From the NCBI GenBank assembly GCA_031082125.1, contig JAVHLM010000003.1, forward strand, positions 1-64,000: a stretch of 64,000 nt of DNA. The letters are read 5' to 3'. The DNA is from Candidatus Eremiobacterota bacterium. Its GTDB lineage: Bacteria; Vulcanimicrobiota; CADAWZ01; Ess09-12. The notes beneath the pieces are model-generated. The model did no database searches. It saw only the letters and a list, made by a program, of their open reading frames with translations, and was not told the origin of the DNA. This document shows, in pieces, positions 1 to 64,000 of the stretch. The position numbers and the translations under genes are program-made. Position 1 is the first letter of the stretch. Each line of letters starts with the position of its first letter.

Positions 1-33
1 AATAAAAAGGGTAACCGCCCCATATTTTCAAGT

Positions 34-813
34 GTGCCTCTTTTGAAGAGGCGGAGGGGAAACCGCCGCATCAGCGATCCCGACGAGGTTACCGGGCAGG
101 ACGGCGAAGGGCGTGGCAACGAGGGTCAGGCCGGTGAGACACCGTGGTCTTCTCAGTGGAGCATCTTCTTCCCTTCGTGGCTGGAAGAGTGCCGCATAGG
201 CAGTGAAGCCGGCGCGGTCTCCGCCAGGGTGATTGCGAATCGCCTTATCAGGGCCGCTTCCATCCGCCAGAGGCTCGACGTGGCCACGGGGATGCTCCTC
301 CGGGCGATGGATGATCGGCAGCTCCAGCGCCTTCTGGGCTATGAGTTCATCGAGGACTACGCCGTGGATCGCTGCGGCTTCTCGATGGCTCAGACCCGCC
401 AGCTCATAAGGCTCGCCGAGGGCTTCCACCGCCACTCCCTCACCGAGGAAGCCTTCAAAAAAGGCGTCATCACAAGGGAGCAGGCCCGCCTTATTCTCCC
501 TGTGGTGGACGCCAGGAATGAGTCACAGTGGATCGCCTATGCGGCAAGCGTTCCCACCGTTGACCTCAGGGAAGAGGCGAGGCGCATCGCCAGGATCCTG
601 GAGTATGACTGCCTTGCCTCACACAATTATGTGATTCTTCCTGGCTTCCGCTATGTCACTGACGAGAGGTTCCACGACCTGCCGGAGGAGGTGCAGGTCC
701 TCATAAGGAGCGGGTCCTGGTACACGGGCCCTTCCCTCTATCCTTCGTGGCCTCTCTTATCAGATGACGAGAAGCTTATCGCTTCCCGCGACAGGCGCTT
801 TGAGAAACCCTAG
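34..813 (+). pseudogene. DUF222/HNH-type protein, N-terminal part, ended by an in-frame TAG
   Basis: The frame stays open from base 1 to a TAG at 811-813, then continues in the same frame to the HNH segment ending at 1500. Residues about 75-190 (a helical block containing MLLRAMDDRQLQ and KGVITREQARLILPVV) resemble the repeated helical unit of the intact 735-residue paralogue at 55608-57815, where that unit and the HNH domain lie in one protein. I therefore read this as the front part of a gene broken by a premature amber codon. The GTG at 34 has no convincing ribosome binding site, so the true start may lie left of the window. TAG ends normal genes here (rplA), so recoding is unlikely. Confidence 0.6.
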
Positions 814-837
814 AAGTATTTCAGCGATGTCGATGAG

Positions 838-1500
838 ATGATGGCCTCCGAGGCTCAGACAAGAATTGAAAAAGATTCCAGGCTGTGTGCGAGTGAAAAA
901 GCCCTGGAGATCTGCACCATCCCCCGGGGCGAGAGCCCCGAGGAGGTCTTTCTCAGAGACATCCTCTCGAGAGAGAGCCCGGCCACGGCAGGGGGGGCTT
1001 TACGGGCGGCGGGAAGCTCCATGATGATCAAGTTCTTTCTCCCCCGGGAGCTCCAGGAAGTCTGGAACCTCGCGGCTCACCTCTTTCTCGCCAGGCTCGC
1101 CCGGGTGGAAGGCGCCGACAGTCTCGGACTCCCTGAAGAGAAATTTCTTGCAGCACTCCTGGCCGATTTTCTCACCACCGAGGGCACTTTGAAGCATGCG
1201 GCCCATCACCATAAGATCCTGAAGCGGGACCGCTTCAAATGCCAGGCTCCCGGCTGCCGGTGCCGCAGGAACCTCCATGTGCATCATATCATCAGGCGCT
1301 CCCAGGGCGGCACCGATGACCCCTGGAACCTCATCACGCTCTGCGAGGCCTGCCATCTTCACCTTCTGCACGGCCTGAGAACCCTCTCGGTAAGAGGCAG
1401 GGCGCCCTACGGCCTCACCTTCATATTCGGCTCCCTCTCGGAAGGCGGGCCCTTCCTGGTCTATGAAAATGGCTCCAGGTCAACGGTGAAGCACTTATGA
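838..1500 (+). CDS. HNH endonuclease domain protein, C-terminal part of the TAG-interrupted gene
   Basis: This stretch is in frame with the preceding fragment, 24 bases past its TAG stop. The C-terminal third carries an HNH/McrA-like zinc-finger nuclease motif: CQAPGCRCRRNL, then HHIIRRSQGG, then ITLCEACH. The same order with nearly the same words, including a closing GSLSEGGPFLVYE, occurs at the end of the 735-residue paralogue near 57.5-57.8 kb, so the two genes are related copies. HNH proteins of the DUF222/13E12 type are presumed metal-dependent DNA nucleases, but their biological role is not established. The ATG at 838 has only a weak upstream GATGAG, so separate translation is doubtful and the fragment may be inert. 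Confidence 0.6.
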   Translation: MMASEAQTRIEKDSRLCASEKALEICTIPRGESPEEVFLRDILSRESPATAGGALRAAGSSMMIKFFLPRELQEVWNLAAHLFLARLARVEGADSLGLPEEKFLAALLADFLTTEGTLKHAAHHHKILKRDRFKCQAPGCRCRRNLHVHHIIRRSQGGTDDPWNLITLCEACHLHLLHGLRTLSVRGRAPYGLTFIFGSLSEGGPFLVYENGSRSTVKHL

Positions 1501-1507
1501 CAAGCCC

Positions 1508-1536
1508 TTGAGCGGAACCATCTGAGGTGATATAAT
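1508..1536 (+). promoter_or_regulatory. sigma-70-type promoter for the HD-GYP gene
   Basis: TTGAGC at 1508-1513 and a perfect TATAAT at 1531-1536 are separated by exactly 17 bases, 32 bases upstream of the ATG at 1569. The position and spacing fit a housekeeping promoter serving this single gene. Confidence 0.65.
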
Positions 1537-1568
1537 GGCTATACCTGGTTCGAGGGAGAGAGTACACG

Positions 1569-3317
1569 ATGAGCATAAAAATGAGGCTTCTGATTGCCCT
1601 GATACCGGCAATGCTCATTTTTCTCGCGCTGCTGATTTATTTCGGCTCATTGAGCGAGCGGCTTCTCAGGCTTGAGCACCGGCAGGTCGTGAGGATAATA
1701 GCCACGAGCTACGGGGTGAGATTCTCCACCATCGTTGACTCCGCGAGCACTATCGCAGATATTCTGGGAGACAGCATGGAGGCAGAGCCTGCCCTGACTG
1801 AGGAATTCGTCAACAAACTGGCTCAGAAAATCATGGTGGAGCGCACTGCCGGCATATCCGGCCTGTGTGTCTCTCTGGAACCCGGAATAATCGGGAAAGG
1901 TGAGTTCGCCCTTTATTTCAAAAAACCCCCCGCGGAAAAGAAAGAAGCGATATGCACGTCACTGGCCACCAGGGAATATGACTACAGGAACCGGGAATGG
2001 TACAGGACCGCCATGGAATCCGGGAAAGGCTTCTGGACAGAGGCTTATTTCGATAAAGGAGGGGGAGACGAGCTCGTCATTTCCTATTGCTCCCCTGTGC
2101 TGATAAAAAATAAGACCGCGGGGGTCATAAGGGCCGATCTCAGCGTCAGTGAGCTTGCCGGTGAGCTCCGGGAATTCAAGATAACGGAAAATGGGCTCGC
2201 TTTCCTGGTGACGGATAAAGGCCGCTGTATCGGCTCCTCAGAAGACACTCCCCAGTCAGGTGATTCGTTCTGGAGCGATGAGAAGTTCCTGAAAGATCCC
2301 GACACCCCCCGTCTTCTGAAGAAGCTCGAAGAGGGAAAGTCTTCCAGCATAAAGCTGAATAATCCCATCACCGGAGAAGAATCCCGGTTTTACATAAGGC
2401 CCGTGGCTCCCCTGAAGCTGAATCTTGTCTTTGTCAGTGCTTTGAAGGATCTTCATGCCCCCACCATACGCCTGAATTATATACTCATTGGAATATGCGG
2501 TGCTTTCATTGCTCTTGCGGCAGTCCTGATCGTCATGATCTCCTCGTCGGTTGCAAAACCCCTTGAAAAGCTGGTAAAACAGGCGGAAGACTATTCCTCG
2601 GGCAATTTCGAGAGCCGGCTTGACGAGCAGGAGGGGCCGGGCGAGATCAAAAAGCTCTCAAGAGCTTTCAACGCAATGGGTGAGGAAATAGGCAGAAAGC
2701 TCCATGAGCTCAGGGAGGCGCAGAAAGAAATCGTGCTCCATCTCGGGAAAGCCGCCGAATACAGGGACACCGATACAGGCTTCCATATATGGAGAATGAG
2801 CCAGTACTGCGGTGTTCTTGCAAAAGCCTGCGGCATGAAGAAGGATGAGTGGGATCTCTTCCTCCATGCGAGCCCAATGCACGACATAGGGAAGATAGGC
2901 ATCTCAGACAATATTCTTCTCAAGCCGGGGGAGCTTGATGAAGACGAGTATTCCGTCATGAAGACCCATACCACCATCGGCACCAATATCCTCGCCGAAG
3001 GCAAGTCACAGCTTCTCAGGATAGCTCAGGTCGTGGCAAATTACCACCATGAGAAATGGGATGGATCAGGCTACCCCCATGGCCTCAAAGGCGAGGAGAT
3101 CCCCCTGATGGCACGCATAGCCTGCATCGCTGATGTCTTTGACGCCCTCACTATGAAAAGACCCTATAAAAGGGCGTGGACGGTGGAAGAAGCGCTCACG
3201 GAGCTGAAAGAAAAGAGCGGCCAGGATTTCGATCCCGCGCTCGTGGCGCTTTTCATCGAGCATCTTGACGAGATCCTGGCAATCAGGGAGCACTTCAAGG
3301 ACGAGATGACAGAATGA
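1569..3317 (+). CDS. membrane sensor HD-GYP cyclic-di-GMP phosphodiesterase
   Basis: 582 residues, predicted to hydrolyse cyclic-di-GMP at the inner membrane. An N-terminal membrane segment (residues 7-28) is followed by a periplasmic Cache-type sensor containing YDYRNREWY near residue 140. A second membrane segment lies at about 302-325, then a HAMP linker, then an HD-GYP domain. The catalytic landmarks are intact: MHDIGK near residue 438 and HHEKWDGSGYP near 493, followed by ADVFDALT. The gene has its own promoter and a GGGAGAG ribosome binding site and is transcribed alone. The Cache ligand cannot be read from sequence. HD-GYP enzymes typically make pGpG or GMP; intact metal ligands argue for an active enzyme. 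Confidence 0.9.
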   Translation: MSIKMRLLIALIPAMLIFLALLIYFGSLSERLLRLEHRQVVRIIATSYGVRFSTIVDSASTIADILGDSMEAEPALTEEFVNKLAQKIMVERTAGISGLCVSLEPGIIGKGEFALYFKKPPAEKKEAICTSLATREYDYRNREWYRTAMESGKGFWTEAYFDKGGGDELVISYCSPVLIKNKTAGVIRADLSVSELAGELREFKITENGLAFLVTDKGRCIGSSEDTPQSGDSFWSDEKFLKDPDTPRLLKKLEEGKSSSIKLNNPITGEESRFYIRPVAPLKLNLVFVSALKDLHAPTIRLNYILIGICGAFIALAAVLIVMISSSVAKPLEKLVKQAEDYSSGNFESRLDEQEGPGEIKKLSRAFNAMGEEIGRKLHELREAQKEIVLHLGKAAEYRDTDTGFHIWRMSQYCGVLAKACGMKKDEWDLFLHASPMHDIGKIGISDNILLKPGELDEDEYSVMKTHTTIGTNILAEGKSQLLRIAQVVANYHHEKWDGSGYPHGLKGEEIPLMARIACIADVFDALTMKRPYKRAWTVEEALTELKEKSGQDFDPALVALFIEHLDEILAIREHFKDEMTE

Positions 3318-3399
3318 CCACCCCGCAGTCTCCGACGGGGCCATTGACCGTAAGCAGGATAAAAGCAGTGCCGGGCGCTTACTGAGCAACTTCTTTCTC

Positions 3400-3428
3400 T
3401 TGACAGAAACGGCGAAATGTGATATAAA
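3400..3428 (+). promoter_or_regulatory. promoter of the TetR/efflux operon
   Basis: Perfect TTGACA at 3400-3405 and TATAAA at 3423-3428 with a 17-base spacer. Transcription would begin near 3435, just before the TetR start codon and inside the adjacent palindrome, so binding there would block initiation. Confidence 0.75.
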
Positions 3429-3429
3429 T

Positions 3430-3445
3430 TTAAACAATCGTTTAA
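3430..3445. promoter_or_regulatory. palindromic operator, probably for the encoded TetR regulator
   Basis: TTAAAC, four bases AATC, then GTTTAA form a perfect 6+6 inverted repeat directly after the -10 box and over the expected transcription start. Size and position are typical of autoregulatory TetR-family operators. That this particular TetR protein binds it is inferred. Confidence 0.6.
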
Positions 3446-3452
3446 TTAACAG

Positions 3453-4172
3453 ATGGCAGGTTCATGCCCCATGCAGAAGAAAATCAGCAGCGCAGAGAAA
3501 ACACCTCATCACGTGAACCAACACGCCGAGCACCACACCAAGAAAGAGCTTATCATGGAGGAGGCCAAACGGATCTTCGCCGAGAAAGGCTTCCATGCCA
3601 CGACGATGCGCGACATCGCCAGGGCCGCAGAATCCAACATAGCCCTCATATACTACTACTTCAAGGACAAGGAAGACCTTTACCACACCATCATCGACAC
3701 CACTATAAGCTCTCTCTTCAGCATGGTGAGAACATCGCTCTCCATGGAAACCACGCCGGAGGAGCGCATCAGGGCTTTCATCTCCGCCTATATCTCTTTC
3801 ATGGGAAAGCAGAAATATCTCCCCCGCATCCTTGCGAGGGAGATGGCGGAGAAAGGCCAGCACCTTGACCTTGTGGCCCGTGAATACCTCCAGAAAAGCC
3901 ATTCCACCCTCCAGGAAACTCTGAGGGAAGGCTCGGAGAGCTGCTCATTCAACGAACTGGACTATGAGCTCACTGCCCTCTCCCTCCTCGGGATGATGGG
4001 CTTCTACTTCTTCGCCGCCCCCATGGTGAAGAAGATACTGAAAAAGAGCTCCTATGACCGCCAGTTTATCACGAAGCTCACGGAGCACACCGCGTCGCTG
4101 TTCTTCCAGGGCATCCAGGGAGCAAAAGCCCCTGAGAGAGCGAAGGCGGGGATAAAGAGGAGGGCTTCATGA
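3453..4172 (+). CDS. TetR/AcrR family repressor (CecR-like) of the efflux operon
   Basis: 239 residues. The N-terminal helix-turn-helix is canonical: AKRIFAEKGFHATTMRDIA, then a recognition helix ending in IYYYFKDKEDL at about residues 35-80. The rest is an all-helical ligand-binding domain, including hydrophobic stretches that probably line the drug pocket. It is the first gene of a seven-gene operon and overlaps the TolC gene by four bases (ATGA). Its promoter carries a 16-base palindrome. By analogy with cecR-ybhGFSR of E. coli it should repress the efflux genes until an inducer binds. The start is uncertain: ATG at 3453 lacks a clear ribosome binding site, while ATG at 3471 has GGCAGG upstream. 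Confidence 0.85.
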   Translation: MAGSCPMQKKISSAEKTPHHVNQHAEHHTKKELIMEEAKRIFAEKGFHATTMRDIARAAESNIALIYYYFKDKEDLYHTIIDTTISSLFSMVRTSLSMETTPEERIRAFISAYISFMGKQKYLPRILAREMAEKGQHLDLVAREYLQKSHSTLQETLREGSESCSFNELDYELTALSLLGMMGFYFFAAPMVKKILKKSSYDRQFITKLTEHTASLFFQGIQGAKAPERAKAGIKRRAS

Positions 4173-5536
4173 AAACCCTCACAAGGATGTCAGCCGCTTT
4201 CTTCATTCTTTGCCTCCTCGCATCACAGGCCCCGGGGGCGGAGGAGAGCACAAAGATTTACACGCTCTCTGAATGCGTCAGCACCGCCATAGAGAACAGC
4301 TACAGGCTCCCCACGTACGACTCGCGGATTACCCAGAACAAGGCCAAGGTGAAAGAGACCATGGACGCCTTCAATCCCACTATGACCTTCCAGGGCTCTT
4401 ACACCTATCAGGAGCCCGCCATACCCTTCGAGATACAGGGGCTTCCCTTCGCATTCCCCGCCGCGAGCCCCATAGTTCCCTCTTTTTACCAGCAGTACAA
4501 CCTTGCCGTCTCCAAGCTTATCACCTCCTTCGGGAAGGTCGAGGCCGCGGCGCGCCTCCAATCACTGAGCAGCGAGCAGTACAAGCTCCAGAAGAGCGCA
4601 GAGCGGGAAGCCGTTGTCTTTAATACAATAAACACCTACTACATGGTCCTCTTTAACCAGGAGCTCGTCAAAATAGCCCAGGCCGACGAGAGCGACTGGA
4701 AGGAACAGTACAAGCTCACCGGGGCTCAGTACAAAAGGGGCACCGTGGCCAGATATGATCTCCTGCGCGTCGAGGTGGCCCTGGCACAGTCCCATGACCA
4801 GGTGATAAGCACTTCAAAGAATCTGGAGGTCTCCAAGAGAAACCTGAGAACTCTCATGGGCCTCCCGGCAGAGACACGGATCGACCGCATCGAAAAGACC
4901 TCTGTCTGGGAAAGCTTTGAAAAGGACCACATGGACCGCCCTCTCGACATGTGGAAGGATATCTGCGATAAGTGCCACCCGGCGCTCCTTCTCGGGAGGC
5001 TTGCCATGACCCAGGGCTGGTTTTCACTTGAAGTGGCGAGGCTTGACAACGCCCCCGCCCTCTCGGCCTCCAGCACCTATTCCAGGCTCACCCCGACGGC
5101 CTTCGGTGAGAACTGGGCCTGGAAGAACTCCCTGGCCCTCAACATCCCCATATTCGACGGCGGGGTGCGCACCGAGAAGATGGACCAGGCCTGGGAGCTC
5201 ATAAGGCAGGCACAGCTCAACCTCGATGACACCAAACGGAACACCCTGTGGAATGTCGAGAAGGCTTACCTTGATCTCCATGATCTCCCGCCCCGCCTGG
5301 AGACGGCGAAAAAGCAGGTGGAATCGGCTCAGGAGAGCTACCGTGTCGCCCAGGTGCGCTACAAGGCCGGGCTCAACACCATGGTGGAAGTGGTCGATGC
5401 CCACAGGGCCCTCATCGTCTCCGAGACCAACCAGATGCAGCTGCTCTTCAGCTATTACACGCAGATGGCGGCACTTTCCTACGCCACAGGCGTGCTGTTT
5501 GATGAACTATTTCTCGAGGGGAGGACAAGGGAATGA
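4169..5536 (+). CDS. TolC-like outer membrane efflux protein
   Basis: 455 residues. A signal peptide with an Ala-rich hydrophobic core ends near residue 23 (APGA). Two outer membrane efflux protein (OEP) repeats follow, rich in long amphipathic helices; the second holds ESYRVAQVRYKAGLNTMVEVVDA, a typical OEP word. TolC-family trimers form the outer membrane duct for tripartite pumps. Here the gene overlaps tetR and the adaptor gene by four bases each, so the whole pump is translationally coupled. Its presence implies an outer membrane. E. coli ybhGFSR lacks its own TolC; in this organism the duct is encoded in the operon. Confidence 0.9.
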   Translation: MKTLTRMSAAFFILCLLASQAPGAEESTKIYTLSECVSTAIENSYRLPTYDSRITQNKAKVKETMDAFNPTMTFQGSYTYQEPAIPFEIQGLPFAFPAASPIVPSFYQQYNLAVSKLITSFGKVEAAARLQSLSSEQYKLQKSAEREAVVFNTINTYYMVLFNQELVKIAQADESDWKEQYKLTGAQYKRGTVARYDLLRVEVALAQSHDQVISTSKNLEVSKRNLRTLMGLPAETRIDRIEKTSVWESFEKDHMDRPLDMWKDICDKCHPALLLGRLAMTQGWFSLEVARLDNAPALSASSTYSRLTPTAFGENWAWKNSLALNIPIFDGGVRTEKMDQAWELIRQAQLNLDDTKRNTLWNVEKAYLDLHDLPPRLETAKKQVESAQESYRVAQVRYKAGLNTMVEVVDAHRALIVSETNQMQLLFSYYTQMAALSYATGVLFDELFLEGRTRE

Positions 5537-6729
5537 AAAAAATCATCCCCCTGCTCATACTGGTCATCGTGGGAATTGTGACCTACTTCTATGTCAAACA
5601 GATCAAGGCATCGAGGGTGACACCGGCCAATATCATTGAGGTGACGGGCTCCATCGAGACCACCGAGGTGGACGTGAGCTTCCAGGTGCCAGGGCAGATC
5701 GCCAGGATCACTGTGGAGGAGGGAGACAAAATAAAGAAGGGTGATGTGCTCGCGACCCTTGATGAAAGAGATCTCCGCCAGAAGATAAAGGAAGCCCGGG
5801 CGAGCAGGGCCACGGTGCTCTCGCAGCTCCCCCAGCTCGAAACAAAGATAAAAACCAGCGATGAACAGGAAAAAAAGCAGCTTGCCCAGGCCCGGACCCA
5901 GATTGACCAGGCGCGCTACCAGTGGATAAGCCTTAAAAAAGGCTCCCGCGATGAAGACATCGCGAAGGCAGAGTATGCCATTGACCAGGCAAGGCACAGC
6001 TTTGAGAATGCCAGCAAAAACTATGAGCGCGCCGAGCTCCTTTACAAGGACGGCGCCATGCCCGCCCAGCAGCGGGACTCCTACCTCACGGCCCATCTCA
6101 CGGCACAGGATCAGCTCCGACAGAGCAAAGAGACATACCGCCTCCTCCTCGCGGGACCGAGGGAAGAGGACATAGAAGCCGCCAGGGCGAGGGTGGACCA
6201 GGCCGAGGCTTCGTACAACCTCATCAAGGTGCAGAGCCTCCAGACGAAGCAGCTCGTCGATCAGAAAGGCATCCTGGGCGCCCAGGTAAAGCAGGCTGAA
6301 GAGGTGATACGGTCAGCCCAAGTGCAGCTCTCCCATTCAAAAGCTTACGCCCCCATTGACGGCGTCGTGCTCATCCGCGCCAAGGAGCCCGGCGAGGTCG
6401 TGAGCGCCTCGACGCCCGTGCTCACCGTGGCCAATATCGAGGACGTGTATCTCAAAGCCTATATAGGGAATAATGATTTCGGCAAGGTGAAGCTCGGCCA
6501 GAAAGTGAGAATCACCATTGACAGCTCCAAGAATGTCTTCGAGGGGACCATCTATTACATTTCCGACGAGGCGGAGTTCACGCCCAAGAGCGTACAGACC
6601 AAGGAGGACAGGGTAAAGCTCGTGTACCGAATCAAGGCCCGCGTGGAGAACAAGTCACAGGAGCTCAAGCCGGGGATGATCGCCGACGGCACCATTGACA
6701 TCAGCACCATGGGGCCGGAGAAAAAATGA
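5533..6729 (+). CDS. HlyD-family periplasmic adaptor (YbhG-like) of the ABC efflux pump
   Basis: 398 residues. One N-terminal membrane anchor (residues 3-21) precedes a biotinyl-lipoyl-like half motif (SFQVPGQIARITVEEGD, about 49-65). A long alpha-helical hairpin rich in Gln, Arg and Lys spans roughly 80-260. The second lipoyl half (YAPIDGVVLIRAKEPGEVV) and a beta-barrel C-terminal part follow. Such adaptors bridge the inner-membrane ABC-2 transporter and the TolC duct. The architecture and neighbours match YbhG. Four-base overlaps with both flanking genes indicate one polycistronic message. Confidence 0.9.
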   Translation: MKKIIPLLILVIVGIVTYFYVKQIKASRVTPANIIEVTGSIETTEVDVSFQVPGQIARITVEEGDKIKKGDVLATLDERDLRQKIKEARASRATVLSQLPQLETKIKTSDEQEKKQLAQARTQIDQARYQWISLKKGSRDEDIAKAEYAIDQARHSFENASKNYERAELLYKDGAMPAQQRDSYLTAHLTAQDQLRQSKETYRLLLAGPREEDIEAARARVDQAEASYNLIKVQSLQTKQLVDQKGILGAQVKQAEEVIRSAQVQLSHSKAYAPIDGVVLIRAKEPGEVVSASTPVLTVANIEDVYLKAYIGNNDFGKVKLGQKVRITIDSSKNVFEGTIYYISDEAEFTPKSVQTKEDRVKLVYRIKARVENKSQELKPGMIADGTIDISTMGPEKK

Positions 6730-7661
6730 GCGGCCAGGGAATCGAAGTACACTCCCTCACCAAGAGATTCGGCGCCACCACGGCGCTGAAAGACATCTCT
6801 TTTTCCATCGGGAAAGGGGAGCTCTTCGGCGTCCTCGGCCCCGACGGCGCCGGGAAGACAACCCTCTGCCGCATCCTGGCCGCCGTCATGAGCCCCACCG
6901 AGGGCGCCGTCACCATCGGCCCCTTCACCATAGGCAAGGACAGCGAAAAGGTGAAGCACCACACCGGTTACATGCCCCATGCTTTCGGGCTCTACGGCGA
7001 CCTCACCGTCGAGGAGAACATTGACTTCTACGCGGATATTTTCAGGGTCCCCTTCAAGGAGCGGAAAGAGCGCATGGAAAGGATCCTGGGCTTCACGGGG
7101 ATGGCGCCTTTCACCGACAGACGCTCCCAGAACCTCTCAGGCGGCATGAAACAGAAGCTGCAGCTTGCCTGCGCCCTTATTCATACGCCTGAATACCTTA
7201 TTCTCGACGAGCCCACGTTCGGCGTTGACCCCGTCTCGCGCAGAGAGTTCTGGAAGCTCCTGCTCGAGCTTCTCAAGGGAGGCCTCACGATCCTGGTCTC
7301 CACGTCCTATATGGACGAAGCGCAGCGCTGCCACCGCATAGCCCTCCTCTCAGCGGGAAAGATCCTGAGGCAGGGCGATCCCGTCACCATCATCTCCGAC
7401 ATCCCCGGCGTCATGACAGAGCTCTGCTGCGACACCACGGCGGAAACCTCGAGAGCCATTGAAACACTGAGCGAGGTGCGCACCGTGACCCTTTACGGCG
7501 ACAGGATCCATGCCCTTCTGAAGGAAGGCGTCACTGCCGACCAGTTTAAATCCCGAATCGAGGAGAAAGGGTTCTCAGCGCTCCCGGTGTCGGTCATCAC
7601 CCCCTCGCTGGAGGATTATTTCATCTACCTTATTGAAGAGGAGCGAAGCCATGCACAATAA
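6726..7661 (+). CDS. ABC transporter ATPase, equivalent to the first half of YbhF
   Basis: 311 residues with a complete nucleotide-binding domain: Walker A GPDGAGKTT near residue 39, signature LSGGMKQKLQLA near 138, and Walker B YLILDEPTFGVDP near 158. Asp replaces the usual Asn in Walker A, which is tolerated in the family. A C-terminal regulatory extension follows residue 230. In E. coli YbhF the two ATPase domains are fused; here they are two genes overlapping by 11 bases. The pair should form a heterodimer energising the two ABC-2 permeases downstream. Confidence 0.9.
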   Translation: MSGQGIEVHSLTKRFGATTALKDISFSIGKGELFGVLGPDGAGKTTLCRILAAVMSPTEGAVTIGPFTIGKDSEKVKHHTGYMPHAFGLYGDLTVEENIDFYADIFRVPFKERKERMERILGFTGMAPFTDRRSQNLSGGMKQKLQLACALIHTPEYLILDEPTFGVDPVSRREFWKLLLELLKGGLTILVSTSYMDEAQRCHRIALLSAGKILRQGDPVTIISDIPGVMTELCCDTTAETSRAIETLSEVRTVTLYGDRIHALLKEGVTADQFKSRIEEKGFSALPVSVITPSLEDYFIYLIEEERSHAQ

Positions 7662-8589
7662 CGGCTTCGCGGTCACCGTTTCGGACCTTGTGCGGAAGTT
7701 CGGCAAGTTTACCGCCGTGGACCACATAAGCTTTTCCATAAAGACCGGCGAGATCTTCGGCTTCCTCGGGCCCAACGGCGCAGGGAAATCAACAACGATC
7801 AAGATGCTCTGCGGCATCCTTGCGCCCACAGGGGGCACGGGAACAGTGGGAGGCTTTGACATAAGGCGGGATTCGGAAAAGATCAAGAGAAACATAGGCT
7901 ACATGTCGCAGAAGTTCTCCCTCTATCCCGATCTTACCGCCGAAGAGAACATGGACTTTTTTGCCGGCGTTTACGGAGTGCACCCCCTGGAGCGAAGAAA
8001 GCGCAAGGACGAGCTCTGCCGCATGGTGGGCCTCCAGGACAAACGCACCATGGTGACGTCCCTCCTCACCGGGGGATGGCGCCAGCGCCTTGCGCTCTCC
8101 TGCGCCCTCATCCACCGGCCTCCCATTATATTCCTTGACGAGCCCACCTCCGGTGTCGATCCCATCTCCAGGAGAGATTTCTGGAACATCATCCAGGACC
8201 TCTCCCACGAGGGCATCACCACCCTCGTGACGACCCATTACATGGAGGAGGCCGAGTACTGCCAGAGGCTCGCCCTCATCAACCAGGGCAGGCTCATCTC
8301 CCAGGGCACCCCTGTGGAGCTGCGCGCTTCCTTCAGCTACCGCATTTTCTACGTGGAGTGCGACAACCTTATCAAAGCCCTCGACGTGCTCTCCCGCGAG
8401 CCTGCTTTCATGGAAACAGCCCTCTGGGGCTCGGGACTTCACGTGGTGGCTGAACCGGCAGGCGATCCGGCGGCAAAAATCAAGGAGCTGCTTGAGCGGG
8501 AGCAGATTGCCCTTAAGGCCATCAAGCCCGCTGTCGTGTCGCTTGAAGACGTATTTGTATACAAAGTGAGTCAGGGGAAAGCATCATGA
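7651..8589 (+). CDS. ABC transporter ATPase, equivalent to the second half of YbhF
   Basis: 312 residues from the ATG at 7651, which has GAGGAG seven bases upstream; a TTG at 7633 is in frame but less likely. Walker A is GPNGAGKST near residue 40 and Walker B is IIFLDEPTSGVDP. The signature reads LTGGWRQRLAL rather than LSGGM/Q. The gene overlaps the first ATPase gene by 11 bases and the permease gene by four. A signature that departs from consensus in one partner could make the ATPase sites unequal, as in heterodimeric exporters, but this is inference. Confidence 0.88.
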   Translation: MHNNGFAVTVSDLVRKFGKFTAVDHISFSIKTGEIFGFLGPNGAGKSTTIKMLCGILAPTGGTGTVGGFDIRRDSEKIKRNIGYMSQKFSLYPDLTAEENMDFFAGVYGVHPLERRKRKDELCRMVGLQDKRTMVTSLLTGGWRQRLALSCALIHRPPIIFLDEPTSGVDPISRRDFWNIIQDLSHEGITTLVTTHYMEEAEYCQRLALINQGRLISQGTPVELRASFSYRIFYVECDNLIKALDVLSREPAFMETALWGSGLHVVAEPAGDPAAKIKELLEREQIALKAIKPAVVSLEDVFVYKVSQGKAS

Positions 8590-9725
8590 GCATGATAAGG
8601 CTCCTGGCAGTCATAAGAAAAGAGACAATCCACATCACGAGGGACTTGAGGAGCCTCATCACGGCCATCCTGCTCCCCCTGGTGCTCATGGTCGCCTACT
8701 GCGAATCCCTGAGCCTTGACGTAAACAACATTCCCATGGTGATCATCGACTATGACAAGACCAAGGAAAGCAGGGACCTCGTAGACCGCTTCGTGAGCTC
8801 CGGCTATTTTTCCATCGTGGAGTACGTGGACAGCTACCGCGCGATGCAGCGGGCCATAGACGCGGGAAGAGCGGTCATCGGGCTCACCATCCCGAGAGAT
8901 TTCGGCAAGCTCATCAATACCGCCGAGAAGCGTGTCCCTCTCCAGGTGCTTCTGGACGGCACAGACCCCAACAGGGGCTCAACGGCCAACGGCTACACGC
9001 AGGTCATCGCCCAGAACTATTCCCAGCAGATGATAATGGACCGCTTCGCCCGTCTCGGCATAATCCAGAGCGCTGTTCCCATACAGCCAAGGATAAGAAT
9101 ATGGTACAACCCGACGCTCCGGAGCAAGAATTTTCTTGTGCCGGGCCTCGTGGCAATGATAATGGCAATCCTTGCGGCGCTTCTCACGTCGGCTACCGTT
9201 GCGCGCGAGTGGGAAAACGGCACCATGGAGCTCCTTATCTCCACCCCGATCTCGGCTTTCGAGATAGTGCTGGGAAAATTCATCCCTTACTTCATCATAG
9301 GGCTCATCGACAGCATCATGATAATTATCGTGGGGACCATGTACTACCACGTGCCTATTGTGGGGAGCCTCGCGCTTCTTGCCCTTCTGATAGTCCTTTT
9401 CCTCACGGGGATGCTTCTGCTGGGCCTCCTTATCTCATGCTCCTTCAGATCGACCCTGATGGCCAACCAGCTTGCCTTCATGGTGACGTACCTTCCCACG
9501 ATGCTCCTCTCGGGCTTCGTGTTTTTCATCCCGGGGATGCCCAAGGTGCTCCAGTACCTCTCCAGAATTGTGCCCGCCACCTATTTTCTCACCTGTTCCC
9601 GCGGCATCTTCATGAAGGGAGTCGGGATGGAGGTCCTCTACGAGTCTTTTCTTTTTCTTGCCATTTTTGATATGCTGGTGATTGCCCTTACGATAATGAG
9701 CTTCAGAAAGACCCTCGACACATAG
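8586..9725 (+). CDS. ABC-2 type permease (YbhS/YbhR family), first copy
   Basis: 379 residues. One N-terminal membrane helix (about 24-42) is followed by a large extracytoplasmic domain (about 45-180). A C-terminal bundle of five or six membrane helices begins near residue 184 (FLVPGLVAMIMAILAALLTSATVA). The motif REWENGTMELLISTPIS, which follows the first bundle helix, is characteristic of ABC-2 exporters. It overlaps the second ATPase gene by four bases. With its neighbour it forms the membrane core of the pump. The substrate cannot be deduced; YbhFSR-type pumps have been linked to drugs and cations. Confidence 0.88.
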   Translation: MSMIRLLAVIRKETIHITRDLRSLITAILLPLVLMVAYCESLSLDVNNIPMVIIDYDKTKESRDLVDRFVSSGYFSIVEYVDSYRAMQRAIDAGRAVIGLTIPRDFGKLINTAEKRVPLQVLLDGTDPNRGSTANGYTQVIAQNYSQQMIMDRFARLGIIQSAVPIQPRIRIWYNPTLRSKNFLVPGLVAMIMAILAALLTSATVAREWENGTMELLISTPISAFEIVLGKFIPYFIIGLIDSIMIIIVGTMYYHVPIVGSLALLALLIVLFLTGMLLLGLLISCSFRSTLMANQLAFMVTYLPTMLLSGFVFFIPGMPKVLQYLSRIVPATYFLTCSRGIFMKGVGMEVLYESFLFLAIFDMLVIALTIMSFRKTLDT

Positions 9726-9727
9726 CC

Positions 9728-10846
9728 ATGATAGGAAGACTGCTGACCATCATTGCCAAGGAGTTCATCCAGTACCGCAGGAACCCTGCGATGCTGAGGA
9801 TGATCGTCCTCATGCCGATCATGCAGATGTTTATTTTCGGCTATGCCGCCGTGCTTGATATCAAGGACATCAATATAGCCGTTCTGGACAAGGACAAGTC
9901 GTCATATTCAAGAGAGCTTCGCGAAAACTTTATCTCGTCGAACTACTTCATCGTGAAGTACGACGTGGACAGGGAAAGCGAGATAGTGAGCCTGCTTGAC
10001 CGCGAGAAAGTCTTCGCCGGCATCATTATCCCCCCCGATTTCTCAAGGAATATAAAATCGGGAAAAACAGCCAGGGTGCAGGTGGTCATTGATGGCACCA
10101 ACAGCTCGGCGGCAGGCGTCATCAGCAATTACTCGGCAAGCACCATATCCTCATACTCTTCAAAGCTCCTCGCCGAAAAAGGGCTCGACCCTTCAAAAAT
10201 GGGCTCCCTCTCCGTCGAGGAGCGCTACCTTTACAACCCATCGCTTAACAACCAGTATTTCTTCATCCCCGGCATCCTTGGCATGATTGTCCTGGTCTTC
10301 GGAATGCCCATCACGGCCATGGCTATCGTGCGCGAGAAGGAGCAGGGGACCCTCGAGCAGATCATCGTGACGCCCATCACTTCCACCGAGCTCATCCTGG
10401 GAAAGGTGATCCCCACGACAATCCTCATCATGATAAGCGCTTCCGGCATCATCCTGCTCTCCCTCCTGTGGTTCAAGCTCCCGCTCCGCGGTGAGCTCTG
10501 GCAGCTCTATCTCGCAATCTGTCTCTTCCTTCTGAACAGCCTGGGCATCGGCATCTTCATCTCCACTATCTCAAACACTCAGCAACAGGCAATCCTCACC
10601 AGCTTCTTCGTGAACATGCCCATGATACTCTTCTCGGGTTTCATGTTTCCCGTGGACAACATGCCGGCGCTCTTCAAGCGCTTTGCCGACATCAATGCCA
10701 TGCGCTATTTCCTGGAGTGCTCCCGGGACATCTTCCTGAAGGGCACCTCGTGGGAAGATCTCAGCCATGATCTCATCGCCATGGGCATCCTGGGCATCAT
10801 TGTGTTTACGGCGAGCATCGTCAATTTCCACAAGCGTATTGACTGA
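9728..10846 (+). CDS. ABC-2 type permease (YbhS/YbhR family), second copy; last gene of the operon
   Basis: 372 residues with the same plan as the preceding permease: an N-terminal helix (MIVLMPIMQMFIFGYAA), a large soluble domain, then a membrane bundle introduced by REKEQGTLEQIIVTPI. It starts two bases after the previous stop, completing the TetR-TolC-adaptor-ATPase-ATPase-permease-permease set. It ends 11 bases before the stop of a gene on the opposite strand. The two permeases are related but distinct, consistent with a heterodimeric channel. Confidence 0.88.
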   Translation: MIGRLLTIIAKEFIQYRRNPAMLRMIVLMPIMQMFIFGYAAVLDIKDINIAVLDKDKSSYSRELRENFISSNYFIVKYDVDRESEIVSLLDREKVFAGIIIPPDFSRNIKSGKTARVQVVIDGTNSSAAGVISNYSASTISSYSSKLLAEKGLDPSKMGSLSVEERYLYNPSLNNQYFFIPGILGMIVLVFGMPITAMAIVREKEQGTLEQIIVTPITSTELILGKVIPTTILIMISASGIILLSLLWFKLPLRGELWQLYLAICLFLLNSLGIGIFISTISNTQQQAILTSFFVNMPMILFSGFMFPVDNMPALFKRFADINAMRYFLECSRDIFLKGTSWEDLSHDLIAMGILGIIVFTASIVNFHKRID

Positions 10847-10857
10847 GGGAGCACCGG

Positions 10858-11301
10858 CTAGGGGATCGTCATGAAGCGCCGCCCTGCAAGGTTCAGGAGG
10901 CAGAAATGCTTCATGTGCCGAACCAGCCTCTCCCAGGCTTCCTCGGAGTCTCTGAAGAGCCTCTCTGCGTGGAGAAGGCATGATTTTTTCCTGAGCTTCA
11001 GGTATCTTTCAAGGTGCCTGAGGGCCTTGTGATAGCCTATGAGCTCCCTGTCCCTGAGCAGCTCCGCTTCCTTGACGGCGCTGCGCTCCTCAATGGTGAG
11101 GTATGCCTTGGAAGCCTCCCTTATGCGGTTATAAAAGCGCTCCATATCGGAGTTCAGCTCACGGCGGGCTATGGCGAGGTAGGCTTCCACCTCCTCCGGC
11201 ATCATCTCCCCATGGAGAAGGGTAGCGCAAATCAGGGGTATCCGGCTCAATGCATAAGGCTTCCTGCCTGGAGCGGCTGCCAGGGCCTGCGTCGTCATCA
11301 T
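10858..11301 (-). CDS. uncharacterised 147-residue helical protein
   Basis: I do not recognise a family. The sequence is almost entirely predicted helix, rich in Arg, Glu and Leu (ERSAVKEAELLRDRELIGYHKALRHLERYLKLRKK), with no signal peptide or membrane segment after the first 30 residues. A GGAGGTGG ribosome binding site stands eight bases before the ATG at 11301, which supports the start. It lies convergent to the efflux operon and upstream of an inverted repeat at 11321-11343. Codon use resembles its neighbours. Confidence 0.65.
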   Translation of the reverse strand: MMTTQALAAAPGRKPYALSRIPLICATLLHGEMMPEEVEAYLAIARRELNSDMERFYNRIREASKAYLTIEERSAVKEAELLRDRELIGYHKALRHLERYLKLRKKSCLLHAERLFRDSEEAWERLVRHMKHFCLLNLAGRRFMTIP

Positions 11302-11320
11302 GGTGAACCACCTCCGTCGC

Positions 11321-11343
11321 TTTTATCCCATTGTAGGATAAAA
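11321..11343. repeat. inverted repeat in the 5' region of the helical-protein gene
   Basis: TTTTATCC, seven bases, then GGATAAAA form a perfect 8+8 inverted repeat between the probable promoter region and the ribosome binding site of the gene at 10858-11301. It could be an operator or a leader hairpin. There is no T-run in the gene's direction, so it is not a terminator for it. Confidence 0.4.
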
Positions 11344-11416
11344 AAGATGCGACGACGGTGATCCCTGTCACAGAAAGAGGGATGGAGGTATTACGATCAG
11401 GTAATATATTCCCTTT

Positions 11417-12757
11417 TCACCCGAGCTTGTCGGCGATGACGGAGGCGATCTTTCCCACGACTTCATTGAGCTCCTTCTCGTCAGGCCCCTCAGCCATCAC
11501 CCTGATGAGGGGCTCGGTGCCTGAGGGCCTCACAAGGAGCCTTCCCCTGTCCTTGAGGAGCTCCTCGGTCTCCTTGATGGCCGCCGAGATATCCTCATCA
11601 TCTGAAAGCCTGTCCTTGTGCCTTGCCTTCACGTTCACAAGGAGCTGCGGCATGTGTTTCATGCAGGCTGCCAGCTCATGAAGGGGCTTCCCCGATTCCT
11701 TCAGAATACGGGCCAGCAGCACTGCCGTCGCGATGCCGTCGCCGGTGGTATTGTGTTCAAGAAGGATGATATGGCCTGACTGCTCGCCGCCGATCAAGGC
11801 GCCCCTCCGCTTCATCTCCTCGATGACATGGCGGTCGCCCACCTTGGTGCGGATAAGCTTTATGCCCATCGAATCGAGGGCCTGCTCCATGCCAAGGTTG
11901 CTCATCACCGTCGCGACAAGCACATCGGGGCCGAGCTTTCCGCTCTCCTTGAGGAACCGGGCCGCTATGGTGAGAATCTGGTCTCCATCGACAAATTTCC
12001 CCATTTCATCGACGGCGAGGCACCGGTCCGCATCACCGTCAAAGGCAAGGCCCGCCGAGGCACCCTTGGCAAGGATCACCTTTTTCAGGTGGCCCATGTT
12101 TGTCGATCCGCACTGCACGTTTATCCTGAGGCCGTCAGGCTCATCATGAAGGGCGATTACCGAGGCGCCAAGCTCAGTGAAGATCCTCGGTGCGAGCCTG
12201 AAGGCGGCACCAAAGGCGCAGTCGAGGACTACTTTGATCCCCGTGAGGCTTCCCCCCACACTCTTCTTGACATGGTCGCAGTACATGTCCTCGGCGATGA
12301 GCACGGGCGTCACCCGGCCCAGGTCTTCTCCGACAGGCCTCGGGAGCGTGTCCTCGGGCGCCAGGACAAGCTCCTCAATCCTCTCCTCGTCTTCGTCGGG
12401 GAGCTTGTAGCCCTCATGGGAGAAAAGCTTGATGCCATTGTCGCCTATGGGATTGTGGGACGCCGATATCATGACGCCCATCTGCGCATTCAGCTGCCTT
12501 GTGAGAAATGCCACCGCAGGTGTGGGAATGATGCCCACCTTGAGCACATCGGCGCCGATTGAGCATGCCCCCGCCAGGAATGCTCCCTCCAGCATATCGC
12601 CTGAGATCCTCGTGTCCCTCCCGATGACTATCCTGGGATGTGATATATTGCAGGTGAAATAACAGGCCGCTGCGCGGCCCAGCCTGAAGGCAAGCTCTGG
12701 GCTGAGGTCTTCGTTCGCCACGCCGCGGATACCGTCAGTCCCGAACAGGGTTCCCAT
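11417..12757 (-). CDS. glmM: phosphoglucosamine mutase GlmM
   Basis: 446 residues, the usual length. The enzyme converts glucosamine-6-phosphate to glucosamine-1-phosphate on the way to UDP-GlcNAc for peptidoglycan. All landmarks are present: FGTDGIRG at residues 5-12, the phosphoserine loop MISASHNP (Ser100), the metal loop DGDADR, and the phosphate-binding loop RPSGTEPLIRVM near the C-terminus. Its start overlaps the cdaR stop in a TAATG junction, so the two are translationally coupled. In bacteria with this operon GlmM can also bind and inhibit CdaA; that interaction is known in Firmicutes and inferred here. Confidence 0.96.
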   Translation of the reverse strand: MGTLFGTDGIRGVANEDLSPELAFRLGRAAACYFTCNISHPRIVIGRDTRISGDMLEGAFLAGACSIGADVLKVGIIPTPAVAFLTRQLNAQMGVMISASHNPIGDNGIKLFSHEGYKLPDEDEERIEELVLAPEDTLPRPVGEDLGRVTPVLIAEDMYCDHVKKSVGGSLTGIKVVLDCAFGAAFRLAPRIFTELGASVIALHDEPDGLRINVQCGSTNMGHLKKVILAKGASAGLAFDGDADRCLAVDEMGKFVDGDQILTIAARFLKESGKLGPDVLVATVMSNLGMEQALDSMGIKLIRTKVGDRHVIEEMKRRGALIGGEQSGHIILLEHNTTGDGIATAVLLARILKESGKPLHELAACMKHMPQLLVNVKARHKDRLSDDEDISAAIKETEELLKDRGRLLVRPSGTEPLIRVMAEGPDEKELNEVVGKIASVIADKLG

Positions 12758-13710
12758 TATTCTCCCTCCTTGCGGATTGTAATCTTGACAAGCACACTCT
12801 TCTGGCTCATCAGGGTGCCGCCCTGGGGCTGTATGAGGTTGACCTGCTTCTGCACGTCACCCCTGATGTTCTTGAGACTGATAGCCTCCGTGTGAAGGAC
12901 CTCCTCGGTGACCGTTGATTTCCCGGGGAAAAGCACGGTGGCGACGGGAGGCTCTATCATCACCTGCGTAACGGCATATCCCTGGGCGGGGCTGTCCATT
13001 ATCCTGGGGTTGACCGGAAGGGTCATGGCCCTGATCGTGGACCGGACCGGCATGTCCACCTTGATATACTTGGGATTCACATCGACAAATACAATGGTGC
13101 CCTGGGCATCCTTCGGCTCCGGCTGCACGCGCTGCTTGAGGTCCATGTCGGCCGCCGTCACATTGACGGTCACCCCGACATCCTTGATGCTCCTGAGCGA
13201 CGACTGTGCGCCGGAGACCTCAACTTCCTGCGGCTCCACGACGGCCTTTCCTGCCACGTAGCCCTCCTTGGGAGCTCCCACGACATTCACTTTCACATGG
13301 AAGCTCCGCCTCTCCAGCTTTTCAAGCACAATCTTGGCTCTTGAAGGCTGTTTCTCAAGCACGGTAAGACCCGGCGGGATCTTCACGCCGACATCCACCC
13401 AGTTCTGCCCCTCCGTCATGCCTTCAAGATCGACGAACGCCTTGAAATGCTCGGGCATAATCTTGTCAATGACCTGCGGCGGGCCCTTCACGGTGATTAT
13501 CACCTTGTCGGGTCCCTTGGTGAGCATGAGATCGGTTTTCTCGTTCTGATACACCACCGGGAGGTAGATGCTCGTCTGGGACTCGTTCCTCACGGAGAGG
13601 GGTGCCTGGGTGAAGCGGACCCAGGCCCAGAGGGACATGCTCAGGATGATGCAGAGTATCTTAAGTCCCAGGTTGTTTTTTAAAAAATGCGTCAATCGCA
13701 TTTTTCGCAC
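12757..13710 (-). CDS. cdaR: YbbR-domain protein CdaR, regulator of the diadenylate cyclase
   Basis: 317 residues. A single N-terminal membrane helix (about 10-30, LGLKILCIILSMSLWAWV) anchors an extracytoplasmic region of about three YbbR-like beta repeats, seen as recurring VxGP/VSG...V.V motifs. CdaR modulates CdaA, the neighbouring cyclic-di-AMP synthase. The start overlaps the end of cdaA by 50 bases, unusually deep. The conserved LKNNLGLKIL start lies right after the Met, so the overlap seems real. The cdaA-cdaR-glmM order is the classical one. Confidence 0.9.
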   Translation of the reverse strand: MRKMRLTHFLKNNLGLKILCIILSMSLWAWVRFTQAPLSVRNESQTSIYLPVVYQNEKTDLMLTKGPDKVIITVKGPPQVIDKIMPEHFKAFVDLEGMTEGQNWVDVGVKIPPGLTVLEKQPSRAKIVLEKLERRSFHVKVNVVGAPKEGYVAGKAVVEPQEVEVSGAQSSLRSIKDVGVTVNVTAADMDLKQRVQPEPKDAQGTIVFVDVNPKYIKVDMPVRSTIRAMTLPVNPRIMDSPAQGYAVTQVMIEPPVATVLFPGKSTVTEEVLHTEAISLKNIRGDVQKQVNLIQPQGGTLMSQKSVLVKITIRKEGE

Positions 13711-14539
13711 CTGCTCCCTGTAGTTTTCTTGCCCGGTCCCCCGCCGAGGCGAACTGGAATGGATAAAAAGTCAGGAGGACCTTTTTGAGAGTCTCTTCCG
13801 TGAGGTTCTTGGTGAATTTCCCGTTCCTTGCAATCGAGATGTTTCCCGTCTCTTCAGAAATGATTATCACAATGGCATCGGTCTGCTCAGACAAGCCCAG
13901 GGCCGCACGGTGCCTTGTCCCGTAGCTTCTCCCCTGGGAGGACATCAGGTTCTCCGAGAGGGGCAGGTAGCAGCTTGCGGCCACGATCTTGTCGGCCCTC
14001 ACGATGACGGCGCCGTCATGGAGGGGGCTCTTGGTGTTGAAAATAGAGAGGAGAAGCTTGGCCGACACCTCGCCGTTGAGCCTCGTACCTGTCTCGATGA
14101 ACTCCTCGAGGCCTGTCTCCCTCTCAATGACCATGAGAGCCCCTGTCTTGGACTGCGAAAAGATTGCCGCCGTCCACACTATGTCATCGATCATTTTAGT
14201 AAGATCCTCCCGGTGTACCCTCCCAAAGGCGGTCTTTATCCCCCCCCCGCGGCCGAGAAAGCCGAGGGCGCGGCGGAGCTCCGGCTGAAACACGATGGGA
14301 ATGGCGACGACAAAGCCGTAGAGAGAGTAATGGAGAAGCCAGTAGATGGTCTGCAGGTTCAGCTTGTAGCTGATGAAGAGGAGGATCAGAAGGACTCCTA
14401 CTCCCTGAAGAATCTGCACGGCCCGCGTTCCTTTGATCAGCAGAAAGAGGTAATAGAGCAGGATGGCTACAAAGAATATGTCAAGGAGATCACGGTAGGT
14501 GATGGTGGAACTAAGAGTGGAAAGGACTTTCGTTATCAT
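13661..14539 (-). CDS. cdaA: membrane diadenylate cyclase CdaA
   Basis: 292 residues. It joins two ATP molecules into cyclic-di-AMP. Three N-terminal membrane helices (about residues 20-85) precede a DisA_N/DAC domain with both catalytic motifs intact: DGA at 175-177 (SPLHDGAVIV) and RHR at 209-211 (YGTRHRAALG). The ribosome binding site AAAGGTG precedes the ATG. It is followed by cdaR and glmM and preceded at 102 bases by speE on the same strand, so it may be read from the speD promoter or from its own. A roughly 25-residue C-terminal tail follows the DAC domain. Confidence 0.95.
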   Translation of the reverse strand: MITKVLSTLSSTITYRDLLDIFFVAILLYYLFLLIKGTRAVQILQGVGVLLILLFISYKLNLQTIYWLLHYSLYGFVVAIPIVFQPELRRALGFLGRGGGIKTAFGRVHREDLTKMIDDIVWTAAIFSQSKTGALMVIERETGLEEFIETGTRLNGEVSAKLLLSIFNTKSPLHDGAVIVRADKIVAASCYLPLSENLMSSQGRSYGTRHRAALGLSEQTDAIVIIISEETGNISIARNGKFTKNLTEETLKKVLLTFYPFQFASAGDRARKLQGAGAKNAIDAFFKKQPGT

Positions 14540-14641
14540 TGATCACCTTTAATGGTTCAATACCATGAGAATCAGCAAATTCCTGCAGAAGTCCCGAAAG
14601 AAATGACAGGCCCCGGAACGCAGGGCAGGTTTCCTTATCCC

Positions 14642-15580
14642 TTATATAATATAGACAGGGGCATTGAAATGGGCGAGGGCCTCACCCCTCTGCATGATCT
14701 GCTCGTGGCGGAGACGCTCCGTCCTGAAATACTTGGGGAGATGAAAGATCCCTGCATGGGTCTCGCCGTCATAAAAGGAGAGCTCGCCTTCAACACGTTC
14801 GGCGATGCGCCTGTCTATCTCTTCCTTGCTTACCGAGAGGGGATCGTGGGACTCGGAGGCGCAGATATAGGACCATACCACGTCAAAACAGGGGATCCTC
14901 GCAAGGTAGGTGCGCACCAGGGGAAAGACTTCTTTCACGGTGCGGTGGAGCGCGCTGTGGGTCCTCACGTCAATGAGATCGGCACGGGATGACTGCATGA
15001 TAAGAGCGCCGCCTTTGGCGAGCCTGTTCTTGAGGATCGTGAAATATTCAACGGAATAGATACCGCTCGAAGGAGTATGGGGAAGGGGCTCCGTCAGGTC
15101 GCTTATGATGAGATCGAAAAGCATGGCATTGTTCTCAACCCATGCATAGGCATCGGTGAAAAGGAGAGTGAGCCTCGGGTCGGAATATGCCCCCTTTGAC
15201 CACTCGGGAAGGTATTCCTTGCAGATCTCGATGAGCTTCTCATCGAGATCTATCATGGTGACTTCCTTCACGGTCCTGTGCCTGAGGACCTCGCGAAGGC
15301 ACGCGCCTTCTCCTCCTCCGAGGATGAGCACCTTTGCGGGACCATGGTGAGAGGTCATTCCGGGATGAACAAGGGCCTCATGGTAGATAAACTCGTCCCG
15401 CTCGGCCGACTGCATGTCCCCGTCAAGGAGAAGAATCTTGCCGTATACGGCGCTTTCCACTATCCCCACTTCCTGGAAAGGCGTCCTGTCCGTGAGGATT
15501 GTTCTCTTTATGGCATGCATGTGGGCTTCATAATCGGCGATGCGATCAATGTACCACCACCAGTTACGCACTTTGGACAA
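14642..15580 (-). CDS. speE: polyamine aminopropyltransferase (spermidine synthase family)
   Basis: 312 residues. It transfers aminopropyl groups from decarboxylated S-adenosylmethionine to a diamine or polyamine. The nucleotide-binding loop reads LILGGGEGACLREVL near residue 87, with GGGEG instead of the more common GGGDG; this variant also occurs in thermospermine-type enzymes, so the exact product is open. The catalytic loop is ISDLTEPLPHTPSSGIYS near residue 160. It overlaps speD by 17 bases, giving a two-gene polyamine operon. Confidence 0.88.
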   Translation of the reverse strand: MSKVRNWWWYIDRIADYEAHMHAIKRTILTDRTPFQEVGIVESAVYGKILLLDGDMQSAERDEFIYHEALVHPGMTSHHGPAKVLILGGGEGACLREVLRHRTVKEVTMIDLDEKLIEICKEYLPEWSKGAYSDPRLTLLFTDAYAWVENNAMLFDLIISDLTEPLPHTPSSGIYSVEYFTILKNRLAKGGALIMQSSRADLIDVRTHSALHRTVKEVFPLVRTYLARIPCFDVVWSYICASESHDPLSVSKEEIDRRIAERVEGELSFYDGETHAGIFHLPKYFRTERLRHEQIMQRGEALAHFNAPVYII

Positions 15581-15986
15581 CTTTCAGACCTCCCGGCATG
15601 TGAGTCTTTGAGAACGCATGACTGAAATATCCCCGCGAGTTGGGTATTCCCCGCTTCACCTCGGAAACGGAAATGTCCTGCGCATCGAGTTTTTCCGCTA
15701 TAAAATAACAAGCTCTCCAGGGTTCTGTGGTATCGCCGCATGTGTAGATATCTATGGCCGCATAGCCCAGCTCCGGCCACGTGTGAATGGACAGATGCGA
15801 TTCGGCTATGACGACGACACCGCTTACTCCGTACGGAGAGAATTTGTGAAACGCTGTTTCTCTGATCTCGGCCTTGGCTTCCAAGGCAGCCCGCACCATG
15901 ATGTCCTTGATTCCTGCCACGTCACAAAGGGAGTCTTTGTTACAGTGGGATAACTCAGCTAAGATATGGCAACCTATAGCCTTCAT
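15564..15986 (-). CDS. speD: S-adenosylmethionine decarboxylase proenzyme SpeD
   Basis: 140 residues from the ATG at 15986, which has GGAAGGGGTGG upstream; a GTG at 16028 is in frame but has no properly spaced ribosome binding site. The self-cleavage site is intact: AESHLSIHTWPELGYAA, where Ser63 becomes the pyruvoyl cofactor. It is the short prokaryotic class 1B type, making decarboxylated SAM for the adjacent speE product. A promoter with near-consensus boxes lies about 80 bases upstream. Confidence 0.95.
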   Translation of the reverse strand: MKAIGCHILAELSHCNKDSLCDVAGIKDIMVRAALEAKAEIRETAFHKFSPYGVSGVVVIAESHLSIHTWPELGYAAIDIYTCGDTTEPWRACYFIAEKLDAQDISVSEVKRGIPNSRGYFSHAFSKTHMPGGLKVVQSA

Positions 15987-16068
15987 GGCAAGCCACCCCT
16001 TCCTATGAGTTTTTCGAGGAGATCCCACCTCCGATATGCCGGGTTTTTTATAACAAAATACAAAATAT

Positions 16069-16097
16069 ATAATAACGAATTTTTCCCTGTTTGTAAA
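16069..16097 (-). promoter_or_regulatory. promoter of speD-speE
   Basis: On the minus strand TTTACA (16092-16097) and TATTAT (16069-16074) are separated by 17 bases in an AT-rich stretch between the speD start and the end of the next gene. It probably drives speDE and perhaps cdaA-cdaR-glmM. Confidence 0.7.
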
Positions 16098-16147
16098 GAG
16101 GTTTCGGGAATTTTTTCACCGCAGGGCCTGCAAGTCCTTTCCAGCCC

Positions 16148-17488
16148 TTAGGTGGTGCTGCGACGCTCTCTGAGCTTAGTGAAAATTTTTGTGAGGACCT
16201 CCTCAAGGTCAGGCTTTCCGATCTCCTGGAGCTCGTAGGTGATGCGCACGCTTGGCCTGGAGAGCTCCATGACCTTCCTCAGGTCTATTGGCGTGCCTAT
16301 CACGACAAGGTCACAGGGAGTCTCCTCGATGGTCTCCTTGAGCTCCTGTATCTGGTGGTCAGAGTATCCCATCGCGGGGAGCAGGGGGCCGATATGGGGG
16401 AATTTCCTGAAGACCTCCCGTATGGAGCCCTTGGCATAGGGTCGGGGATCCACGAGCTCGGCGGCTCCCAGATTCTTGCTCATCACCACGCCGGCGCCGT
16501 ATCCCATCTCTCCATGGGTGAGGGTGGGGCCGTCTTCAATGACAAGCACACGCTTTCCCCTCACCAGAGCGGGATCGTCACAGGAGATGGGAGAGGTGGC
16601 TTCTATCACCGTCGCCCGGCTGTTGTTGATCGTTATATTGCTCTTGACCTCCTCGATGTCCATAGGAGTGGCCGAGTCCATTTTGTTGATTATAATGCAG
16701 TCGGCCATCTTGAGGTTGGCCTCGCCGGGATAGTAGCGCACCTCATGGCCCGGCCTGAGGGGATCGACAAGGACAATCTGAAGATCGCTCGTGTAAAAGG
16801 GAAAGTCATTGTTCCCGCCGTCCCAGAGTATCACATCGGCCTCTTTCTGGGCCTCCTCGAGGATCACCTGGTAATCAATACCCGCGTATACGATGGTCTT
16901 TCTCTCTATGTGGGGCGCGTATTCCTCCCGTTCCTCTATGGTGCACTGGTACCTGTCCAGGTCCGAGTGCTCGGCGAAACGCTGGCAGACCTGCTTGGTG
17001 AGGTCGCCGTACGGCATGGGATGGCGTACGGCGACGACGCGGTAGCCACGGTTTTTAATAATATCACAGACCTTTCTGGTGGTCTGGCTTTTTCCCACGC
17101 CTGTCCTCACGGCGCACACGGATACCACCGGCACCTTTGCTTTGAGGCACGTGGCACTGGGGCCCAGAAGCTTGAAGTCGGCGCCTGAAGCCACGACCGT
17201 CGAGGCCTTGTGCATCACCTCCTGGTGAGAGACATCGCTGTAAGCGAAGACCACCTGATGGATTCCCTTTTCCTTGATGAGGCGGGGAAGCTCCTCTTCG
17301 GAGAAGATGGGGATCCCGCCGGGGTAAAGAGGCCCCGAAAGCTGAGGGGGATAGACTCTTCCCTCTATGTTTGGTATCTGCGTGGCCGTAAAAGCCACCA
17401 CTTCATATTCTTCCCGTGAGCGGAAAAAGGAGTTGAAGTTATGAAAGTCCCGCCCTGCGGCTCCCATGATGATTACCCTTGTTTTCAT
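16148..17488 (-). CDS. cyclic 2,3-diphosphoglycerate synthetase-like P-loop protein
   Basis: 446 residues from the ATG at 17488 (GAGAGAGG upstream); the frame is open further. An N-terminal Rossmann-like segment (VIIMGAAGRDFHNFN) precedes a P-loop VRTGVGKSQTTR near residue 132 and a base-recognition-like IINKMDSA near 250. This combination is the signature of the family named after archaeal cyclic 2,3-diphosphoglycerate synthetase. In bacteria the function is not established and it is often annotated simply as GTPase. There is no sign that it belongs to the polyamine operon. No membrane segment or signal peptide is seen. Confidence 0.75.
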   Translation of the reverse strand: MKTRVIIMGAAGRDFHNFNSFFRSREEYEVVAFTATQIPNIEGRVYPPQLSGPLYPGGIPIFSEEELPRLIKEKGIHQVVFAYSDVSHQEVMHKASTVVASGADFKLLGPSATCLKAKVPVVSVCAVRTGVGKSQTTRKVCDIIKNRGYRVVAVRHPMPYGDLTKQVCQRFAEHSDLDRYQCTIEEREEYAPHIERKTIVYAGIDYQVILEEAQKEADVILWDGGNNDFPFYTSDLQIVLVDPLRPGHEVRYYPGEANLKMADCIIINKMDSATPMDIEEVKSNITINNSRATVIEATSPISCDDPALVRGKRVLVIEDGPTLTHGEMGYGAGVVMSKNLGAAELVDPRPYAKGSIREVFRKFPHIGPLLPAMGYSDHQIQELKETIEETPCDLVVIGTPIDLRKVMELSRPSVRITYELQEIGKPDLEEVLTKIFTKLRERRSTT

Positions 17489-17641
17489 GAAACTATCCTC
17501 TCTCTGGACCTCAGGGCAGCCCAGATGAAAAATGATGCCCTGCCCCTTCCTGAGGCTTCCGCCAGGCACCACCTGTCAATAAACTGCCATTGGTTATTTA
17601 TCCTGTTATGATAGATCCTTGAATGTTCGCCCTGCCTTATG

Positions 17642-19078
17642 TTATTCCTTCTCCCGGGGGAGGGAAATCACGATGCGCAATCCCCCTCCGGCCCTGTTCA
17701 CCGCCTCTATCGCCCCCCCGTGGAGGAGCACGAGCTGTTTCACCACGGCAAGCCCCAGGCCGCTTCCCCCTCCGGCCCTCGAGCGGGACTTCTCGACGCG
17801 GTAAAAGTGGTCAAAGAGCCTCGTGAGATCCTCTGCCGGCACACCAGGGCCTTCATCATCAAAGATCATGCAGACCTTGTCCTTATCTCCCTCAATCCCG
17901 ATCAAGAGGCGGCTCCCTTGGCCGCAGTAACGAATGGCATTCTCTACGAGATTGAATACGACCTGCCTCATCCTCTCGGGATCGGCCTGCACCATCAGGG
18001 GGCCGCCTGAGACCTCTGCAGTGATGCCTCCCTCGCCGAGCCTTTGATGGCATGCCTCGATGATATCGGCACAGAGCCCTGCAAGATCGATCGGCTCCTT
18101 TTTAAGCTGCACAGCCTTTGCCTCGAGCTTTGAAAGCTCAAGCAGGTCTGAAACAAGAGTGTTGAGCCTTGTGACCTCCCGGTGAATGACTCCAAGATAC
18201 TTCTGGGCGTCCTCCCCGCTCACGATTCCGTCCTGGAGCGCTTCCGAGCAGCCCTGGAGGGTGGAGAGAGGGGTCCTTATCTCGTGAGAGATGCTCGCAA
18301 TAAGCTCTCTGCGCCGTTTTTCCATCGAGGCGAGTGAATCCTTCTCCTCTTCCATCTTAAGGAGGGCACTCTGAAGTTTTTCCGCCATGGCATTGAGGGT
18401 TTTGCCAAGGATCTTAATCTCCTCGGAATAGGCGGAGCCCCTCACACGGCCCTCCAGGTCGCCGTTTCCAAGCTTCCGGGCCACCTCCGTCATTTCTTCG
18501 AGGGGCCTTACAATCTTCCTTGCCATGAAAAAGGCGGCGCAGAGAGCGAAAAGAGCGATAAGCGCGAAAGCCTTTGCGACAGGCAGAAGGGCCTGGTAAT
18601 TCCCCTTCCCCTCAATATTGTAAGGGAAAAGCATGTAGATGGCGCCCTTCACCTCCCCCTTGACAGTGACCGGCACGCTGCAGTAATATGCCCTTTCCCT
18701 CTGCTTCAGCCCCGAGAGCGTCTCGCCTCCCAGTGTCCTTGAAAGAATAGCGCTGTCAGGAGCAATAGTGCCCTTCTGTGCCTTCGGAGAAGCATTCATT
18801 ACCTGCCCATACCTGTCAAGAACCCAGATGGCGGGATCCTGCGGGGAAGAGAGGAGGTCGAGCATCCGCCCCACCTCGACTCTCCCCTCCTTGTTCCCGT
18901 AGGACTCCGCCACAAGCTGCGCAAAGGCGGCAATTCTTCCCTTTACCACCTCGCCCCTGTGGGAGATGGCCTGGGGTGTCACTGTCACGAGAAGGTACAC
19001 TGCGGCAAGAAAAAGAGCGCCCAGGGCAAAGAGAAAATAGGAGAGGGCCAGTTTCCACCACAGCTTGTTTCTCTTCAT
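17642..19078 (-). CDS. sensor histidine kinase with HAMP domain
   Basis: 478 residues from the ATG at 19078. Two membrane helices (about 8-30 and 170-192) flank a periplasmic sensor domain. A HAMP linker (ARKIVRPLEEMTEVARKLGNGDLEGRV) follows. The HisKA box is SISHEIRTPLSTLQG and the ATPase boxes are NLVENAIRY, DDEGPGVP and GGGSGLGLAVVKQL. All catalytic elements are intact. The start is five bases past the stop of the OmpR-type regulator gene, so the two form an operon. The signal is unknown. Confidence 0.9.
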   Translation of the reverse strand: MKRNKLWWKLALSYFLFALGALFLAAVYLLVTVTPQAISHRGEVVKGRIAAFAQLVAESYGNKEGRVEVGRMLDLLSSPQDPAIWVLDRYGQVMNASPKAQKGTIAPDSAILSRTLGGETLSGLKQRERAYYCSVPVTVKGEVKGAIYMLFPYNIEGKGNYQALLPVAKAFALIALFALCAAFFMARKIVRPLEEMTEVARKLGNGDLEGRVRGSAYSEEIKILGKTLNAMAEKLQSALLKMEEEKDSLASMEKRRRELIASISHEIRTPLSTLQGCSEALQDGIVSGEDAQKYLGVIHREVTRLNTLVSDLLELSKLEAKAVQLKKEPIDLAGLCADIIEACHQRLGEGGITAEVSGGPLMVQADPERMRQVVFNLVENAIRYCGQGSRLLIGIEGDKDKVCMIFDDEGPGVPAEDLTRLFDHFYRVEKSRSRAGGGSGLGLAVVKQLVLLHGGAIEAVNRAGGGLRIVISLPREKE

Positions 19079-19082
19079 ATCC

Positions 19083-19781
19083 TCACTTTGCCTCATCCCA
19101 TGTATAGCCCACACCCCTCACGGCCCTTATCAGGGAGATCCCGCATGCGTGGCTCTCAAGTTTCTTGCGGATGTTTTTCACATGGACATCAACAGTCCTG
19201 GTCTCGCCCACAAAGTCCTGCCCCCAGATCCTGTCAAGAAGCTCCTCGCGGGAAAAGATCTTTCCCGAGTGGGACGAGAGAAGGCGGAGCAGCGCAAACT
19301 CAATAGGGGTAAAAAAGACCTCTGTGCCCGCCACCCGGGCCTTGCGCCCCTCAAAGTCGATTGCAAGAGGGCCTCTCTGAAGGATCCTTTTCTGCACGGG
19401 CAGGCTCATGCTCCTGCGCAGGAGCGCCTTTACGCGGGCTATGAGTTCCCGGGGGCTGAAAGGCTTGCTGACGAAATCATCAGCGCCGAGCTCCAGGCCT
19501 ACGACCCTGTCGGTTTCTTCATTCCGCGCCGAGAGAATGAGGATAGGAGTCCCCCTGTCACGCCTTATCTCCCTGAGGACCTCAAGCCCCTCAATGCCGG
19601 GGATCATCAGATCCAGGATTATCATGTCCGGCTCTTCGGCGCTCACCAGGCCGAGGGCTTCCTTTCCGTCGCCGGCCTCAAGGATCAGATAGTTCTCCCT
19701 CAGCAGATAGCGCTTTACGAAATCCCTGATTTCCTCCTCGTCCTCGACGAGAAGAATTTTTTTCCTTGTCTCCATGGTCAC
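19083..19781 (-). CDS. OmpR/PhoB-type response regulator
   Basis: 232 residues. The receiver domain has the acidic pocket (VEDEEE) and phospho-acceptor Asp57 in IILDLMIPG, with the Lys in SKPFSPRELIARV. A winged-helix DNA-binding domain follows (TPIEFALLRLLSSHSGKIFSREELL... VDVHVKNIRKKL). It is directly upstream of its kinase gene. A GGAGGAG site serves either GTG at 19781 or ATG at 19775. The gene starts 16 bases after the cutA stop, so cutA, regulator and kinase may share a transcript. Confidence 0.92.
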   Translation of the reverse strand: MTMETRKKILLVEDEEEIRDFVKRYLLRENYLILEAGDGKEALGLVSAEEPDMIILDLMIPGIEGLEVLREIRRDRGTPILILSARNEETDRVVGLELGADDFVSKPFSPRELIARVKALLRRSMSLPVQKRILQRGPLAIDFEGRKARVAGTEVFFTPIEFALLRLLSSHSGKIFSREELLDRIWGQDFVGETRTVDVHVKNIRKKLESHACGISLIRAVRGVGYTWDEAK

Positions 19782-19797
19782 ACTGCTCCTCCAGCGC

Positions 19798-20115
19798 TTA
19801 GACGACTTCCTTCCCTATCCATTCGAGATAGTCGGGATTTCCCTCCTTGAGAGGAAAGAAGATGATTTCCGGGACTTTGTAGCTGTGAAGTGATTTCACC
19901 TCTTTGATGAGGGCCGGAATGGCGGCGGCCTTGGTCTTGATGATGAGCATCACTTCCACGGAGTTTTCCATGGCGCCCTCCCACCAGTAAATCGACTCGA
20001 CGGCCGGGATGATATTCACACAGGCCGCATAATGCTTTTCCACGACAGCCTGGGCGATTTTCCTCCCCTCCTCCTTGCTCGAGCAGGTCACATAGCCAGC
20101 ATAGTATTCTTCCAT
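19798..20115 (-). CDS. cutA: CutA family divalent-cation tolerance protein
   Basis: 105 residues from the ATG at 20115, supported by GGAGAGGAG seven bases upstream; the frame continues 31 codons further without a better start. The sequence carries the CutA core: GYVTCSSKEEGRKIAQAVVE, AACVNIIPAVESIYWWEG and SLHSYKVPEIIFFPL. CutA forms very stable trimers with a ferredoxin-like fold; it was linked to copper tolerance, but its molecular role is unclear. It lies upstream of the two-component genes on the same strand. Confidence 0.93.
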   Translation of the reverse strand: MEEYYAGYVTCSSKEEGRKIAQAVVEKHYAACVNIIPAVESIYWWEGAMENSVEVMLIIKTKAAAIPALIKEVKSLHSYKVPEIIFFPLKEGNPDYLEWIGKEVV

Positions 20116-20366
20116 AGCCGCACTCCTCTCCTCGCTTGCTTGCCACGGGACTCCCGGGGACATGTCCTCCCCGGTGCCGCTTATTCCCATGATTATATCA
20201 AGAGGCAAGAGTTCCTTTCTCGGGTATATTTATGACTCTCATCACGCTCATCAAAGGGCGGAAAAAACGCGGCACAATGGCTATGGATCTCAGGGGAAAA
20301 GGGTTTTCAATCATGAGTATAGAAATTCCCCCTACCCACTATAGAAAGACACCAAGGAGGCCGGCC

Positions 20367-20663
20367 GTGAAAAGCGATTCAGGAAATGGTATGAATAAAG
20401 AGTCCCTTATTGCGCAGGTGGCTGACAGGACAGGCCTTGCCAAAGCCCAGGCGAAAAGTGCCGTTGAAGAGGTGTTCAATGCCATAAGCGACTGCCTGGC
20501 CCGCGGAGAAAAATTCCAGTATATAGGCTTCGGGGCTTTCTTTGTAAAAAAGCGCGCAGCAAGGATGGGAATCAACCCCATCACCAAGGAGAAAATGAAA
20601 ATCAAAGCCAAGAAGATCCCCTCATTCTCTCCCGGGAAAAAACTCAGCGAACGGGTGGAGTAG
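20367..20663 (+). CDS. HU/IHF-family DNA-binding protein
   Basis: 98 residues from a GTG at 20367 that has AAGGAGG six bases upstream. The conserved domain starts at MNKESLIAQVADRTGLAKAQ (Met at 20391). The body fits HU: AVEEVFNAISDCLARGEKFQYIGFGAFFVKKRAARMGINP, ending in KIKAKKIPSFSPGKKL. The beta-arm sequence RAARMGINPITKE is close to the usual R.GRNP.TGE but lacks the central Gly-Arg. It is a nucleoid protein that bends or wraps DNA. Transcribed alone between divergent and convergent neighbours. Confidence 0.9.
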   Translation: MKSDSGNGMNKESLIAQVADRTGLAKAQAKSAVEEVFNAISDCLARGEKFQYIGFGAFFVKKRAARMGINPITKEKMKIKAKKIPSFSPGKKLSERVE

Positions 20664-20677
20664 GCGAAGCGGGTCGC

Positions 20678-20706
20678 TTTACTTTTCCCCCCATTTAAGC
20701 CATAAT
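20678..20706 (+). promoter_or_regulatory. promoter of the S24/S26-like gene
   Basis: TTTACT at 20678-20683 and CATAAT at 20701-20706 with a 17-base spacer, 48 bases before the ATG at 20755. It lies just past the HU-like gene stop. Confidence 0.5.
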
Positions 20707-20754
20707 AGAGAGAGAATGAGAGCATGGCATAGCATGCCGCAAGGAGGCCCTATC

Positions 20755-21375
20755 ATGTCTGAAGAAGAAAAACAAGCGGCTGGTTCCTCTGAAGAGGGAA
20801 TGAGCCATAAGGATATGCTGCAGATGGATCTGAAGACCGTCGACCAGATGACAAGGTGGCGGAAAAAACTCTCAAAAGGCGAGAACATCAAGATTAAGGT
20901 CCTGGACAAGGGCATGATGCCCACCGTGATGATTGGCGACACCGTCGAAGTGATGCCTGTACATGCCATGAACCTGAAGACAGGGAATGTGATATTTTTC
21001 AGGCAGAGCGAGAATTTTCTCGTGCGGCGCATCGTGGAGGTTGTCTATGGTAAAAGCGGCGAATACCGCGTAAGAGGCGACGCCATTGAGACAGAGGAGC
21101 CGAGCGTGGTGGCGGGCCAGATCATCGGCAAGGTAGTGGCGGTAGAGCGCAACGGCCAGAGACTGGAAGTAGAGAGAAACATCGCGGGAGCCGCTCTCGG
21201 AAAGCTGAGACAGCTCGGTTCTACAAAAATAGGATCCGAAAAAGATTATTCAAGAGAAAAAGAGATGGCAAGCGCCGCCATGGGGAAGGTCGTAGAATTT
21301 TTTGAAAAGGCGTACCAGAAGCTCTGCGAATCCACCGATAAGCTCATTGAGATGATTTTCAGCAGGAAAAAATAG
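20755..21375 (+). CDS. S24/S26 peptidase-fold protein, apparently without catalytic Ser
   Basis: 206 residues from the ATG at 20755 (AAGGAGG seven bases upstream). Residues about 45-135 follow the LexA/signal-peptidase fold: KGMMPTVMIGDTVEVMPV, TGNVIFFRQS, FLVRRIVEV and YRVRGDAIETEEP. In active enzymes the first motif is G-x-S-M-x-P with the nucleophilic Ser. Here the position reads KGMMP, so Ser is replaced by Gly, and the usual Lys region is Arg-Arg. No membrane helix is visible, so it is not a typical signal peptidase. The C-terminal 60 residues are a charged helix. It may be a pseudo-enzyme binding or regulatory protein; function unknown. Confidence 0.65.
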   Translation: MSEEEKQAAGSSEEGMSHKDMLQMDLKTVDQMTRWRKKLSKGENIKIKVLDKGMMPTVMIGDTVEVMPVHAMNLKTGNVIFFRQSENFLVRRIVEVVYGKSGEYRVRGDAIETEEPSVVAGQIIGKVVAVERNGQRLEVERNIAGAALGKLRQLGSTKIGSEKDYSREKEMASAAMGKVVEFFEKAYQKLCESTDKLIEMIFSRKK

Positions 21376-21378
21376 GCT

Positions 21379-22167
21379 TCAGATCCACCCCACCTTTTCC
21401 TTGAAGACTGCCACAAAGCTCCTGCTGAGCGGAAGCTCCGTCGCCTGGTCCTTCATTTTCAGGTTGTAGGTTCCGGAAAACCAGGGTATCACTTCCTGGA
21501 TATGCTTGATGTTCACAATGTAAGCCTTGTGGGTTCTCACGAAAATGTCGGAAGGAAGGCGCTTCGAGAGGTTGGCCAGAGTGTCATAAATCCTGAACTC
21601 GCCTTTCTGCACCCTGGTATAGGTCTTGTCGCCCTTGGCATATATCCACCACAGCTCTTCAGGCTCAACTATCATCCTGTTCCCCGTTTCCTCGTGGACG
21701 ATGGTGAGGCGCGTGAGCTTCTCCTCGCTCTTGTCCACGATTCTTCCCAGGGCCACGGAGAGCTCGTCAATGAACTGCCCCTTTGTCTCCTTGGTGCCCA
21801 GTATGCCCTTGAGCCTCTCCACGGCCATCTGCAGCCTCTCCTGGTTCGCGGGCTTCAGGATGTAATCGATGGCATTCACTTCAAAGGCATCAATGGCATA
21901 CTTGTCATAAGCCGTGACAAAGACTATCATAGGCGGCTCGTCGTCGCTCACCAGCTCGCGGGCCAGGCTGATGCCGTCCATGTCGGGCATCTGGATATCC
22001 AGAAATACCACGTCAGGCTTGTACTCAGGGAGCATCGAGAGGGCTTCTTCCCCGCTGGAAGCGCCTTCAACCTTCTCAAAATCCTCGAACTTCGAGATCA
22101 TGGCCATGAGCCTCTCGCGGGCCGGCAGTTCATCATCGACAATAAGAGCCTTCAGTTTTGCTGGCAT
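21379..22167 (-). CDS. LytTR-family response regulator (LytT-like)
   Basis: 262 residues. The receiver domain has DDE at 11-13 and phospho-acceptor Asp57 in VVFLDIQMPDMDG, with KPAN carrying the conserved Lys. The LytTR DNA-binding domain occupies about 155-262 (LWWIYAKGDKTYTRV, DIFVRTHKAYIVNIKHI). Such regulators bind short direct repeats in promoters. The gene overlaps the LytS-like kinase gene by 16 bases. Its C-terminal end converges with the S24/S26-like gene. Confidence 0.93.
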   Translation of the reverse strand: MPAKLKALIVDDELPARERLMAMISKFEDFEKVEGASSGEEALSMLPEYKPDVVFLDIQMPDMDGISLARELVSDDEPPMIVFVTAYDKYAIDAFEVNAIDYILKPANQERLQMAVERLKGILGTKETKGQFIDELSVALGRIVDKSEEKLTRLTIVHEETGNRMIVEPEELWWIYAKGDKTYTRVQKGEFRIYDTLANLSKRLPSDIFVRTHKAYIVNIKHIQEVIPWFSGTYNLKMKDQATELPLSRSFVAVFKEKVGWI

Positions 22168-23915
22168 TGTTTTTCCCCTTTCTCCACGATATAAAATCGC
22201 ACCTTCGTTCCCTCTCCCTGGGTGCTCTCCATCTCAAATTTTGACTCGGGACCGAAAAGAGCCACCACTCTCTCTTTTACATTAAATACCCCGATTCCTC
22301 TCCGGGGCCCGCTGTCATCCTGGGGCGGAGGAGTATGGAGGATTTCATGGAGGCGCTCAGGCGAGCACCCTACCCCGTTGTCGCTCACCTCCACCTTTAT
22401 CTTCTCCTCTTCGGGCTGAATCGTCACATGGATCGTTCCCCCTTCTTTCTTTTTGGAAAGGCCGTGCTTGATGGAGTTTTCAACGAGGGGCTGGATAAGA
22501 AAGGGAGGGATGCTGTGGGAGAGCACCTGGTCATCTATGGCGTAATGCACCTGGAGCTTCTCCATGAAACGGGCCTTTTCTATGAAAAGATAGGACTTGA
22601 GGTATTCTATCTCCTTGCGGAGGGTGACAAACTCGCCTTTCTGATCAAAGCTCTGGCGCATGAAGGTGGAAAGGTGAATGATAAGCTCCTCGGCCTTCTG
22701 GGGGTCCTTGCCGGTCATCCAGGCGATGGTGTTCAGGGAGTTAAAAAGGAAGTGGGGGTTGATCTGGGCCTGCAGGAGCTTGAACTTTGCCGATTCAAGA
22801 GCCATCCGCTGCTCTTCCAGCTTGGATCTTGTGAGCTCACTGGAAAAGATAAGGGAGAGGCCTGTCACAAGGTTCTGCTCTGAATGGCTGAAAGCCTGCC
22901 GCCTGCTCTGAATGAAGCCGAGAGCCGCCACCACCTTCTGGCCGTCACTGAGGGGGAGAAGGAAAATGCTGGTGAAGTCACAGTCTCTGGGGCATTTCCC
23001 GAAAATGAGGGTATGGTTTCCTTCAAAGACCAGGCCCTCCTCAAAGATCCTCTTCTGGATGTTCCTGAACGTATCGGAATCCTGGGGGTATTCGTGGGGT
23101 GAGCGGCCGGGGAAATAGGTGCTTTCATGCTTCTTTATGATGCAGACGCCGGGGATATCCAGGGCCTTCCTCAGGTTTTCACAGAGCTTCCTTGCGCTTT
23201 CCTGGGAAATGCCCTCCCTTATCTGATCAAGGGCCTTTCCCACGAGCCTCAGAATGTTATCGGTCTGAAGAGCACTCTTTCGGTCCTCTTCGGCAATGAT
23301 GAGCTCAAGAAACGCGAGCAGGAGGTAGCACCCCGCCGCGTACACGGCAAGATAGAGGACCAGCGAGAAGTACCATGTCTGCGAGGTGAACATCAGGTCG
23401 GGGATCGTCGATATTATCGTGGGCATCGAGTAAAAAGGGGTATCGCTGGTGCTGAATCCCAGTAAAGTGATAAAGCCCGCGATGAGAGGCACATAAAAGG
23501 GCTTCTTCCCCCCGGGGGGGATCCTCATCCCCATGAGGGCACCAAGTGGCCCTGCAAGAAGGCATAAACCGATGGTGTAGAGAGGCTGGCCTATGATGAA
23601 GGTGTAGACAGCCAGTATCACACTCGCACCGGCGCCCACGACCATGCCGCTGTACATTCCGAAGAAGAGGGGGAGAAAAAGGGGGGCTCCGGCTTCGTTG
23701 ATAACGATGAAGAAGGCTATGGAAATGATGCCGAACACGGCGGCAAGAAGGAGCTCTTCCTTCCGCTTGAGCTCCTTCCGGTAAAGGAGCTGGCTGAAAG
23801 CCGTGTAGCGCGCCACAATATAAAACAGGATAATAAAAAAGGAAAACTTGCAGAAAAACTCTATGACATTCTGGAGAAGAGCGGTCTTTATGGGCATAAC
23901 GGGTGTATTCTCCAC
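22152..23915 (-). CDS. LytS-like histidine kinase with 5TM, GAF-like and ATPase domains
   Basis: About 587 residues from a GTG at 23915 (GGGGAG upstream); ATG 23897 is an alternative. The N-terminal half is a multi-helix membrane sensor of the 5TM-5TMR_LYT type (VILAVYTFIIGQPLYTIGL, LLAGPLGALMGMRIPPGG). A GAF-like region follows (about 250-390). The His_kinase domain contains AQINPHFLFNSLNTIAWM with the phospho-accepting His, and the ATPase box is PLVENSIKHGL... DNGVG. This kinase family senses cell-wall or membrane state or small metabolites. It is paired with the overlapping LytTR regulator and divergent from the FecR gene. Confidence 0.9.
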   Translation of the reverse strand: MENTPVMPIKTALLQNVIEFFCKFSFFIILFYIVARYTAFSQLLYRKELKRKEELLLAAVFGIISIAFFIVINEAGAPLFLPLFFGMYSGMVVGAGASVILAVYTFIIGQPLYTIGLCLLAGPLGALMGMRIPPGGKKPFYVPLIAGFITLLGFSTSDTPFYSMPTIISTIPDLMFTSQTWYFSLVLYLAVYAAGCYLLLAFLELIIAEEDRKSALQTDNILRLVGKALDQIREGISQESARKLCENLRKALDIPGVCIIKKHESTYFPGRSPHEYPQDSDTFRNIQKRIFEEGLVFEGNHTLIFGKCPRDCDFTSIFLLPLSDGQKVVAALGFIQSRRQAFSHSEQNLVTGLSLIFSSELTRSKLEEQRMALESAKFKLLQAQINPHFLFNSLNTIAWMTGKDPQKAEELIIHLSTFMRQSFDQKGEFVTLRKEIEYLKSYLFIEKARFMEKLQVHYAIDDQVLSHSIPPFLIQPLVENSIKHGLSKKKEGGTIHVTIQPEEEKIKVEVSDNGVGCSPERLHEILHTPPPQDDSGPRRGIGVFNVKERVVALFGPESKFEMESTQGEGTKVRFYIVEKGEKQCQQN

Positions 23916-23989
23916 CCTGGCGTTCTCCCCTGCCAAAACGGCGAAGATGATAGGAGTTTGACGGGGGAACAGAGAAACCCTTATCCGCC

Positions 23990-25348
23990 ATGATGCCATA
24001 CCGGTCCACGAGCTTCGTGCTTTTTCTCATTGCCGCTCTCATCCTCCTTTCCGGAGGGATGGCGCCTTCCTTCTGCCAGCAGGACTTTGTCGGAAAGATC
24101 ACCTCACTTGTGCAGAATACCGAAATTGTGAGGGCCGAAGCGAAATATGCCGTTCCCGCCCTCGAGGGAAATAGCCCCGGCCCGGGAGACGTGCTGAGAA
24201 CTGGCGAGGGAGGGCGGTGCGAGCTCACCCTGTCAGATGGAAGCCAGATCATCCTGAACAGCAGGTCATCGCTTCTGATCAGAAGGAGGGACCTCTTCAT
24301 CCTGCAGGAAGGCCAGCTCTGGGCTTCTTTCAGGGCCGAGGCCCGGGCGACCGTTGACTCTCCCTGCGGGCAGGCCGCCACCAGGGAGACCGTATCGGAA
24401 TTTGTGATGACCCTCTCGAAAGATCACCGTCACACGGCGGTGGAACTCATATCAGGTGAGCTTCACCTGTCAACGCCCCTTGGCACCATCAAGCTCACGG
24501 CCCCTCAGAAGGGCATGCTTTCCCTCTCATCGCCGCCCAGTGAAGACCCTTCCTCTCCCTCTCAGGATTCCGGGGCTGAAAGCCCCCCATGGACCGCCTT
24601 CAGGAAGCAGTCGATAATAGTGCTCGTGAAGGAGAACGAGAAAGGGAGAGGTGACCGCTTCTACCAGCAGGATCTGGAAAAGACCCTCCGGCAGGGGAGA
24701 TTTGGCGTGCTCACCGGGGAATCCCTGATGAGCTACAGGGACCAGGCGATACAGGCCCTGAAAGGAAGGGCGATGAAGGGGGAGCTCTCTGCCGCGATGG
24801 ATCTCTGCCGCAAGACAGGGATCGACCTGCTCATCATGGCGTCAGTCACTCCAGTACAGACACGGCAGATATCAGCAGGCATCGTTTCCTGCGCCGTGAA
24901 GGGAGAGGTGAGGCTCTACCAGGTGTCCACAGGGGAGCTCCTGATATCAAGCGCCTCCACCGCGACAGGGACGGGGAAAAATGAAAAGGAGGCCGCCTCC
25001 GACGCGATCCGCACCATAAGAAGAAATCTCGTCACGAGTCTCCCATGGGAGGTCCGCAGGGAGCTCGCTGAGAGGGTAAGGAAAACGGATATACCGGAGA
25101 GGGTGGAGATTGTGCTGATTGATTTCACCGCCCAGGGGAAGAAGGCGCTCATGGAGAAGCTCAGAAAAATGGCCGAGACCATGAAGGTGAGCGACGAGTC
25201 CCTCCCGGGGAGACCAGCTTTCATCCTTATGACCACCGCATCGGTAAAGACCCTTTCCCGCGCTCTTACCCAGGTGAGCGGCTTCAGCACAAAGGTCGTG
25301 GAGGCCACCGGCGAAAGGATTGTGCTCAAGGCTCAGAAAAGGAACTAG
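23990..25348 (+). CDS. exported FecR-domain protein
   Basis: 452 residues. A signal peptide or N-terminal anchor (about 8-28) is followed by a FecR-like domain (about 33-165): GDVLRTGEGGRCELTLSDGSQIILNSRSSLLI. The C-terminal half (about 195-450) has alpha/beta repeats with DLLIMASVTPVQ and KGEVRLYQVSTGELL, resembling CsgG/LPP20-like secreted folds, but I cannot name it firmly. It is divergent from the LytS-like kinase gene with less than 100 bases between starts, so it may be a target of that system. No convincing ribosome binding site precedes the ATG at 23990. It overlaps the convergent acetyltransferase gene by four bases. Confidence 0.75.
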   Translation: MMPYRSTSFVLFLIAALILLSGGMAPSFCQQDFVGKITSLVQNTEIVRAEAKYAVPALEGNSPGPGDVLRTGEGGRCELTLSDGSQIILNSRSSLLIRRRDLFILQEGQLWASFRAEARATVDSPCGQAATRETVSEFVMTLSKDHRHTAVELISGELHLSTPLGTIKLTAPQKGMLSLSSPPSEDPSSPSQDSGAESPPWTAFRKQSIIVLVKENEKGRGDRFYQQDLEKTLRQGRFGVLTGESLMSYRDQAIQALKGRAMKGELSAAMDLCRKTGIDLLIMASVTPVQTRQISAGIVSCAVKGEVRLYQVSTGELLISSASTATGTGKNEKEAASDAIRTIRRNLVTSLPWEVRRELAERVRKTDIPERVEIVLIDFTAQGKKALMEKLRKMAETMKVSDESLPGRPAFILMTTASVKTLSRALTQVSGFSTKVVEATGERIVLKAQKRN

Positions 25349-25809
25349 AGCTTTTTCTTAAGGGTGTAAAAGACCTCTTCGAAGCCCTCTTCCCGGTACA
25401 ACCTCAAGGCTTCCTTGTTGCTGGTGAGGACGCTGAGTGTCACCACTTCTATTCCCCGGTCTTTCAGGAAACTCATCACATGCCTCAGAAGCCTTCTCCC
25501 GTAGCCTTTCCCGCGGTGGATCTTTGCCACGTAGATATCAATGACCTCGGCGCACTGGTAGATGGTCTCAAAGGGCGGGGAGCATATGTTGAGAGAGATG
25601 AAGCCAATGACAGAGCCCTTTTCCTCTGCAACGAGAAAGAGGCCCTGGCTGATATAATACCTGGCGAAGGTTCGCCATTTCACCGTGTTCTGCTCTGACC
25701 ATTTCATGTTCACGAGCTCATGGTAGCCATCGCCCATATACTCGCGCCAGAGGGTCACAAGACCCTCCAGATCATCATCACGGCCCGGCCTTATGACTAA
25801 ATCACTCAT
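25345..25809 (-). CDS. GNAT-family N-acetyltransferase
   Basis: 154 residues, a single GNAT domain. The acetyl-CoA loop reads IYVAKIHRGKGYGRRLLRHV near residue 92, matching R/Q-x-x-G-x-G/A. The fourth-strand motif is SVLTSNKEALRLYREEGFEEV. A substrate cannot be assigned; the overall look is of a RimI- or small-molecule-type acetylase. It stands alone, tail to tail with the FecR gene. Confidence 0.85.
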   Translation of the reverse strand: MSDLVIRPGRDDDLEGLVTLWREYMGDGYHELVNMKWSEQNTVKWRTFARYYISQGLFLVAEEKGSVIGFISLNICSPPFETIYQCAEVIDIYVAKIHRGKGYGRRLLRHVMSFLKDRGIEVVTLSVLTSNKEALRLYREEGFEEVFYTLKKKL

Positions 25810-26011
25810 TGCCCCGCCCTTTCGCTTTCACTCTTTTCTTCATTCGTTTCTCTGCTGCCTTATTCCTAGTTCCCTGAGAAAATTCATCAGGCGAAAAGAG
25901 GAAAAGAGGAGCTTCTCACCTAAATATGGAGTACCTCATAAGCCCGTAAGAATCGAAGTGGCAGGCGCCAGGGACAAAGCTCAGGGTGCCTGCCTGAGGG
26001 GGAGTACCGCA

Positions 26012-26590
26012 ATGGATCAGAATTCCCAGGAAGAACAAAAGCTTCTCGTGCAGGATATCATCGCCCGCATCAACTCGATAAAAAATTATTACAGGGTCTT
26101 TGATGAATATGTGGTTTCAGTGGCAGAGTCGCTCAATGCCGAGCGCGGATTCATCATGCTGAAAATGAAGGGCACGGAGGACATGAAAGTCTTCGGCACC
26201 CACAACCTGAACCCCGAATCGATTGCCACCACGGCGGACATAAGCCAGTCCGTCATCAACGACGTAGCAGAGAAGGGCAAGGCCATCGTGAGCGTCGATG
26301 CAATGAAAGACCCTCGGTTCCAGGACAAGACAAGCGTCGTCATCTCGGGGCTGCGCTCCATACTCTGTGTTCCCCTCAAGATAAAGGGTATCACCGTAGG
26401 GATCCTTTACCTGGATAACCGTTACAAGGGATCGGCATTCAGGGATCAGCACCTCGAGGTGCTCACCAGTTTTCTCGACGCGGCCTCGCCTGTGATGGAA
26501 GCCCTTTACTCAAGGCTCGAAGCCTCGGAGAAAATCAAGGACAAGAGGATTGACAAGCGCGTGGTCCCGAAGAAGAGGAGCGGCATTTAG
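26012..26590 (+). CDS. GAF-domain protein
   Basis: 192 residues from the ATG at 26012, preceded by GAGGGGGAG seven bases away; the frame is open 73 codons further upstream without a good start. A single GAF domain (about 20-170): AERGFIMLKMKGTEDM, VAEKGKAIVSVDAMKDPRF and SILCVPLKIKGITVGILYLDN. The C-terminal tail is Lys/Arg-rich (KIKDKRIDKRVVPKKR), suggesting contact with nucleic acid or partner proteins. No output domain is present. It may be a small-molecule sensor acting on a partner elsewhere. Confidence 0.85.
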   Translation: MDQNSQEEQKLLVQDIIARINSIKNYYRVFDEYVVSVAESLNAERGFIMLKMKGTEDMKVFGTHNLNPESIATTADISQSVINDVAEKGKAIVSVDAMKDPRFQDKTSVVISGLRSILCVPLKIKGITVGILYLDNRYKGSAFRDQHLEVLTSFLDAASPVMEALYSRLEASEKIKDKRIDKRVVPKKRSGI

Positions 26591-26617
26591 CCCCTGCCGA
26601 TTGAGGTACAACAAAAA

Positions 26618-26690
26618 TGGAGCTGCGGGGATTCGAACCCCGGACCTCCTGCATGCCGAGCAGGCGCTCTCCCAGCTGAGCTACAACCCC
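26618..26690 (-). tRNA. tRNA-Ala (anticodon GGC)
   Basis: The minus strand folds into a complete cloverleaf of 73 bases: acceptor GGGGTTG/CAGCTCC with discriminator A, D stem GCTC/GAGC, anticodon stem CCTGC/GCAGG and T stem CGGGG/CCCCG. The G3-U70 wobble pair that identifies alanine tRNAs is present. The anticodon loop reads TCGGCAT, giving GGC, but base 33 is C rather than the near-universal U. CCA is not encoded; TTTTTG follows. It has its own promoter. Confidence 0.95.
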
Positions 26691-26703
26691 TTAAACATCT
26701 TCA

Positions 26704-26732
26704 ATTATAGGCGATCTTCCTTTTCCCGTCAA
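26704..26732 (-). promoter_or_regulatory. promoter of tRNA-Ala
   Basis: On the minus strand TTGACG (26727-26732) and a perfect TATAAT (26704-26709) are separated by 17 bases. The -10 box is 13 bases from the first tRNA base. It gives the tRNA its own transcript after rplA. Confidence 0.75.
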
Positions 26733-26746
26733 TAGGGTTCCCTATT
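26731..26746. repeat. 16-base inverted repeat over the rplA stop codon
   Basis: AATAGGG, TT, CCCTATT: perfect seven-base arms covering the last codons of rplA and touching the -35 box of the tRNA-Ala promoter. No T-run follows on either strand, so it does not look like an intrinsic terminator. Confidence 0.4.
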
Positions 26747-27449
26747 TACCATGGACGAAGAGCGCCGCCTTCTGAGGATCGACCTTCACTCCCGCCCCCA
26801 TGGTGGAGGTGAGGACGATGCTCTTGAGATAGGAACCCTTTGCCGTGGCGGGCTTCGCCCTTATGACGGCATCAAGCAGCGTGGAAATGTTCTGCCCCAG
26901 CTTTTCCTTGCCGAAATCTCTTTTTCCCACCGACGAGTGGATTATTCCCTCCTTGTCGGTGCGGTACTGCACCTTACCGCTCTTGAGCTCCTTTACGGTC
27001 TTCCCTATGTCCTTGGTCACGGTGCCGGCCTTGGGATTGGGCATTCTCGGGCCAAGTACTTTACCGAGCTCCTTGCCGAGCTGCCCCATCATGTCGGGGG
27101 TGGCCACGCACACATCAAAATCTGACCAGCCTCCCTTGACCATATCGATAAGCTCCTCGGCGCCCACCTTGTCGGCCTTGGCTTCCTCGGCCTCCTTTGC
27201 CTTGTCCCCCTTGGTGAAGACGATGACTCTCGGCGTCTTGCCGGTGCCATGGGGAAGGACCACGGTGCCGCGCACGTTCTGATCGCTCTTGCGCGGGTCT
27301 ACGCCGAGCTTGATGTGCATCTCGACAGTCTCGTTGAATTTTGCCTTCGCGTTGGTGATGACGAGGTCTATCGCTTCCTCGATGGTGAGGAGCTTTGCCT
27401 TGTCATAGCTCTGCACGATTGCCTTGTAGCGCTTTCCTTTAGTTGCCAT
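26742..27449 (-). CDS. rplA: 50S ribosomal protein L1
   Basis: 235 residues, full length. Typical L1 landmarks: [50 protein letters not shown], and [16 protein letters not shown]1 forms the mobile stalk near the ribosomal E site and represses its own operon by binding the mRNA leader. It follows rplK, but here the cluster stops: tRNA-Ala and a GAF gene come next instead of rplJ and rplL. It ends in TAG. Confidence 0.97.
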
Positions 27450-27515
27450 TCTTTCCTCCTCGTGGTGTTACCGGGGGGTTTGACGGATCCCCTCCCACAT
27501 AATGAGAGGCATTGA

Positions 27516-27941
27516 TCATGCCTCAACAACAATGCCCATGCTCCGGGCCGTTCCCTCGATGATCTTCACTGCGCCGTCAAGATCAGTGGCATTGAGATCG
27601 GGCATCTTGAGCTTGGCAATGTCTTCCACCTGTTTTCTCGTTATCTTGGCCACTTTCGTCACGTGGGGCTCGCCAGAGCCCTTTTCCACGCCTGCCGCCT
27701 TGAGCAGCAGCGTCGAAGCCGGGGGAGTCTTGGTGATAAAGGTAAAACTCCTGTCTTCAAACACGGTGATCTCAGCGGGGATAATCATGCCCACCTGATC
27801 AGCGGTGCGGGCATTATACTGCTTGCAGAACTCCATGATATTCACGCCGTACTGGCCAAGGGCGGGCCCGACGGGCGGAGCCGGGTTTGCCTTTCCTGCA
27901 GGAACCTGCAACTTCACTATAGCTTTTACTTTTTTTGCCAT
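27516..27941 (-). CDS. rplK: 50S ribosomal protein L11
   Basis: 141 residues, the standard length. [30 protein letters not shown] is the conserved N-terminal block holding the prolines important for factor binding; the C-terminal RNA-binding part includes [16 protein letters not shown] and [13 protein letters not shown]11 binds 23S rRNA at the GTPase-associated centre. It lies 14 bases after nusG and 66 before rplA. Confidence 0.97.
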
Positions 27942-27955
27942 CTCAAGCTCACCTC

Positions 27956-28657
27956 TTACAACTTCTCAACCTGGCTGAATTCCAGCTCTACCGGTGTCTC
28001 TCTCCCAAAGATGGTAATGAGCACCTTGACCTTCTCTCGCTCAGGGTTCACCTCTTCCACAATGCCGTGGAAGTCCTGGAACGGACCATGGGTGACCCTC
28101 ACTCCCTGTCCCACATCAAGATCAAGCTTGATGCGTATCGGCGCCTCAAGTCCCATGTGGCGCTTGATGATCTTTACCTCTTCCTCGGGCAGCGGTATGG
28201 GCTTGACCCCCGGCCCGACAAAGCCCGTAACTCCCGAGGTGTTTCTCACCACGTACCAGGAGTCGTCGCGCATGATCATCTCAACCAGCACGTACCCCGG
28301 GTAGATCTTCTTCTGGACTGTTTTCCTCTTGCCGTCCTTAAACTCTATCTCCTCTTCCGTAGGAACGAGGATCTGGAATATCTTGTCCTTCATGCCCATG
28401 GACTCGATCCTGCGAAGAAGATTGGCCCGCACCTTGTTTTCATAGCCTGAATAGGTGTGGATCACATACCACTTCCGGTCGGGATCCTTTTCCTGCTCTG
28501 CTTCCTCTCCCTCGGGAACCTCTTCTCCCTGCTCGGCACTCTCCTCCTCGGGAGACTCCTTGACCTCTTCACTCTCTACGGCAGGCTCCGGGGCGGTCTC
28601 TTCGGCCTTGGGTTTTCTTCCCTTCTTGGTTTTTCCCTCTTCGCTCTTAAGTGCCAT
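27956..28657 (-). CDS. nusG: transcription termination/antitermination factor NusG with an acidic N-terminal extension
   Basis: 233 residues; ordinary NusG has about 175-185. The core NGN domain begins at [20 protein letters not shown] (near residue 60) and the KOW domain near residue 180 ([21 protein letters not shown]). Before it are about 58 residues, the first 18 basic ([12 protein letters not shown]) and the rest dominated by Glu and Pro. The only plausible start is the ATG at 28657 with GGAGG 12 bases upstream. NusG couples RNA polymerase, Rho and ribosomes. The extension is unlikely to alter the core but may add contacts. Confidence 0.95.
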
Positions 28658-28718
28658 CTTTTTGAAGTTCCTCCACCATATGTCAGAAACGGACGGTGTT
28701 TTTGACGATTAAGGTTTC

Positions 28719-28913
28719 CTATTGGATAAATCTCTTGAAAAACGCCGCAAGGAGATTGTCAACAAGAGAGAGATAGGCAGTGACCACCGCCAGGGTGACA
28801 AGCACCACTATGGTGGATGCCTTGAGTTCCTGCGGCGACGGCCAGGAAATCCTTTTCACTTCGGACCTGACGGCCTTTAAGTACTTCACAAGGTCATCAA
28901 TATGCTTTTTCAT
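28719..28913 (-). CDS. secE: preprotein translocase subunit SecE
   Basis: 64 residues, the short bacterial form with a single membrane helix (about 33-55, STIVVLVTLAVVTAYLSLV). The conserved amphipathic segment VRSEVKRISWPSPQEL precedes it. SecE clamps SecY in the translocon. Placed between rpmG and nusG, its classical position. Confidence 0.95.
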   Translation of the reverse strand: MKKHIDDLVKYLKAVRSEVKRISWPSPQELKASTIVVLVTLAVVTAYLSLVDNLLAAFFKRFIQ

Positions 28914-28978
28914 GGTCGAGCCTTTCTGAAAAATATGTGCCTTATATGAAAACCCTCATCATACAAGGCACATAACAG

Positions 28979-29143
28979 TTACTTCGTTTCCTTGTGCGGA
29001 GTGTGCTTCCGGCAGAACGAGCAGTATTTTTTAAGCGCCAGACGCTCTGTGGTATGCTGCTTGTTCTTCTTTGTCGCGTAATTTCTGCGCTTGCACTCCC
29101 CGCAGGCCATCGTAATGATTATACGGGTTTCCTTCTTGGCCAT
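28979..29143 (-). CDS. rpmG: 50S ribosomal protein L33, zinc-binding form
   Basis: 54 residues between tuf and secE, translated as [20 protein letters not shown] at the N-terminus and ending in KHTPHKETK. Two CxxC pairs (Cys14/17 and Cys41/44) form the zinc ribbon of the C+ type of L33; many bacteria under zinc limitation also carry a C- copy, none of which is seen here. The core [21 protein letters not shown] is diagnostic. A GAAGGTG ribosome binding site precedes the ATG at 29143. The order tuf-rpmG-secE-nusG is common in bacteria. Confidence 0.95.
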
Positions 29144-29176
29144 GGTACAACACCTTCACCCTTCTGATTCTTGTTC

Positions 29177-30370
29177 TTACTCGATAATGCCGACCACCAC
29201 TCCGGCACCCACCGTTCTTCCGCCTTCACGGATGGCGAAGCGGAGGCCTTCGTCCATGGCGATGGGGGTGATGAGGTTTACTTCTATCGTCACGTTGTCA
29301 CCGGGCATGATCATCTCCATGCCCTCAGGCAGCTTGATAGCGCCGGTCACATCGGTAGTCCTGAAATAGAACTGCGGACGGTAACCGTTGAAGAATGGTG
29401 TATGGCGGCCGCCCTCTTCCTTTGACAGCACATAAACCTCTGCCTTGAACTTGGTATGAGGCTTTATCGATCCTGGCTTCGCAAGCACCTGGCCTCTCTC
29501 TATCTCTTTCCTGTCTACTCCGCGGAGCAGCACGCCGATATTGTCGCCGGCGCGGCCCTCGTCCAGAATCTTGCGGAACATCTCGACGCCGGTGCAGACC
29601 GTTTTCTTGACTTCCGTGGAGAAGCCCACGATCTCAATCTCGTCGCCCACCTTGACTATGCCGCGCTCCGCTCTTCCCGTTGCCACGGTGCCTCTCCCGG
29701 TGATGGTGAACACATCCTCGACAGGCATCAGGAAGGGCTTGTCAATGGGGCGCTCGGGCATGGGGATATACTCGTCAATGGAATTGCAGAGATCCTCGAT
29801 TGATTTGGTCCATTTCGGATCGGGATCGTTTTCGATGACTTTCAGGGCCGAGCCCCTTATCACGGGGATGTTCTCGCCGGGGAACTCGTAAGTGCTGAGA
29901 AGTTCTCTCACCTCAAGCTCCACGAGGTCAATAAGCTCGGGATCGTCCACCATGTCAATCTTATTGAGGTACACCACGATGTAGGGCACATTCACCTGGC
30001 GCGCAAGGAGGATATGCTCGCGCGTCTGCGGCATGGGGCCGTCGGCCGCTGACACCACCAGAACTGCACCGTCCATCTGTGCGGCACCGGTGATCATGTT
30101 CTTGATGTAGTCGGCATGGCCAGGGCAGTCCACGTGGGCATAGTGCCTTTTTGCAGTCTCATACTCTGCATGATAGATGGCGATGGTGATGCCGCGCTCC
30201 TTTTCCTCGGGAGCATTGTCAATCTGATCAACATTGAGGGCCTTCGTGGTCCCTTTCGCCGCGAGAACCTTCGTTATTGCGGCAGTAAGGGTCGTTTTCC
30301 CATGATCGACATGCCCGATGGTTCCAATATTCACATGAGGTTTTGTTCTGTCGAATTTTTGCTTGGCCAT
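29177..30370 (-). CDS. tuf: translation elongation factor Tu
   Basis: 397 residues, full length. The GTPase motifs are intact: GHVDHGKT at residues 19-26, the switch region ending RGITI, DCPGH at 83-87, and NKIDMVDD. Domain 2 and 3 landmarks ([27 protein letters not shown]) are present. It carries aminoacyl-tRNA to the ribosome. Only one copy is in the window; it follows tRNA-Gly and tRNA-Thr on the same transcript, as in the E. coli tufB unit. A GAGGAGG site precedes the ATG. Confidence 0.98.
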
Positions 30371-30572
30371 TTCATTCCTCCTCTTACCACGTTCTTGTAA
30401 TAGATGATTAAGTTAGGAAAATTCCCCGTTTTTCCCTCTAAATCCTTTCTCACAGGGGACTTTTTTTCGATCCCCTCTCTGCGCCAAGGCTTAAGACCAC
30501 TGAGAGCCTGCCGCTCCTCGAGGCACCGGCGCATTCCCGGGTTCTATAGGCAACTGCACTTTGATCTGAAAA

Positions 30573-30645
30573 AGCTGGGGAACGGGATTGAACCGTCGAC
30601 CTCATCCTTACCAAGGATGTGCTCTACCGACTGAGCTACCCCAGC
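30573..30645 (-). tRNA. tRNA-Thr (anticodon GGT)
   Basis: Minus-strand cloverleaf: acceptor GCTGGGG/CCCCAGC with discriminator T, D stem GCTC/GAGC, anticodon stem CATCC/GGATG with loop TTGGTAA, T stem GACGG/CCGTT. No CCA is encoded. It lies between tRNA-Gly and tuf and should be cut from their common precursor. Confidence 0.96.
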
Positions 30646-30679
30646 GCGTGATACTAGAAAAGATTCCTCGCAAAAGAAC

Positions 30680-30698
30680 ATTCCAATTTGCTTGGAAT
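30680..30698. repeat. short hairpin in the tRNA-Gly/tRNA-Thr spacer
   Basis: ATTCCAA, five bases, TTGGAAT: perfect seven-base arms in the spacer between the two tRNAs. It may help precursor folding or processing; no T-run follows. Confidence 0.35.
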
Positions 30699-30712
30699 CT
30701 TTAAGTGTAGAA

Positions 30713-30785
30713 AGCGGGAGACGGGATTCGAACCCGCGACATCCAGCTTGGAAGGCTAGCGCTCTACCAATTGAGCTACCCCCGC
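30713..30785 (-). tRNA. tRNA-Gly (anticodon TCC)
   Basis: Minus-strand cloverleaf: acceptor GCGGGGG/CTCCCGC (one G-T pair) with discriminator T, D stem GCTC/GAGC, anticodon stem CTAGC/GCTGG with loop CTTCCAA, T stem GCGGG/CCCGT. No CCA is encoded. It is the first product of the tRNA-tuf transcript. Confidence 0.96.
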
Positions 30786-30844
30786 ATATGCTGTACACTT
30801 TGTGCATCTGTACAATACAAAATATAAGGTAGAGATGCGCTACT

Positions 30845-30873
30845 ATAATAGCCGATGAAATTTATTTTGTCAA
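30845..30873 (-). promoter_or_regulatory. promoter of the tRNA-Gly/tRNA-Thr/tuf translation operon
   Basis: On the minus strand a perfect TTGACA (30868-30873) and TATTAT (30845-30850) are separated by 17 bases, with GTAGCGC right after the -10. It stands about 60 bases upstream of tRNA-Gly and is the only strong promoter I see for the cluster down to rplA. Confidence 0.8.
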
Positions 30874-30981
30874 GACCTTTACGAGGTATAAAAATAATGG
30901 TTCCACTGGAGGGATCTCTCTGCTTTTCAAGAACGTTTTACATGGCCACCGAAATAAAATGCCGCCCCAGGAGGAGTTATC

Positions 30982-33027
30982 ATGGAAAGCCTTCCTTTTA
31001 TAATTGATAAAAGACGATTCTACATGGCCTTCAAAGGCAGGACTGACAGGGTGGGCATCTATAATGCTGCCACATGCAAGATAGTATCGATGGAAGTAAA
31101 GAAAGGCGACTGGGAGATAGCCCAGAGGATAGAGGCCCATCTGGGCGGCCAGGCACGGCTGGGCATCCACAACCATCTCCAGGACAACACCTGCCCCTGG
31201 GCGCTGGTAATCTTTGATGAGGCAAGCGGGAACCCTACAGGGAGGGACTCGCTTTTTTTTGCAAGCGAGGGAGCCAAGCTGGGTCTCCGCGACATCAAGA
31301 GGGAGCGGACCAAGGTGAAGGGTGAGAACTACGAGTGCTGGCTCTTTTTCGAGAAGCCTCTCCCCGTGAGAAAGGTGAGGCACCTCCTCACGCTCATGCT
31401 CAAGAAATTCGGGATCTCCAAGGTGGAGGTGCTCCCCAACGAAGACGATCTCACCACGGGCAGCTTCGGGAACTATGCATGGCTTCCCTATTTCGGGGGC
31501 ACCGACAAGTGGATGACCGAATCCGGTGAGAGCCGCGTTGACTACGGCATGAAGATGGGATTCACCATCTTCATCGACGAAGAGGGAAAGCCTCTCAAGG
31601 ATCCCTTCGCCACCATCCACCGCTACACGGAAGAGGAGGTGGACAACGCCATCCTCTACCTCTCCGAATACATTCCCCCGGAGCCCTCGCCTGAAGAGGG
31701 GATAAGGATCCTGGACTCACACCTCAGAAAGCTGTCGGAAAAATGTGACGGCTTCAAAGCCATGACCCTTGAGGTCCGCGACAAGAGAATCCTCCGTGAA
31801 GAAGGCCTCACCCTGCTGGGCCTCATGCTCGGGACCCTCAACAGGCCTGACTACCTTCACAAGCTCCTCGCAAAAACCGCCGATTACGACAAGGACTATT
31901 ACGACAAGAAGATCCAGGCCCTCACGGGAAGGGCATTCCGCACCTGCGCCGAGTTCAAGGCGACGGGGTACTGCCCCAAGGAGAAGGTCTGCTTTGACAG
32001 GAGGCCGCCCCTCTCTGAGCGTTTCGGGAAATTCGATGAGGACAAGAACAAGCCACCCGAGCTCTGGAGAGAGCCGTCGCCCGTGCAGTGGATATTCCAG
32101 GGAATCAAGGAGAGAATGGGAGAGGAGGGCGAAGCCGAGACTGCGGTCATTGACATCGATGTAAAGAGCCAGGAAGAGTTTCTGGTGGACTTTGACAAGG
32201 AGATAGTGGAACTGCGCGGGAGGGTCATCAAGAGCAAGAGGAACTTCTCAGGGTATGATACAGGCTTCCCCTCGCTCAACCAGGTGCTTGACGGCCTCAA
32301 GGCCGACACGCTCATCACCCTTGCGGGGCCCCAGGGAACAGGGAAAACGGCTTTTGCTCTGCAGCTCACCGAGCAGGTCGCCCAGCTCGAAGGCGTGCCC
32401 TGCGCCTTCATCGCATACAGCGAGACCAAGCAGGCAATGACGGTGAAAATGCTCTCCCGCATCTCGGGAATGGATTACAGGAAAATCTCGCGGGCTCTTC
32501 TCAATGATGAAGAGCTCATCAGGGTGAAACAGGCAGCGGAGAAGATAAAGGCGAGCTACGGGAAACATGTTTTCATCATAGAGGGGAACGACTCTCTCGG
32601 CATAAAAAAGATCAAGACCCTCATGGACTTTGCCTCGCCAAAGTTCATCGTCATTGACTCCATCGGCCAGCTGCCTTTTATTTCGAAACAGAACATCTCG
32701 GACATCTCGCTGCGCATCGAGCAGAACATGTCTCAGCTCAAAACCCTTGCCCGTTATCAGAAAATACCCCTTCTGGCTGTTTTTTCCTCAAGAGACAAGG
32801 AGCTTTCCATTGAAGGGGCCCTCATGCTTGAGTCCCTCATCATGCAGGCCAGCGACGTGTTCCTCCAGATGGAGGAAAAGGGACCTCTCACAGGCCCCGC
32901 TGAGAGCTCCTCACCAGGCTCGAAGGAGCTTACTCTCACGGTCCGCAAGAACAAGGGAGGAGAAAAAAATATCGTGATGCGCTTCGGGTATCAGCTCCTG
33001 GTCCAGAAGCTCTTTGAGCTGAAATAG
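30982..33027 (+). CDS. primase-like (AEP/TOTE type) and DnaB-like helicase fusion protein
   Basis: 681 residues; AGGAGGAG five bases before the ATG supports the start. The N-terminal 250 residues look like an archaeo-eukaryotic primase (TOTE type): CWLFFEKPLPVRKVRHLL and EVLPNEDDLTTGSFGNYAWLP mimic the conserved FFEEPxPA and Q/NDxLxxGxxGNxxxLP blocks. However the DxD motif appears as DEA and the expected catalytic His is not found, so polymerase activity is doubtful. A Cys cluster (C-x8-C-x5-C near 322-337) follows. The C-terminal RecA-like domain has Walker A GPQGTGKTAF near 450 and Walker B KFIVIDSIGQLP near 553 and resembles the DnaB C-terminal domain. It stands alone; role unknown, possibly replication or repair. 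Confidence 0.65.
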   Translation: MESLPFIIDKRRFYMAFKGRTDRVGIYNAATCKIVSMEVKKGDWEIAQRIEAHLGGQARLGIHNHLQDNTCPWALVIFDEASGNPTGRDSLFFASEGAKLGLRDIKRERTKVKGENYECWLFFEKPLPVRKVRHLLTLMLKKFGISKVEVLPNEDDLTTGSFGNYAWLPYFGGTDKWMTESGESRVDYGMKMGFTIFIDEEGKPLKDPFATIHRYTEEEVDNAILYLSEYIPPEPSPEEGIRILDSHLRKLSEKCDGFKAMTLEVRDKRILREEGLTLLGLMLGTLNRPDYLHKLLAKTADYDKDYYDKKIQALTGRAFRTCAEFKATGYCPKEKVCFDRRPPLSERFGKFDEDKNKPPELWREPSPVQWIFQGIKERMGEEGEAETAVIDIDVKSQEEFLVDFDKEIVELRGRVIKSKRNFSGYDTGFPSLNQVLDGLKADTLITLAGPQGTGKTAFALQLTEQVAQLEGVPCAFIAYSETKQAMTVKMLSRISGMDYRKISRALLNDEELIRVKQAAEKIKASYGKHVFIIEGNDSLGIKKIKTLMDFASPKFIVIDSIGQLPFISKQNISDISLRIEQNMSQLKTLARYQKIPLLAVFSSRDKELSIEGALMLESLIMQASDVFLQMEEKGPLTGPAESSSPGSKELTLTVRKNKGGEKNIVMRFGYQLLVQKLFELK

Positions 33028-33106
33028 GCCGCCTTGCCGGGTGAAGGATAATATCTTTATCTGAAGAAGATGTAACGCACATCACAGCCGAAGCGGGGGT
33101 TCCCTC

Positions 33107-34042
33107 GTGGAAGAGGTTTACAGGATACTTGTCGCCGATGATGAGGAAGACAACCTCAATCTCCTGAAATGCTACCTTGAAACCATGGACTTCGAGGTCA
33201 TCACCGCCGTCAATGGAATTGAGGCAGTGGAGAAAGCCCAGAGCGAGACCCCCGACCTCATAATCCTCGATGTCATGATGCCGGGAATAGACGGATTTGA
33301 GGCATGCAAGAAAATCCGCGGTGATTTCTCCGTGAGCCATATTCCCATACTTTTCCTCACCTGCAAGGTCTCAATCGAGGACACGGTCCATGGCCTCAAC
33401 GTGGGCGGCGATGATTACATCTCCAAGCCTTTCGATTTCAGGGAACTCGTCACCAGGATCCACACCATTCTCAGGCGCACCAAGCAGCATATGGCCGCAA
33501 ACCCCCTCACCGGCCTTCCGGGGAACACCTCCATCCAGAAAGAGATAAAAAGGCTTATCAGCGAGAAGATCACCTTTGCCGTCTGCCTTCTGGACATCGA
33601 CAATTTCAAATCCTTCAACGATCTTTACGGTTACGAGAGAGGCGACAAGGTCATCAAGAACACGGCCACCATCATCATGGAAGCCTGCAAGGACACGAGC
33701 ATTCCTTACAAGTTTATCGGGCACATCGGCGGCGATGATTTTATCTTTATCTGCGCTCCTGAGCACGCCGCCGGGCTCTCCGAAAAGATAATCTCCCAGT
33801 TTGACGCCGTGGCGCCTGAATTCTATGATGACAAGGACAGGGAGAGGGGCTTCATTGAGACGATCTCGCGGAGGGGTGACGTACAGCGCTATCCCCTTGT
33901 GAGCATCTCTATAGGCATCGTGACCAATGAACTGAGGATCCTTGAGCATCCCGGCCAGGTAGCCCAGATCCTGGCGGAACTGAAATCATTTGCCAAGAAA
34001 ACGCCGGGAAGCAATTATGTGAAGGATCGGCGGGCCGACTGA
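33107..34042 (+). CDS. response regulator with a GGDEF-family domain (GGDDF)
   Basis: 311 residues from a GTG at 33107 preceded by GGGGG. The receiver domain has DDEED at 11-15, phospho-acceptor Asp55 in IILDVMMPG and KPF with the conserved Lys. The GGDEF-family domain (about 135-300) opens with NPLTGLPGN and carries GHIGGDDFIFI in the active-site turn: GGDDF rather than GGDEF. No RxxD inhibitory site is visible five residues upstream. A conservative Glu-to-Asp change may keep some cyclase activity or leave a binding domain. The gene follows the helicase fusion by 79 bases. Confidence 0.85.
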   Translation: MEEVYRILVADDEEDNLNLLKCYLETMDFEVITAVNGIEAVEKAQSETPDLIILDVMMPGIDGFEACKKIRGDFSVSHIPILFLTCKVSIEDTVHGLNVGGDDYISKPFDFRELVTRIHTILRRTKQHMAANPLTGLPGNTSIQKEIKRLISEKITFAVCLLDIDNFKSFNDLYGYERGDKVIKNTATIIMEACKDTSIPYKFIGHIGGDDFIFICAPEHAAGLSEKIISQFDAVAPEFYDDKDRERGFIETISRRGDVQRYPLVSISIGIVTNELRILEHPGQVAQILAELKSFAKKTPGSNYVKDRRAD

Positions 34043-34052
34043 CGGGCAAGGG

Positions 34053-34742
34053 TTACCTGATTCCTTTTTCCACCGCGTAGAGCACTGCCTGAACCCGGTC
34101 AGAGATGCCGAGCTTCCTGAGGAGATTCCCCACATGGGTCTTCACCGTGTGCTCGCTGATAAAGAGCTTTTCCGCGATCTCGATGTTGCTCATTCCTTTA
34201 GCGATAAGTTTTAATATCTCTATCTCTCTCTTGGTAAGAGGGGTATCCCTCATCAGCTCGGGGCCGCCAGCAGAGCCCTCGTGGCCTTCCACCGGCTCCT
34301 TGCCGTTTGTATGGATCTTGACAAACTCCCTGATGAGCTTGGTGGTGATTTTCGCCTCCAGCAGGGACTCTCCCTGGAACACAGTCCTGATTGCCTCTTT
34401 CACCTTGTCTGCCGAGATATCCTTGGAGAGATAGCCACTCGCCCCGCGCTGGAGCGCCTCAAAAATATAGTCTTCCTGGGAATACCCTGTGAGGACCACG
34501 ACCTTGATCTTTTCATATTCCTTTTTCACGATTTCGGTGACGTGGATCCCGTTCAATTCAGGCATGTTGATATCGACCAGCACTACATCCGGCTGCAGTG
34601 CCTTTATCTTCGTGACAGCCTCCCTGCCGTCTGAGGCTTCCCCCACTACTACTATATCATCCTCCCTCTGGAGGATCCCCACAAGCATCTCCCTGAAAAG
34701 ATTCTGATCGTCAGCGACAAAGACTTTGATCGGCTCACTCAT
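34053..34742 (-). CDS. NarL/FixJ-type response regulator
   Basis: 229 residues. The receiver has DDQ at 11-13, phospho-acceptor Asp57 in VVLVDINMPELNG and Lys in SKDISADKV. The LuxR-type helix-turn-helix (TKREIEILKLIAKGMSNIEIAEKLFISEHTVKTHVGNLLRKLG) is complete at about 160-215. A GGGGGGAG ribosome binding site precedes the ATG. No cognate kinase is adjacent, so the partner is elsewhere. It converges with the GGDDF regulator gene. Confidence 0.93.
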   Translation of the reverse strand: MSEPIKVFVADDQNLFREMLVGILQREDDIVVVGEASDGREAVTKIKALQPDVVLVDINMPELNGIHVTEIVKKEYEKIKVVVLTGYSQEDYIFEALQRGASGYLSKDISADKVKEAIRTVFQGESLLEAKITTKLIREFVKIHTNGKEPVEGHEGSAGGPELMRDTPLTKREIEILKLIAKGMSNIEIAEKLFISEHTVKTHVGNLLRKLGISDRVQAVLYAVEKGIR

Positions 34743-34869
34743 AAACTCCCCCCTATCCCGGCCACACAGTCATGTTCTCTTTCTCTTTGTGAAAAAAACA
34801 AACAGCCACAAAACCCCAAGCCCTCCAGGAAAAGTCCGGTATGTGCTGCCCCACTGCTGAAATGATGTG

Positions 34870-37032
34870 CTATTTGATAAACCTGGGATTGTGACCCATC
34901 CCATCCTTGATTTGGCTGTCAGCGATGAGATTATCGGCAAAAAGCGAGATCGGATCCTCTTCCTTACCCGCCAGTTCGTCATACAGGACGCCTTTCCCGT
35001 GGGACATACCGTCACGGGTCTGGGAACGCATGATATGCCCTTCTATATATTCTTCATCCTTCCCTCGTGCCTCCTGCTTTGCAATCTCCTTTTCCCCGGC
35101 TTCAAGCATTGCTTTCTCTTCAGGGGTCTCGGGAGCGATTTCCACATCATCTTTCACGATGCTCAGCTCACCCCTGAGCTTGACAGCCTCCTGCTGGAGC
35201 TTTTTAAGCTTCTCCTCAACCTGGCTCTTTTCTGTGTCTGATATGTGGGGATTTCTCAGCATCTGCTGTGACTGTGCGAGGAGCTTGATGCAGGCCATGA
35301 ACTTCGCAAGCTTCTGCTGATCGGCGCTGGTCACCGATTCGATGAGCTTCTTGTCCCAGTTGGTTCCCTGGACAAAATCGGGCACGCGCTTTCCGTAAGG
35401 CGCCGCCATCAGGGCGATATCAGAGACATTGGTAGGTGCCCATATGGAGAGGCCTGAAGAGCCTTCCATGTCATGACCCGTATGCTGCTCGGCAATCACT
35501 GCCTCTGCGAGGGCCTTTTTTATCTTGATTGCATCATCCTTGACCACCTGGGGCAGGTTTTCAGCACTCGAGAGCTTGTCGGCTATATCACCAAGATCCC
35601 TCAGGGTGCCGTAATCAAAAAGCATCTCGGGGCTGTAAGCAAAGGAGGGGTAATTCTTGCTCCCGTCAAGGAGCTTGAAAATCTCTTCATCGCTCGTGCC
35701 CGACTTCTTCCAGTCTGCCACGAGCTTCCTCCACGATGAGGTCACCTCATCTATCTTGTCAGTGTCAACGGCGGCAAGGGTAAGATAATGCTCCTTTGAG
35801 AACTTCCTGATAAGGGGAAGCTCCCTGGTCGCTTCCCCTTTCTCACGGTAAAGCTCCACGAAGCCCTCGGCAAACTCCCTCGCGTCGAAATCCTTGCCCT
35901 CTGAGAGATCTTTCTGCACGCCGCCAAGTATCTCCGGCCAGTCTGAGAGGACGCTCGACTTGGCTGACATCTCCGAGGCAATGATGATATCCGATGAGTC
36001 CTTCATCTCATTGATGGACTCAAGGTTCCCCATATAGCATGAATTGAAGACAGTGGCATCAACGCGGTCATTTCTCCCCGTTGACCTGTTGGCCTGGTTG
36101 ATGCCCGCCTGTATTGCCATTCCCATGTCAGAGGGGCTCATCTGGAGGGCTCCCGTCCATGCCCCGCCGTGGCCTCCCAGTATTACTACGTAGTGCTTTG
36201 CCGGGTAGTTCTTTATGCCCCAGGCGACAAAGTCTCTCAGGTTATGTGGGAGCTTCATGTCCACGCCTGTCCCCAGGTCTTCCGCAACAGGGGAGGCATA
36301 GACGTTTGACTCCATGTCCTTGTCTCTCAGGGGCTGAAGGGCCTGCTGAAACTCCGTGCTCCACTCTTTTATCTGCGGATTCGCGGGCTCGGTGAAGAAT
36401 TTCATATAACCGAGCTCCTCGGCCTTCTTGAATTCCTTTTCAGCTTCCTCCTTTAACCCCTGGCCTTCATAGACCTCGCCCATCACATAATGGATGAGGG
36501 GGTTTCCCGGATTGGCAGCCGCCACATCCTTCCAGTCGCCAAGCGTTACCGTCTCTGCCCGGGGCGTGGTGCTCGAGGTGATATGGTACCGTCTTACCCC
36601 TTCCCAGTCGCTGTCTATCCTGTCATAGCCGCCGTCGGAATATACGACCGACTGGGGCGCTCTGCCCAGCTCAACGACCACGTTCATATCTTTGTTTGAG
36701 CCTACTTTCTCAAGGCCCAGAGGTATTGACGCCACGGTGGATTCAAGGTCGGGATACTGGCCGTCCATGTAGAGGAGGAACGTGACTTCCTTTTCAGGTT
36801 GCTCTGCCCTGGTGTCCTCAGGCTCGCCGACCGGGGAGGGGGGCGGCGGGAGGGTCTTCTTTTTCTTATCGGCTGTGCCATTGAGGTCCACTACATCAGA
36901 GGGCGCCGCCGAAAGATCCTCCTGCGCGTCCTGCTTTCCTGCCGTAGCTTTTCCCTGGGAGATGGCTGCGTTCTTGAGTGATTCGATGTGTGGTCCGGAG
37001 CCTGGTGCGTTGAGGTTGAATGAGCTGTCCAC
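34870..37032 (-). CDS. clostripain-family (peptidase C11) cysteine protease
   Basis: 720 residues from a GTG at 37032 with AAAGGAGG seven bases upstream; a longer frame exists but lacks such a site. The C11 catalytic pair is visible: His in VVILGGHGGAWTG near residue 288 and Cys in VFNSCYMGNLES near 331. A TPR-like helical insert (about 185-215, HYVMGEVYEGQGLKEEAEKEFKKA) lies before the catalytic part and a long coiled-coil tail (about 600-690) after it. There is no classical signal peptide, so export is unclear. C11 proteases cleave after Arg or Lys and are often self-activated. It is divergent from the lipopeptide/Cys-rich gene pair. Confidence 0.85.
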   Translation of the reverse strand: MDSSFNLNAPGSGPHIESLKNAAISQGKATAGKQDAQEDLSAAPSDVVDLNGTADKKKKTLPPPPSPVGEPEDTRAEQPEKEVTFLLYMDGQYPDLESTVASIPLGLEKVGSNKDMNVVVELGRAPQSVVYSDGGYDRIDSDWEGVRRYHITSSTTPRAETVTLGDWKDVAAANPGNPLIHYVMGEVYEGQGLKEEAEKEFKKAEELGYMKFFTEPANPQIKEWSTEFQQALQPLRDKDMESNVYASPVAEDLGTGVDMKLPHNLRDFVAWGIKNYPAKHYVVILGGHGGAWTGALQMSPSDMGMAIQAGINQANRSTGRNDRVDATVFNSCYMGNLESINEMKDSSDIIIASEMSAKSSVLSDWPEILGGVQKDLSEGKDFDAREFAEGFVELYREKGEATRELPLIRKFSKEHYLTLAAVDTDKIDEVTSSWRKLVADWKKSGTSDEEIFKLLDGSKNYPSFAYSPEMLFDYGTLRDLGDIADKLSSAENLPQVVKDDAIKIKKALAEAVIAEQHTGHDMEGSSGLSIWAPTNVSDIALMAAPYGKRVPDFVQGTNWDKKLIESVTSADQQKLAKFMACIKLLAQSQQMLRNPHISDTEKSQVEEKLKKLQQEAVKLRGELSIVKDDVEIAPETPEEKAMLEAGEKEIAKQEARGKDEEYIEGHIMRSQTRDGMSHGKGVLYDELAGKEEDPISLFADNLIADSQIKDGMGHNPRFIK

Positions 37033-37062
37033 AGCAATTCCTCCTTTTCCTGATTCATGCCT

Positions 37063-37068
37063 ATTATA
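37063..37068 (-). promoter_or_regulatory. probable extended -10 box of the C11 protease gene
   Basis: On the minus strand TGTTATAAT (TG plus perfect TATAAT) lies about 30 bases before the GTG start. No clear -35 box is found, as is usual for extended -10 promoters. A perfect palindrome lies just upstream. Confidence 0.5.
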
Positions 37069-37092
37069 ACACAGAAGGCAGTCTTTCACCTT

Positions 37093-37107
37093 TTAACAAT
37101 TTGTTAA
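37093..37107. promoter_or_regulatory. perfect 15-base palindrome between the divergent C11 and lipopeptide genes
   Basis: TTAACAA, T, TTGTTAA is a perfect palindrome about 25-40 bases upstream of the C11 -10 box and some 45 bases before the -35 box of the opposite promoter. The position suits a regulator controlling one or both genes. Confidence 0.45.
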
Positions 37108-37152
37108 CTTTTTACCTCTCAAGGCCATGGTGCCCGATTTTTCCTCTCAATC

Positions 37153-37181
37153 TTGTGCGCCCTCTCTTCCTGTGCTATAAT
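37153..37181 (+). promoter_or_regulatory. promoter of the lipopeptide/Cys-rich gene pair
   Basis: TTGTGC at 37153-37158 and a perfect TATAAT at 37176-37181 with 17-base spacing; TGC directly before the -10 makes it an extended -10 as well. The start codon follows 37 bases later. Confidence 0.7.
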
Positions 37182-37217
37182 AAATACTATCAAAATTCCG
37201 GCATATTGGGGGGATTT

Positions 37218-37295
37218 ATGAAATTCCTGATGTGGCTTTTTTACGGCCTCATACTGCTGGCCATAAGCGCCGGCTGTTCGCCGCCTGTTGACTGA
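37218..37295 (+). CDS. tiny lipoprotein-like peptide (25 residues)
   Basis: An ATG at 37218 preceded by a GGGGGG stretch begins a 25-codon frame ending in TGA. The product is one hydrophobic helix (MKFLMWLFYGLILLAISAGC) followed by SPPVD. The Cys sits where a lipobox would be, though the -3 residue is Ser rather than Leu/Val/Ile, so lipidation is plausible but not certain. Size and shape recall entericidin-like peptides. The strong promoter just upstream supports real expression. It precedes a Cys-rich protein gene by 24 bases. No family is recognised. Confidence 0.5.
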   Translation: MKFLMWLFYGLILLAISAGCSPPVD

Positions 37296-37319
37296 TCCTC
37301 AAACTACAAGGAGGTTGCG

Positions 37320-37553
37320 ATGGCTATTTGCCCTTTCCTCAACAAAGAGTGTTTTGCCGAGTGCGCCCTTTACGCACCGGGAATAAAAAACTGCTGCTTC
37401 GTGGCATCGACGCTTCTTTTGGAAGATATCCAGAGAGTGGCAGTGCTTGCCTATGAAAAATACCTTCAGCCTCCGGGAGCCCCTCTGAGAGAGATCTCGA
37501 AAGAGGCTCCCCGGCCCATGGCAGCAGAAAATCCTGAGAAGAGAAGAGCCTAG
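37320..37553 (+). CDS. small cysteine-rich protein (77 residues)
   Basis: AAGGAGG five bases before the ATG gives a clear start. The N-terminal 26 residues hold five Cys: C4, C11, C15, C25 and C26 (MAICPFLNKECFAECALYAP then KNCC). This layout suggests a metal or iron-sulfur site, of the kind seen in short CPFLxxxC...C proteins of anaerobes; no family name is assigned. The C-terminal half is Pro- and charge-rich. It forms an operon with the lipopeptide gene and overlaps the convergent nitrilase gene by four bases. Confidence 0.7.
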   Translation: MAICPFLNKECFAECALYAPGIKNCCFVASTLLLEDIQRVAVLAYEKYLQPPGAPLREISKEAPRPMAAENPEKRRA

Positions 37554-38443
37554 CCGTTCTGGTAGGGGATTCTCCGGGAAGGCTCAAAAGAGCTGCGCCC
37601 TTTGCTCATAATCCCCTCATAGGCTTTCAGATTCCTGTCCTCGAGGTGATCAAAAAGCATCGGCGATTTGGTCCCGTAGGTGACATATTTAAGGGGATCG
37701 GCACTGAGCCGGGCATAGACAATTTCTTCGCCGGCCCGGGCAAGTGCCAGCTTCTGGCCGATGGGGCTCACGATCATGCTGTGGCCGAAGTAATAGGCGC
37801 CCCCTCTGTCCTGCCCGATAGCGTTCACGGCTACAAAATAAACATGGTTGTCATAGGCCCTCGCGCAGTTGGTGAGCTCCCAGATCTCGTAGCTCCGGAG
37901 CAGCGCCGAAGGGCGCACAATCACCTCGGCGCCTTTCAGGGCGAGAACTCTTGAGAGCTCGGGGAAATCCCCGTCATAGCAGATGATAAGCCCCACCTTC
38001 GCGAAGGGAAGCTCGCAGATCACCGTTTCATGGCCGGGAGTGGTCCACCCTCCCGCTTCCAGCCTCTCCGTGGGGAAAGGATGGGTCTTGCGGTAAACCC
38101 CTGCAAGCTCCCCTCGATGGTCAAAGAGGGCTGCGGAATTATAGATTACCCCTTCTTTCTCACCTTTTTCATAAAGAGGCCAGACCACCGAGATGCCGAT
38201 ATCCTTCGCCGCCTCCTGGATCCGCCAGGTCATTTTCCCGGGAATGCCGTCAAGCCGCCCGTAAAATTCGCGGGCGCTCTCGCCGGGATTGAAGCCTGTG
38301 GTGATTGACTCGGGGTACACCGCGAGGCTTGCGCCGCAGGTCTCCCGGGCCTCCTTCAGAAGCACAACGGCCCTGTCAATGGTGGCCTCAACATTTTCCA
38401 GGTTCACGGCCATCTGTATTCCTGCGGCGACGAACTCTTTCAT
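37550..38443 (-). CDS. carbon-nitrogen hydrolase (nitrilase superfamily amidase)
   Basis: 297 residues. The catalytic triad is intact: Glu45 in YPESITTG, Lys119 in GVYRKTHPFPTE and Cys155 in GLIICYDGDFPE. Such enzymes hydrolyse carbamoyl or amide bonds; the nearest functional types are N-carbamoyl-amine amidases and omega-amidases, but the substrate cannot be read from sequence. It ends the minus-strand cluster after uridine phosphorylase, which suggests work on a nucleobase-derived or ureido compound. No signal peptide, so it acts in the cytoplasm. Confidence 0.88.
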   Translation of the reverse strand: MKEFVAAGIQMAVNLENVEATIDRAVVLLKEARETCGASLAVYPESITTGFNPGESAREFYGRLDGIPGKMTWRIQEAAKDIGISVVWPLYEKGEKEGVIYNSAALFDHRGELAGVYRKTHPFPTERLEAGGWTTPGHETVICELPFAKVGLIICYDGDFPELSRVLALKGAEVIVRPSALLRSYEIWELTNCARAYDNHVYFVAVNAIGQDRGGAYYFGHSMIVSPIGQKLALARAGEEIVYARLSADPLKYVTYGTKSPMLFDHLEDRNLKAYEGIMSKGRSSFEPSRRIPYQNG

Positions 38444-38491
38444 GCTTCACATCCTTTGCTTCCCGTCAACGGAATAGTGCGCATCCCGCAG

Positions 38492-39247
38492 CTATTTTTT
38501 CTTTTTTTCCTGCCCGTGAAGGATTCTGATCGCCTCCATGGCGGTCTTGATCGCCTCGTCTATCCCGACTTTCTTCATAATCGGGGCATCCTTATAAGTG
38601 AGGCCGATGATGGCGAGCACTTCCCCGGCTCTCACCCTTCTTATCTGTGAAACGACGAAGAGGGCGGCATCCTCCATTGAGGTGGCGAGGACATTGGCCC
38701 TCTCCCATGCCTTCCAGAGAGCCTGATTGTGCTCCTTGTGAGGGATCTCCATTTCGCCTTCTATATAGAAGGCATCCTTGCAGTGACACACGCCCATATG
38801 GTGCTTGTAGCCCAGCTTCTTTGCAGCTTCCCTCAGCGCAAGCGTCACGTCGAAATCGGCCACGGCAGGGTAGCTGAGCGGGATATACTGCCTCGTGGTG
38901 CCCTCCTCACGGATGGCGCCCGTGGCTATCACCAGGTCCCCCAGGCCCACCGAGGGCTGCAGCGCGCCGGCGGTGCCCACGCGGATGAAAGTGTCCGCTC
39001 CTATCTTTATCAGCTCCTCGAGGCAGATGGCGGCGCTGGGGCAGCCGATTCCCGTCGAGGTGACGGCGACCTTGATGCCGTCAAGGGTCCCCGTGTAGGT
39101 GGTATATTCCCTGTTCTCGGCCACCTTCTTGCTGTTCTCAAGATAGCCCGCGATGAGGGGTACCCTTCCGGGGTCGCCGGGGAGTATCACATACTTTCCC
39201 ACGTCACCCTTGCCCAGCGCGATATGGTATTCCTTTCCTTTCTTCAT
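38492..39247 (-). CDS. udp: uridine phosphorylase-like nucleoside phosphorylase
   Basis: 251 residues. It should cleave uridine and related nucleosides with phosphate to the base and ribose-1-phosphate. Landmarks are ILPGDPGRVPLIAGYL (phosphate-binding loop), STGIGCPSAAICLEELI, RVGTAGALQP, CHCKDAFYIEGEM and ATSMEDAALFVV (Met-Glu contact to the ribose). The strongest match is to the uridine phosphorylase branch of the PNP/UDP family. It lies 13 bases after the AllG-like gene. Confidence 0.88.
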   Translation of the reverse strand: MKKGKEYHIALGKGDVGKYVILPGDPGRVPLIAGYLENSKKVAENREYTTYTGTLDGIKVAVTSTGIGCPSAAICLEELIKIGADTFIRVGTAGALQPSVGLGDLVIATGAIREEGTTRQYIPLSYPAVADFDVTLALREAAKKLGYKHHMGVCHCKDAFYIEGEMEIPHKEHNQALWKAWERANVLATSMEDAALFVVSQIRRVRAGEVLAIIGLTYKDAPIMKKVGIDEAIKTAMEAIRILHGQEKKKK

Positions 39248-39260
39248 GCACGCACTCCTT

Positions 39261-40676
39261 TCAAATCACTTTTTCCATTGCCTCGAGAGCCCTTACAAAA
39301 CATTCCATCGGGGCGTCGAGTATCCCTGCGCCTATCTGCCCCACGCCCGCTTTTTTATGGGCAATTCCCGTGTTGATGATGGGAGTAATCCCGGTCTCCA
39401 CCACTTTCCTCACATCAATGCCCACGGGGGTCCCGCTAAAATCAAGTGACGGGATGGTATAATCCCTGTGCATTGCCTGGGTAATCTCGTACATTTTCTG
39501 TGTCGCTTTCAACGCGTCGCCTGCCGACCCCCCTACGAACTTCACGATTGCAGGAGCAGCCGCCATCGCAACTGCACCAATTCCTGCCACCTCTGATATG
39601 GTGCTGTCTCCAAGGTCATTGTTTGCGTCTTCCTCGGAAAAACCTGAAAAATAGAGGCCTTTCGGCATGCCTGCCGGAGCGGTGAACCACTGTTCGCCGA
39701 GTCCTGCCACCCTGATGCCTATTTCCACACCGTTGCGTGCCATGCACGAGAGGATGGTGCTGTTGTTCAAGCCCAGGATCGTGTCAGCCGTCGCTTTACA
39801 GGCAGCCATGGAGAGGTTCAGGAAGAAATGCACATTGCCTGCGATGAACTCATAGATCTCCTGCATTTTCCTGCACTCCACCTCACTCTTGAGAAGAAAG
39901 GGGGTAATATGCTTGAGAAACTGCAGGGTTCCCCCCACATTCCTGTTGTGGCACTCGTCACCCATCATAAGGGCCTGGGAGGTGAGGTTTTTCACGTCGA
40001 TGCCTCCCGAGAGGGCCACAGCCTTCTTGAGCGAGGGGGCCAGCACTTTCTCCATCCAGCGGAGCCTGTCAATCACGTCCCAGTCGTAGGCGCCGAAACG
40101 CAGCACCTTTCCAAGACCTTCGTTGAGGGAGCAGTAAGCCCTGTTCCCGAAAGTCCTGTTCTCCACGACAAAGACATACATGGAGGCAGAGAGGATGCCC
40201 GCCATAGGGCCGACGGCATGATGATGATGGCAGGGGTCAAAACTGATGCTCCCCGAGCGGGCCAGCCTTTTTGCTGCCTCCTTGTTCTCCGCCAGTCCCT
40301 CGTATATGAGGGCTCCTGTGACGGCGCCCTGCATGGGGCCGCACATCCTGTCCCAGGTGATGGGGGGGCCCGCATGGAGAATCTTCTCCTTGGTGAGGCC
40401 GGGAATCACCTCTTTCGCCTGGCAGATATCGACAAGGACGGGATGGGAGTCAATAAGTCTCTTCGCCGCTTCCTCGTTGGCCTTCTCCACTTTTTCGCAC
40501 TGCAGCCTGCCAAGGAGGGAAGTAAGCTTCTCGTCGCCCCCGCATGGAGGCTTCCAGTCCACCTGGACGGCCTTCACCTCCTGGGACACGAGGGACTCGT
40601 GAAAGAGCGGGAGTCCCAGCGTGACAACGGCAGGACCATCTGCAAACATCTGATGAAACCGTTCTTCATTCTCCAT
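39261..40676 (-). CDS. DUF1116 protein, AllG-like subunit of a carbamoyltransferase
   Basis: 471 residues from the ATG at 40676 (AGGGTGAG upstream). It matches DUF1116/YlbE: long conserved blocks such as SISFDPCHHHHAVGPMAGI, ALSGGIDVKNLTSQALMMGDE and FTAPAGMPKGLYFSGFSEED. In E. coli this protein (AllG) together with FdrA (AllF) and YlbF (AllH) forms oxamate carbamoyltransferase. All three are present here side by side, so a similar carbamoyl-transfer activity is inferred. The true substrate may differ because no allantoin genes are in the window. Confidence 0.85.
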   Translation of the reverse strand: MENEERFHQMFADGPAVVTLGLPLFHESLVSQEVKAVQVDWKPPCGGDEKLTSLLGRLQCEKVEKANEEAAKRLIDSHPVLVDICQAKEVIPGLTKEKILHAGPPITWDRMCGPMQGAVTGALIYEGLAENKEAAKRLARSGSISFDPCHHHHAVGPMAGILSASMYVFVVENRTFGNRAYCSLNEGLGKVLRFGAYDWDVIDRLRWMEKVLAPSLKKAVALSGGIDVKNLTSQALMMGDECHNRNVGGTLQFLKHITPFLLKSEVECRKMQEIYEFIAGNVHFFLNLSMAACKATADTILGLNNSTILSCMARNGVEIGIRVAGLGEQWFTAPAGMPKGLYFSGFSEEDANNDLGDSTISEVAGIGAVAMAAAPAIVKFVGGSAGDALKATQKMYEITQAMHRDYTIPSLDFSGTPVGIDVRKVVETGITPIINTGIAHKKAGVGQIGAGILDAPMECFVRALEAMEKVI

Positions 40677-40707
40677 AAGCTCACCCTTTCGATTATAGTT
40701 TACCGCG

Positions 40708-42276
40708 CTACGTCGCCTGAAGAAGCTTCTCGGAAGCCCTTCCCCTTGATGCCACAAGTGCCGCAAACCGGGCGGCCTGGGCATTGCTGGGGAGCACGAA
40801 GACGCCTGCCTCCTCGAATATGCTCTTCTGCCTCCTGAGGTTCTGGGGGTCGCCTTCCGTGCCGCAGAGGGAGATCACAAAGACAGGCGCTCCCTCTCTC
40901 TCTTTCACCTTGAGAATGAGCGGGAGCAGCTCCCCTGCGGGATCGGCATGGGAGCCGTATCCCAGCACCACGTCCATGAGAATGACTGCCACGTCCTCAC
41001 GGGCTGCCTCTTCCATAAGGCGCTCTTTCCTGAGGGTATAATCTATCATGGGATGGGGAGTGCCCCTCGTAAACTCATCGTCGCCAAGATCCACCAGGGT
41101 GTGGGCCTGGCTCTTCCTCGCATCCTCAAGCTTCTGAGGCGGATAGACGTTCGTATTCGAATAGACCTCTCCAAGGAGCTCATGGAGTATCACCAGGGCC
41201 TCCTCGCAGAGGGTTCCCCCCGAGTAAAGGCCGCGGATAAAGACCCGCTCCTCGGGGAGCGCCTTCGCGGCGCCCTCGCTCTTCTTCTGAATCTTCTCAA
41301 AATCCTCCTGGAAGGGTGACTGGTTCAAGGGCTTCCCTGTCACAATGGCTGCGGTCTTGCCAACGGTCTCCTCCAGGGTTGAAGCGCTCTCTATCCTGTT
41401 GCCCGACACTTTCTCTCCTTCACCGCGGATAAAGCAAATCACGACGGGTTTCCCGAGCTTTTTCGCCGCCTTCACCACTTTCGCCGCCACCTTCCTGTCG
41501 GGAGGCTTTGACACGAGAACGATCACGCTGGTCCCGCGGTCATGCTGAAGAACGGACATGCCGTCAAGCATGGTGATGGCGTCAACCTCCTGGGAGAGAT
41601 CCTTGCTCCCTGTTCCTATCGCATGGGAAATGCCAATCCCCTGCTGCTCCAGAAGGACGGTAATCTCCTGGATGCCTGTGCCTGAGGCTCCTACGATCCC
41701 CACGGGGCCGGGCCTTACGACATTGGCGAATCCCAGGGCCTTCCCCTTGATGATGGCGGTGCCGCAATCGGGCCCCATCACGAGAAGACCGCGGTCATGG
41801 GCCATCTGTTTCAGGGCTATCTCGTCGGCAAGGGGCACGTTGTCACTGAAGATCATCAGGTTAAGGCCAGCCTGAAGAGCCTTCTGTGCCTCATGGCGCA
41901 CGAAGGGGCCCGGCAGCGATATGAGCGCGATATTGGCTCCTCCAATCTCATCAAGCGCCCTTGCAATGGTCCGGGGGGCATAGCTCGTATCGGACTTCTT
42001 TACCTCTCTTTTCTCAAGGAGCTCCAGTACTTTCTCGAAGGCGCCGGAACAGGCCTCCTCCTGATCGGCCACGACGGCAATGACAAGGTCATTGGGGCCG
42101 GCCTGCTCACCTCCCTCTGCAAGAATCGAGGTCTCCTTCATGAGGGCTTTATTGCTCGCAGTTCCCATGAGGACCGAGACCTTTTCCACGCCGCTCTGCT
42201 CTTTTGCCTGCGAGGCAATCTGCATGAGGAGCACCGAGTCATAGAAGCGGTTTTTCAGCACGAAATTCAGTACCAT
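40708..42276 (-). CDS. fdrA: FdrA family protein (AllF-like), succinyl-CoA synthetase-like fold
   Basis: 522 residues from the ATG at 42276, where the conserved NFVLKNRFYDSVLLM begins. Tandem CoA-ligase-like modules are seen: GPDCGTAIIKGKALGFANVVRPGPVGIVGASGTGIQEIT and GLYSGGTLCEEALVILHELLG. FdrA was named from an E. coli suppressor of FtsH and is now linked to oxamate carbamoyltransferase as AllF. It stands between AllH- and AllG-like genes, 19 and 31 bases away. Confidence 0.88.
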   Translation of the reverse strand: MVLNFVLKNRFYDSVLLMQIASQAKEQSGVEKVSVLMGTASNKALMKETSILAEGGEQAGPNDLVIAVVADQEEACSGAFEKVLELLEKREVKKSDTSYAPRTIARALDEIGGANIALISLPGPFVRHEAQKALQAGLNLMIFSDNVPLADEIALKQMAHDRGLLVMGPDCGTAIIKGKALGFANVVRPGPVGIVGASGTGIQEITVLLEQQGIGISHAIGTGSKDLSQEVDAITMLDGMSVLQHDRGTSVIVLVSKPPDRKVAAKVVKAAKKLGKPVVICFIRGEGEKVSGNRIESASTLEETVGKTAAIVTGKPLNQSPFQEDFEKIQKKSEGAAKALPEERVFIRGLYSGGTLCEEALVILHELLGEVYSNTNVYPPQKLEDARKSQAHTLVDLGDDEFTRGTPHPMIDYTLRKERLMEEAAREDVAVILMDVVLGYGSHADPAGELLPLILKVKEREGAPVFVISLCGTEGDPQNLRRQKSIFEEAGVFVLPSNAQAARFAALVASRGRASEKLLQAT

Positions 42277-42295
42277 CGTAGCAAACCCTCTTTCG

Positions 42296-43273
42296 CTATA
42301 GAATAGAGCCGGAACCACCGGCAGACATTCCAAGAGCCACGCCCAGAAGTATTTCCCTTCCCGAAGAGGCTCCCATCGAGAGAAACCATGAGGCGCGCTT
42401 TTCCAGATCGGGCTCTTTGCTCTCAAGAAGCTCCCCGGTCAGGTCCATGAGCTCCTCAGAGAGCCTTCCCTGAGCCGCCCACCGGAGAAATTGGCAACTT
42501 ATGAGGGTCGTAAGCTCTCCTGCACCCTCGATAAAACTCCCAAACCACCGGAGAAAGCTGACGGCTGTGGCGCTGAGCGCAAAACCGTGGTATTTCATCA
42601 TCGAGAGCCCCCCCAGAAAGCCCAGCAGGATATCATCTCCTGTAGGCGTGAGACCCTTCCCCAGGCCAAGAAGTCTTTGCGCGGCCCTTTGCGCCTGCCC
42701 GGGATCCCCTGAGGCAATTCCCTTGGAAAGGTCATCGCAGAGAGCGCTTATCAGCTCATTAGCCGGTGAAAGGGCATCCCTGTGAGAGCTTACCGCCGAC
42801 ATCCCTGCCCTGCATATGCTTTCGGACACCAGATCGCCTGTCTCGCCGCCGCTGCGGGCGAGGAGGAATCTGGCAAGACGTGCTGCGTTCCGCTTGATTC
42901 CCTTGCCTGCGAGGGGCGACCGGCGCCTGTCCGGCCTGCCTGACCAGACTGTCATGGCCGGCGGGGGAGAGAGGGCAATCACTATTTTTCTCGTGTGGTG
43001 GCAGAGCTCGGCGCCGTCACATGAAAAGCGGTCTCCCGGTGCGATACCGATTCCTGCGAAGGAGCAGGGGCCCTCGATGAGAATCCTTGAAGGGCCGTTA
43101 TAGGGGGTCGAAGTGAGGAGCGTGACCATGGTGCCCCCTGGGTCAATGAGGTTGAGGGCCCTCTCATGGACGCTCAGCACGCGGGCATGCCATGAGCTTT
43201 TCTTCCATAAGGCGAGAAGAGGCCTGTCGCATGAAAGCGCTTTGAGACTCCGGTGTTCAGGCACCTGCACCAC
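42296..43273 (-). CDS. DUF2877 protein, AllH-like carbamoyltransferase subunit
   Basis: About 325 residues; starts with GTG 43273 or a nearby GTG, as no strong ribosome binding site singles one out. The DUF2877 signature RLLGLGKGLTPTGDDILLGFLGGL is clear near residue 200. In E. coli AllH (YlbF) is the third partner of oxamate carbamoyltransferase. It is the first gene of the minus-strand run AllH-FdrA-AllG-Udp-nitrilase. Pro- and Arg-rich in the middle, with no signal peptide. Confidence 0.8.
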   Translation of the reverse strand: MVQVPEHRSLKALSCDRPLLALWKKSSWHARVLSVHERALNLIDPGGTMVTLLTSTPYNGPSRILIEGPCSFAGIGIAPGDRFSCDGAELCHHTRKIVIALSPPPAMTVWSGRPDRRRSPLAGKGIKRNAARLARFLLARSGGETGDLVSESICRAGMSAVSSHRDALSPANELISALCDDLSKGIASGDPGQAQRAAQRLLGLGKGLTPTGDDILLGFLGGLSMMKYHGFALSATAVSFLRWFGSFIEGAGELTTLISCQFLRWAAQGRLSEELMDLTGELLESKEPDLEKRASWFLSMGASSGREILLGVALGMSAGGSGSIL

Positions 43274-43311
43274 CTTGCCATTTCAAGGAAATATACGAGC
43301 GCACTTTCCCT

Positions 43312-43719
43312 TCAAGACCGTTCATCACTCTGAAGAGAGATCGTTGGTTCAAGCTCACCGGCAACCGCTGCCTTGGAACGGCTGATATCCTCTATGGCTT
43401 TTTCTTCACTTTCATAGACGGAGAGAAAATCATAGAGCTTGGTGAGGTTGAGGATCCTTCTCACGTAGCTCTGGGGACAGCAGAGTCCAAAGCGCTTTCC
43501 CTGCTTTCCCATTTTCTTCCTGAACGATATCAGGAGAGAGAGGCCGAAACTGTCAATATAATCGGTATTTGAGACATTCAGCAGAAGGGATTCCCTGGAC
43601 TCGGAGAGCTCCTCAAGGAGATGCTTGAGCTCCTCGCTGCTGTATATGTCAACTTCGCCCTTCAAATCCAGGATGGCAATACCCAGTACTTCTCTTTTCT
43701 GAATCTCCATCTCTTTCAC
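43312..43719 (-). CDS. STAS-domain anti-sigma factor antagonist-like protein
   Basis: About 135 residues from a GTG at 43719 (AAAGGGA nine bases upstream); ATG 43710 is the alternative. A single STAS domain: LGIAILDLKGEVDIYSSEELKHLLEEL and NTDYIDSFGLSLLISFRKK, with the phosphorylatable Ser in D-S-F-G-L. A Ser/Glu-rich tail follows. Such proteins free sigma factors or act in other partner-switching pathways. The partner kinase or phosphatase is not adjacent. The gene is 38 bases before the AllH-like gene on the same strand. Confidence 0.85.
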   Translation of the reverse strand: MKEMEIQKREVLGIAILDLKGEVDIYSSEELKHLLEELSESRESLLLNVSNTDYIDSFGLSLLISFRKKMGKQGKRFGLCCPQSYVRRILNLTKLYDFLSVYESEEKAIEDISRSKAAVAGELEPTISLQSDERS

Positions 43720-43754
43720 GGCATCAATCCCTTTCTGGGAAGATATGGGGTGTG

Positions 43755-43782
43755 AAAAAAAAACGGAATATCTCTTTTTCCG
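43755..43782 (-). terminator. weak hairpin plus T-run upstream of the STAS gene
   Basis: On the minus strand CGGAA, nine bases, TTCCG are followed at once by nine T. The five-base stem is short for a terminator. Its position in the leader of the STAS gene could make it an attenuator, or it may be chance. Confidence 0.3.
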
Positions 43783-44002
43783 AAACCATGAGTACTTATA
43801 CATGGGAGCAAAATTTCCTCTAAGAAGCGAAGAAAAGGGAGCGGTGGGAGGTCAAAACAGGGAGAGAGGGAACAGGCCATGAAGGAGAGTCCCTCACGGT
43901 AAGATAATATATACCTGAGTGCCCGACGAGCAAATCCTCACTGGAATAAGGGGTTCAGGGCCTGGAAGGCTATTCACCATTCCGCCAGGACAGGAGCACA
44001 CT

Positions 44003-45604
44003 ATGACACAATCTGAAAGCGCCCGCCACCATAGCGATGTGCTTATCATAGGAAGCGGGATCTCGGGGGCAAGTGCTGCCCTGATGCTTGCAGGAGAGGG
44101 CCTCGAGGTCACCCTTGTCACCAAGGAGAGAGAGCCGGGGGAAAGCTCCACATGGTATGCCCAGGGAGGGATCGCAGGACTCGGGAATGACGACAGCCCC
44201 GAGCTGCTTGCCAGGGATATCATGCAGGCCGGAGATCACTACTGCTACAAAGAGGCAGTCGATGCCGTCACCGCCGAAGGGCCCGGCCTTTTGAGTGACT
44301 TCCTCATCAGGATGGCCGGGGTGAAATTCGACAGGGACAAGGGAGGCGCCTACGATCTCACCAGGGAGGCCGCCCATTCCCGGAGAAGAATCTATCACTA
44401 CAGGGACGCAACGGGTTCTCAGATAGAGTCACAGCTTATAGAAAGACTCTCCTCCCATAGGCACATAAACCTGCTCTGCTCCCACCAGGCCATCGATCTC
44501 ATCACCTTCCCCCACCACTCAAAAAACTATGCAAGGATCTACGAAGACGACATATGCTGCGGCGCCTATATCCTCGATCTCGCGACGGGCCAGGTGAAGA
44601 CCTTTTTTGCCTCCTCGGTGATCCTCGCCACGGGAGGCATCGGGCAGGTATACCTCCATACGACAAACCCCCACTGTGCCACCGGTGATGGAGTGGCCAT
44701 GGCGTACCGGGCCGGAGCGAGGATCATCAACGCGGAATTCGTGCAGTTTCATCCCACGGCCCTTCTTTCAAGAGATGACGAGAGGTTCCTGATCTCGGAA
44801 GCCCTCCGCGGCGAGGGCGCCCGCCTTCTCACCAAGCGCGGCGAGCTTTTCATGAAGAAATTCGCTCCCGACCTGGGGGACCTGGCGCCTCGCGACGTGG
44901 TCTCCAGGGCCATTCACGAGGAGATGACGGCATCAGGTGACAATTATGTCCTTCTGGACATCGCCCATTACAAAAAGGAGGGGCTTGATATCAAAAAGCG
45001 CTTCCCCACCATCTTCAGGAAATGCAGGGAATACGGGATTGATATCACGAAAGAGCCCATACCGGTGGTGCCTGTGGCCCACTACTTCTGCGGAGGGGTG
45101 AAGACTGACCTCCATGGGGAAACGACCGTCAAGAATCTCTACGCGGTAGGCGAGACCGCGTGCAGCGGAGTGCACGGCGCCAACAGGCTCGCAAGCGTAA
45201 GCCTGCTGGAAGGGCTGGTATGGGGAATAAGGGCGGCCCGGAGGATCTGTGAGCAGTTCTCCAGGGATTCCGTTGCCTTTGACGAGGTCCCCGGCTGGCA
45301 GTCGCCTTCCTGGGAGGAGGATATGGACCCCGTGCTTATCCTCCAGGACTGGCACACCATCAAGACCACCATGTGGAACTACGCAGGCATCGTGAGAACC
45401 CGTAAAAGGCTCTCAAGAGCTTATTCGGACATGAACTACCTTCACCACCGGATCATGAAATTCTACAAGGAGTCGGCCCTTACCAGGGGCCTCATAGAGC
45501 TGAGAAACGCCATAATAGTGGCAAGGCTCATCATAGAGCAGGCTCTTCAGAACAAGGAAAGCAGGGGATGCCATTACCTCAGGGAGGGCGGGAAATATGA
45601 GTGA
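44003..45604 (+). CDS. nadB: L-aspartate oxidase
   Basis: 533 residues from the ATG at 44003, where AGGAG stands six bases upstream. It oxidises L-aspartate to iminoaspartate with FAD, the first step to NAD. Landmarks: LIIGSGISGASAALML (FAD loop), STWYAQGGIAG, ILATGGIGQVY, QFHPTALLS, LRGEGARLL, and VGETACSGVHGANRLASVSLLEGLVWG. The C-terminal helical domain completes the fold. nadA and nadC are not in the window. It overlaps the archease gene by eight bases, an unusual partner for nadB. Confidence 0.92.
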   Translation: MTQSESARHHSDVLIIGSGISGASAALMLAGEGLEVTLVTKEREPGESSTWYAQGGIAGLGNDDSPELLARDIMQAGDHYCYKEAVDAVTAEGPGLLSDFLIRMAGVKFDRDKGGAYDLTREAAHSRRRIYHYRDATGSQIESQLIERLSSHRHINLLCSHQAIDLITFPHHSKNYARIYEDDICCGAYILDLATGQVKTFFASSVILATGGIGQVYLHTTNPHCATGDGVAMAYRAGARIINAEFVQFHPTALLSRDDERFLISEALRGEGARLLTKRGELFMKKFAPDLGDLAPRDVVSRAIHEEMTASGDNYVLLDIAHYKKEGLDIKKRFPTIFRKCREYGIDITKEPIPVVPVAHYFCGGVKTDLHGETTVKNLYAVGETACSGVHGANRLASVSLLEGLVWGIRAARRICEQFSRDSVAFDEVPGWQSPSWEEDMDPVLILQDWHTIKTTMWNYAGIVRTRKRLSRAYSDMNYLHHRIMKFYKESALTRGLIELRNAIIVARLIIEQALQNKESRGCHYLREGGKYE

Positions 45605-46031
45605 CATTCCTCTGCCGGCGGTATACCGCACTTTTGAGCATACGGCAGATACAGGCCTCATAATCTGCGGAAAAACCCTTAAAGAGCTTTTTGCCCATGG
45701 GGGATTTGCCCTTTTCGACTTCATGGCAGACCTCTCGCTGGTGAGAAAGCGCATCAGGAGGGAAATCTCACTCTCCTGCTTTGACAGGGAAGAGCTCTTC
45801 GTGAGGTGGCTCTCAGAACTCCTCTACCTTCATGAGGCGGAGCACCTTTTGCTCTGCCGCTTTTCCGTCCTCTCGGTGAGAGGGGGAAAGCTCATTGCCC
45901 TGGCTGAAGGCGAGAGCTACAAGGGGGAGCGCCACAGGATTCACACCCTCGTGAAGGCAGTGACCTACCATGGGATGGAGATTGCAAAAAGGAATGGCCT
46001 CTGGGAGGCCCGTGTAATTCTTGATCTTTGA
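45597..46031 (+). CDS. archease, RtcB activator
   Basis: 144 residues. Archease speeds guanylylation of the RNA ligase RtcB and widens its nucleotide use. Conserved features: FEHTADTGLIICGKTLKELF at the N-terminus, with the metal-binding Asp in HTADTG, a central WLSELLYLHEAE, and the C-terminal VKAVTYHGMEI and ILDL. It overlaps nadB by eight bases and stands 15 bases before rtcB, so the RNA repair pair is coupled. Confidence 0.93.
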   Translation: MSDIPLPAVYRTFEHTADTGLIICGKTLKELFAHGGFALFDFMADLSLVRKRIRREISLSCFDREELFVRWLSELLYLHEAEHLLLCRFSVLSVRGGKLIALAEGESYKGERHRIHTLVKAVTYHGMEIAKRNGLWEARVILDL

Positions 46032-46046
46032 AGAGGGGGGGCGCTT

Positions 46047-47492
46047 ATGAGCGCACAAAACTTTGAAAAAATTGACGAGTTCAGGTTCCGTATCGCCCGC
46101 TCGGGGGCAATGCAGACCGACGGCCTGATCTATACCGATGAGAAGATGCTGGAGGACCTCCGCCAAGACCAGTGCCTCCAGCAGGTCATCAACGTGGCGT
46201 GCCTGCCCGGTATCGTGGGAAACTCCATGGCCATGCCTGATATTCACTGGGGCTACGGGTTCCCCATTGGCGGCGTGGCGGCCTTTGACATGGAAAAGGG
46301 CGTGGTCTCCCCCGGAGGTGTGGGCTACGATATCAACTGCGGGGTGAGGCTCATGACGACCTCACTTGATCGCGCCGATATCAAGAGCTCTCTTGACAAG
46401 CTTGTCAATGCACTCTACCAGAACATCCCCTCGGGCGTAGGCTCGCATCGCAAGGATCTGAAGCTCTCCAGGAAAGAGTTTGACGGGGTCCTGAGGAAGG
46501 GAGCCCGGTGGGTCATCGAGAGCGGCCAGGGTGAGAGCTCCGATAAGGATTTTATTGAAGAAAATGGCTCCATCCCTGGTGCCGATCCCGATATTGTCTC
46601 AAAAAAAGCCTACGAGAGAGGGAAAGACCAGCTCGGGACCCTCGGCTCGGGAAATCATTTCGTGGAAGTGGGCGTCGTGCAGGAAGTCTTTGACGAGAGG
46701 GCTGCCAACGTCATGGGCCTCTTCAAGAACCAGGTCACCGTGTTCATTCACACGGGCTCGCGGGGGCTGGGCCACCAGGTCTGCGATGACTACCTGGTGA
46801 AAATGCTTGACGCCTCAAGAAAATACGGGATCATGCTCCCCGACAGGCAGCTCTGCTGCGCGCCCATCACCTCGAAAGAGGGGCAGGAATACCTTGCCGC
46901 CATGGCCGCCGCGGCCAATTTCGGCTTTGCAAACAGGCAGCTTATCACCCACTGGGTAAGGGAGACATTCCAGCATGTGTTCCACCGGTCGCCCCGCGAC
47001 CTCGCAATGAAGCTTCTCTACGATGTGGCCCACAACGTGGCAAAAATCGAATCTCACCGGGTCGGCAGCGTGATAAAGAAGCTATGCGTGCACCGCAAGG
47101 GCGCTACAAGGGCTTTCCCGCCTCACCACCGCGAAATTCCCGCCCTTTACGCCGAGATAGGGCAGCCGGTGCTTGTTCCCGGCGACATGGGCAGGTGCTC
47201 CTACGTGCTCCTGGGAACGGAAAAAGCCATGGAGGAATCATTCGGGAGCTCCTGCCATGGAGCAGGAAGGGTGTTGAGCAGGAGCCAGGCGAAAAAGGTG
47301 GCCAGGGGGCGATCAATCGTCGATGAGCTCAGGGAGAAAGGGATTTCCGTCAAGGCGGCAAGCATGGAGACCCTCGTGGAAGAGATGCCCGACGCTTACA
47401 AGGATGTATCGCAGGTCGTGGAGATAATGGCGGGGTCGGGGCTCTGCCGGAAAGTGGTAAAGCTCAGGCCTCTGGCGGTGATCAAGGGCTAG
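46047..47492 (+). CDS. rtcB: RNA-splicing ligase RtcB
   Basis: 481 residues. RtcB joins RNA 3'-phosphate or 2',3'-cyclic phosphate ends to 5'-OH ends using GTP and Mn. Landmarks are complete: AMPDIHWGYGFPIGGVAAF, SPGGVGYDINCGVR (metal Cys), LGTLGSGNHFVEV, HTGSRGLGHQ and the guanylylated His in GSSCHGAGR. GAGGGGGGG precedes the ATG. With archease it forms a two-gene RNA-repair module. Its physiological targets in bacteria are tRNAs or rRNA cut by toxins or stress. Confidence 0.96.
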   Translation: MSAQNFEKIDEFRFRIARSGAMQTDGLIYTDEKMLEDLRQDQCLQQVINVACLPGIVGNSMAMPDIHWGYGFPIGGVAAFDMEKGVVSPGGVGYDINCGVRLMTTSLDRADIKSSLDKLVNALYQNIPSGVGSHRKDLKLSRKEFDGVLRKGARWVIESGQGESSDKDFIEENGSIPGADPDIVSKKAYERGKDQLGTLGSGNHFVEVGVVQEVFDERAANVMGLFKNQVTVFIHTGSRGLGHQVCDDYLVKMLDASRKYGIMLPDRQLCCAPITSKEGQEYLAAMAAAANFGFANRQLITHWVRETFQHVFHRSPRDLAMKLLYDVAHNVAKIESHRVGSVIKKLCVHRKGATRAFPPHHREIPALYAEIGQPVLVPGDMGRCSYVLLGTEKAMEESFGSSCHGAGRVLSRSQAKKVARGRSIVDELREKGISVKAASMETLVEEMPDAYKDVSQVVEIMAGSGLCRKVVKLRPLAVIKG

Positions 47493-47495
47493 GGC

Positions 47496-48338
47496 TCAGG
47501 CAAGCCAGGGCTTGTTCTGCACATGGCCCATCACCGATGAGGCATATTTCCGCGCCATGGGTCCGCTCCCATTATAGCGCTCCACGGCTTTCTCCCAGCT
47601 CCCTGTCTGGTCATAGAGATTTCTGAGGAACTTGGCAGCATATTCAATGTTGTAAGCCACGTCGTTTTTGCCCTCCTGGACTTTGTAATCAGGGTGGGCG
47701 CTCGTGTAGATCTGCATCATGCCGAAGCTCTTGCCGCCGTCGCCGACGCAGCTGTTGTTCCAGCGGCTCTCCTGCCAGGCAATCCCCTTGAGAATGTCGG
47801 GAGGGATGCCGTACTTGTTCGCGGTATTTTCCAGGATCTCGCTTGTCTTCTGCTTGTCAGGGTTGTTGCAGACACCCCCTGAATAGGAGGAGCCGCTCGC
47901 ATAGGGACTACCCTGGTTCCCATAATTCCCGTAGTTCCCACTGTTCCCGCAGTTGTTTCCCCCTCCGTTGAGCATCCGGGAGATCATATCGGGAGACATG
48001 CCGTTCTGGCGCATCATGAGCATCATCATGAGCATCATGTTCTGCATCTGGATCTGCTGGTACATCATCATAAACATCATCATCTGGGGGTTCTGCATCA
48101 TCATCGACTGAAGGTCGGGGAGCGCGTTGCCGTAGCGGAGCTGGTTTATCGAGCCCAGGCAGCCGTTATAATATCCCTGGAGCCCCGAGATCTCATCCAT
48201 TGAGGGCTGGGCGATAGGACAAAGGGCATTGTCCGCAAGGATGCTCTGCCGCTCCTGGAGGCGCTGCTGAGAGGCAACCCCCCCGTAATAGCCGGACTGC
48301 TGCAAATATCCCGGGCCCTCTATCATGTTTCCTCCCAT
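47496..48338 (-). CDS. lytic transglycosylase-like SLT protein with a Met-rich segment
   Basis: 280 residues. The C-terminal half is an SLT/lysozyme-like domain: GIPPDILKGIAWQESRWN (catalytic Glu), then SFGMMQI, then AYNIEYAAKFLRNLY and AVERYNGSG. The middle part is unusual: 17 Met in 33 residues (79-111), in runs such as MMMFMMM, followed by a Gly/Asn/Tyr-rich linker. There is no clear signal peptide, so export would need another route. A GGGAGG site precedes the ATG. It has its own promoter and converges with rtcB. Confidence 0.85.
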   Translation of the reverse strand: MGGNMIEGPGYLQQSGYYGGVASQQRLQERQSILADNALCPIAQPSMDEISGLQGYYNGCLGSINQLRYGNALPDLQSMMMQNPQMMMFMMMYQQIQMQNMMLMMMLMMRQNGMSPDMISRMLNGGGNNCGNSGNYGNYGNQGSPYASGSSYSGGVCNNPDKQKTSEILENTANKYGIPPDILKGIAWQESRWNNSCVGDGGKSFGMMQIYTSAHPDYKVQEGKNDVAYNIEYAAKFLRNLYDQTGSWEKAVERYNGSGPMARKYASSVMGHVQNKPWLA

Positions 48339-48399
48339 TGTGGTCGCCTCCCCGATATTTTAACTTCTCGCACTGTATTCATTTTTTGCTGTCACCTTT

Positions 48400-48428
48400 A
48401 GTATAGCAAACTCACCGGGGTTTGGCAA
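48400..48428 (-). promoter_or_regulatory. promoter of the Met-rich SLT gene
   Basis: On the minus strand TTGCCA (48423-48428) and TATACT (48400-48405) with 17-base spacing; TGC before the -10 gives an extended -10 form. It stands 62 bases before the ATG. Confidence 0.65.
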
Positions 48429-48651
48429 GAGGAGGGGAACACCTCACCGGTGAAGATTCAGAGCAGACCACGATAATGTCCGTAATGGCAGGATTTTTAG
48501 AAGAATTTCCTTCATTGCGAACTCCTCCAGTGGAGAGGGAATGAACCACGATGATGTCGAAACTGATATCAAGACAGGAAAGCCTCCGTTATTACCATGC
48601 AGAAAATAAGCAATCCATAAAATAACCAGTGTGGTAACGAAAAGGTCCCTT
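48429..48651. other. intergenic region between the SLT and ATPase genes
   Basis: About 220 bases without a credible gene. It should contain the promoter of the ATPase/DUF4276 pair, but I see no boxes close to consensus. AT-rich words near 48600-48630 (ATAAAATAACC) are possible -10 material. Confidence 0.4.
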
Positions 48652-49866
48652 ATGGAACACACAGTCAATCCAAATCCCGGAATACTCCGGAAGATAAAAC
48701 CCTGCAACCTGCTCTCATTCGGCCCTGACACCCGGGAGCTCGAGCTGATGAGCCTCAATGTGCTGATTGGGCCCAATGGTGCAGGGAAATCAAATCTCAT
48801 CGAGGCACTTGCGCTTATGAGGGCGGCGCCCGTATCTTCGCAGACGACCTCGAACGCCGACATTCCTGGCGTTCTCCGGCGGGGCGGCGGAGTCCAGGAC
48901 TGGATATGGAAAGGGGCAAAAGACCGGCATGCCACCGTCGAACTGTCAGTGAACTATCCCGGTGGAAACAGTCATATCCGGCACACCTTTGAATTCAGTG
49001 ATAATAGCCAGCGTTTCTGGCTCCATGATGAGCGGATAGAAAATGAAGGGGCACACCAGAACAATAATCAAGAATCTTTCTTCTACCGCTTCCAGAATGG
49101 AAACCCTGTCATAAGCACCACCTTCAAGGGTGAGCGGAAGCTCGCGCCGGACAAGGTGAATTTCCAGGAGTCGATTCTTGCACAGCGCCGCGACCCGGAG
49201 CTGTATCCTGAAATCACTTACCTGGCCGATGTCTATGAAAAGTTTCGTATTTACCGTGAATGGGTTTTCGGACGGAACATGGTGTTCCGTGAAGCTCAAA
49301 AGGCGGATATGCGCAACGACAGGCTGGAAGAGGATTTCTCCAACCTGGGACTTTTTCTGAGCCGTCTGCGCAAGACGCCTAAGACAAAAAAAGCAATATT
49401 GGAGGGGCTGAGGGATCTCTATGAGGGGCTGACTGACTTTGACGTGGTCGTGGAGGGCGGCAGTGTCCAGGTATTCTTCACAGAAGGGGATTTCTCCATT
49501 CCCGCAACGCGGCTTTCAGACGGCACTCTGCGGTACCTCTGCCTGCTCGCGATTCTCTGCGATCCCAAGCCTCCCCCGCTGATTTGCATTGAGGAGCCTG
49601 AACTGGGCCTCCATCCTGACATCCTCCCAAAGCTCGCAGACCTGCTGGTGGAAGCGTCGCAGCGAACACAGCTCATCATCACCACCCATTCAGATATTCT
49701 TGTGGACGCCATGTCGGAACGGCCGGAAGTCGTGGTGGTGTGCGAAAAGCACGATGGTCAGACCGAGATGCGCCGCCTTGAGGGCGACAAGCTGGCCAAA
49801 TGGCTGGAAAAATACCGGCTCGGCCAGCTGTGGACCAAGGGACAGATCGGAGGGACCCGCTGGTGA
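48652..49866 (+). CDS. AAA ATPase (OLD/RecF-like) of a putative two-gene defence module
   Basis: 404 residues from the ATG at 48652 (AAAAGG upstream). An SMC/ABC-like ATPase of the AAA_21 type: Walker A LIGPNGAGKSNLIEAL near residue 40, signature-like LSDGTLRYLCLLAIL near 290, Walker B LICIEEPELGLHPD near 310 and the switch His in IITTHSDILVDAM. The stop overlaps the GTG of the DUF4276 gene (GTGA). Pairs of this ATPase with a TOPRIM-like partner occur in phage-defence systems such as OLD-, PARIS- or AbiL-type modules. This one is not identical to any I can name. Confidence 0.8.
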   Translation: MEHTVNPNPGILRKIKPCNLLSFGPDTRELELMSLNVLIGPNGAGKSNLIEALALMRAAPVSSQTTSNADIPGVLRRGGGVQDWIWKGAKDRHATVELSVNYPGGNSHIRHTFEFSDNSQRFWLHDERIENEGAHQNNNQESFFYRFQNGNPVISTTFKGERKLAPDKVNFQESILAQRRDPELYPEITYLADVYEKFRIYREWVFGRNMVFREAQKADMRNDRLEEDFSNLGLFLSRLRKTPKTKKAILEGLRDLYEGLTDFDVVVEGGSVQVFFTEGDFSIPATRLSDGTLRYLCLLAILCDPKPPPLICIEEPELGLHPDILPKLADLLVEASQRTQLIITTHSDILVDAMSERPEVVVVCEKHDGQTEMRRLEGDKLAKWLEKYRLGQLWTKGQIGGTRW

Positions 49867-50471
49867 GCGCGCACATCTACCTGGAAGGCGGGGGTGACTC
49901 GAAGGAACTGCATACGCGCTGCCGTGAGGGCTTCCGCCGGCTCATTGAAAATTGCGGCTTCAGAGGAAGAATGCCTCGCCTGATTGCCTGTGGAAGCCGG
50001 GACAGCGCATTCGAAGATTTCAAAAGAGCCCATGGAGCAGGTGCCTCCGACGAATATATAGCACTCTGGATTGACAGCGAAGAGCCCATGGAAGACATCA
50101 ATCGAGCCTGGGAGCATCTCCATAATGTTACTACCGTCAGCAAATGGGAAAAACCAGATGGGGCTGAGGATAATCAGGTACTATTCATGACGACCTGCAT
50201 GGAAACCTGGATTATTGCCGACCGCGCCACACTGAAGGAGCATTATGACAAGAGCCTGCTGGAATCAGCACTGCCGCCCTTGGATAATTTAGAACAGCGA
50301 TCCCGCCACGAAGTTCAGGAAGACCTGGCGCATGCGACATGGAACTGCTCCAACTCTTATAAAAAGGGCAGGCGGTCCTTCGATCTTCTCGGCAAGCTCA
50401 CGCCCGCCGTTCTGGAACACCACCTGCCAAGCTTCGTCCGTGTCCGCCGGATTCTGGCGGACAGGCTGTAG
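49863..50471 (+). CDS. DUF4276 family protein, partner of the upstream ATPase
   Basis: 202 residues from a GTG at 49863 that overlaps the ATPase stop by four bases. DUF4276 marks: IYLEGGGDSKELHTRCREGFRRLI at the N-terminus, ALWIDSEEPMEDIN, and VLFMTTCMETWIIADRATL with the invariant METW. The acidic positions Glu-Gly and Asp-Ser-Glu resemble a TOPRIM metal site, so a nuclease role is inferred. Coupled to its ATPase, it probably forms a defence or genome-surveillance pair. Confidence 0.75.
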   Translation: MSAHIYLEGGGDSKELHTRCREGFRRLIENCGFRGRMPRLIACGSRDSAFEDFKRAHGAGASDEYIALWIDSEEPMEDINRAWEHLHNVTTVSKWEKPDGAEDNQVLFMTTCMETWIIADRATLKEHYDKSLLESALPPLDNLEQRSRHEVQEDLAHATWNCSNSYKKGRRSFDLLGKLTPAVLEHHLPSFVRVRRILADRL

Positions 50472-50493
50472 GCACTTTTGTAAGGCTAAAGCC

Positions 50494-52632
50494 CTATTCC
50501 GAGAGAGCCCCCTCAGAAATCAGGTAGTACCTGATCTCTTCATCTTCAGCATAATAGAGCGGAGTATTTCCATCATTGTCCTGTGCATTCACATCGGCTC
50601 CGCCTTTGACAAGGAGCTTGATATAGTCAAGATTTATGTAATCATCAAAGGTTTGTAAGGCAAGGTGAAGGGCGGTAAAACCGTAATAATCAACGGCATT
50701 GACATCGACACCTTTCTTGATGAGAAGATTGGTGAGCTCTGGAAGTTCCTCTTTATAGGTCTCAGACCTGAGAGCCCAATGTAGGAGAGTACCACCATTT
50801 TTTTCGTTATAGCAGACATCAAATCCCTTCTCTATGAGGAATATGATTATTCTCATTAGTTTATCGGGATCTACTGCGTCTTCGTAATTACTATCAAATA
50901 TTACTTGACCAATCATGCCATTCTCGTAATAATCAACAAACCGATTAATATTGTCCCCTTCTGAAGCCAAAAATTCTATCAATTCTTCATTCTGCCTTAC
51001 CATTGCCCAATAAATCGGTGTTCGGTTATCAATATCTTCAGTGAGCAAAGCTCCTTTTTCGAGAAGCAGTTTTGCAATCTCCAAATCATTTTCGCGTGGT
51101 TTATAATATTTTGCAGCATAATGAAGAGGTGTTTGCCCATTTGAATCCTTTGCATTTACATTGGCACCCTTTTCCAGTAAAAGTGCCGCCACCTCTTCAT
51201 TACCCGAATCTGCAGCGACACTGAGGTGAGTTCTGCTATCTATCGATAATGCATCAACGTCTGCACCATTCTCTATGAGGAAGGATGCCATCCTTTCAGT
51301 GCCATTCCATCTCCAAGCCACACAATGGAGAGGGACCCAGGCATTTTTACCTATGGTATTGACATCAGCGCCCTTTTGTATTAACAGGGCGACGACTTTC
51401 TCATGCCCATTTTTTGCAGCCAGGTGAATGGGAAGGTCACCACGCGGAGTCTGCGCATCAATATCTGCACCATTTTCTATGAGGAAAGATGCCATATCTT
51501 CATGACCGTTTATGATTGCCGCATGAAGTGGGGGTTCCCCGCTGTATTTATCTATTGCATTGATATCGGTTCCTTTTTCGATAAGAAGGGCAACCACCTC
51601 CACGTGCCCGCCTATGACTGCCAAATGAAGCAGTGTCCTGCCACGTTCATCCTTTTCATTGATGTCATAATTCCCTGAATCAAGGAACTCCTGAACACCT
51701 TTCGTGTAGCCAATTTGTGAAGCGGTTATGATATCGCATTGGACTCCCTTATCAGCAAGCAGTCGTGCAACTTCAAAGTGGTTTTTTTCCAGTGCGCAAG
51801 AGAAAGGCGTCTTGCCCTCTTTGTCAGCCGCATCGATCACGGCACCTTTTTCAATCAGAAGCGCCACAATCTTTGTATGACCGTGACGAGCAGCCTCATG
51901 GAGAAGAGCCCTGCCCGATTCCCTTCCCATATTAACATCAGCACCATGATTGACAAGATACACCATCAATTTTTCCATACATTGAGCTGCAGCGCCGAAA
52001 AGAAGATGTTTAAAAATCGAGGAATCCTTGTTTATTGGAATCTTTTCAATGAGAAGAAACACAATCTCCTCTTGGCCATAACCTATAGCATCATAAAGAG
52101 CCTTTATAAGGATTTCATTCAGTGAATCATAAGCATCATCCCGGGAACTGAGCAGTTCTTCGACAAGATCTCCATCACCTAATTTGGAAGCGACTGAGAG
52201 AGTAAATTCAAATCCCTTAGTGGCAAGGATTCTCATCATTTCAATATAGCCTACTTGGCTCTGAATCATCCCTGGGAAACCCCAATTAACCAGCTCTGCC
52301 CCACTAATATCAGCTCCATTTTTTATAAGGTCTGTCGCTAATTTATAATGACCTCTTGTTATGGCCTCACGGAGAGGGGACCAGCCATATTCACCCTTCT
52401 TGTAATTGATGTTCGCGCCTTTCTCAATGAGGAGAGTCGCTATTTTCTTATTGCCGTAATATGCAGCCTGCCGGAGAGGGGACCAGCCATATTCATACTC
52501 TGCATTGACGTCCGCACCCTTCTCAATGAGGAGCGCCGCTATCTCACTGTGGCCATTCTTCAATGCGATATAAAGAGGTGGAAGAGGTCTATCATTTACA
52601 TTGGCACCGTTTTCAAGAAGAAGGGCGGTCAT
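50494..52632 (-). CDS. ankyrin-repeat protein, probably the detached tail of the kinase gene
   Basis: 712 residues from the first ATG, almost entirely ankyrin repeats: at least fifteen units of the form G.TPLHLA...GH.E...LLIEKGADVN. The frame is open upstream to about 52767, and those extra codons also encode ankyrin sequence (LAVDRGNIEIAEFLIKHGAD). This joins, one frame away, the ankyrin end of the Ser/Thr kinase ORF. So the ATG at 52632 is likely internal and the protein is the frameshifted C-terminal part of a kinase-ankyrin gene of about 1190 residues. The stretch is visibly richer in A and T than its neighbours. Confidence 0.7.
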   Translation of the reverse strand: MTALLLENGANVNDRPLPPLYIALKNGHSEIAALLIEKGADVNAEYEYGWSPLRQAAYYGNKKIATLLIEKGANINYKKGEYGWSPLREAITRGHYKLATDLIKNGADISGAELVNWGFPGMIQSQVGYIEMMRILATKGFEFTLSVASKLGDGDLVEELLSSRDDAYDSLNEILIKALYDAIGYGQEEIVFLLIEKIPINKDSSIFKHLLFGAAAQCMEKLMVYLVNHGADVNMGRESGRALLHEAARHGHTKIVALLIEKGAVIDAADKEGKTPFSCALEKNHFEVARLLADKGVQCDIITASQIGYTKGVQEFLDSGNYDINEKDERGRTLLHLAVIGGHVEVVALLIEKGTDINAIDKYSGEPPLHAAIINGHEDMASFLIENGADIDAQTPRGDLPIHLAAKNGHEKVVALLIQKGADVNTIGKNAWVPLHCVAWRWNGTERMASFLIENGADVDALSIDSRTHLSVAADSGNEEVAALLLEKGANVNAKDSNGQTPLHYAAKYYKPRENDLEIAKLLLEKGALLTEDIDNRTPIYWAMVRQNEELIEFLASEGDNINRFVDYYENGMIGQVIFDSNYEDAVDPDKLMRIIIFLIEKGFDVCYNEKNGGTLLHWALRSETYKEELPELTNLLIKKGVDVNAVDYYGFTALHLALQTFDDYINLDYIKLLVKGGADVNAQDNDGNTPLYYAEDEEIRYYLISEGALSE

Positions 52633-52712
52633 AGCAAAATCACCTTTGCTGACCGCATAACGGAGTGGCAGATGAGGCTTTTTCCCTGGCGAGAGGTCAT
52701 CGGCACCATGTT

Positions 52713-54071
52713 TTATGAGGAACTCTGCAATTTCAATATTCCCCCTGTCAACAGCCAGGCAGAGCGAGGACTTGCGCCAAGGAGGCCATGATCTTCATTT
52801 ACATCGGCACCGTTTTCAACCAGAAGCTTTATCATATCCATATCTTCATTTTCTATTGCTACATGAATGCAGGTTTTATCAAAGCACCTGCTATTAACGT
52901 CAGCGCCATTCTCAATAAGAAGCTTTACAATATCCTTATTACCCTTCTCCACCGCTTTTCCAATGAGAGAGCGATATTCAGAGACTTCATAACCCCCTTC
53001 ATATACAAGTCTTACGCCATTTTTCAGGAACTCATGAACGGCATCGGTGTCACCTTTTTCAACGGCATCGAAAATCGTGGCGTATTTCCTTGAGGGCGGC
53101 CTGCTTTCTTTCTCCGTTGCGACCTTTTTCTTTTTCACCCGAGGGACTGCTTTCTTTTTTACAGCGGTTGAAGTGAGCTGATCTTTCAACAAGACGAGAC
53201 TGTCTCTTACCGCCATGGCATGAGGCGGCCTTTTTTCTGATTCTTTTTCCACGAGCGAAAGGACCAAGATGCTGAGGGCTTCTGGTATTTCCTTGTTAAG
53301 CTCCGACAGGGGCTTGAAGGGAATGTCTGTGCCGGCCTGGGGATCGATACCGGTGAGAAGGTAATGCATCACCACCCCCAGAGAATAGAGGTCGCTCCGT
53401 GGCTCTGCCCTGCCGCTGCACTGCTCAGGGGCAGCATAGCCATCGGTGCCTATGGCGGTGAGCGTATGCTCCGGGATGAAGACACGGGCTACTCCGAAAT
53501 CCACAAGAAAAACCTTGCCCTCAGCAATCATGATATTGGCCGGCTTTATATCACGGTAAACCAGGGGCGGCATACGTGTGTGAAGATAATGGAGAATGTC
53601 AAGGATCTGGAGGCACCACTCGACCACCTGTCCCACTGGGAAAGGCCTGCTGCCTGATTTCCTATGCATCGCCTCGAGATCGCTGCCTTCAATGTGGGTC
53701 ATCACAATGTAACATTCCGGATCACCGGTGAGGGGGTTATGGGCAGTGAAGTAATCCATAACCTTGGGAAGCCCGCCATGATGGAACTGCGAGAGGAGCT
53801 TCGCCTCTTTCCTGAATCGCTCCGCAGCCTCTCTAAGCTCCGAGGAGCTCGAGTAATAGGGAAGCATCTTCTTGAGGGCTACAATGGTATCAAGTCTTGT
53901 GTCCATGGCCTTATACACACAGCCCATGCCGCCGGATTTGATAGTCTTTATGACCCGGTAGCGGCTGTCAAGGAGCGGGGCGCTTGAAGAGGAGAGCGTA
54001 TCACCGCAGCCGATACAGAATCTCGCTGTTTCAGAATTCTCTCTCCCGCACTCCGGGCAGAATAGCGCCAT
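52713..54071 (-). CDS. zinc-ribbon Ser/Thr protein kinase with ankyrin repeats, 5' part of a frameshifted gene
   Basis: 452 residues. A zinc ribbon (CPECG...CIGCG, residues 5-23) precedes a Hanks-type kinase: glycine loop IKSGGMGCVYKA, ATP Lys in VALKKM, catalytic VYRDIKPANIM, metal DFGVAR and GTDGYAAPEQ. At 320-440 two or three ankyrin repeats start (KLLIENGADVNSRCFDKTCIHVAIE). The reading frame then runs into unrelated sequence and stops after SPRSAWLLTGGILKLQSSS, while the ankyrin pattern continues one frame over from about 52767. No membrane segment is present; it acts in the cytoplasm. Confidence 0.85.
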   Translation of the reverse strand: MALFCPECGRENSETARFCIGCGDTLSSSSAPLLDSRYRVIKTIKSGGMGCVYKAMDTRLDTIVALKKMLPYYSSSSELREAAERFRKEAKLLSQFHHGGLPKVMDYFTAHNPLTGDPECYIVMTHIEGSDLEAMHRKSGSRPFPVGQVVEWCLQILDILHYLHTRMPPLVYRDIKPANIMIAEGKVFLVDFGVARVFIPEHTLTAIGTDGYAAPEQCSGRAEPRSDLYSLGVVMHYLLTGIDPQAGTDIPFKPLSELNKEIPEALSILVLSLVEKESEKRPPHAMAVRDSLVLLKDQLTSTAVKKKAVPRVKKKKVATEKESRPPSRKYATIFDAVEKGDTDAVHEFLKNGVRLVYEGGYEVSEYRSLIGKAVEKGNKDIVKLLIENGADVNSRCFDKTCIHVAIENEDMDMIKLLVENGADVNEDHGLLGASPRSAWLLTGGILKLQSSS

Positions 54072-54223
54072 AATAACCCTTCCTTTATGCTGGCAAGATG
54101 AGGTACCATATTTCTAGCGGGTCTCTATCTCAGAGATATTTCTGCAGCACGGGAGTTCCATCCTGCGGCTTCGAAAGATCCCCATACCTGTAAGATATTC
54201 TCTGATAAATATTATCAGCTTTT

Positions 54224-55177
54224 TCATCTCCGGCGCACATAGACCTCAACGGTCTGCGTCACCGTGGGGGTGGCGTAAATGGACTCGCGCAGGATCCTGT
54301 TCCTTTCCTTCTGCACCTCGTAGTTCTGAGCTGCTTCGACCTGGCGCTGCGACGCCTCCTGGGCTTTCCAGTAATTATCCCAGTATTGTTTTGACTGTTC
54401 CCGGGCCTCCCTGCTTTCCCTCTCTTTTTCGCGCTCATAGGCCTCGGCCTGATCCTTTTCGGCCTCCATCCGGGCCTTCTCTGCATCCTGCTCTTTCTTC
54501 TCTTCGGCCTGGAGCTTCTTTATGAACTCTCCCCGCATGGGATTTTCTGTGTAAGTGGAGCCGGCAGCCTTCCCGGGAAGGGGGGGCGCCTTCACATGAG
54601 CCGACTTCTGCGGCGCCCGAGGAGTCATCTGCTGAAGCTTCACCGGGGACTCTGCCGGCCGGTGAGGTAAAGGGCAGCCTGAAGGGTGCGCCTTTCCAGG
54701 TGATGACGCTGAAGCGCTGAAGGGAGTCATTGCAGTGGGCTGAGGCACCGGGGTGAGCGAGCGCAAGTACTCCTTCGCCTGATCCGCCTTCGCCGTCCCC
54801 GGCAGCAGGGCGATGACATTCTGCGCCTCGATGTAGGCCTTTGATCTCCGGGTGATTCTTGATTCGGTGTTTTTATAGGCAAGAAATAGCCAGAAGCGCA
54901 CCTCCCCTTCCCGGGGCTTCAGCTCTTTCGCCTTGAGCAGGGGCGCTATGGCTTTCTTATAGTCACCATCAAGAACCCTGTCAATTCCATCATCCAGGGC
55001 TGCCTGAAACTCTTCCCGTGAAGAAGGCTCCACGGAAGGAGAGCCAGCCTGCGGCGTGGCGTGTGGGGGTCTGGCGCCTGAGGAAGAACCTGCAGAAGGC
55101 TTGCCCGCGCATCCATAAAATACCGCCGCGAAGAGCAGAGACACCAGTAATCCTGACCACCTCAATCTCCTCATCAT
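54224..55177 (-). CDS. lipoprotein-like protein with TPR-like segment and charged coiled coil
   Basis: 317 residues from the ATG at 55177, preceded by GGAGG. The N-terminus is a signal sequence ending in AAVFYGCAG, with Cys in a lipobox-like position. A TPR-like pair follows (about 60-140: DGIDRVLDGDYKKAIAPLLKAKELKPREGEVRFWLFLAY). Then a Pro/Ser-rich linker (145-210) and a long Glu/Lys/Arg/Gln-rich helix (215-295). The family is not recognised. It probably sits on a membrane and scaffolds partners. Confidence 0.7.
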   Translation of the reverse strand: MMRRLRWSGLLVSLLFAAVFYGCAGKPSAGSSSGARPPHATPQAGSPSVEPSSREEFQAALDDGIDRVLDGDYKKAIAPLLKAKELKPREGEVRFWLFLAYKNTESRITRRSKAYIEAQNVIALLPGTAKADQAKEYLRSLTPVPQPTAMTPFSASASSPGKAHPSGCPLPHRPAESPVKLQQMTPRAPQKSAHVKAPPLPGKAAGSTYTENPMRGEFIKKLQAEEKKEQDAEKARMEAEKDQAEAYEREKERESREAREQSKQYWDNYWKAQEASQRQVEAAQNYEVQKERNRILRESIYATPTVTQTVEVYVRRR

Positions 55178-55183
55178 CGCCAC

Positions 55184-55519
55184 CTCCGTTCCCCATCTTC
55201 CACACTCACCGGGGAGCCCGCCTCACCCGTGCATATGGATAGAGCTTCCCCTCATGATACTTGGACACAGTTTGCCGAATAGTGACAGGAGCCCCCTCAT
55301 TCACCTCGCTCACCGCTTACCTGCAAAATATTTTTCTACTCAGCCCTTTCCGGGCAGGCACCTCTCCACACTCACGCAGAGCGGCATTTTTCTCCGCCGG
55401 GTGGCCTTTCAGGCTCCAGGCGCAAAAAAATCACAAAACAGGCCTTTCCAAGGCTCCAGATGCCATGTGATGATGACTCTCAAACCCAATGTACATATAG
55501 TATTCTGCAGAAGGCAATT
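55184..55519. other. non-coding region upstream of the intact DUF222/HNH gene
   Basis: No credible gene in about 335 bases. Two similar words (GGCCTTTCAGGCTCCAGGCGC near 55403 and GGCCTTTCCAAGGCTCCAGA near 55441) form an imperfect direct repeat. A run of seven A lies between them. Nothing else is recognised. Confidence 0.4.
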
Positions 55520-55548
55520 TTGACATGCCGATTATTATGCGATATAAT
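55520..55548 (+). promoter_or_regulatory. perfect-consensus sigma-70 promoter
   Basis: TTGACA at 55520-55525 and TATAAT at 55543-55548 with exactly 17 bases between them: both boxes match the consensus fully. It lies 59 bases upstream of the GTG start of the DUF222/HNH gene. Confidence 0.8.
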
Positions 55549-55607
55549 TAATATGAGATACATAAGAGACCTGTTATAGATACCCTCAGCATGAAAGGAG
55601 GATTGTC

Positions 55608-57815
55608 GTGAGTACCGGCGTGATCCGCGAGTATCCCGGCTACGAGGCCGTCTGTGAGGGCGGGCAGGTCTTCAAGGCGCTCCCCGGCCTCCCCCTCGTC
55701 ACGTACGGCGCCGACGAGGTGCTCTCGCGGGCAAACTGCCGTCACATCTTCCGCGATCTCACCGGCGAGGTCCTGGACTGGAACCTCTGGTGCCTCTCCC
55801 AGGCGGGTACGAAACTCGACCTTCTCATCGGGGAGGCCCTTACTTCCCTTCACGGGAAGATCGAGAGGCTCGGCTATGTCCGTATCGTTGATTTTGTCCG
55901 TGAGGAGCTGGGCATCTCATCCAGGAGCGGTTATGAGCTTATGCGGAATGCGAAGGACCTGCAGAAGTTTCCCCTTATCAGAGAAGCCCTTGAGAGCGGG
56001 CGGCTCCGCAGGAGCGCGCTGCGGCATCTTTTCCAGGTCGTCACTCCTGAGACCGAGGCTGAGTGGCTCCGAAAAGCCATGAGCCTCACCGTGCGGGGTC
56101 TCGAGGAAGAGGCGCGCCGCTTCAAATCTGAGCAATCACAGGGAAAGGAGGATATTGATTCTTTTGCACCGGGAGAGGACGACGAGGAGGGCAGCTCCAC
56201 TTCCGTGAGCGTGAGAGTTCCTCTCGCCGTGGCGGCAAAGTGGGATCGGGCCCTTGAGGTCTTCCTTAGGATGGAGGAGGCGGAGCTCCCTTCGGAGTCG
56301 TTTGTGGAGGCCCTTCTCGCCGAGTTTATCGCTTCGGCGCCGCTCGAGGGGAGCGGGGAGACAGGGGCTCCCCCCGCCATCGAGGAGAAGGCACTTCTCC
56401 TTGGCGCCCTGGCGGGTGCCATAGGCTCTCTTGATGACGAGGCCTCCTTCGGAGAGCGGGACAGGGAGCTTGCGCGGCAGGTCCACAAGGATCTCGAAGA
56501 GGTGTCGCACCTGTGGGAGTTCCTGCCCTGGAAGCCCATCACGGTGGAGCTTCCCCAAGAGTTCCAGGCTTTCGCAGGCCACAGGCCCGATGCCGATAAC
56601 GCCGTCGGGGCCCCTGGAGGGACACTTGCGCCTCCTGCTGCCGATCCTTTCGAGACGGTCGCCCGCCTCCGAAAGATGGCGGCGCTTCGCCACTCCCTCT
56701 CCTTCTACCAGGGGAGGCTCCTTCGGACCCTCAACAATTTCGGCCTCTACAGGGACATGCTCTTCCTCTCTCTCGGGCACTACACCAGGGAGCGCCTCGG
56801 GATGTCCCGCAGCACCGCCTATTCACTCATCAAAATGGAAAGGAGTTATCTCGAGTATCCTGATATGCTGGACCTGGTCCTGGAGGGGAAGCTCACCCCT
56901 GAGCAGGCGCGCCTGCTCTCCAAGGTCTTCATTGAGGGGACCAGGGTCCAGGGGGCGTGGCTCTCCTACGCACAGCAGGTCCCGGTGGCCACCCTCATCC
57001 AGGCGGTCGAGGGGTTTCTCTGCTTCGCGAAGAGGGCGGTCCACAAAAAGTGGGACATCCACCCTGAAGCCTTCGAGGTGGCCGTCACGGGGAGGTCCGT
57101 CAAGAGGATTTCCCCTGCACTCTCAAATGCCACGGAACCCAATGGGGATATGGGTTTGGATGCCGCAGTCCAGATGTGTACACATGAGCCTGGAACTCCC
57201 TCCTGTCAGGATGGGCTCACCTCCGTCATCTGGCAGGTCACCTGTGGCGGTGAGCACCCCGAGCTTTCCGAGATCCTCTCCATTCTCTCGGGAGAGATCC
57301 CAAAAGAAGGAACCTTCGGGTCAAACCCTCCAGAGAGGGTCTCCCTCATCCGCTTCTTCCTGAAAAGCGATCTCGTTCCCCTCTGGAACCACGCCGCGAG
57401 GCTCTGGGTTGCCGGCAGGCCGGAAGAGGCCGTCAATGACGGCCAGCAGCTCCCCCTCTTCATCGAGGCCCTCCTTGACACCTTCCTTGCCGCCTGGGAC
57501 CTCCCCGAGAAGCGGGATATCCACCACAGGACCATTGCCCGCGATGGCTACCAGTGCCAGGCTCCCGGCTGCCGGTGCCGCCGGAATCTCCATTCCCATC
57601 ACATCATCTTCCGCTCCCACGGGGGAAGCGACAAGCTTCACAACAGAATCACCCTCTGCATGGCCCACCACCTGCGGTGCGTCCACGAAGGACACCTCAT
57701 CATCAGGGGCACGGCGCCTCACGACCTCACCTTCATCTCTGGCTCCCTCTCTGAAGGCGGGGCCCCGTTCCTGGTCTATGAAAAAAGCACCAGGACAACA
57801 AAATGCTTTTTATAA
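55608..57815 (+). CDS. DUF222/HNH endonuclease-family protein, intact paralogue
   Basis: 735 residues from a GTG at 55608 with AAAGGAGG just upstream. The C-terminal 100 residues carry the HNH motif: CQAPGCRCRRNLHSHH, IIFRSHGGSD and ITLCMAHH. The rest holds two related helical units: one near 80-170 (REELGISSRSGYELMRNAKDL) and one near 370-470 (RERLGMSRSTAYSLIKMERSY), so the protein has an internal duplication. The family (13E12/DUF222) is presumed to be a nuclease, without a firm biological role. The C-terminal part is clearly related to the interrupted gene at 34-1500. It is driven by a perfect consensus promoter. Confidence 0.75.
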   Translation: MSTGVIREYPGYEAVCEGGQVFKALPGLPLVTYGADEVLSRANCRHIFRDLTGEVLDWNLWCLSQAGTKLDLLIGEALTSLHGKIERLGYVRIVDFVREELGISSRSGYELMRNAKDLQKFPLIREALESGRLRRSALRHLFQVVTPETEAEWLRKAMSLTVRGLEEEARRFKSEQSQGKEDIDSFAPGEDDEEGSSTSVSVRVPLAVAAKWDRALEVFLRMEEAELPSESFVEALLAEFIASAPLEGSGETGAPPAIEEKALLLGALAGAIGSLDDEASFGERDRELARQVHKDLEEVSHLWEFLPWKPITVELPQEFQAFAGHRPDADNAVGAPGGTLAPPAADPFETVARLRKMAALRHSLSFYQGRLLRTLNNFGLYRDMLFLSLGHYTRERLGMSRSTAYSLIKMERSYLEYPDMLDLVLEGKLTPEQARLLSKVFIEGTRVQGAWLSYAQQVPVATLIQAVEGFLCFAKRAVHKKWDIHPEAFEVAVTGRSVKRISPALSNATEPNGDMGLDAAVQMCTHEPGTPSCQDGLTSVIWQVTCGGEHPELSEILSILSGEIPKEGTFGSNPPERVSLIRFFLKSDLVPLWNHAARLWVAGRPEEAVNDGQQLPLFIEALLDTFLAAWDLPEKRDIHHRTIARDGYQCQAPGCRCRRNLHSHHIIFRSHGGSDKLHNRITLCMAHHLRCVHEGHLIIRGTAPHDLTFISGSLSEGGAPFLVYEKSTRTTKCFL

Positions 57816-57861
57816 CCTGGCGCATGCTCAAGAGGACGGGGGAAATTCTCTAAGACAGCCT

Positions 57862-57902
57862 AAATTTGCCCCTATGCCGGCATTCGTGACATAGGCAAAT
57901 TT
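57862..57902. repeat. long imperfect hairpin downstream of the HNH gene
   Basis: AAATTTGCCCCTATG pairs with CATAGGCAAATTT across a 13-base loop, with a two-base bulge. It stands 47 bases after the HNH stop. Without a T-run it is not a standard terminator. Confidence 0.45.
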
Positions 57903-57908
57903 CCAGCT

Positions 57909-57931
57909 GGCCGGGAGATTTTCCCCCGGCC
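57909..57931. repeat. GC-rich hairpin
   Basis: GGCCGGG, nine bases, CCCGGCC: a strong seven-base stem immediately following the previous hairpin. No T-run follows on either strand; it could stabilise mRNA ends. Confidence 0.45.
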
Positions 57932-57997
57932 TCACGATGCACCGCAGGGCAATGCACGCTGGTCCGGAGAATAACCCATGGCCTCACAATGCACCGC
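57928..57997. repeat. two near-identical 18-base direct repeats, 52 bases apart
   Basis: GGCCTCACGATGCACCGC at 57928-57945 and GGCCTCACAATGCACCGC at 57980-57997 differ at one base. The first copy overlaps the GC-rich hairpin. Purpose unknown. Confidence 0.4.
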
Positions 57998-58073
57998 GGA
58001 GAAAACAAAAAAGACAGACACCGCTTTTGCTGAAAGCGCGGTCCGTCCCTTTCCACAGTCATTCCCTGCCGAG

Positions 58074-58334
58074 TCAGGCGAAATTGAAGAGAGAGTTCGT
58101 GGTGAAAAGATCGATAGCCTCGGCGTAGCTGATTTTTTTGTAAGTCTCGGGGAGGTGGGCTCCCAGCCCCCGCTCCTCGACCTCGCTCTCGAAGACATAG
58201 ACCTCTTTTCCCTGAATCTTTGCAGCATCAAGATAGAGGCCGTCGTGGATCAGCAGCACCTTCGCCTCCTCATCCATCATGAGGTAGGGAACGGCGTTCT
58301 CTCCGTAATTCTTGTCCAGAATATAAAGAGCCAT
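58074..58334 (-). CDS. DsrH/TusB-like protein
   Basis: 86 residues from the ATG at 58334, with GGGAGGTG upstream. Small alpha/beta protein: ALYILDKNYGENAVPYLMMDE, KVLLIHDGLYLDA, EVYVFESEVEERGL. Placement as last of three linked DsrE-superfamily genes and the LLIHDGLY motif, where DsrH/TusB proteins have LLLiqDGVy, suggest a TusB/DsrH role in sulfur relay. The conserved Cys of active DsrH is not seen. The assignment is tentative. Confidence 0.6.
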   Translation of the reverse strand: MALYILDKNYGENAVPYLMMDEEAKVLLIHDGLYLDAAKIQGKEVYVFESEVEERGLGAHLPETYKKISYAEAIDLFTTNSLFNFA

Positions 58335-58356
58335 AAGAGGCACCTCCCGTCACAGG

Positions 58357-58707
58357 CTAAAATGAAAGGACATGTTCCGAATCCTTGAGGATCGAGAGTA
58401 TCTCGGAGCGCGTAACCACCTTTGCATCGTCACGGAGGCGCTCCCTGGCGATATTCCTGTCGCGGAGCGAATCCTCCTCGATGAAAAGCTCCATTCCCAT
58501 CCCCTGGAAAATCTTTATGTACTTGAGAAAATCACCCTGCTTCAGGCTTGCCAGGCCGAAATAGACTCCATCACCGATGCAGATTGTCTTGACTGACTGG
58601 CCCTCTATCGCCATATGGGTTCCTACTGCGACGCGAAGCCCTTCTTCGCAGAAACTCCCTGTGTAAGGTGAGTGATTCAACATAAGTGCCACATTCTTCT
58701 TCGCCAT
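58357..58707 (-). CDS. DsrF/TusC-like DsrE-family protein
   Basis: 116 residues. NVALMLNHSPYTGSFCEEGLRVAVG at the N-terminus and VKTICIGDGVYFGL match the DsrE/DsrF-like fold (short alpha/beta sulfur-relay subunit). One Cys (Cys19) sits near the helix after the first strand. GGGAG precedes the ATG at 58707. Middle gene of the trio. Confidence 0.65.
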   Translation of the reverse strand: MAKKNVALMLNHSPYTGSFCEEGLRVAVGTHMAIEGQSVKTICIGDGVYFGLASLKQGDFLKYIKIFQGMGMELFIEEDSLRDRNIARERLRDDAKVVTRSEILSILKDSEHVLSF

Positions 58708-58751
58708 GGTTTATGCTCCCTTCCTTATGCGCTCCCGAATCTGCGATGACA

Positions 58752-59105
58752 TCAGAGGGTTATGACCCTGTCCGCTTCGCCCAGGATGGCAGAGAGATTT
58801 TCCATATTCCCCACCTTCATCCCTTCTACGTGGAGATCCAAATCATGGACACCCCGCTCTGCGCTGCAGGTGCTGCAGAGGTAGAAAACCACGCCCTTTT
58901 CCGCCATTTCGGCTATCCTGTCCTTGGGAAGCGTGAGAGCTTCCCTGGACAGCTGATCCTTAAGGGAATTAAAGACTCCGTCAAGCTCAAGAAACACCGT
59001 CACCTTCACACCCTTCTCCCTGGCGGCCAGCGCCAGCCTGGCGAGTGTCTCAAGCCTCGCGCTTGAATAAGGACCCGACTTCATCACAAAACCCAGTGAG
59101 TTCAC
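58752..59105 (-). CDS. DsrE/TusD-like protein
   Basis: 117 residues from a GTG at 59105 (GGAGGG upstream). The DsrE pattern is clear: GFVMKSGPYSSARLETLARLALAAREKGVKVTVFLELDGV, then VVFYLCSTCSAERG, a Cys-x-x-Cys in the place where DsrE/TusD proteins carry their sulfur-accepting Cys. With the two following genes it forms a TusDCB/DsrEFH-like set. Such heterohexamers pass persulfide sulfur to tRNA modification or sulfite reduction. No tusE/dsrC is in the window. It starts 16 bases after rodA ends. Confidence 0.7.
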   Translation of the reverse strand: MNSLGFVMKSGPYSSARLETLARLALAAREKGVKVTVFLELDGVFNSLKDQLSREALTLPKDRIAEMAEKGVVFYLCSTCSAERGVHDLDLHVEGMKVGNMENLSAILGEADRVITL

Positions 59106-59121
59106 TGCAATCCCTCCTCTC

Positions 59122-60201
59122 CTAGAATATTCTCTCCCTGCGGAAATATATACTGCCCAGCATCCCCATTGCCACCATGGAGGTGATGAGCGAGCTTCCC
59201 CCGTAGCTCACGAAAGGAAGCGGTATCCCTGCCACAGGCATTATGCCAAGGGTCATTCCAATATTGACAAAGACATGAAAACCCAGCATGGCGACTATCC
59301 CTATAGCAAGAAGACTGCCGAAAAGATCATGAGAGCTCTCGGCAATCGCAATCCCTTTCCACAGCACATAGAAATAGAGCACAAGTATTCCTACTCCCCC
59401 AACGAGTCCGAGCTCCTCACCTATGACCGTGAATATAAAGTCAGTGGAATGCTCCGGTACAAAGTTCAGATTATTCTGTGTGCCCATAAAAATACCTTTT
59501 CCCCATAATTTTCCCGAACCGACGGCGATCTTTGCCTGCACAAGGTTCCACCCCGCTCCCTCAGGGTCAGCCTCGGGATTGAGAAAGGTGAGAAGGCGCT
59601 TCTTCTGGTATTCCTTCAGGATGAAAGGGGCAGTGAAGAGGCCTGCGCATAGCGTTGAGAGGAGAATCCATGGCTTCACCCCTATGGCGAAGAGCATGGC
59701 AGCGGTGACTGCCAGGAGCACAAGGGCCGTCCCGAGGTCGGGCTGAACGAAGATGAGCGCAAGAGGGACGAGCATATAGAAGAGCGCCTTCAGGATATCC
59801 CTGGAAGTCCAGCTGTCATGCAGGGAGAGAAACCGCGCAAGGGTAATGATGACCGCAAGCTTCGCCATCTCTGAAGGCTGGAAGGCGCCAATGGGCCCGA
59901 GCGACAGCCAGCGCTGCGCGCCCTTGGCCGAATGGCCGAATAGCATCACCGCTATCAGAAGCGCAATTGTCAGGCCGTAGATATACCAGGAGGTCCTTCC
60001 CCAGAGCTCATAGTCTACCAGGGTAAAAACCGCCATGAGCACGAGGCCCGTGAGAAAGTAAAAAAGCTGCTTCTTGACCTCGGAAAGTGAATCCGGCTCT
60101 CTCCCGTTGGCGCTGTATATCATGAGGATCCCAATGAAAACAAGCGTAGAAACGGCAAGAACCAGAGTAAAGTCAATTTTGTGCCACCAGGCCCTGTTCA
60201 A
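59122..60201 (-). CDS. rodA: rod-shape peptidoglycan glycosyltransferase RodA (SEDS family)
   Basis: 359 residues from a TTG at 60201 (AGGAGTGAGG upstream). About ten membrane helices. SEDS motifs: GAQRWLSLGPIGAFQPSEMAKLAVI, FVQPDLGTALVLL, NFVPEHSTDFIFTVIGEELG and IPLPFVSYGGSSLITSM. RodA polymerises glycan strands for side-wall growth. The RodA branch is favoured over FtsW by the min neighbours and by length. It follows minE by 30 bases. Confidence 0.93.
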   Translation of the reverse strand: MNRAWWHKIDFTLVLAVSTLVFIGILMIYSANGREPDSLSEVKKQLFYFLTGLVLMAVFTLVDYELWGRTSWYIYGLTIALLIAVMLFGHSAKGAQRWLSLGPIGAFQPSEMAKLAVIITLARFLSLHDSWTSRDILKALFYMLVPLALIFVQPDLGTALVLLAVTAAMLFAIGVKPWILLSTLCAGLFTAPFILKEYQKKRLLTFLNPEADPEGAGWNLVQAKIAVGSGKLWGKGIFMGTQNNLNFVPEHSTDFIFTVIGEELGLVGGVGILVLYFYVLWKGIAIAESSHDLFGSLLAIGIVAMLGFHVFVNIGMTLGIMPVAGIPLPFVSYGGSSLITSMVAMGMLGSIYFRRERIF

Positions 60202-60231
60202 GACGCCTCACTCCTATAGGCGGACATCAGC

Positions 60232-60699
60232 CTATTCCTTCTTTGCCTTCTTATCGGTAAAACGCTTCATCTTTGTCTTCCTCCTCCCGGAAGATCCCCG
60301 CGTCTTCCGGAGGGTCTCCACCTTTACCACTGCCTTTTTCCCGGTCTCTGCCTGGGATTTCTCCCGGTGAGCCGTCTTTGAAGGTCCTTCCCCGCCAGAT
60401 TCGGCGGTGCCGCTTTTCTTTGCGGTGCTGCGCTTGATCTCCTTGATGGGAATATTGGCCGCCAGGGCAATTGCGCCGTCTTTCGACTCAATGCCGATTT
60501 CAAGGGCACTTCTGTCGATTTCCAGGTACCGTGAGATCACCTCTATCAGATCCTTTTTGAGGTCTTCCATGACCTGGGGGGATACGGAGGCCCTGTCATG
60601 GATAAGCACGAGTTGAAGCCTCTCTTTCGCCGTCTGGCGCGATTCATTCCGTTTGAAGATTCTGTTGAAAAAGTCAAATTTCGTCAAAAACTCCAGCAT
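60232..60699 (-). CDS. minE: cell division topological specificity factor MinE with a basic C-terminal tail
   Basis: 155 residues from the ATG at 60699 (AAGGAG nine bases upstream). The first 90 residues are MinE: a membrane-targeting amphipathic start (MLEFLTKFDFFNRIF), the MinD-contact segment TAKERLQLVLIHDRAS, and the dimer core with DLIEVISRYLEID. Normal MinE has about 85-90 residues; here some 65 more follow, dominated by Lys, Arg, Ser and Thr (KKSGTAESGGEGPSK, RRKTKMKRFTDKKAKKE). MinE makes MinD oscillate to place the division septum. Confidence 0.92.
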   Translation of the reverse strand: MLEFLTKFDFFNRIFKRNESRQTAKERLQLVLIHDRASVSPQVMEDLKKDLIEVISRYLEIDRSALEIGIESKDGAIALAANIPIKEIKRSTAKKSGTAESGGEGPSKTAHREKSQAETGKKAVVKVETLRKTRGSSGRRKTKMKRFTDKKAKKE

Positions 60700-60751
60700 C
60701 TGCCCATGCTCCTTCCTCACTGCAATTTTGAAAAGGACGCGCTCCCGGCCG

Positions 60752-61564
60752 TCAGCCCTGCAGTTCATCCTTTTTGGTAATCAGTCTTTTAAGCCTGGTA
60801 AAGAGTCCCCCATCACCCGGGGGAGAGAGGGGGTAGCTCTTGGGATCAATAATCCTGCTCACGATCCTCCTGTAAGCGCTCCCGGCCTTTGAGGATTTGT
60901 CAAAGACTGCCGGTTCTCCCTTGTTTGACGCTTTCAGGATTTTCTCATCCTCCGGCACGATCCCCAGGATCTCTATGCCCAGAATCTCCTGCACATCCTT
61001 GACGCTGAGCATCTGGTTTTTCTTTACCATGTCCTTCTTGTAACGGTTCAGTACAATCCTGGGATTGAACTTCTCCTCGGCTTCAAGGAGGCCTATTATC
61101 CTGTCGGCGTCCCTCACGGCTGAAACTTCGGGATTGGTGACTATGAGGGCCTCGTCACTCCCCGCAATGGCGTTCTTGAAGCCCTGCTCTATGCCGGCGG
61201 GGCAGTCTATCATTACGTAGTCAAAATCCTCCCTCAGCGTCGCGCACAGGCGCTTCATCTGATCGGCATTAATGGCATCCTTTTCCTTGCTCTGATCAGC
61301 AGCAAGCAGGAAAAGATTCTGCGAGCGCTTGTCCTTCACAATGGCCTGCCGGTAAGAGCGGCACTTCCCTTCAAGCACGTCAACAATGTTATAGACTATC
61401 CTGTTTTCCAGTCCAAGTATGAGATCCAGGTTCCTGAGGCCTATGTCGGCATCAATCATAAGAACCTTTTTACCCATCAGCGCAAGACCTGTACCGATAT
61501 TTGCCGTGGCCGTCGTCTTGCCGACGCCACCCTTCCCAGAGGTTACCACATATACCTTGCCCAA
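60752..61564 (-). CDS. minD: septum site-determining ATPase MinD
   Basis: 270 residues from a TTG at 61564 (GGAGGG upstream). Deviant Walker A TSGKGGVGKTTATANIG at about 8-20, MIDADIGLRNLDLILGLE, Walker B VMIDCPAGIEQG and a C-terminal amphipathic membrane helix (GGLFTRLKRLITKK). MinD binds MinC and MinE and the membrane in its ATP form. It lies between minC and minE, in the classical order. Confidence 0.96.
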   Translation of the reverse strand: MGKVYVVTSGKGGVGKTTATANIGTGLALMGKKVLMIDADIGLRNLDLILGLENRIVYNIVDVLEGKCRSYRQAIVKDKRSQNLFLLAADQSKEKDAINADQMKRLCATLREDFDYVMIDCPAGIEQGFKNAIAGSDEALIVTNPEVSAVRDADRIIGLLEAEEKFNPRIVLNRYKKDMVKKNQMLSVKDVQEILGIEILGIVPEDEKILKASNKGEPAVFDKSSKAGSAYRRIVSRIIDPKSYPLSPPGDGGLFTRLKRLITKKDELQG

Positions 61565-61637
61565 TCCTATCCCTCCTCGCAGCTATGCACCATCATTGAA
61601 ATATTCTTATATTGTCTCTGTCTCTTCCCGGACACAT

Positions 61638-62378
61638 TCATAACCTGTGACTGCCCTCACGGGCGCTGAAAGGCACCAGCGTGATTCGGCCATTGACGAC
61701 GCTCGCAATCACCGCGGCTCCTTTTTTCAGAGAGCGCAGATTGCTGGTGATTGCCATATGATCAGCGATGCGGAGCTGTGTCGGCTCAAGCACGAAGGCC
61801 ATCACCACAGCCGAGGCGTTTCCTCCCGCCCCGGCATGGGCAATCCCTCTCAGCGTGCCAAGGATAATGATATCACCCTGGGCAATAACCTGGGCACCGG
61901 AATTCACATCGCCCTGTATCACCACGTTCCCCTGAAACTCCACCTTCTGCCCGGACCGCACGGTCTTCCTGAGCATGAGAGTCTCTTCTTTCTGTTCAAA
62001 TTGCCTCTTTTCCGAAGGCTTTGACTGATCGGGAGCGCCTTTTGAAGTTCTTGAGTAATGCTCGGCGATACCGAGCCTCCCTATGATCACTTTTATTCCC
62101 TGGCGCTCCGCCACTTTTCTCGTGGCCAGAGACGTGCTGATTATCCCCTGAAGGGCCAGTGAATGTTTCTCAAGGAAGGCGAGAAGGCGCTCAAGGTCTT
62201 CCTGTTCCACTTCGCGCCAGCCCAGGTCAAAGCTCACGGGAGAACCATCAAAAAACTGCTTGTTTGAGTGTATTTTTTCCGAAAGGAGCGAGAGCATGTC
62301 AGAAAAGAAGCCCTCTTCAGACATGCTCACCATTATTCCCATCCTTGTTCCCTTGAAGGAAATGGGCTCCTTTTTCAT
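61638..62378 (-). CDS. minC: septum site-determining protein MinC
   Basis: 246 residues. The N-terminal domain (SFKGTRMGIMVSM and a region to about 110) and a C-terminal right-handed beta-helix (about 135-240: VRSGQKVEFQGNVVIQGDVNSGAQVIAQGDIIILGTLRGIAHAG) are both present, joined by a Lys/Gln/Ser-rich linker. MinC blocks FtsZ assembly under MinD control. AAGGAG stands six bases before the ATG. First gene of the minCDE-rodA run. Confidence 0.94.
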   Translation of the reverse strand: MKKEPISFKGTRMGIMVSMSEEGFFSDMLSLLSEKIHSNKQFFDGSPVSFDLGWREVEQEDLERLLAFLEKHSLALQGIISTSLATRKVAERQGIKVIIGRLGIAEHYSRTSKGAPDQSKPSEKRQFEQKEETLMLRKTVRSGQKVEFQGNVVIQGDVNSGAQVIAQGDIIILGTLRGIAHAGAGGNASAVVMAFVLEPTQLRIADHMAITSNLRSLKKGAAVIASVVNGRITLVPFSAREGSHRL

Positions 62379-62667
62379 GGTCCGCTCCTTGTGGAGGGCA
62401 GAGAATCATTACCGCGCCTGCGGAAGAAAAACACCATGCCCTTGTTTATATCCATAAAATCTGGAGTCGGGAGAAATGTCTCACAGAATCATATGAATTT
62501 TCATACATTTCTTCAGAGCATGGCAAAATCCTCCACTGAGCCCCGCCTTATCCGGCCCCATTGGACCTCCCGGACCATCGCCGGGGAGAGAGGAGCCGGG
62601 AAATATCCTCCTCAAGTTGCAGGAAAAGAAGAGGCTCCTGCGAAACTATCAAAGACCTGAGTGAATG
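62379..62667. other. divergent intergenic region between minC and the zinc-ribbon gene
   Basis: About 290 bases with no credible gene. It must hold the start of the minCDE transcript and that of the rightward gene. I see no promoter boxes close to consensus; TATAAA on the minus strand near 62445 is a weak candidate. Confidence 0.4.
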
Positions 62668-62680
62668 AAGGAGGTGCCCT

Positions 62681-63151
62681 TTGACCTGTCCTTACTGCAA
62701 GGCACAAATCACGGAAAACGACGTGTTCTGCCCGGCCTGCGACTCCCAGCTCTATACCCCGAAGGACCTGCTCACCACGACGAGCATATCGCCCGTGGAC
62801 AGTATCCTGAAATGGATTGAAGCATACCGCTCGGGACACTATTCCCTGGGCCAGTTCCAGGTGAAGGTCAACTGGCTGGTCGAGGCAGTGAAACTCCAGA
62901 AGGAACAGATTGAAGCGATGAGGATCCCTGAAAATGCCTCAGAGAATGCGAAAGAGAGCAAGGAATCCTTTATAAAAATCCTGGGGCTCATGCTTGAAGC
63001 CCTGGAGAAAACTGACAAGCACCTGAGGGAAGGAAATGTCGAACTCCTCAAAGAGTCTCTTGTCACAATTCATGATGTGCACAACAGGCTCCATGACCTC
63101 AAGGACCGCATGGTGGACTCGTTCAGCAGGGATGAGCTCAAGAGGGAGTAA
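62681..63151 (+). CDS. small zinc-ribbon protein with helical C-terminal part
   Basis: 156 residues from a TTG at 62681 preceded by a perfect AAGGAGGTG. An N-terminal zinc ribbon (CPYCK...CPACD, residues 3-20) is followed by two long helical stretches (about 45-80 and 90-150), rich in Glu, Lys and Leu. The family is not recognised; such proteins often serve as adaptors or nucleic-acid binders. It converges with miaA. Confidence 0.7.
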   Translation: MTCPYCKAQITENDVFCPACDSQLYTPKDLLTTTSISPVDSILKWIEAYRSGHYSLGQFQVKVNWLVEAVKLQKEQIEAMRIPENASENAKESKESFIKILGLMLEALEKTDKHLREGNVELLKESLVTIHDVHNRLHDLKDRMVDSFSRDELKRE

Positions 63152-63182
63152 AAGCCACCCCCCTCGACAGGGAGCAAGACCC

Positions 63183-64000
63183 TTATCGGGAGCTTTTCTG
63201 GTCAGCCGGAAGCGCTCCTTCCTCCAGGAAGTCAGAAACTATCGCCCCGGCCTCGCTCCAGTCAGAAATCCACCTTACGCTCCCATATTTTCTGAACCAG
63301 GTCATCTGCCGTTTCGCGAAGCGGCAGATCTCGGTATAAAGCTTCTCCTTCATCGCCTCAAAGGAAAGCGCGCCGCTGAGATAACGGGCAACATACCGGT
63401 ATTCAAGCCCGAATGCCTCGAGGCGCTCCCTTGCCACCCCCCCGGCCATGAGGCTCTCCACCTCTTCAATCATGCCGCCGGAGAGCCTTCTTGACAGGCG
63501 CTCAAGAATCCGTGCCCTTACCACCTCCCTTGGGAGTGCTATTCCAATGGTGAGAGCCTCAAAAAACACGGGCCTTGTGCACCGGAGGGATCCGATTGAA
63601 CCGCCGAGCCTCAGCACTTCAAGCGCCCTTATGATGCGCCGCCTGTTCTTCACATCTATGATTGCCGCTGCTTCGGGGTCAAGGGTGAGGAGCCGCTTCT
63701 GGAGATCTTCAAGTGTTGAGCGCCCATAGTCCCCTTCCCCCCCGGGCGTTGCCGGGGGGAATTGAAAACCCTCAAGTACGGCGCGGATATAGAGGCCTGT
63801 CCCTCCCACAAGGAAGGGGACTCTGTCCCTGAAGGCAATCGAACTGATCAGGAAATCTGCCAGATCAAGGTATTCAGCGACGGTAAATAGTTCCGAGGGC
63901 TCGACGATGTCGAGAAGCCAGTGCGCTATCCCCCCTGAAAGCCTGGGCACCACATGAAAGGTCTTCCCCCGGGCTTCAATAGTGACGGCATCATCTCTGC
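63183..64000 (-). CDS. miaA: tRNA dimethylallyltransferase MiaA, cut by the window edge
   Basis: The frame continues through 64000, so the N-terminus including the P-loop lies outside. Present are IAHWLLDIVEPSELFTVAEY, the FLVGGTGLYIRAVL motif, VKNRRRIIRALEVL, and the C-terminal LGIEYR-like block (AFGLEYRYVARYLSG) with KRQMTWFRKY. MiaA transfers a dimethylallyl group to A37 of tRNAs reading UNN codons. Reading frame codons upstream of the first possible GTG (DDAVTIEARGKTFHVV) also fit MiaA, so the gene is continuous. Confidence 0.93.
   Translation of the reverse strand, partial: RDDAVTIEARGKTFHVVPRLSGGIAHWLLDIVEPSELFTVAEYLDLADFLISSIAFRDRVPFLVGGTGLYIRAVLEGFQFPPATPGGEGDYGRSTLEDLQKRLLTLDPEAAAIIDVKNRRRIIRALEVLRLGGSIGSLRCTRPVFFEALTIGIALPREVVRARILERLSRRLSGGMIEEVESLMAGGVARERLEAFGLEYRYVARYLSGALSFEAMKEKLYTEICRFAKRQMTWFRKYGSVRWISDWSEAGAIVSDFLEEGALPADQKSSR

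Follow-up and report, generated by a model that had tools for sequence, protein, structure and literature searches.

Fusions of an AEP primase, a PriCT domain and a RecA/DnaB ATPase have been described in mobile elements (PMC5862659), and the PriCT domain and the Fe-S domain of PriL are held to be related (PMC5862659). The CAPP protein of Marinitoga (7nqd/7nqf/7p9j) has a C-terminal PriCT-like domain of its own with conserved cysteines, and its AxA mutant, in which both aspartates of motif I are changed, is inactive (PMC8211822); mutation of motif I or motif III ablates Prim-Pols in general (PMC10345425). Several tailed phages (Pseudanabaena phage Pan1 gp45, Dinoroseobacter R5C/R26L, DSL-LC04 and PMBT28) encode AEP primases with a four-cysteine domain, and the primase proteins of TOTE conflict systems pair an intact AEP with an SF2 helicase. 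Metazoan Twinkle is a primase-helicase fusion that has lost its primase activity and kept the domain (PMC7231222).

The window analysed here, a stretch of 64,000 nucleotides from a Candidatus Eremiobacterota bacterium (contig JAVHLM010000003.1), encodes a fusion protein with the following features, all on the plus strand.

30982..33027, plus strand: whole gene, an AEP-like / four-cysteine helical / DnaB-type RecA fusion of 681 aa; stop codon at 33025-33027
30969..30974, plus strand: ribosome-binding site AGGAGG, 7 nt before the ATG, read from the sequence
30982..31686, plus strand: AEP (Prim-Pol) domain, residues 1-235, almost certainly catalytically dead, the most conserved part of the protein (Pfam PF22548; profile match to Marinitoga CAPP 7nqd/7nqf; AlphaFold2; Foldseek; conservation)
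31201..31218, plus strand: motif I, residues 74-79, ALVIFD; the first Asp of DxD is replaced by Ile77, the second is Asp79 (alignment)
31321..31341, plus strand: motif II, residues 114-120, GENYECW; the catalytic His is replaced by Glu118, and by Ala, Lys or Arg in homologues (alignment)
31426..31437, plus strand: motif III, residues 149-152, EVLP; the acid is present as E149, is E or D in the order, and is gone in the more distant genomes G012 and G007 (alignment)
31687..32016, plus strand: helical domain, residues 236-345, probably PriCT/PriL-like, with invariant C255, C322, C331 and C337; candidate Fe-S or Zn site (alignment of homologues and phage primases; RepB'/pRN1 fold matches)
32017..32211, plus strand: linker, residues 346-410, whose end merges into a long helix (predicted, 397-418) ahead of the RecA fold (structure model)
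32212..32856, plus strand: DnaB-type RecA ATPase, residues 411-625, with Walker A GPQGTGKT (449-456), Glu481 and Walker B Asp559 (PF03796; DnaB profiles; Foldseek match to DnaB)
32857..33024, plus strand: C-terminal strands of the RecA fold with an RKNKGG motif; K656, N657 and G660 are invariant in full-length relatives (alignment, model)

The open reading frame is real, and the two parts that the first-pass annotation had proposed, an AEP/TOTE-like N-terminal half and a DnaB-type RecA domain, both have Pfam matches above the cut-offs (AEP-TOTE, PF22548, residues 47-212, 4e-15; DnaB_C, PF03796, residues 424-600, 1.2e-18). The NCBIfam model of Marinitoga CAPP (NF040561) matches residues 116-324 (3e-12) with 45.8 bits against a cut-off of 200, and the DnaB equivalog model (TIGR00665, cut-off 385 bits) gives 69 bits; therefore the protein is kin to both families without being a typical member of either. 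Of 149 Eremiobacterota genomes, 7 carry the gene, namely all five of the order to which the window belongs, G012 (full length, 32-34% identity) and G007 (truncated). Chance is excluded because the same fusion recurs at full length in five of five order genomes and in one remoter genome. The GTDB contig collection, scanned with a narrow pattern that could miss distant copies, gave the gene in the Eremiobacterota group only.

A profile built from seven homologues matches the solved Prim-Pol domain of Marinitoga CAPP (7nqd, 1.8e-12). The full-length AlphaFold2 model (pLDDT 66.8) was poor over the AEP domain, a fault mended by modelling residues 1-365 with a wider alignment (13 sequences; pLDDT ~80-94 across most of the AEP domain). 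Foldseek matched this second model to CAPP Prim-Pol (7nqd/7nqe/7p9j, E ~2e-12, TMt 0.68-0.76, with 0.76 for 7nqd) and further to RepB' and S-2L PrimPol, so that structure prediction, the check proposed with the first-pass annotation, recovers an AEP fold; together with PF22548 and the 7nqd profile, these matches place the domain in the AEP / Prim-Pol superfamily.

When the catalytic motifs were aligned with those of solved CAPP, TOTE and phage AEPs, the first acid of the active motif I pattern (hhhDhD/E) was found to be gone (I77-F78-D79), as was the histidine of the motif II pattern (sxH), while the motif III pattern (hD/E) is satisfied by E149. Across the five order genomes, the two motif I positions read I/I/I/I/S and D/D/D/N/E, the motif II histidine position reads E/A/A/A/A, and motif III reads E/E/E/E/D. 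All three motifs are present in 78 of 78 full-length phage relatives, and the CAPP-like and TOTE AEPs of Eremiobacterota likewise retain their catalytic motifs in the alignment. The primase site of the 681-aa protein is almost certainly dead, because the first aspartate of motif I and the histidine of motif II are missing in comparison with active relatives and because homologues lose further residues. The DxD pair had been read as absent along with the histidine; the histidine and the first aspartate are indeed lost, but D79 is retained, so that the pair is only half lost. The accompanying suggestion of a non-synthesising primase domain, perhaps for DNA recognition, is well backed by the profiles, the structure models and the homologue alignment. 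Residual binding of a metal or nucleotide by the AEP head is possible, since D79 and E149 survive in this species. These two acidic positions could also be taken to mean that the protein still synthesises, D79, E149 and another residue supporting primer synthesis or nucleotidyl transfer that is slow or of an unusual kind, and the AEP PolpTN2 does work with glutamine in place of the motif II histidine (PMC5862659); but the first motif I aspartate is Ile or Ser throughout the order, homologues lose more motif II and III residues with no fixed replacement, and changing both motif I aspartates abolishes CAPP activity (PMC8211822), all of which makes retained synthesis very improbable. In another Eremiobacterota genome, a TOTE-like AEP-SF2 helicase protein (L069, G015:C3:5198-5698) has apparently lost its AEP catalytic residues, possibly a case of independent AEP inactivation.

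The cysteine cluster noticed earlier between the two halves (Cys322, Cys331 and Cys337) has a fourth member, C255, that had been overlooked. All four are invariant in the six full-length members, with a spacing of 66-8-5, and match the cysteines of phage AEP primases column for column in the alignment; the spacing in the phage proteins is usually 69-8-4, with C-x8-C-x4-C in 78 of 78 and an upstream PPC in 75 of 78. Foldseek matches to RepB' and to the pRN1 primase cover the AEP and helical domains together, and most of the model of residues 1-365 can be aligned with a viral one that bears the name 'primase large subunit'. Searched alone, the four-cysteine domain gave only chance matches to Pfam and PDB profiles, and an hhalign comparison with the C-terminal domain of Eremiobacterota CAPP-like proteins, in which the profiles were shallow, was negative. 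A PriCT/PriL-like identity of the domain, suggested by alignment and by modelled structure, is supported but not proven, since the direct profile tests of the domain alone were negative.

The phage loci retrieved from IMG/VR (L104-L183) represent a very common family of AEP primases of ~510 aa, composed of AEP and four-cysteine domains, that has at least 596 relatives and matches the Pan1 and R5C primases. Among the best 80 loci, none has a RecA domain in the same open reading frame as the AEP primase. Two BFVD models from uncultured phages (604 and 686 aa, one of them named DnaB-like) match residues 1-365. Viral contigs searched with the profiles of the family and with CAPP-like AEPs yielded no AEP relatives. 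Two DnaB-matching phage or plasmid 'primases' (H1 and H42) were rejected as relatives, being TOPRIM-DnaB fusions and not AEPs.

The RecA domain is DnaB-like by profile matches and by Foldseek, and in the window species it combines the DnaB_C profile match with each of the residues expected of a DnaB / SF4 protein: Walker A GK[ST] (within an intact GPQGTGKT), the catalytic Glu (E481) and the Walker B Asp (D559). It also resembles KaiC, but the DnaB profiles score higher. The four relatives that make up the sister family have GKG/GKH/GKN/GKG at Walker A, with Ser/Thr replaced by G, H or N; the catalytic Glu has become Asp in two of them and the Walker B Asp has become Asn in one. The G007 copy is without the Walker A Lys and the four-cysteine domain and keeps the AEP fold. 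Judged by these motifs, the ATPase looks intact in the window species and eroded in its rumen-type relatives; given the altered Walker and catalytic residues of the sister family, motor activity is not expected to be family-wide.

Within the same genome, the closest relative of the RecA domain is a 410-aa protein (G000:C6:206385-207617; L080 7386-8618) with a DnaB_C-like RecA domain (Pfam 1.1e-17); its N-terminal 130 aa appear PriCT-like by eye and have no Pfam match. A second divergent DnaB paralogue (G000:C6:212611-214143; L080 13612-15144; DnaB_N 2.8e-4, DnaB_C 1.6e-17) lies 5 kb from the gene for the 410-aa protein, so that the genome has at least four DnaB-type RecA proteins, the fusion and the true DnaB included.

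Members of the order include the MAGs RUG13580, RUG13696 and Horse_feces333, names that suggest gut habitats. In the phylogenetic tree, the family is a single clade (support 100/97) whose branching within the order agrees with the genome families; the tree gives the family no firm placement among the phage, CAPP-like and TOTE AEPs. The GC content of the gene is 0.549, compared with 0.547 for the window, and varies widely among hosts, as it does for resident genes. All five order genomes encode an ordinary DnaG and an ordinary DnaB, and consequently the fusion protein need not prime.

The loss of the AEP catalytic residues, the eroding ATPase motifs of the sister family, the worse state of both in G007 and the absence of the gene from most of the phylum might together describe a relic of an integrated element, a primase-helicase drifting toward loss. 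However, all seven gene copies have an intact reading frame free of internal stops, and the two closest genomes give dN/dS values of 0.15 for the AEP domain, 0.07 for the four-cysteine domain and 0.08 for the RecA domain; these two observations rule out a pseudogene. The AEP domain of the window protein is 57-61% identical to its counterparts in the other four genomes of the order, and the RecA domain 43-49%; DnaG and DnaB, compared with three of those genomes, reach 43-44% and 53-56%. The dead AEP domain is thus better conserved than the essential primase, which points to selection for something other than catalysis. Decay is the reading least to be expected, and is already largely refuted.

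Upstream of the fusion gene on the other strand are a tuf-nusG-rplK-rplA operon and tRNA-Thr/Gly genes, and response-regulator genes lie downstream, with one for a response regulator-GGDEF protein (window 33107-34042) starting 79 bp away. This confirms the solitary position of the fusion gene between a translation operon and signalling genes. The response regulator-GGDEF protein reads GGDDF; the motif of active diguanylate cyclases is GGDEF or GGEEF. Elsewhere, the neighbours named by eye are a glycosyltransferase and a cupin in G002 and G003 (one genus), phosphomannomutase in G012, and dnaG-rpoD nearby in G004, and in G007 a TPR-Ser/Thr kinase gene precedes the homologue (L081 9699-11390) by ~80 bp. 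When the flanks of the homologues were compared, no neighbour was common to different genera, and inspection by eye of the flanks read turned up no phage, transposon, defence or cas genes.

The signalling genes beside the window and G007 copies, the likeness of the RecA domain to KaiC, and the retention of the pocket fold with its motif III acid in the order would suit a signalling switch, in which the AEP-like domain senses a nucleotide or second messenger and a ligand in the old NTP cleft controls the RecA ATPase. This is unlikely, for these signalling genes do not recur beside the gene in other genomes, the site lacks its motif II histidine and one of its metal ligands, every full-length member keeps the four cysteines of a probably PriCT/PriL-like domain, and DnaB outscores KaiC.

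The first-pass annotation also raised a place in an undescribed defence system. AEPs of PF22548 are found in TOTE conflict systems and CRISPR-associated Prim-Pols, and PADLOC gives weak PrimPol and ATPase matches, so that the dead primase head could be imagined to recognise replication intermediates of invading phage. Defence genes are normally patchy in distribution, but none of the five order genomes lacks this gene, which in that respect resembles a core gene, and it has neither partner genes common to genera nor recognisable defence or cas genes in the flanks read. The defence proposal is unsupported because of this want of conserved neighbours between genera, the absence of flanking phage genes and the normal DnaG and DnaB of its hosts, and such a role is improbable.

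The best explanation, with a probability of about one half, is that the gene encodes a domesticated chromosomal primase-helicase of Twinkle-like logic, in which the dead head serves as the DNA-gripping part on a DnaB-type ATPase. An AEP primase head with a probably PriCT/PriL-like four-cysteine domain is joined to a DnaB-type RecA motor; the head has lost its site for nucleotidyl transfer, while strong selection has kept its fold and surfaces. The dead AEP and four-cysteine module would grip single-stranded DNA or a primer-template end, and the RecA domain would form a DnaB-like ring that in the window species may use ATP to move along or remodel the gripped DNA, with any primer made by a synthesising partner, DnaG or a polymerase. 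In the rumen-type relatives, with their altered Walker A and catalytic residues, the protein may act mainly as an ATP-gated DNA-binding scaffold. A bolder and tentative extension makes it an order-wide core factor of chromosome maintenance, the non-synthesising AEP counterpart of Twinkle, in which the dead primase and the four-cysteine domain (perhaps a redox-active Fe-S domain) form a clamp that loads the DnaB-like ring independently of DnaG. Dead enzymes under selection expose functions that catalysis hides; if primase heads can serve cells by gripping DNA alone, the fusion protein would parallel Twinkle independently, starting from the unrelated AEP fold. A replication protein of mobile-element type would then have become fixed in the chromosomes of a whole order that still has DnaG and DnaB.

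For a cellular protein, the earlier description as an unusual replication protein is fair, but mobile elements were already known to carry AEP-PriCT-RecA/DnaB fusions, and phage fold matches exist. What is new is that catalysis has been lost yet the protein is strongly retained, with vertical chromosomal inheritance throughout an order, phage AEP-DnaB fusions having been compared by fold and name only. PrimQH of PrimPol-PV1 (AEP-PriCT-ATPase, some members having a DnaB/RepA RecA helicase) presents the same order of AEP, PriCT/Zn-binding domain and RecA-type helicase (PMC5862659), but it is encoded by mobile elements, is predicted to be active and has a C-terminal winged helix, whereas the fusion is chromosomal, with a dead AEP of the CAPP/TOTE type and no mobile genes recognised in its flanks; it was set apart from PrimQH by description. 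The named tailed-phage primases share the AEP and four-cysteine domains at near-identical cysteine spacing, and most of them share an LPYF motif with the fusion protein, but they are phage-encoded, with all three motifs intact; a direct phage origin finds no support: the tree does not place the family with Pan1-type primases, and the best 80 loci are without RecA. Marinitoga CAPP belongs to the same AEP subfamily by profile and fold, but it is catalytically active and CRISPR-linked, with a TPR domain and without a DnaB domain; CAPP membership was rejected on the dead motifs, on flanks in which reading by eye showed no cas genes, and on the low NF040561 score. TOTE primase proteins, which occur in other Eremiobacterota, share the AEP family PF22548, but membership was rejected because the helicase partner here is RecA and not SF2, system partners are missing and the tree clades are separate. 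Metazoan Twinkle is alike in logic only: its head is TOPRIM and not AEP, its zinc-domain cysteines have been lost whereas the four cysteines here are invariant, and its ATPase is fully intact.
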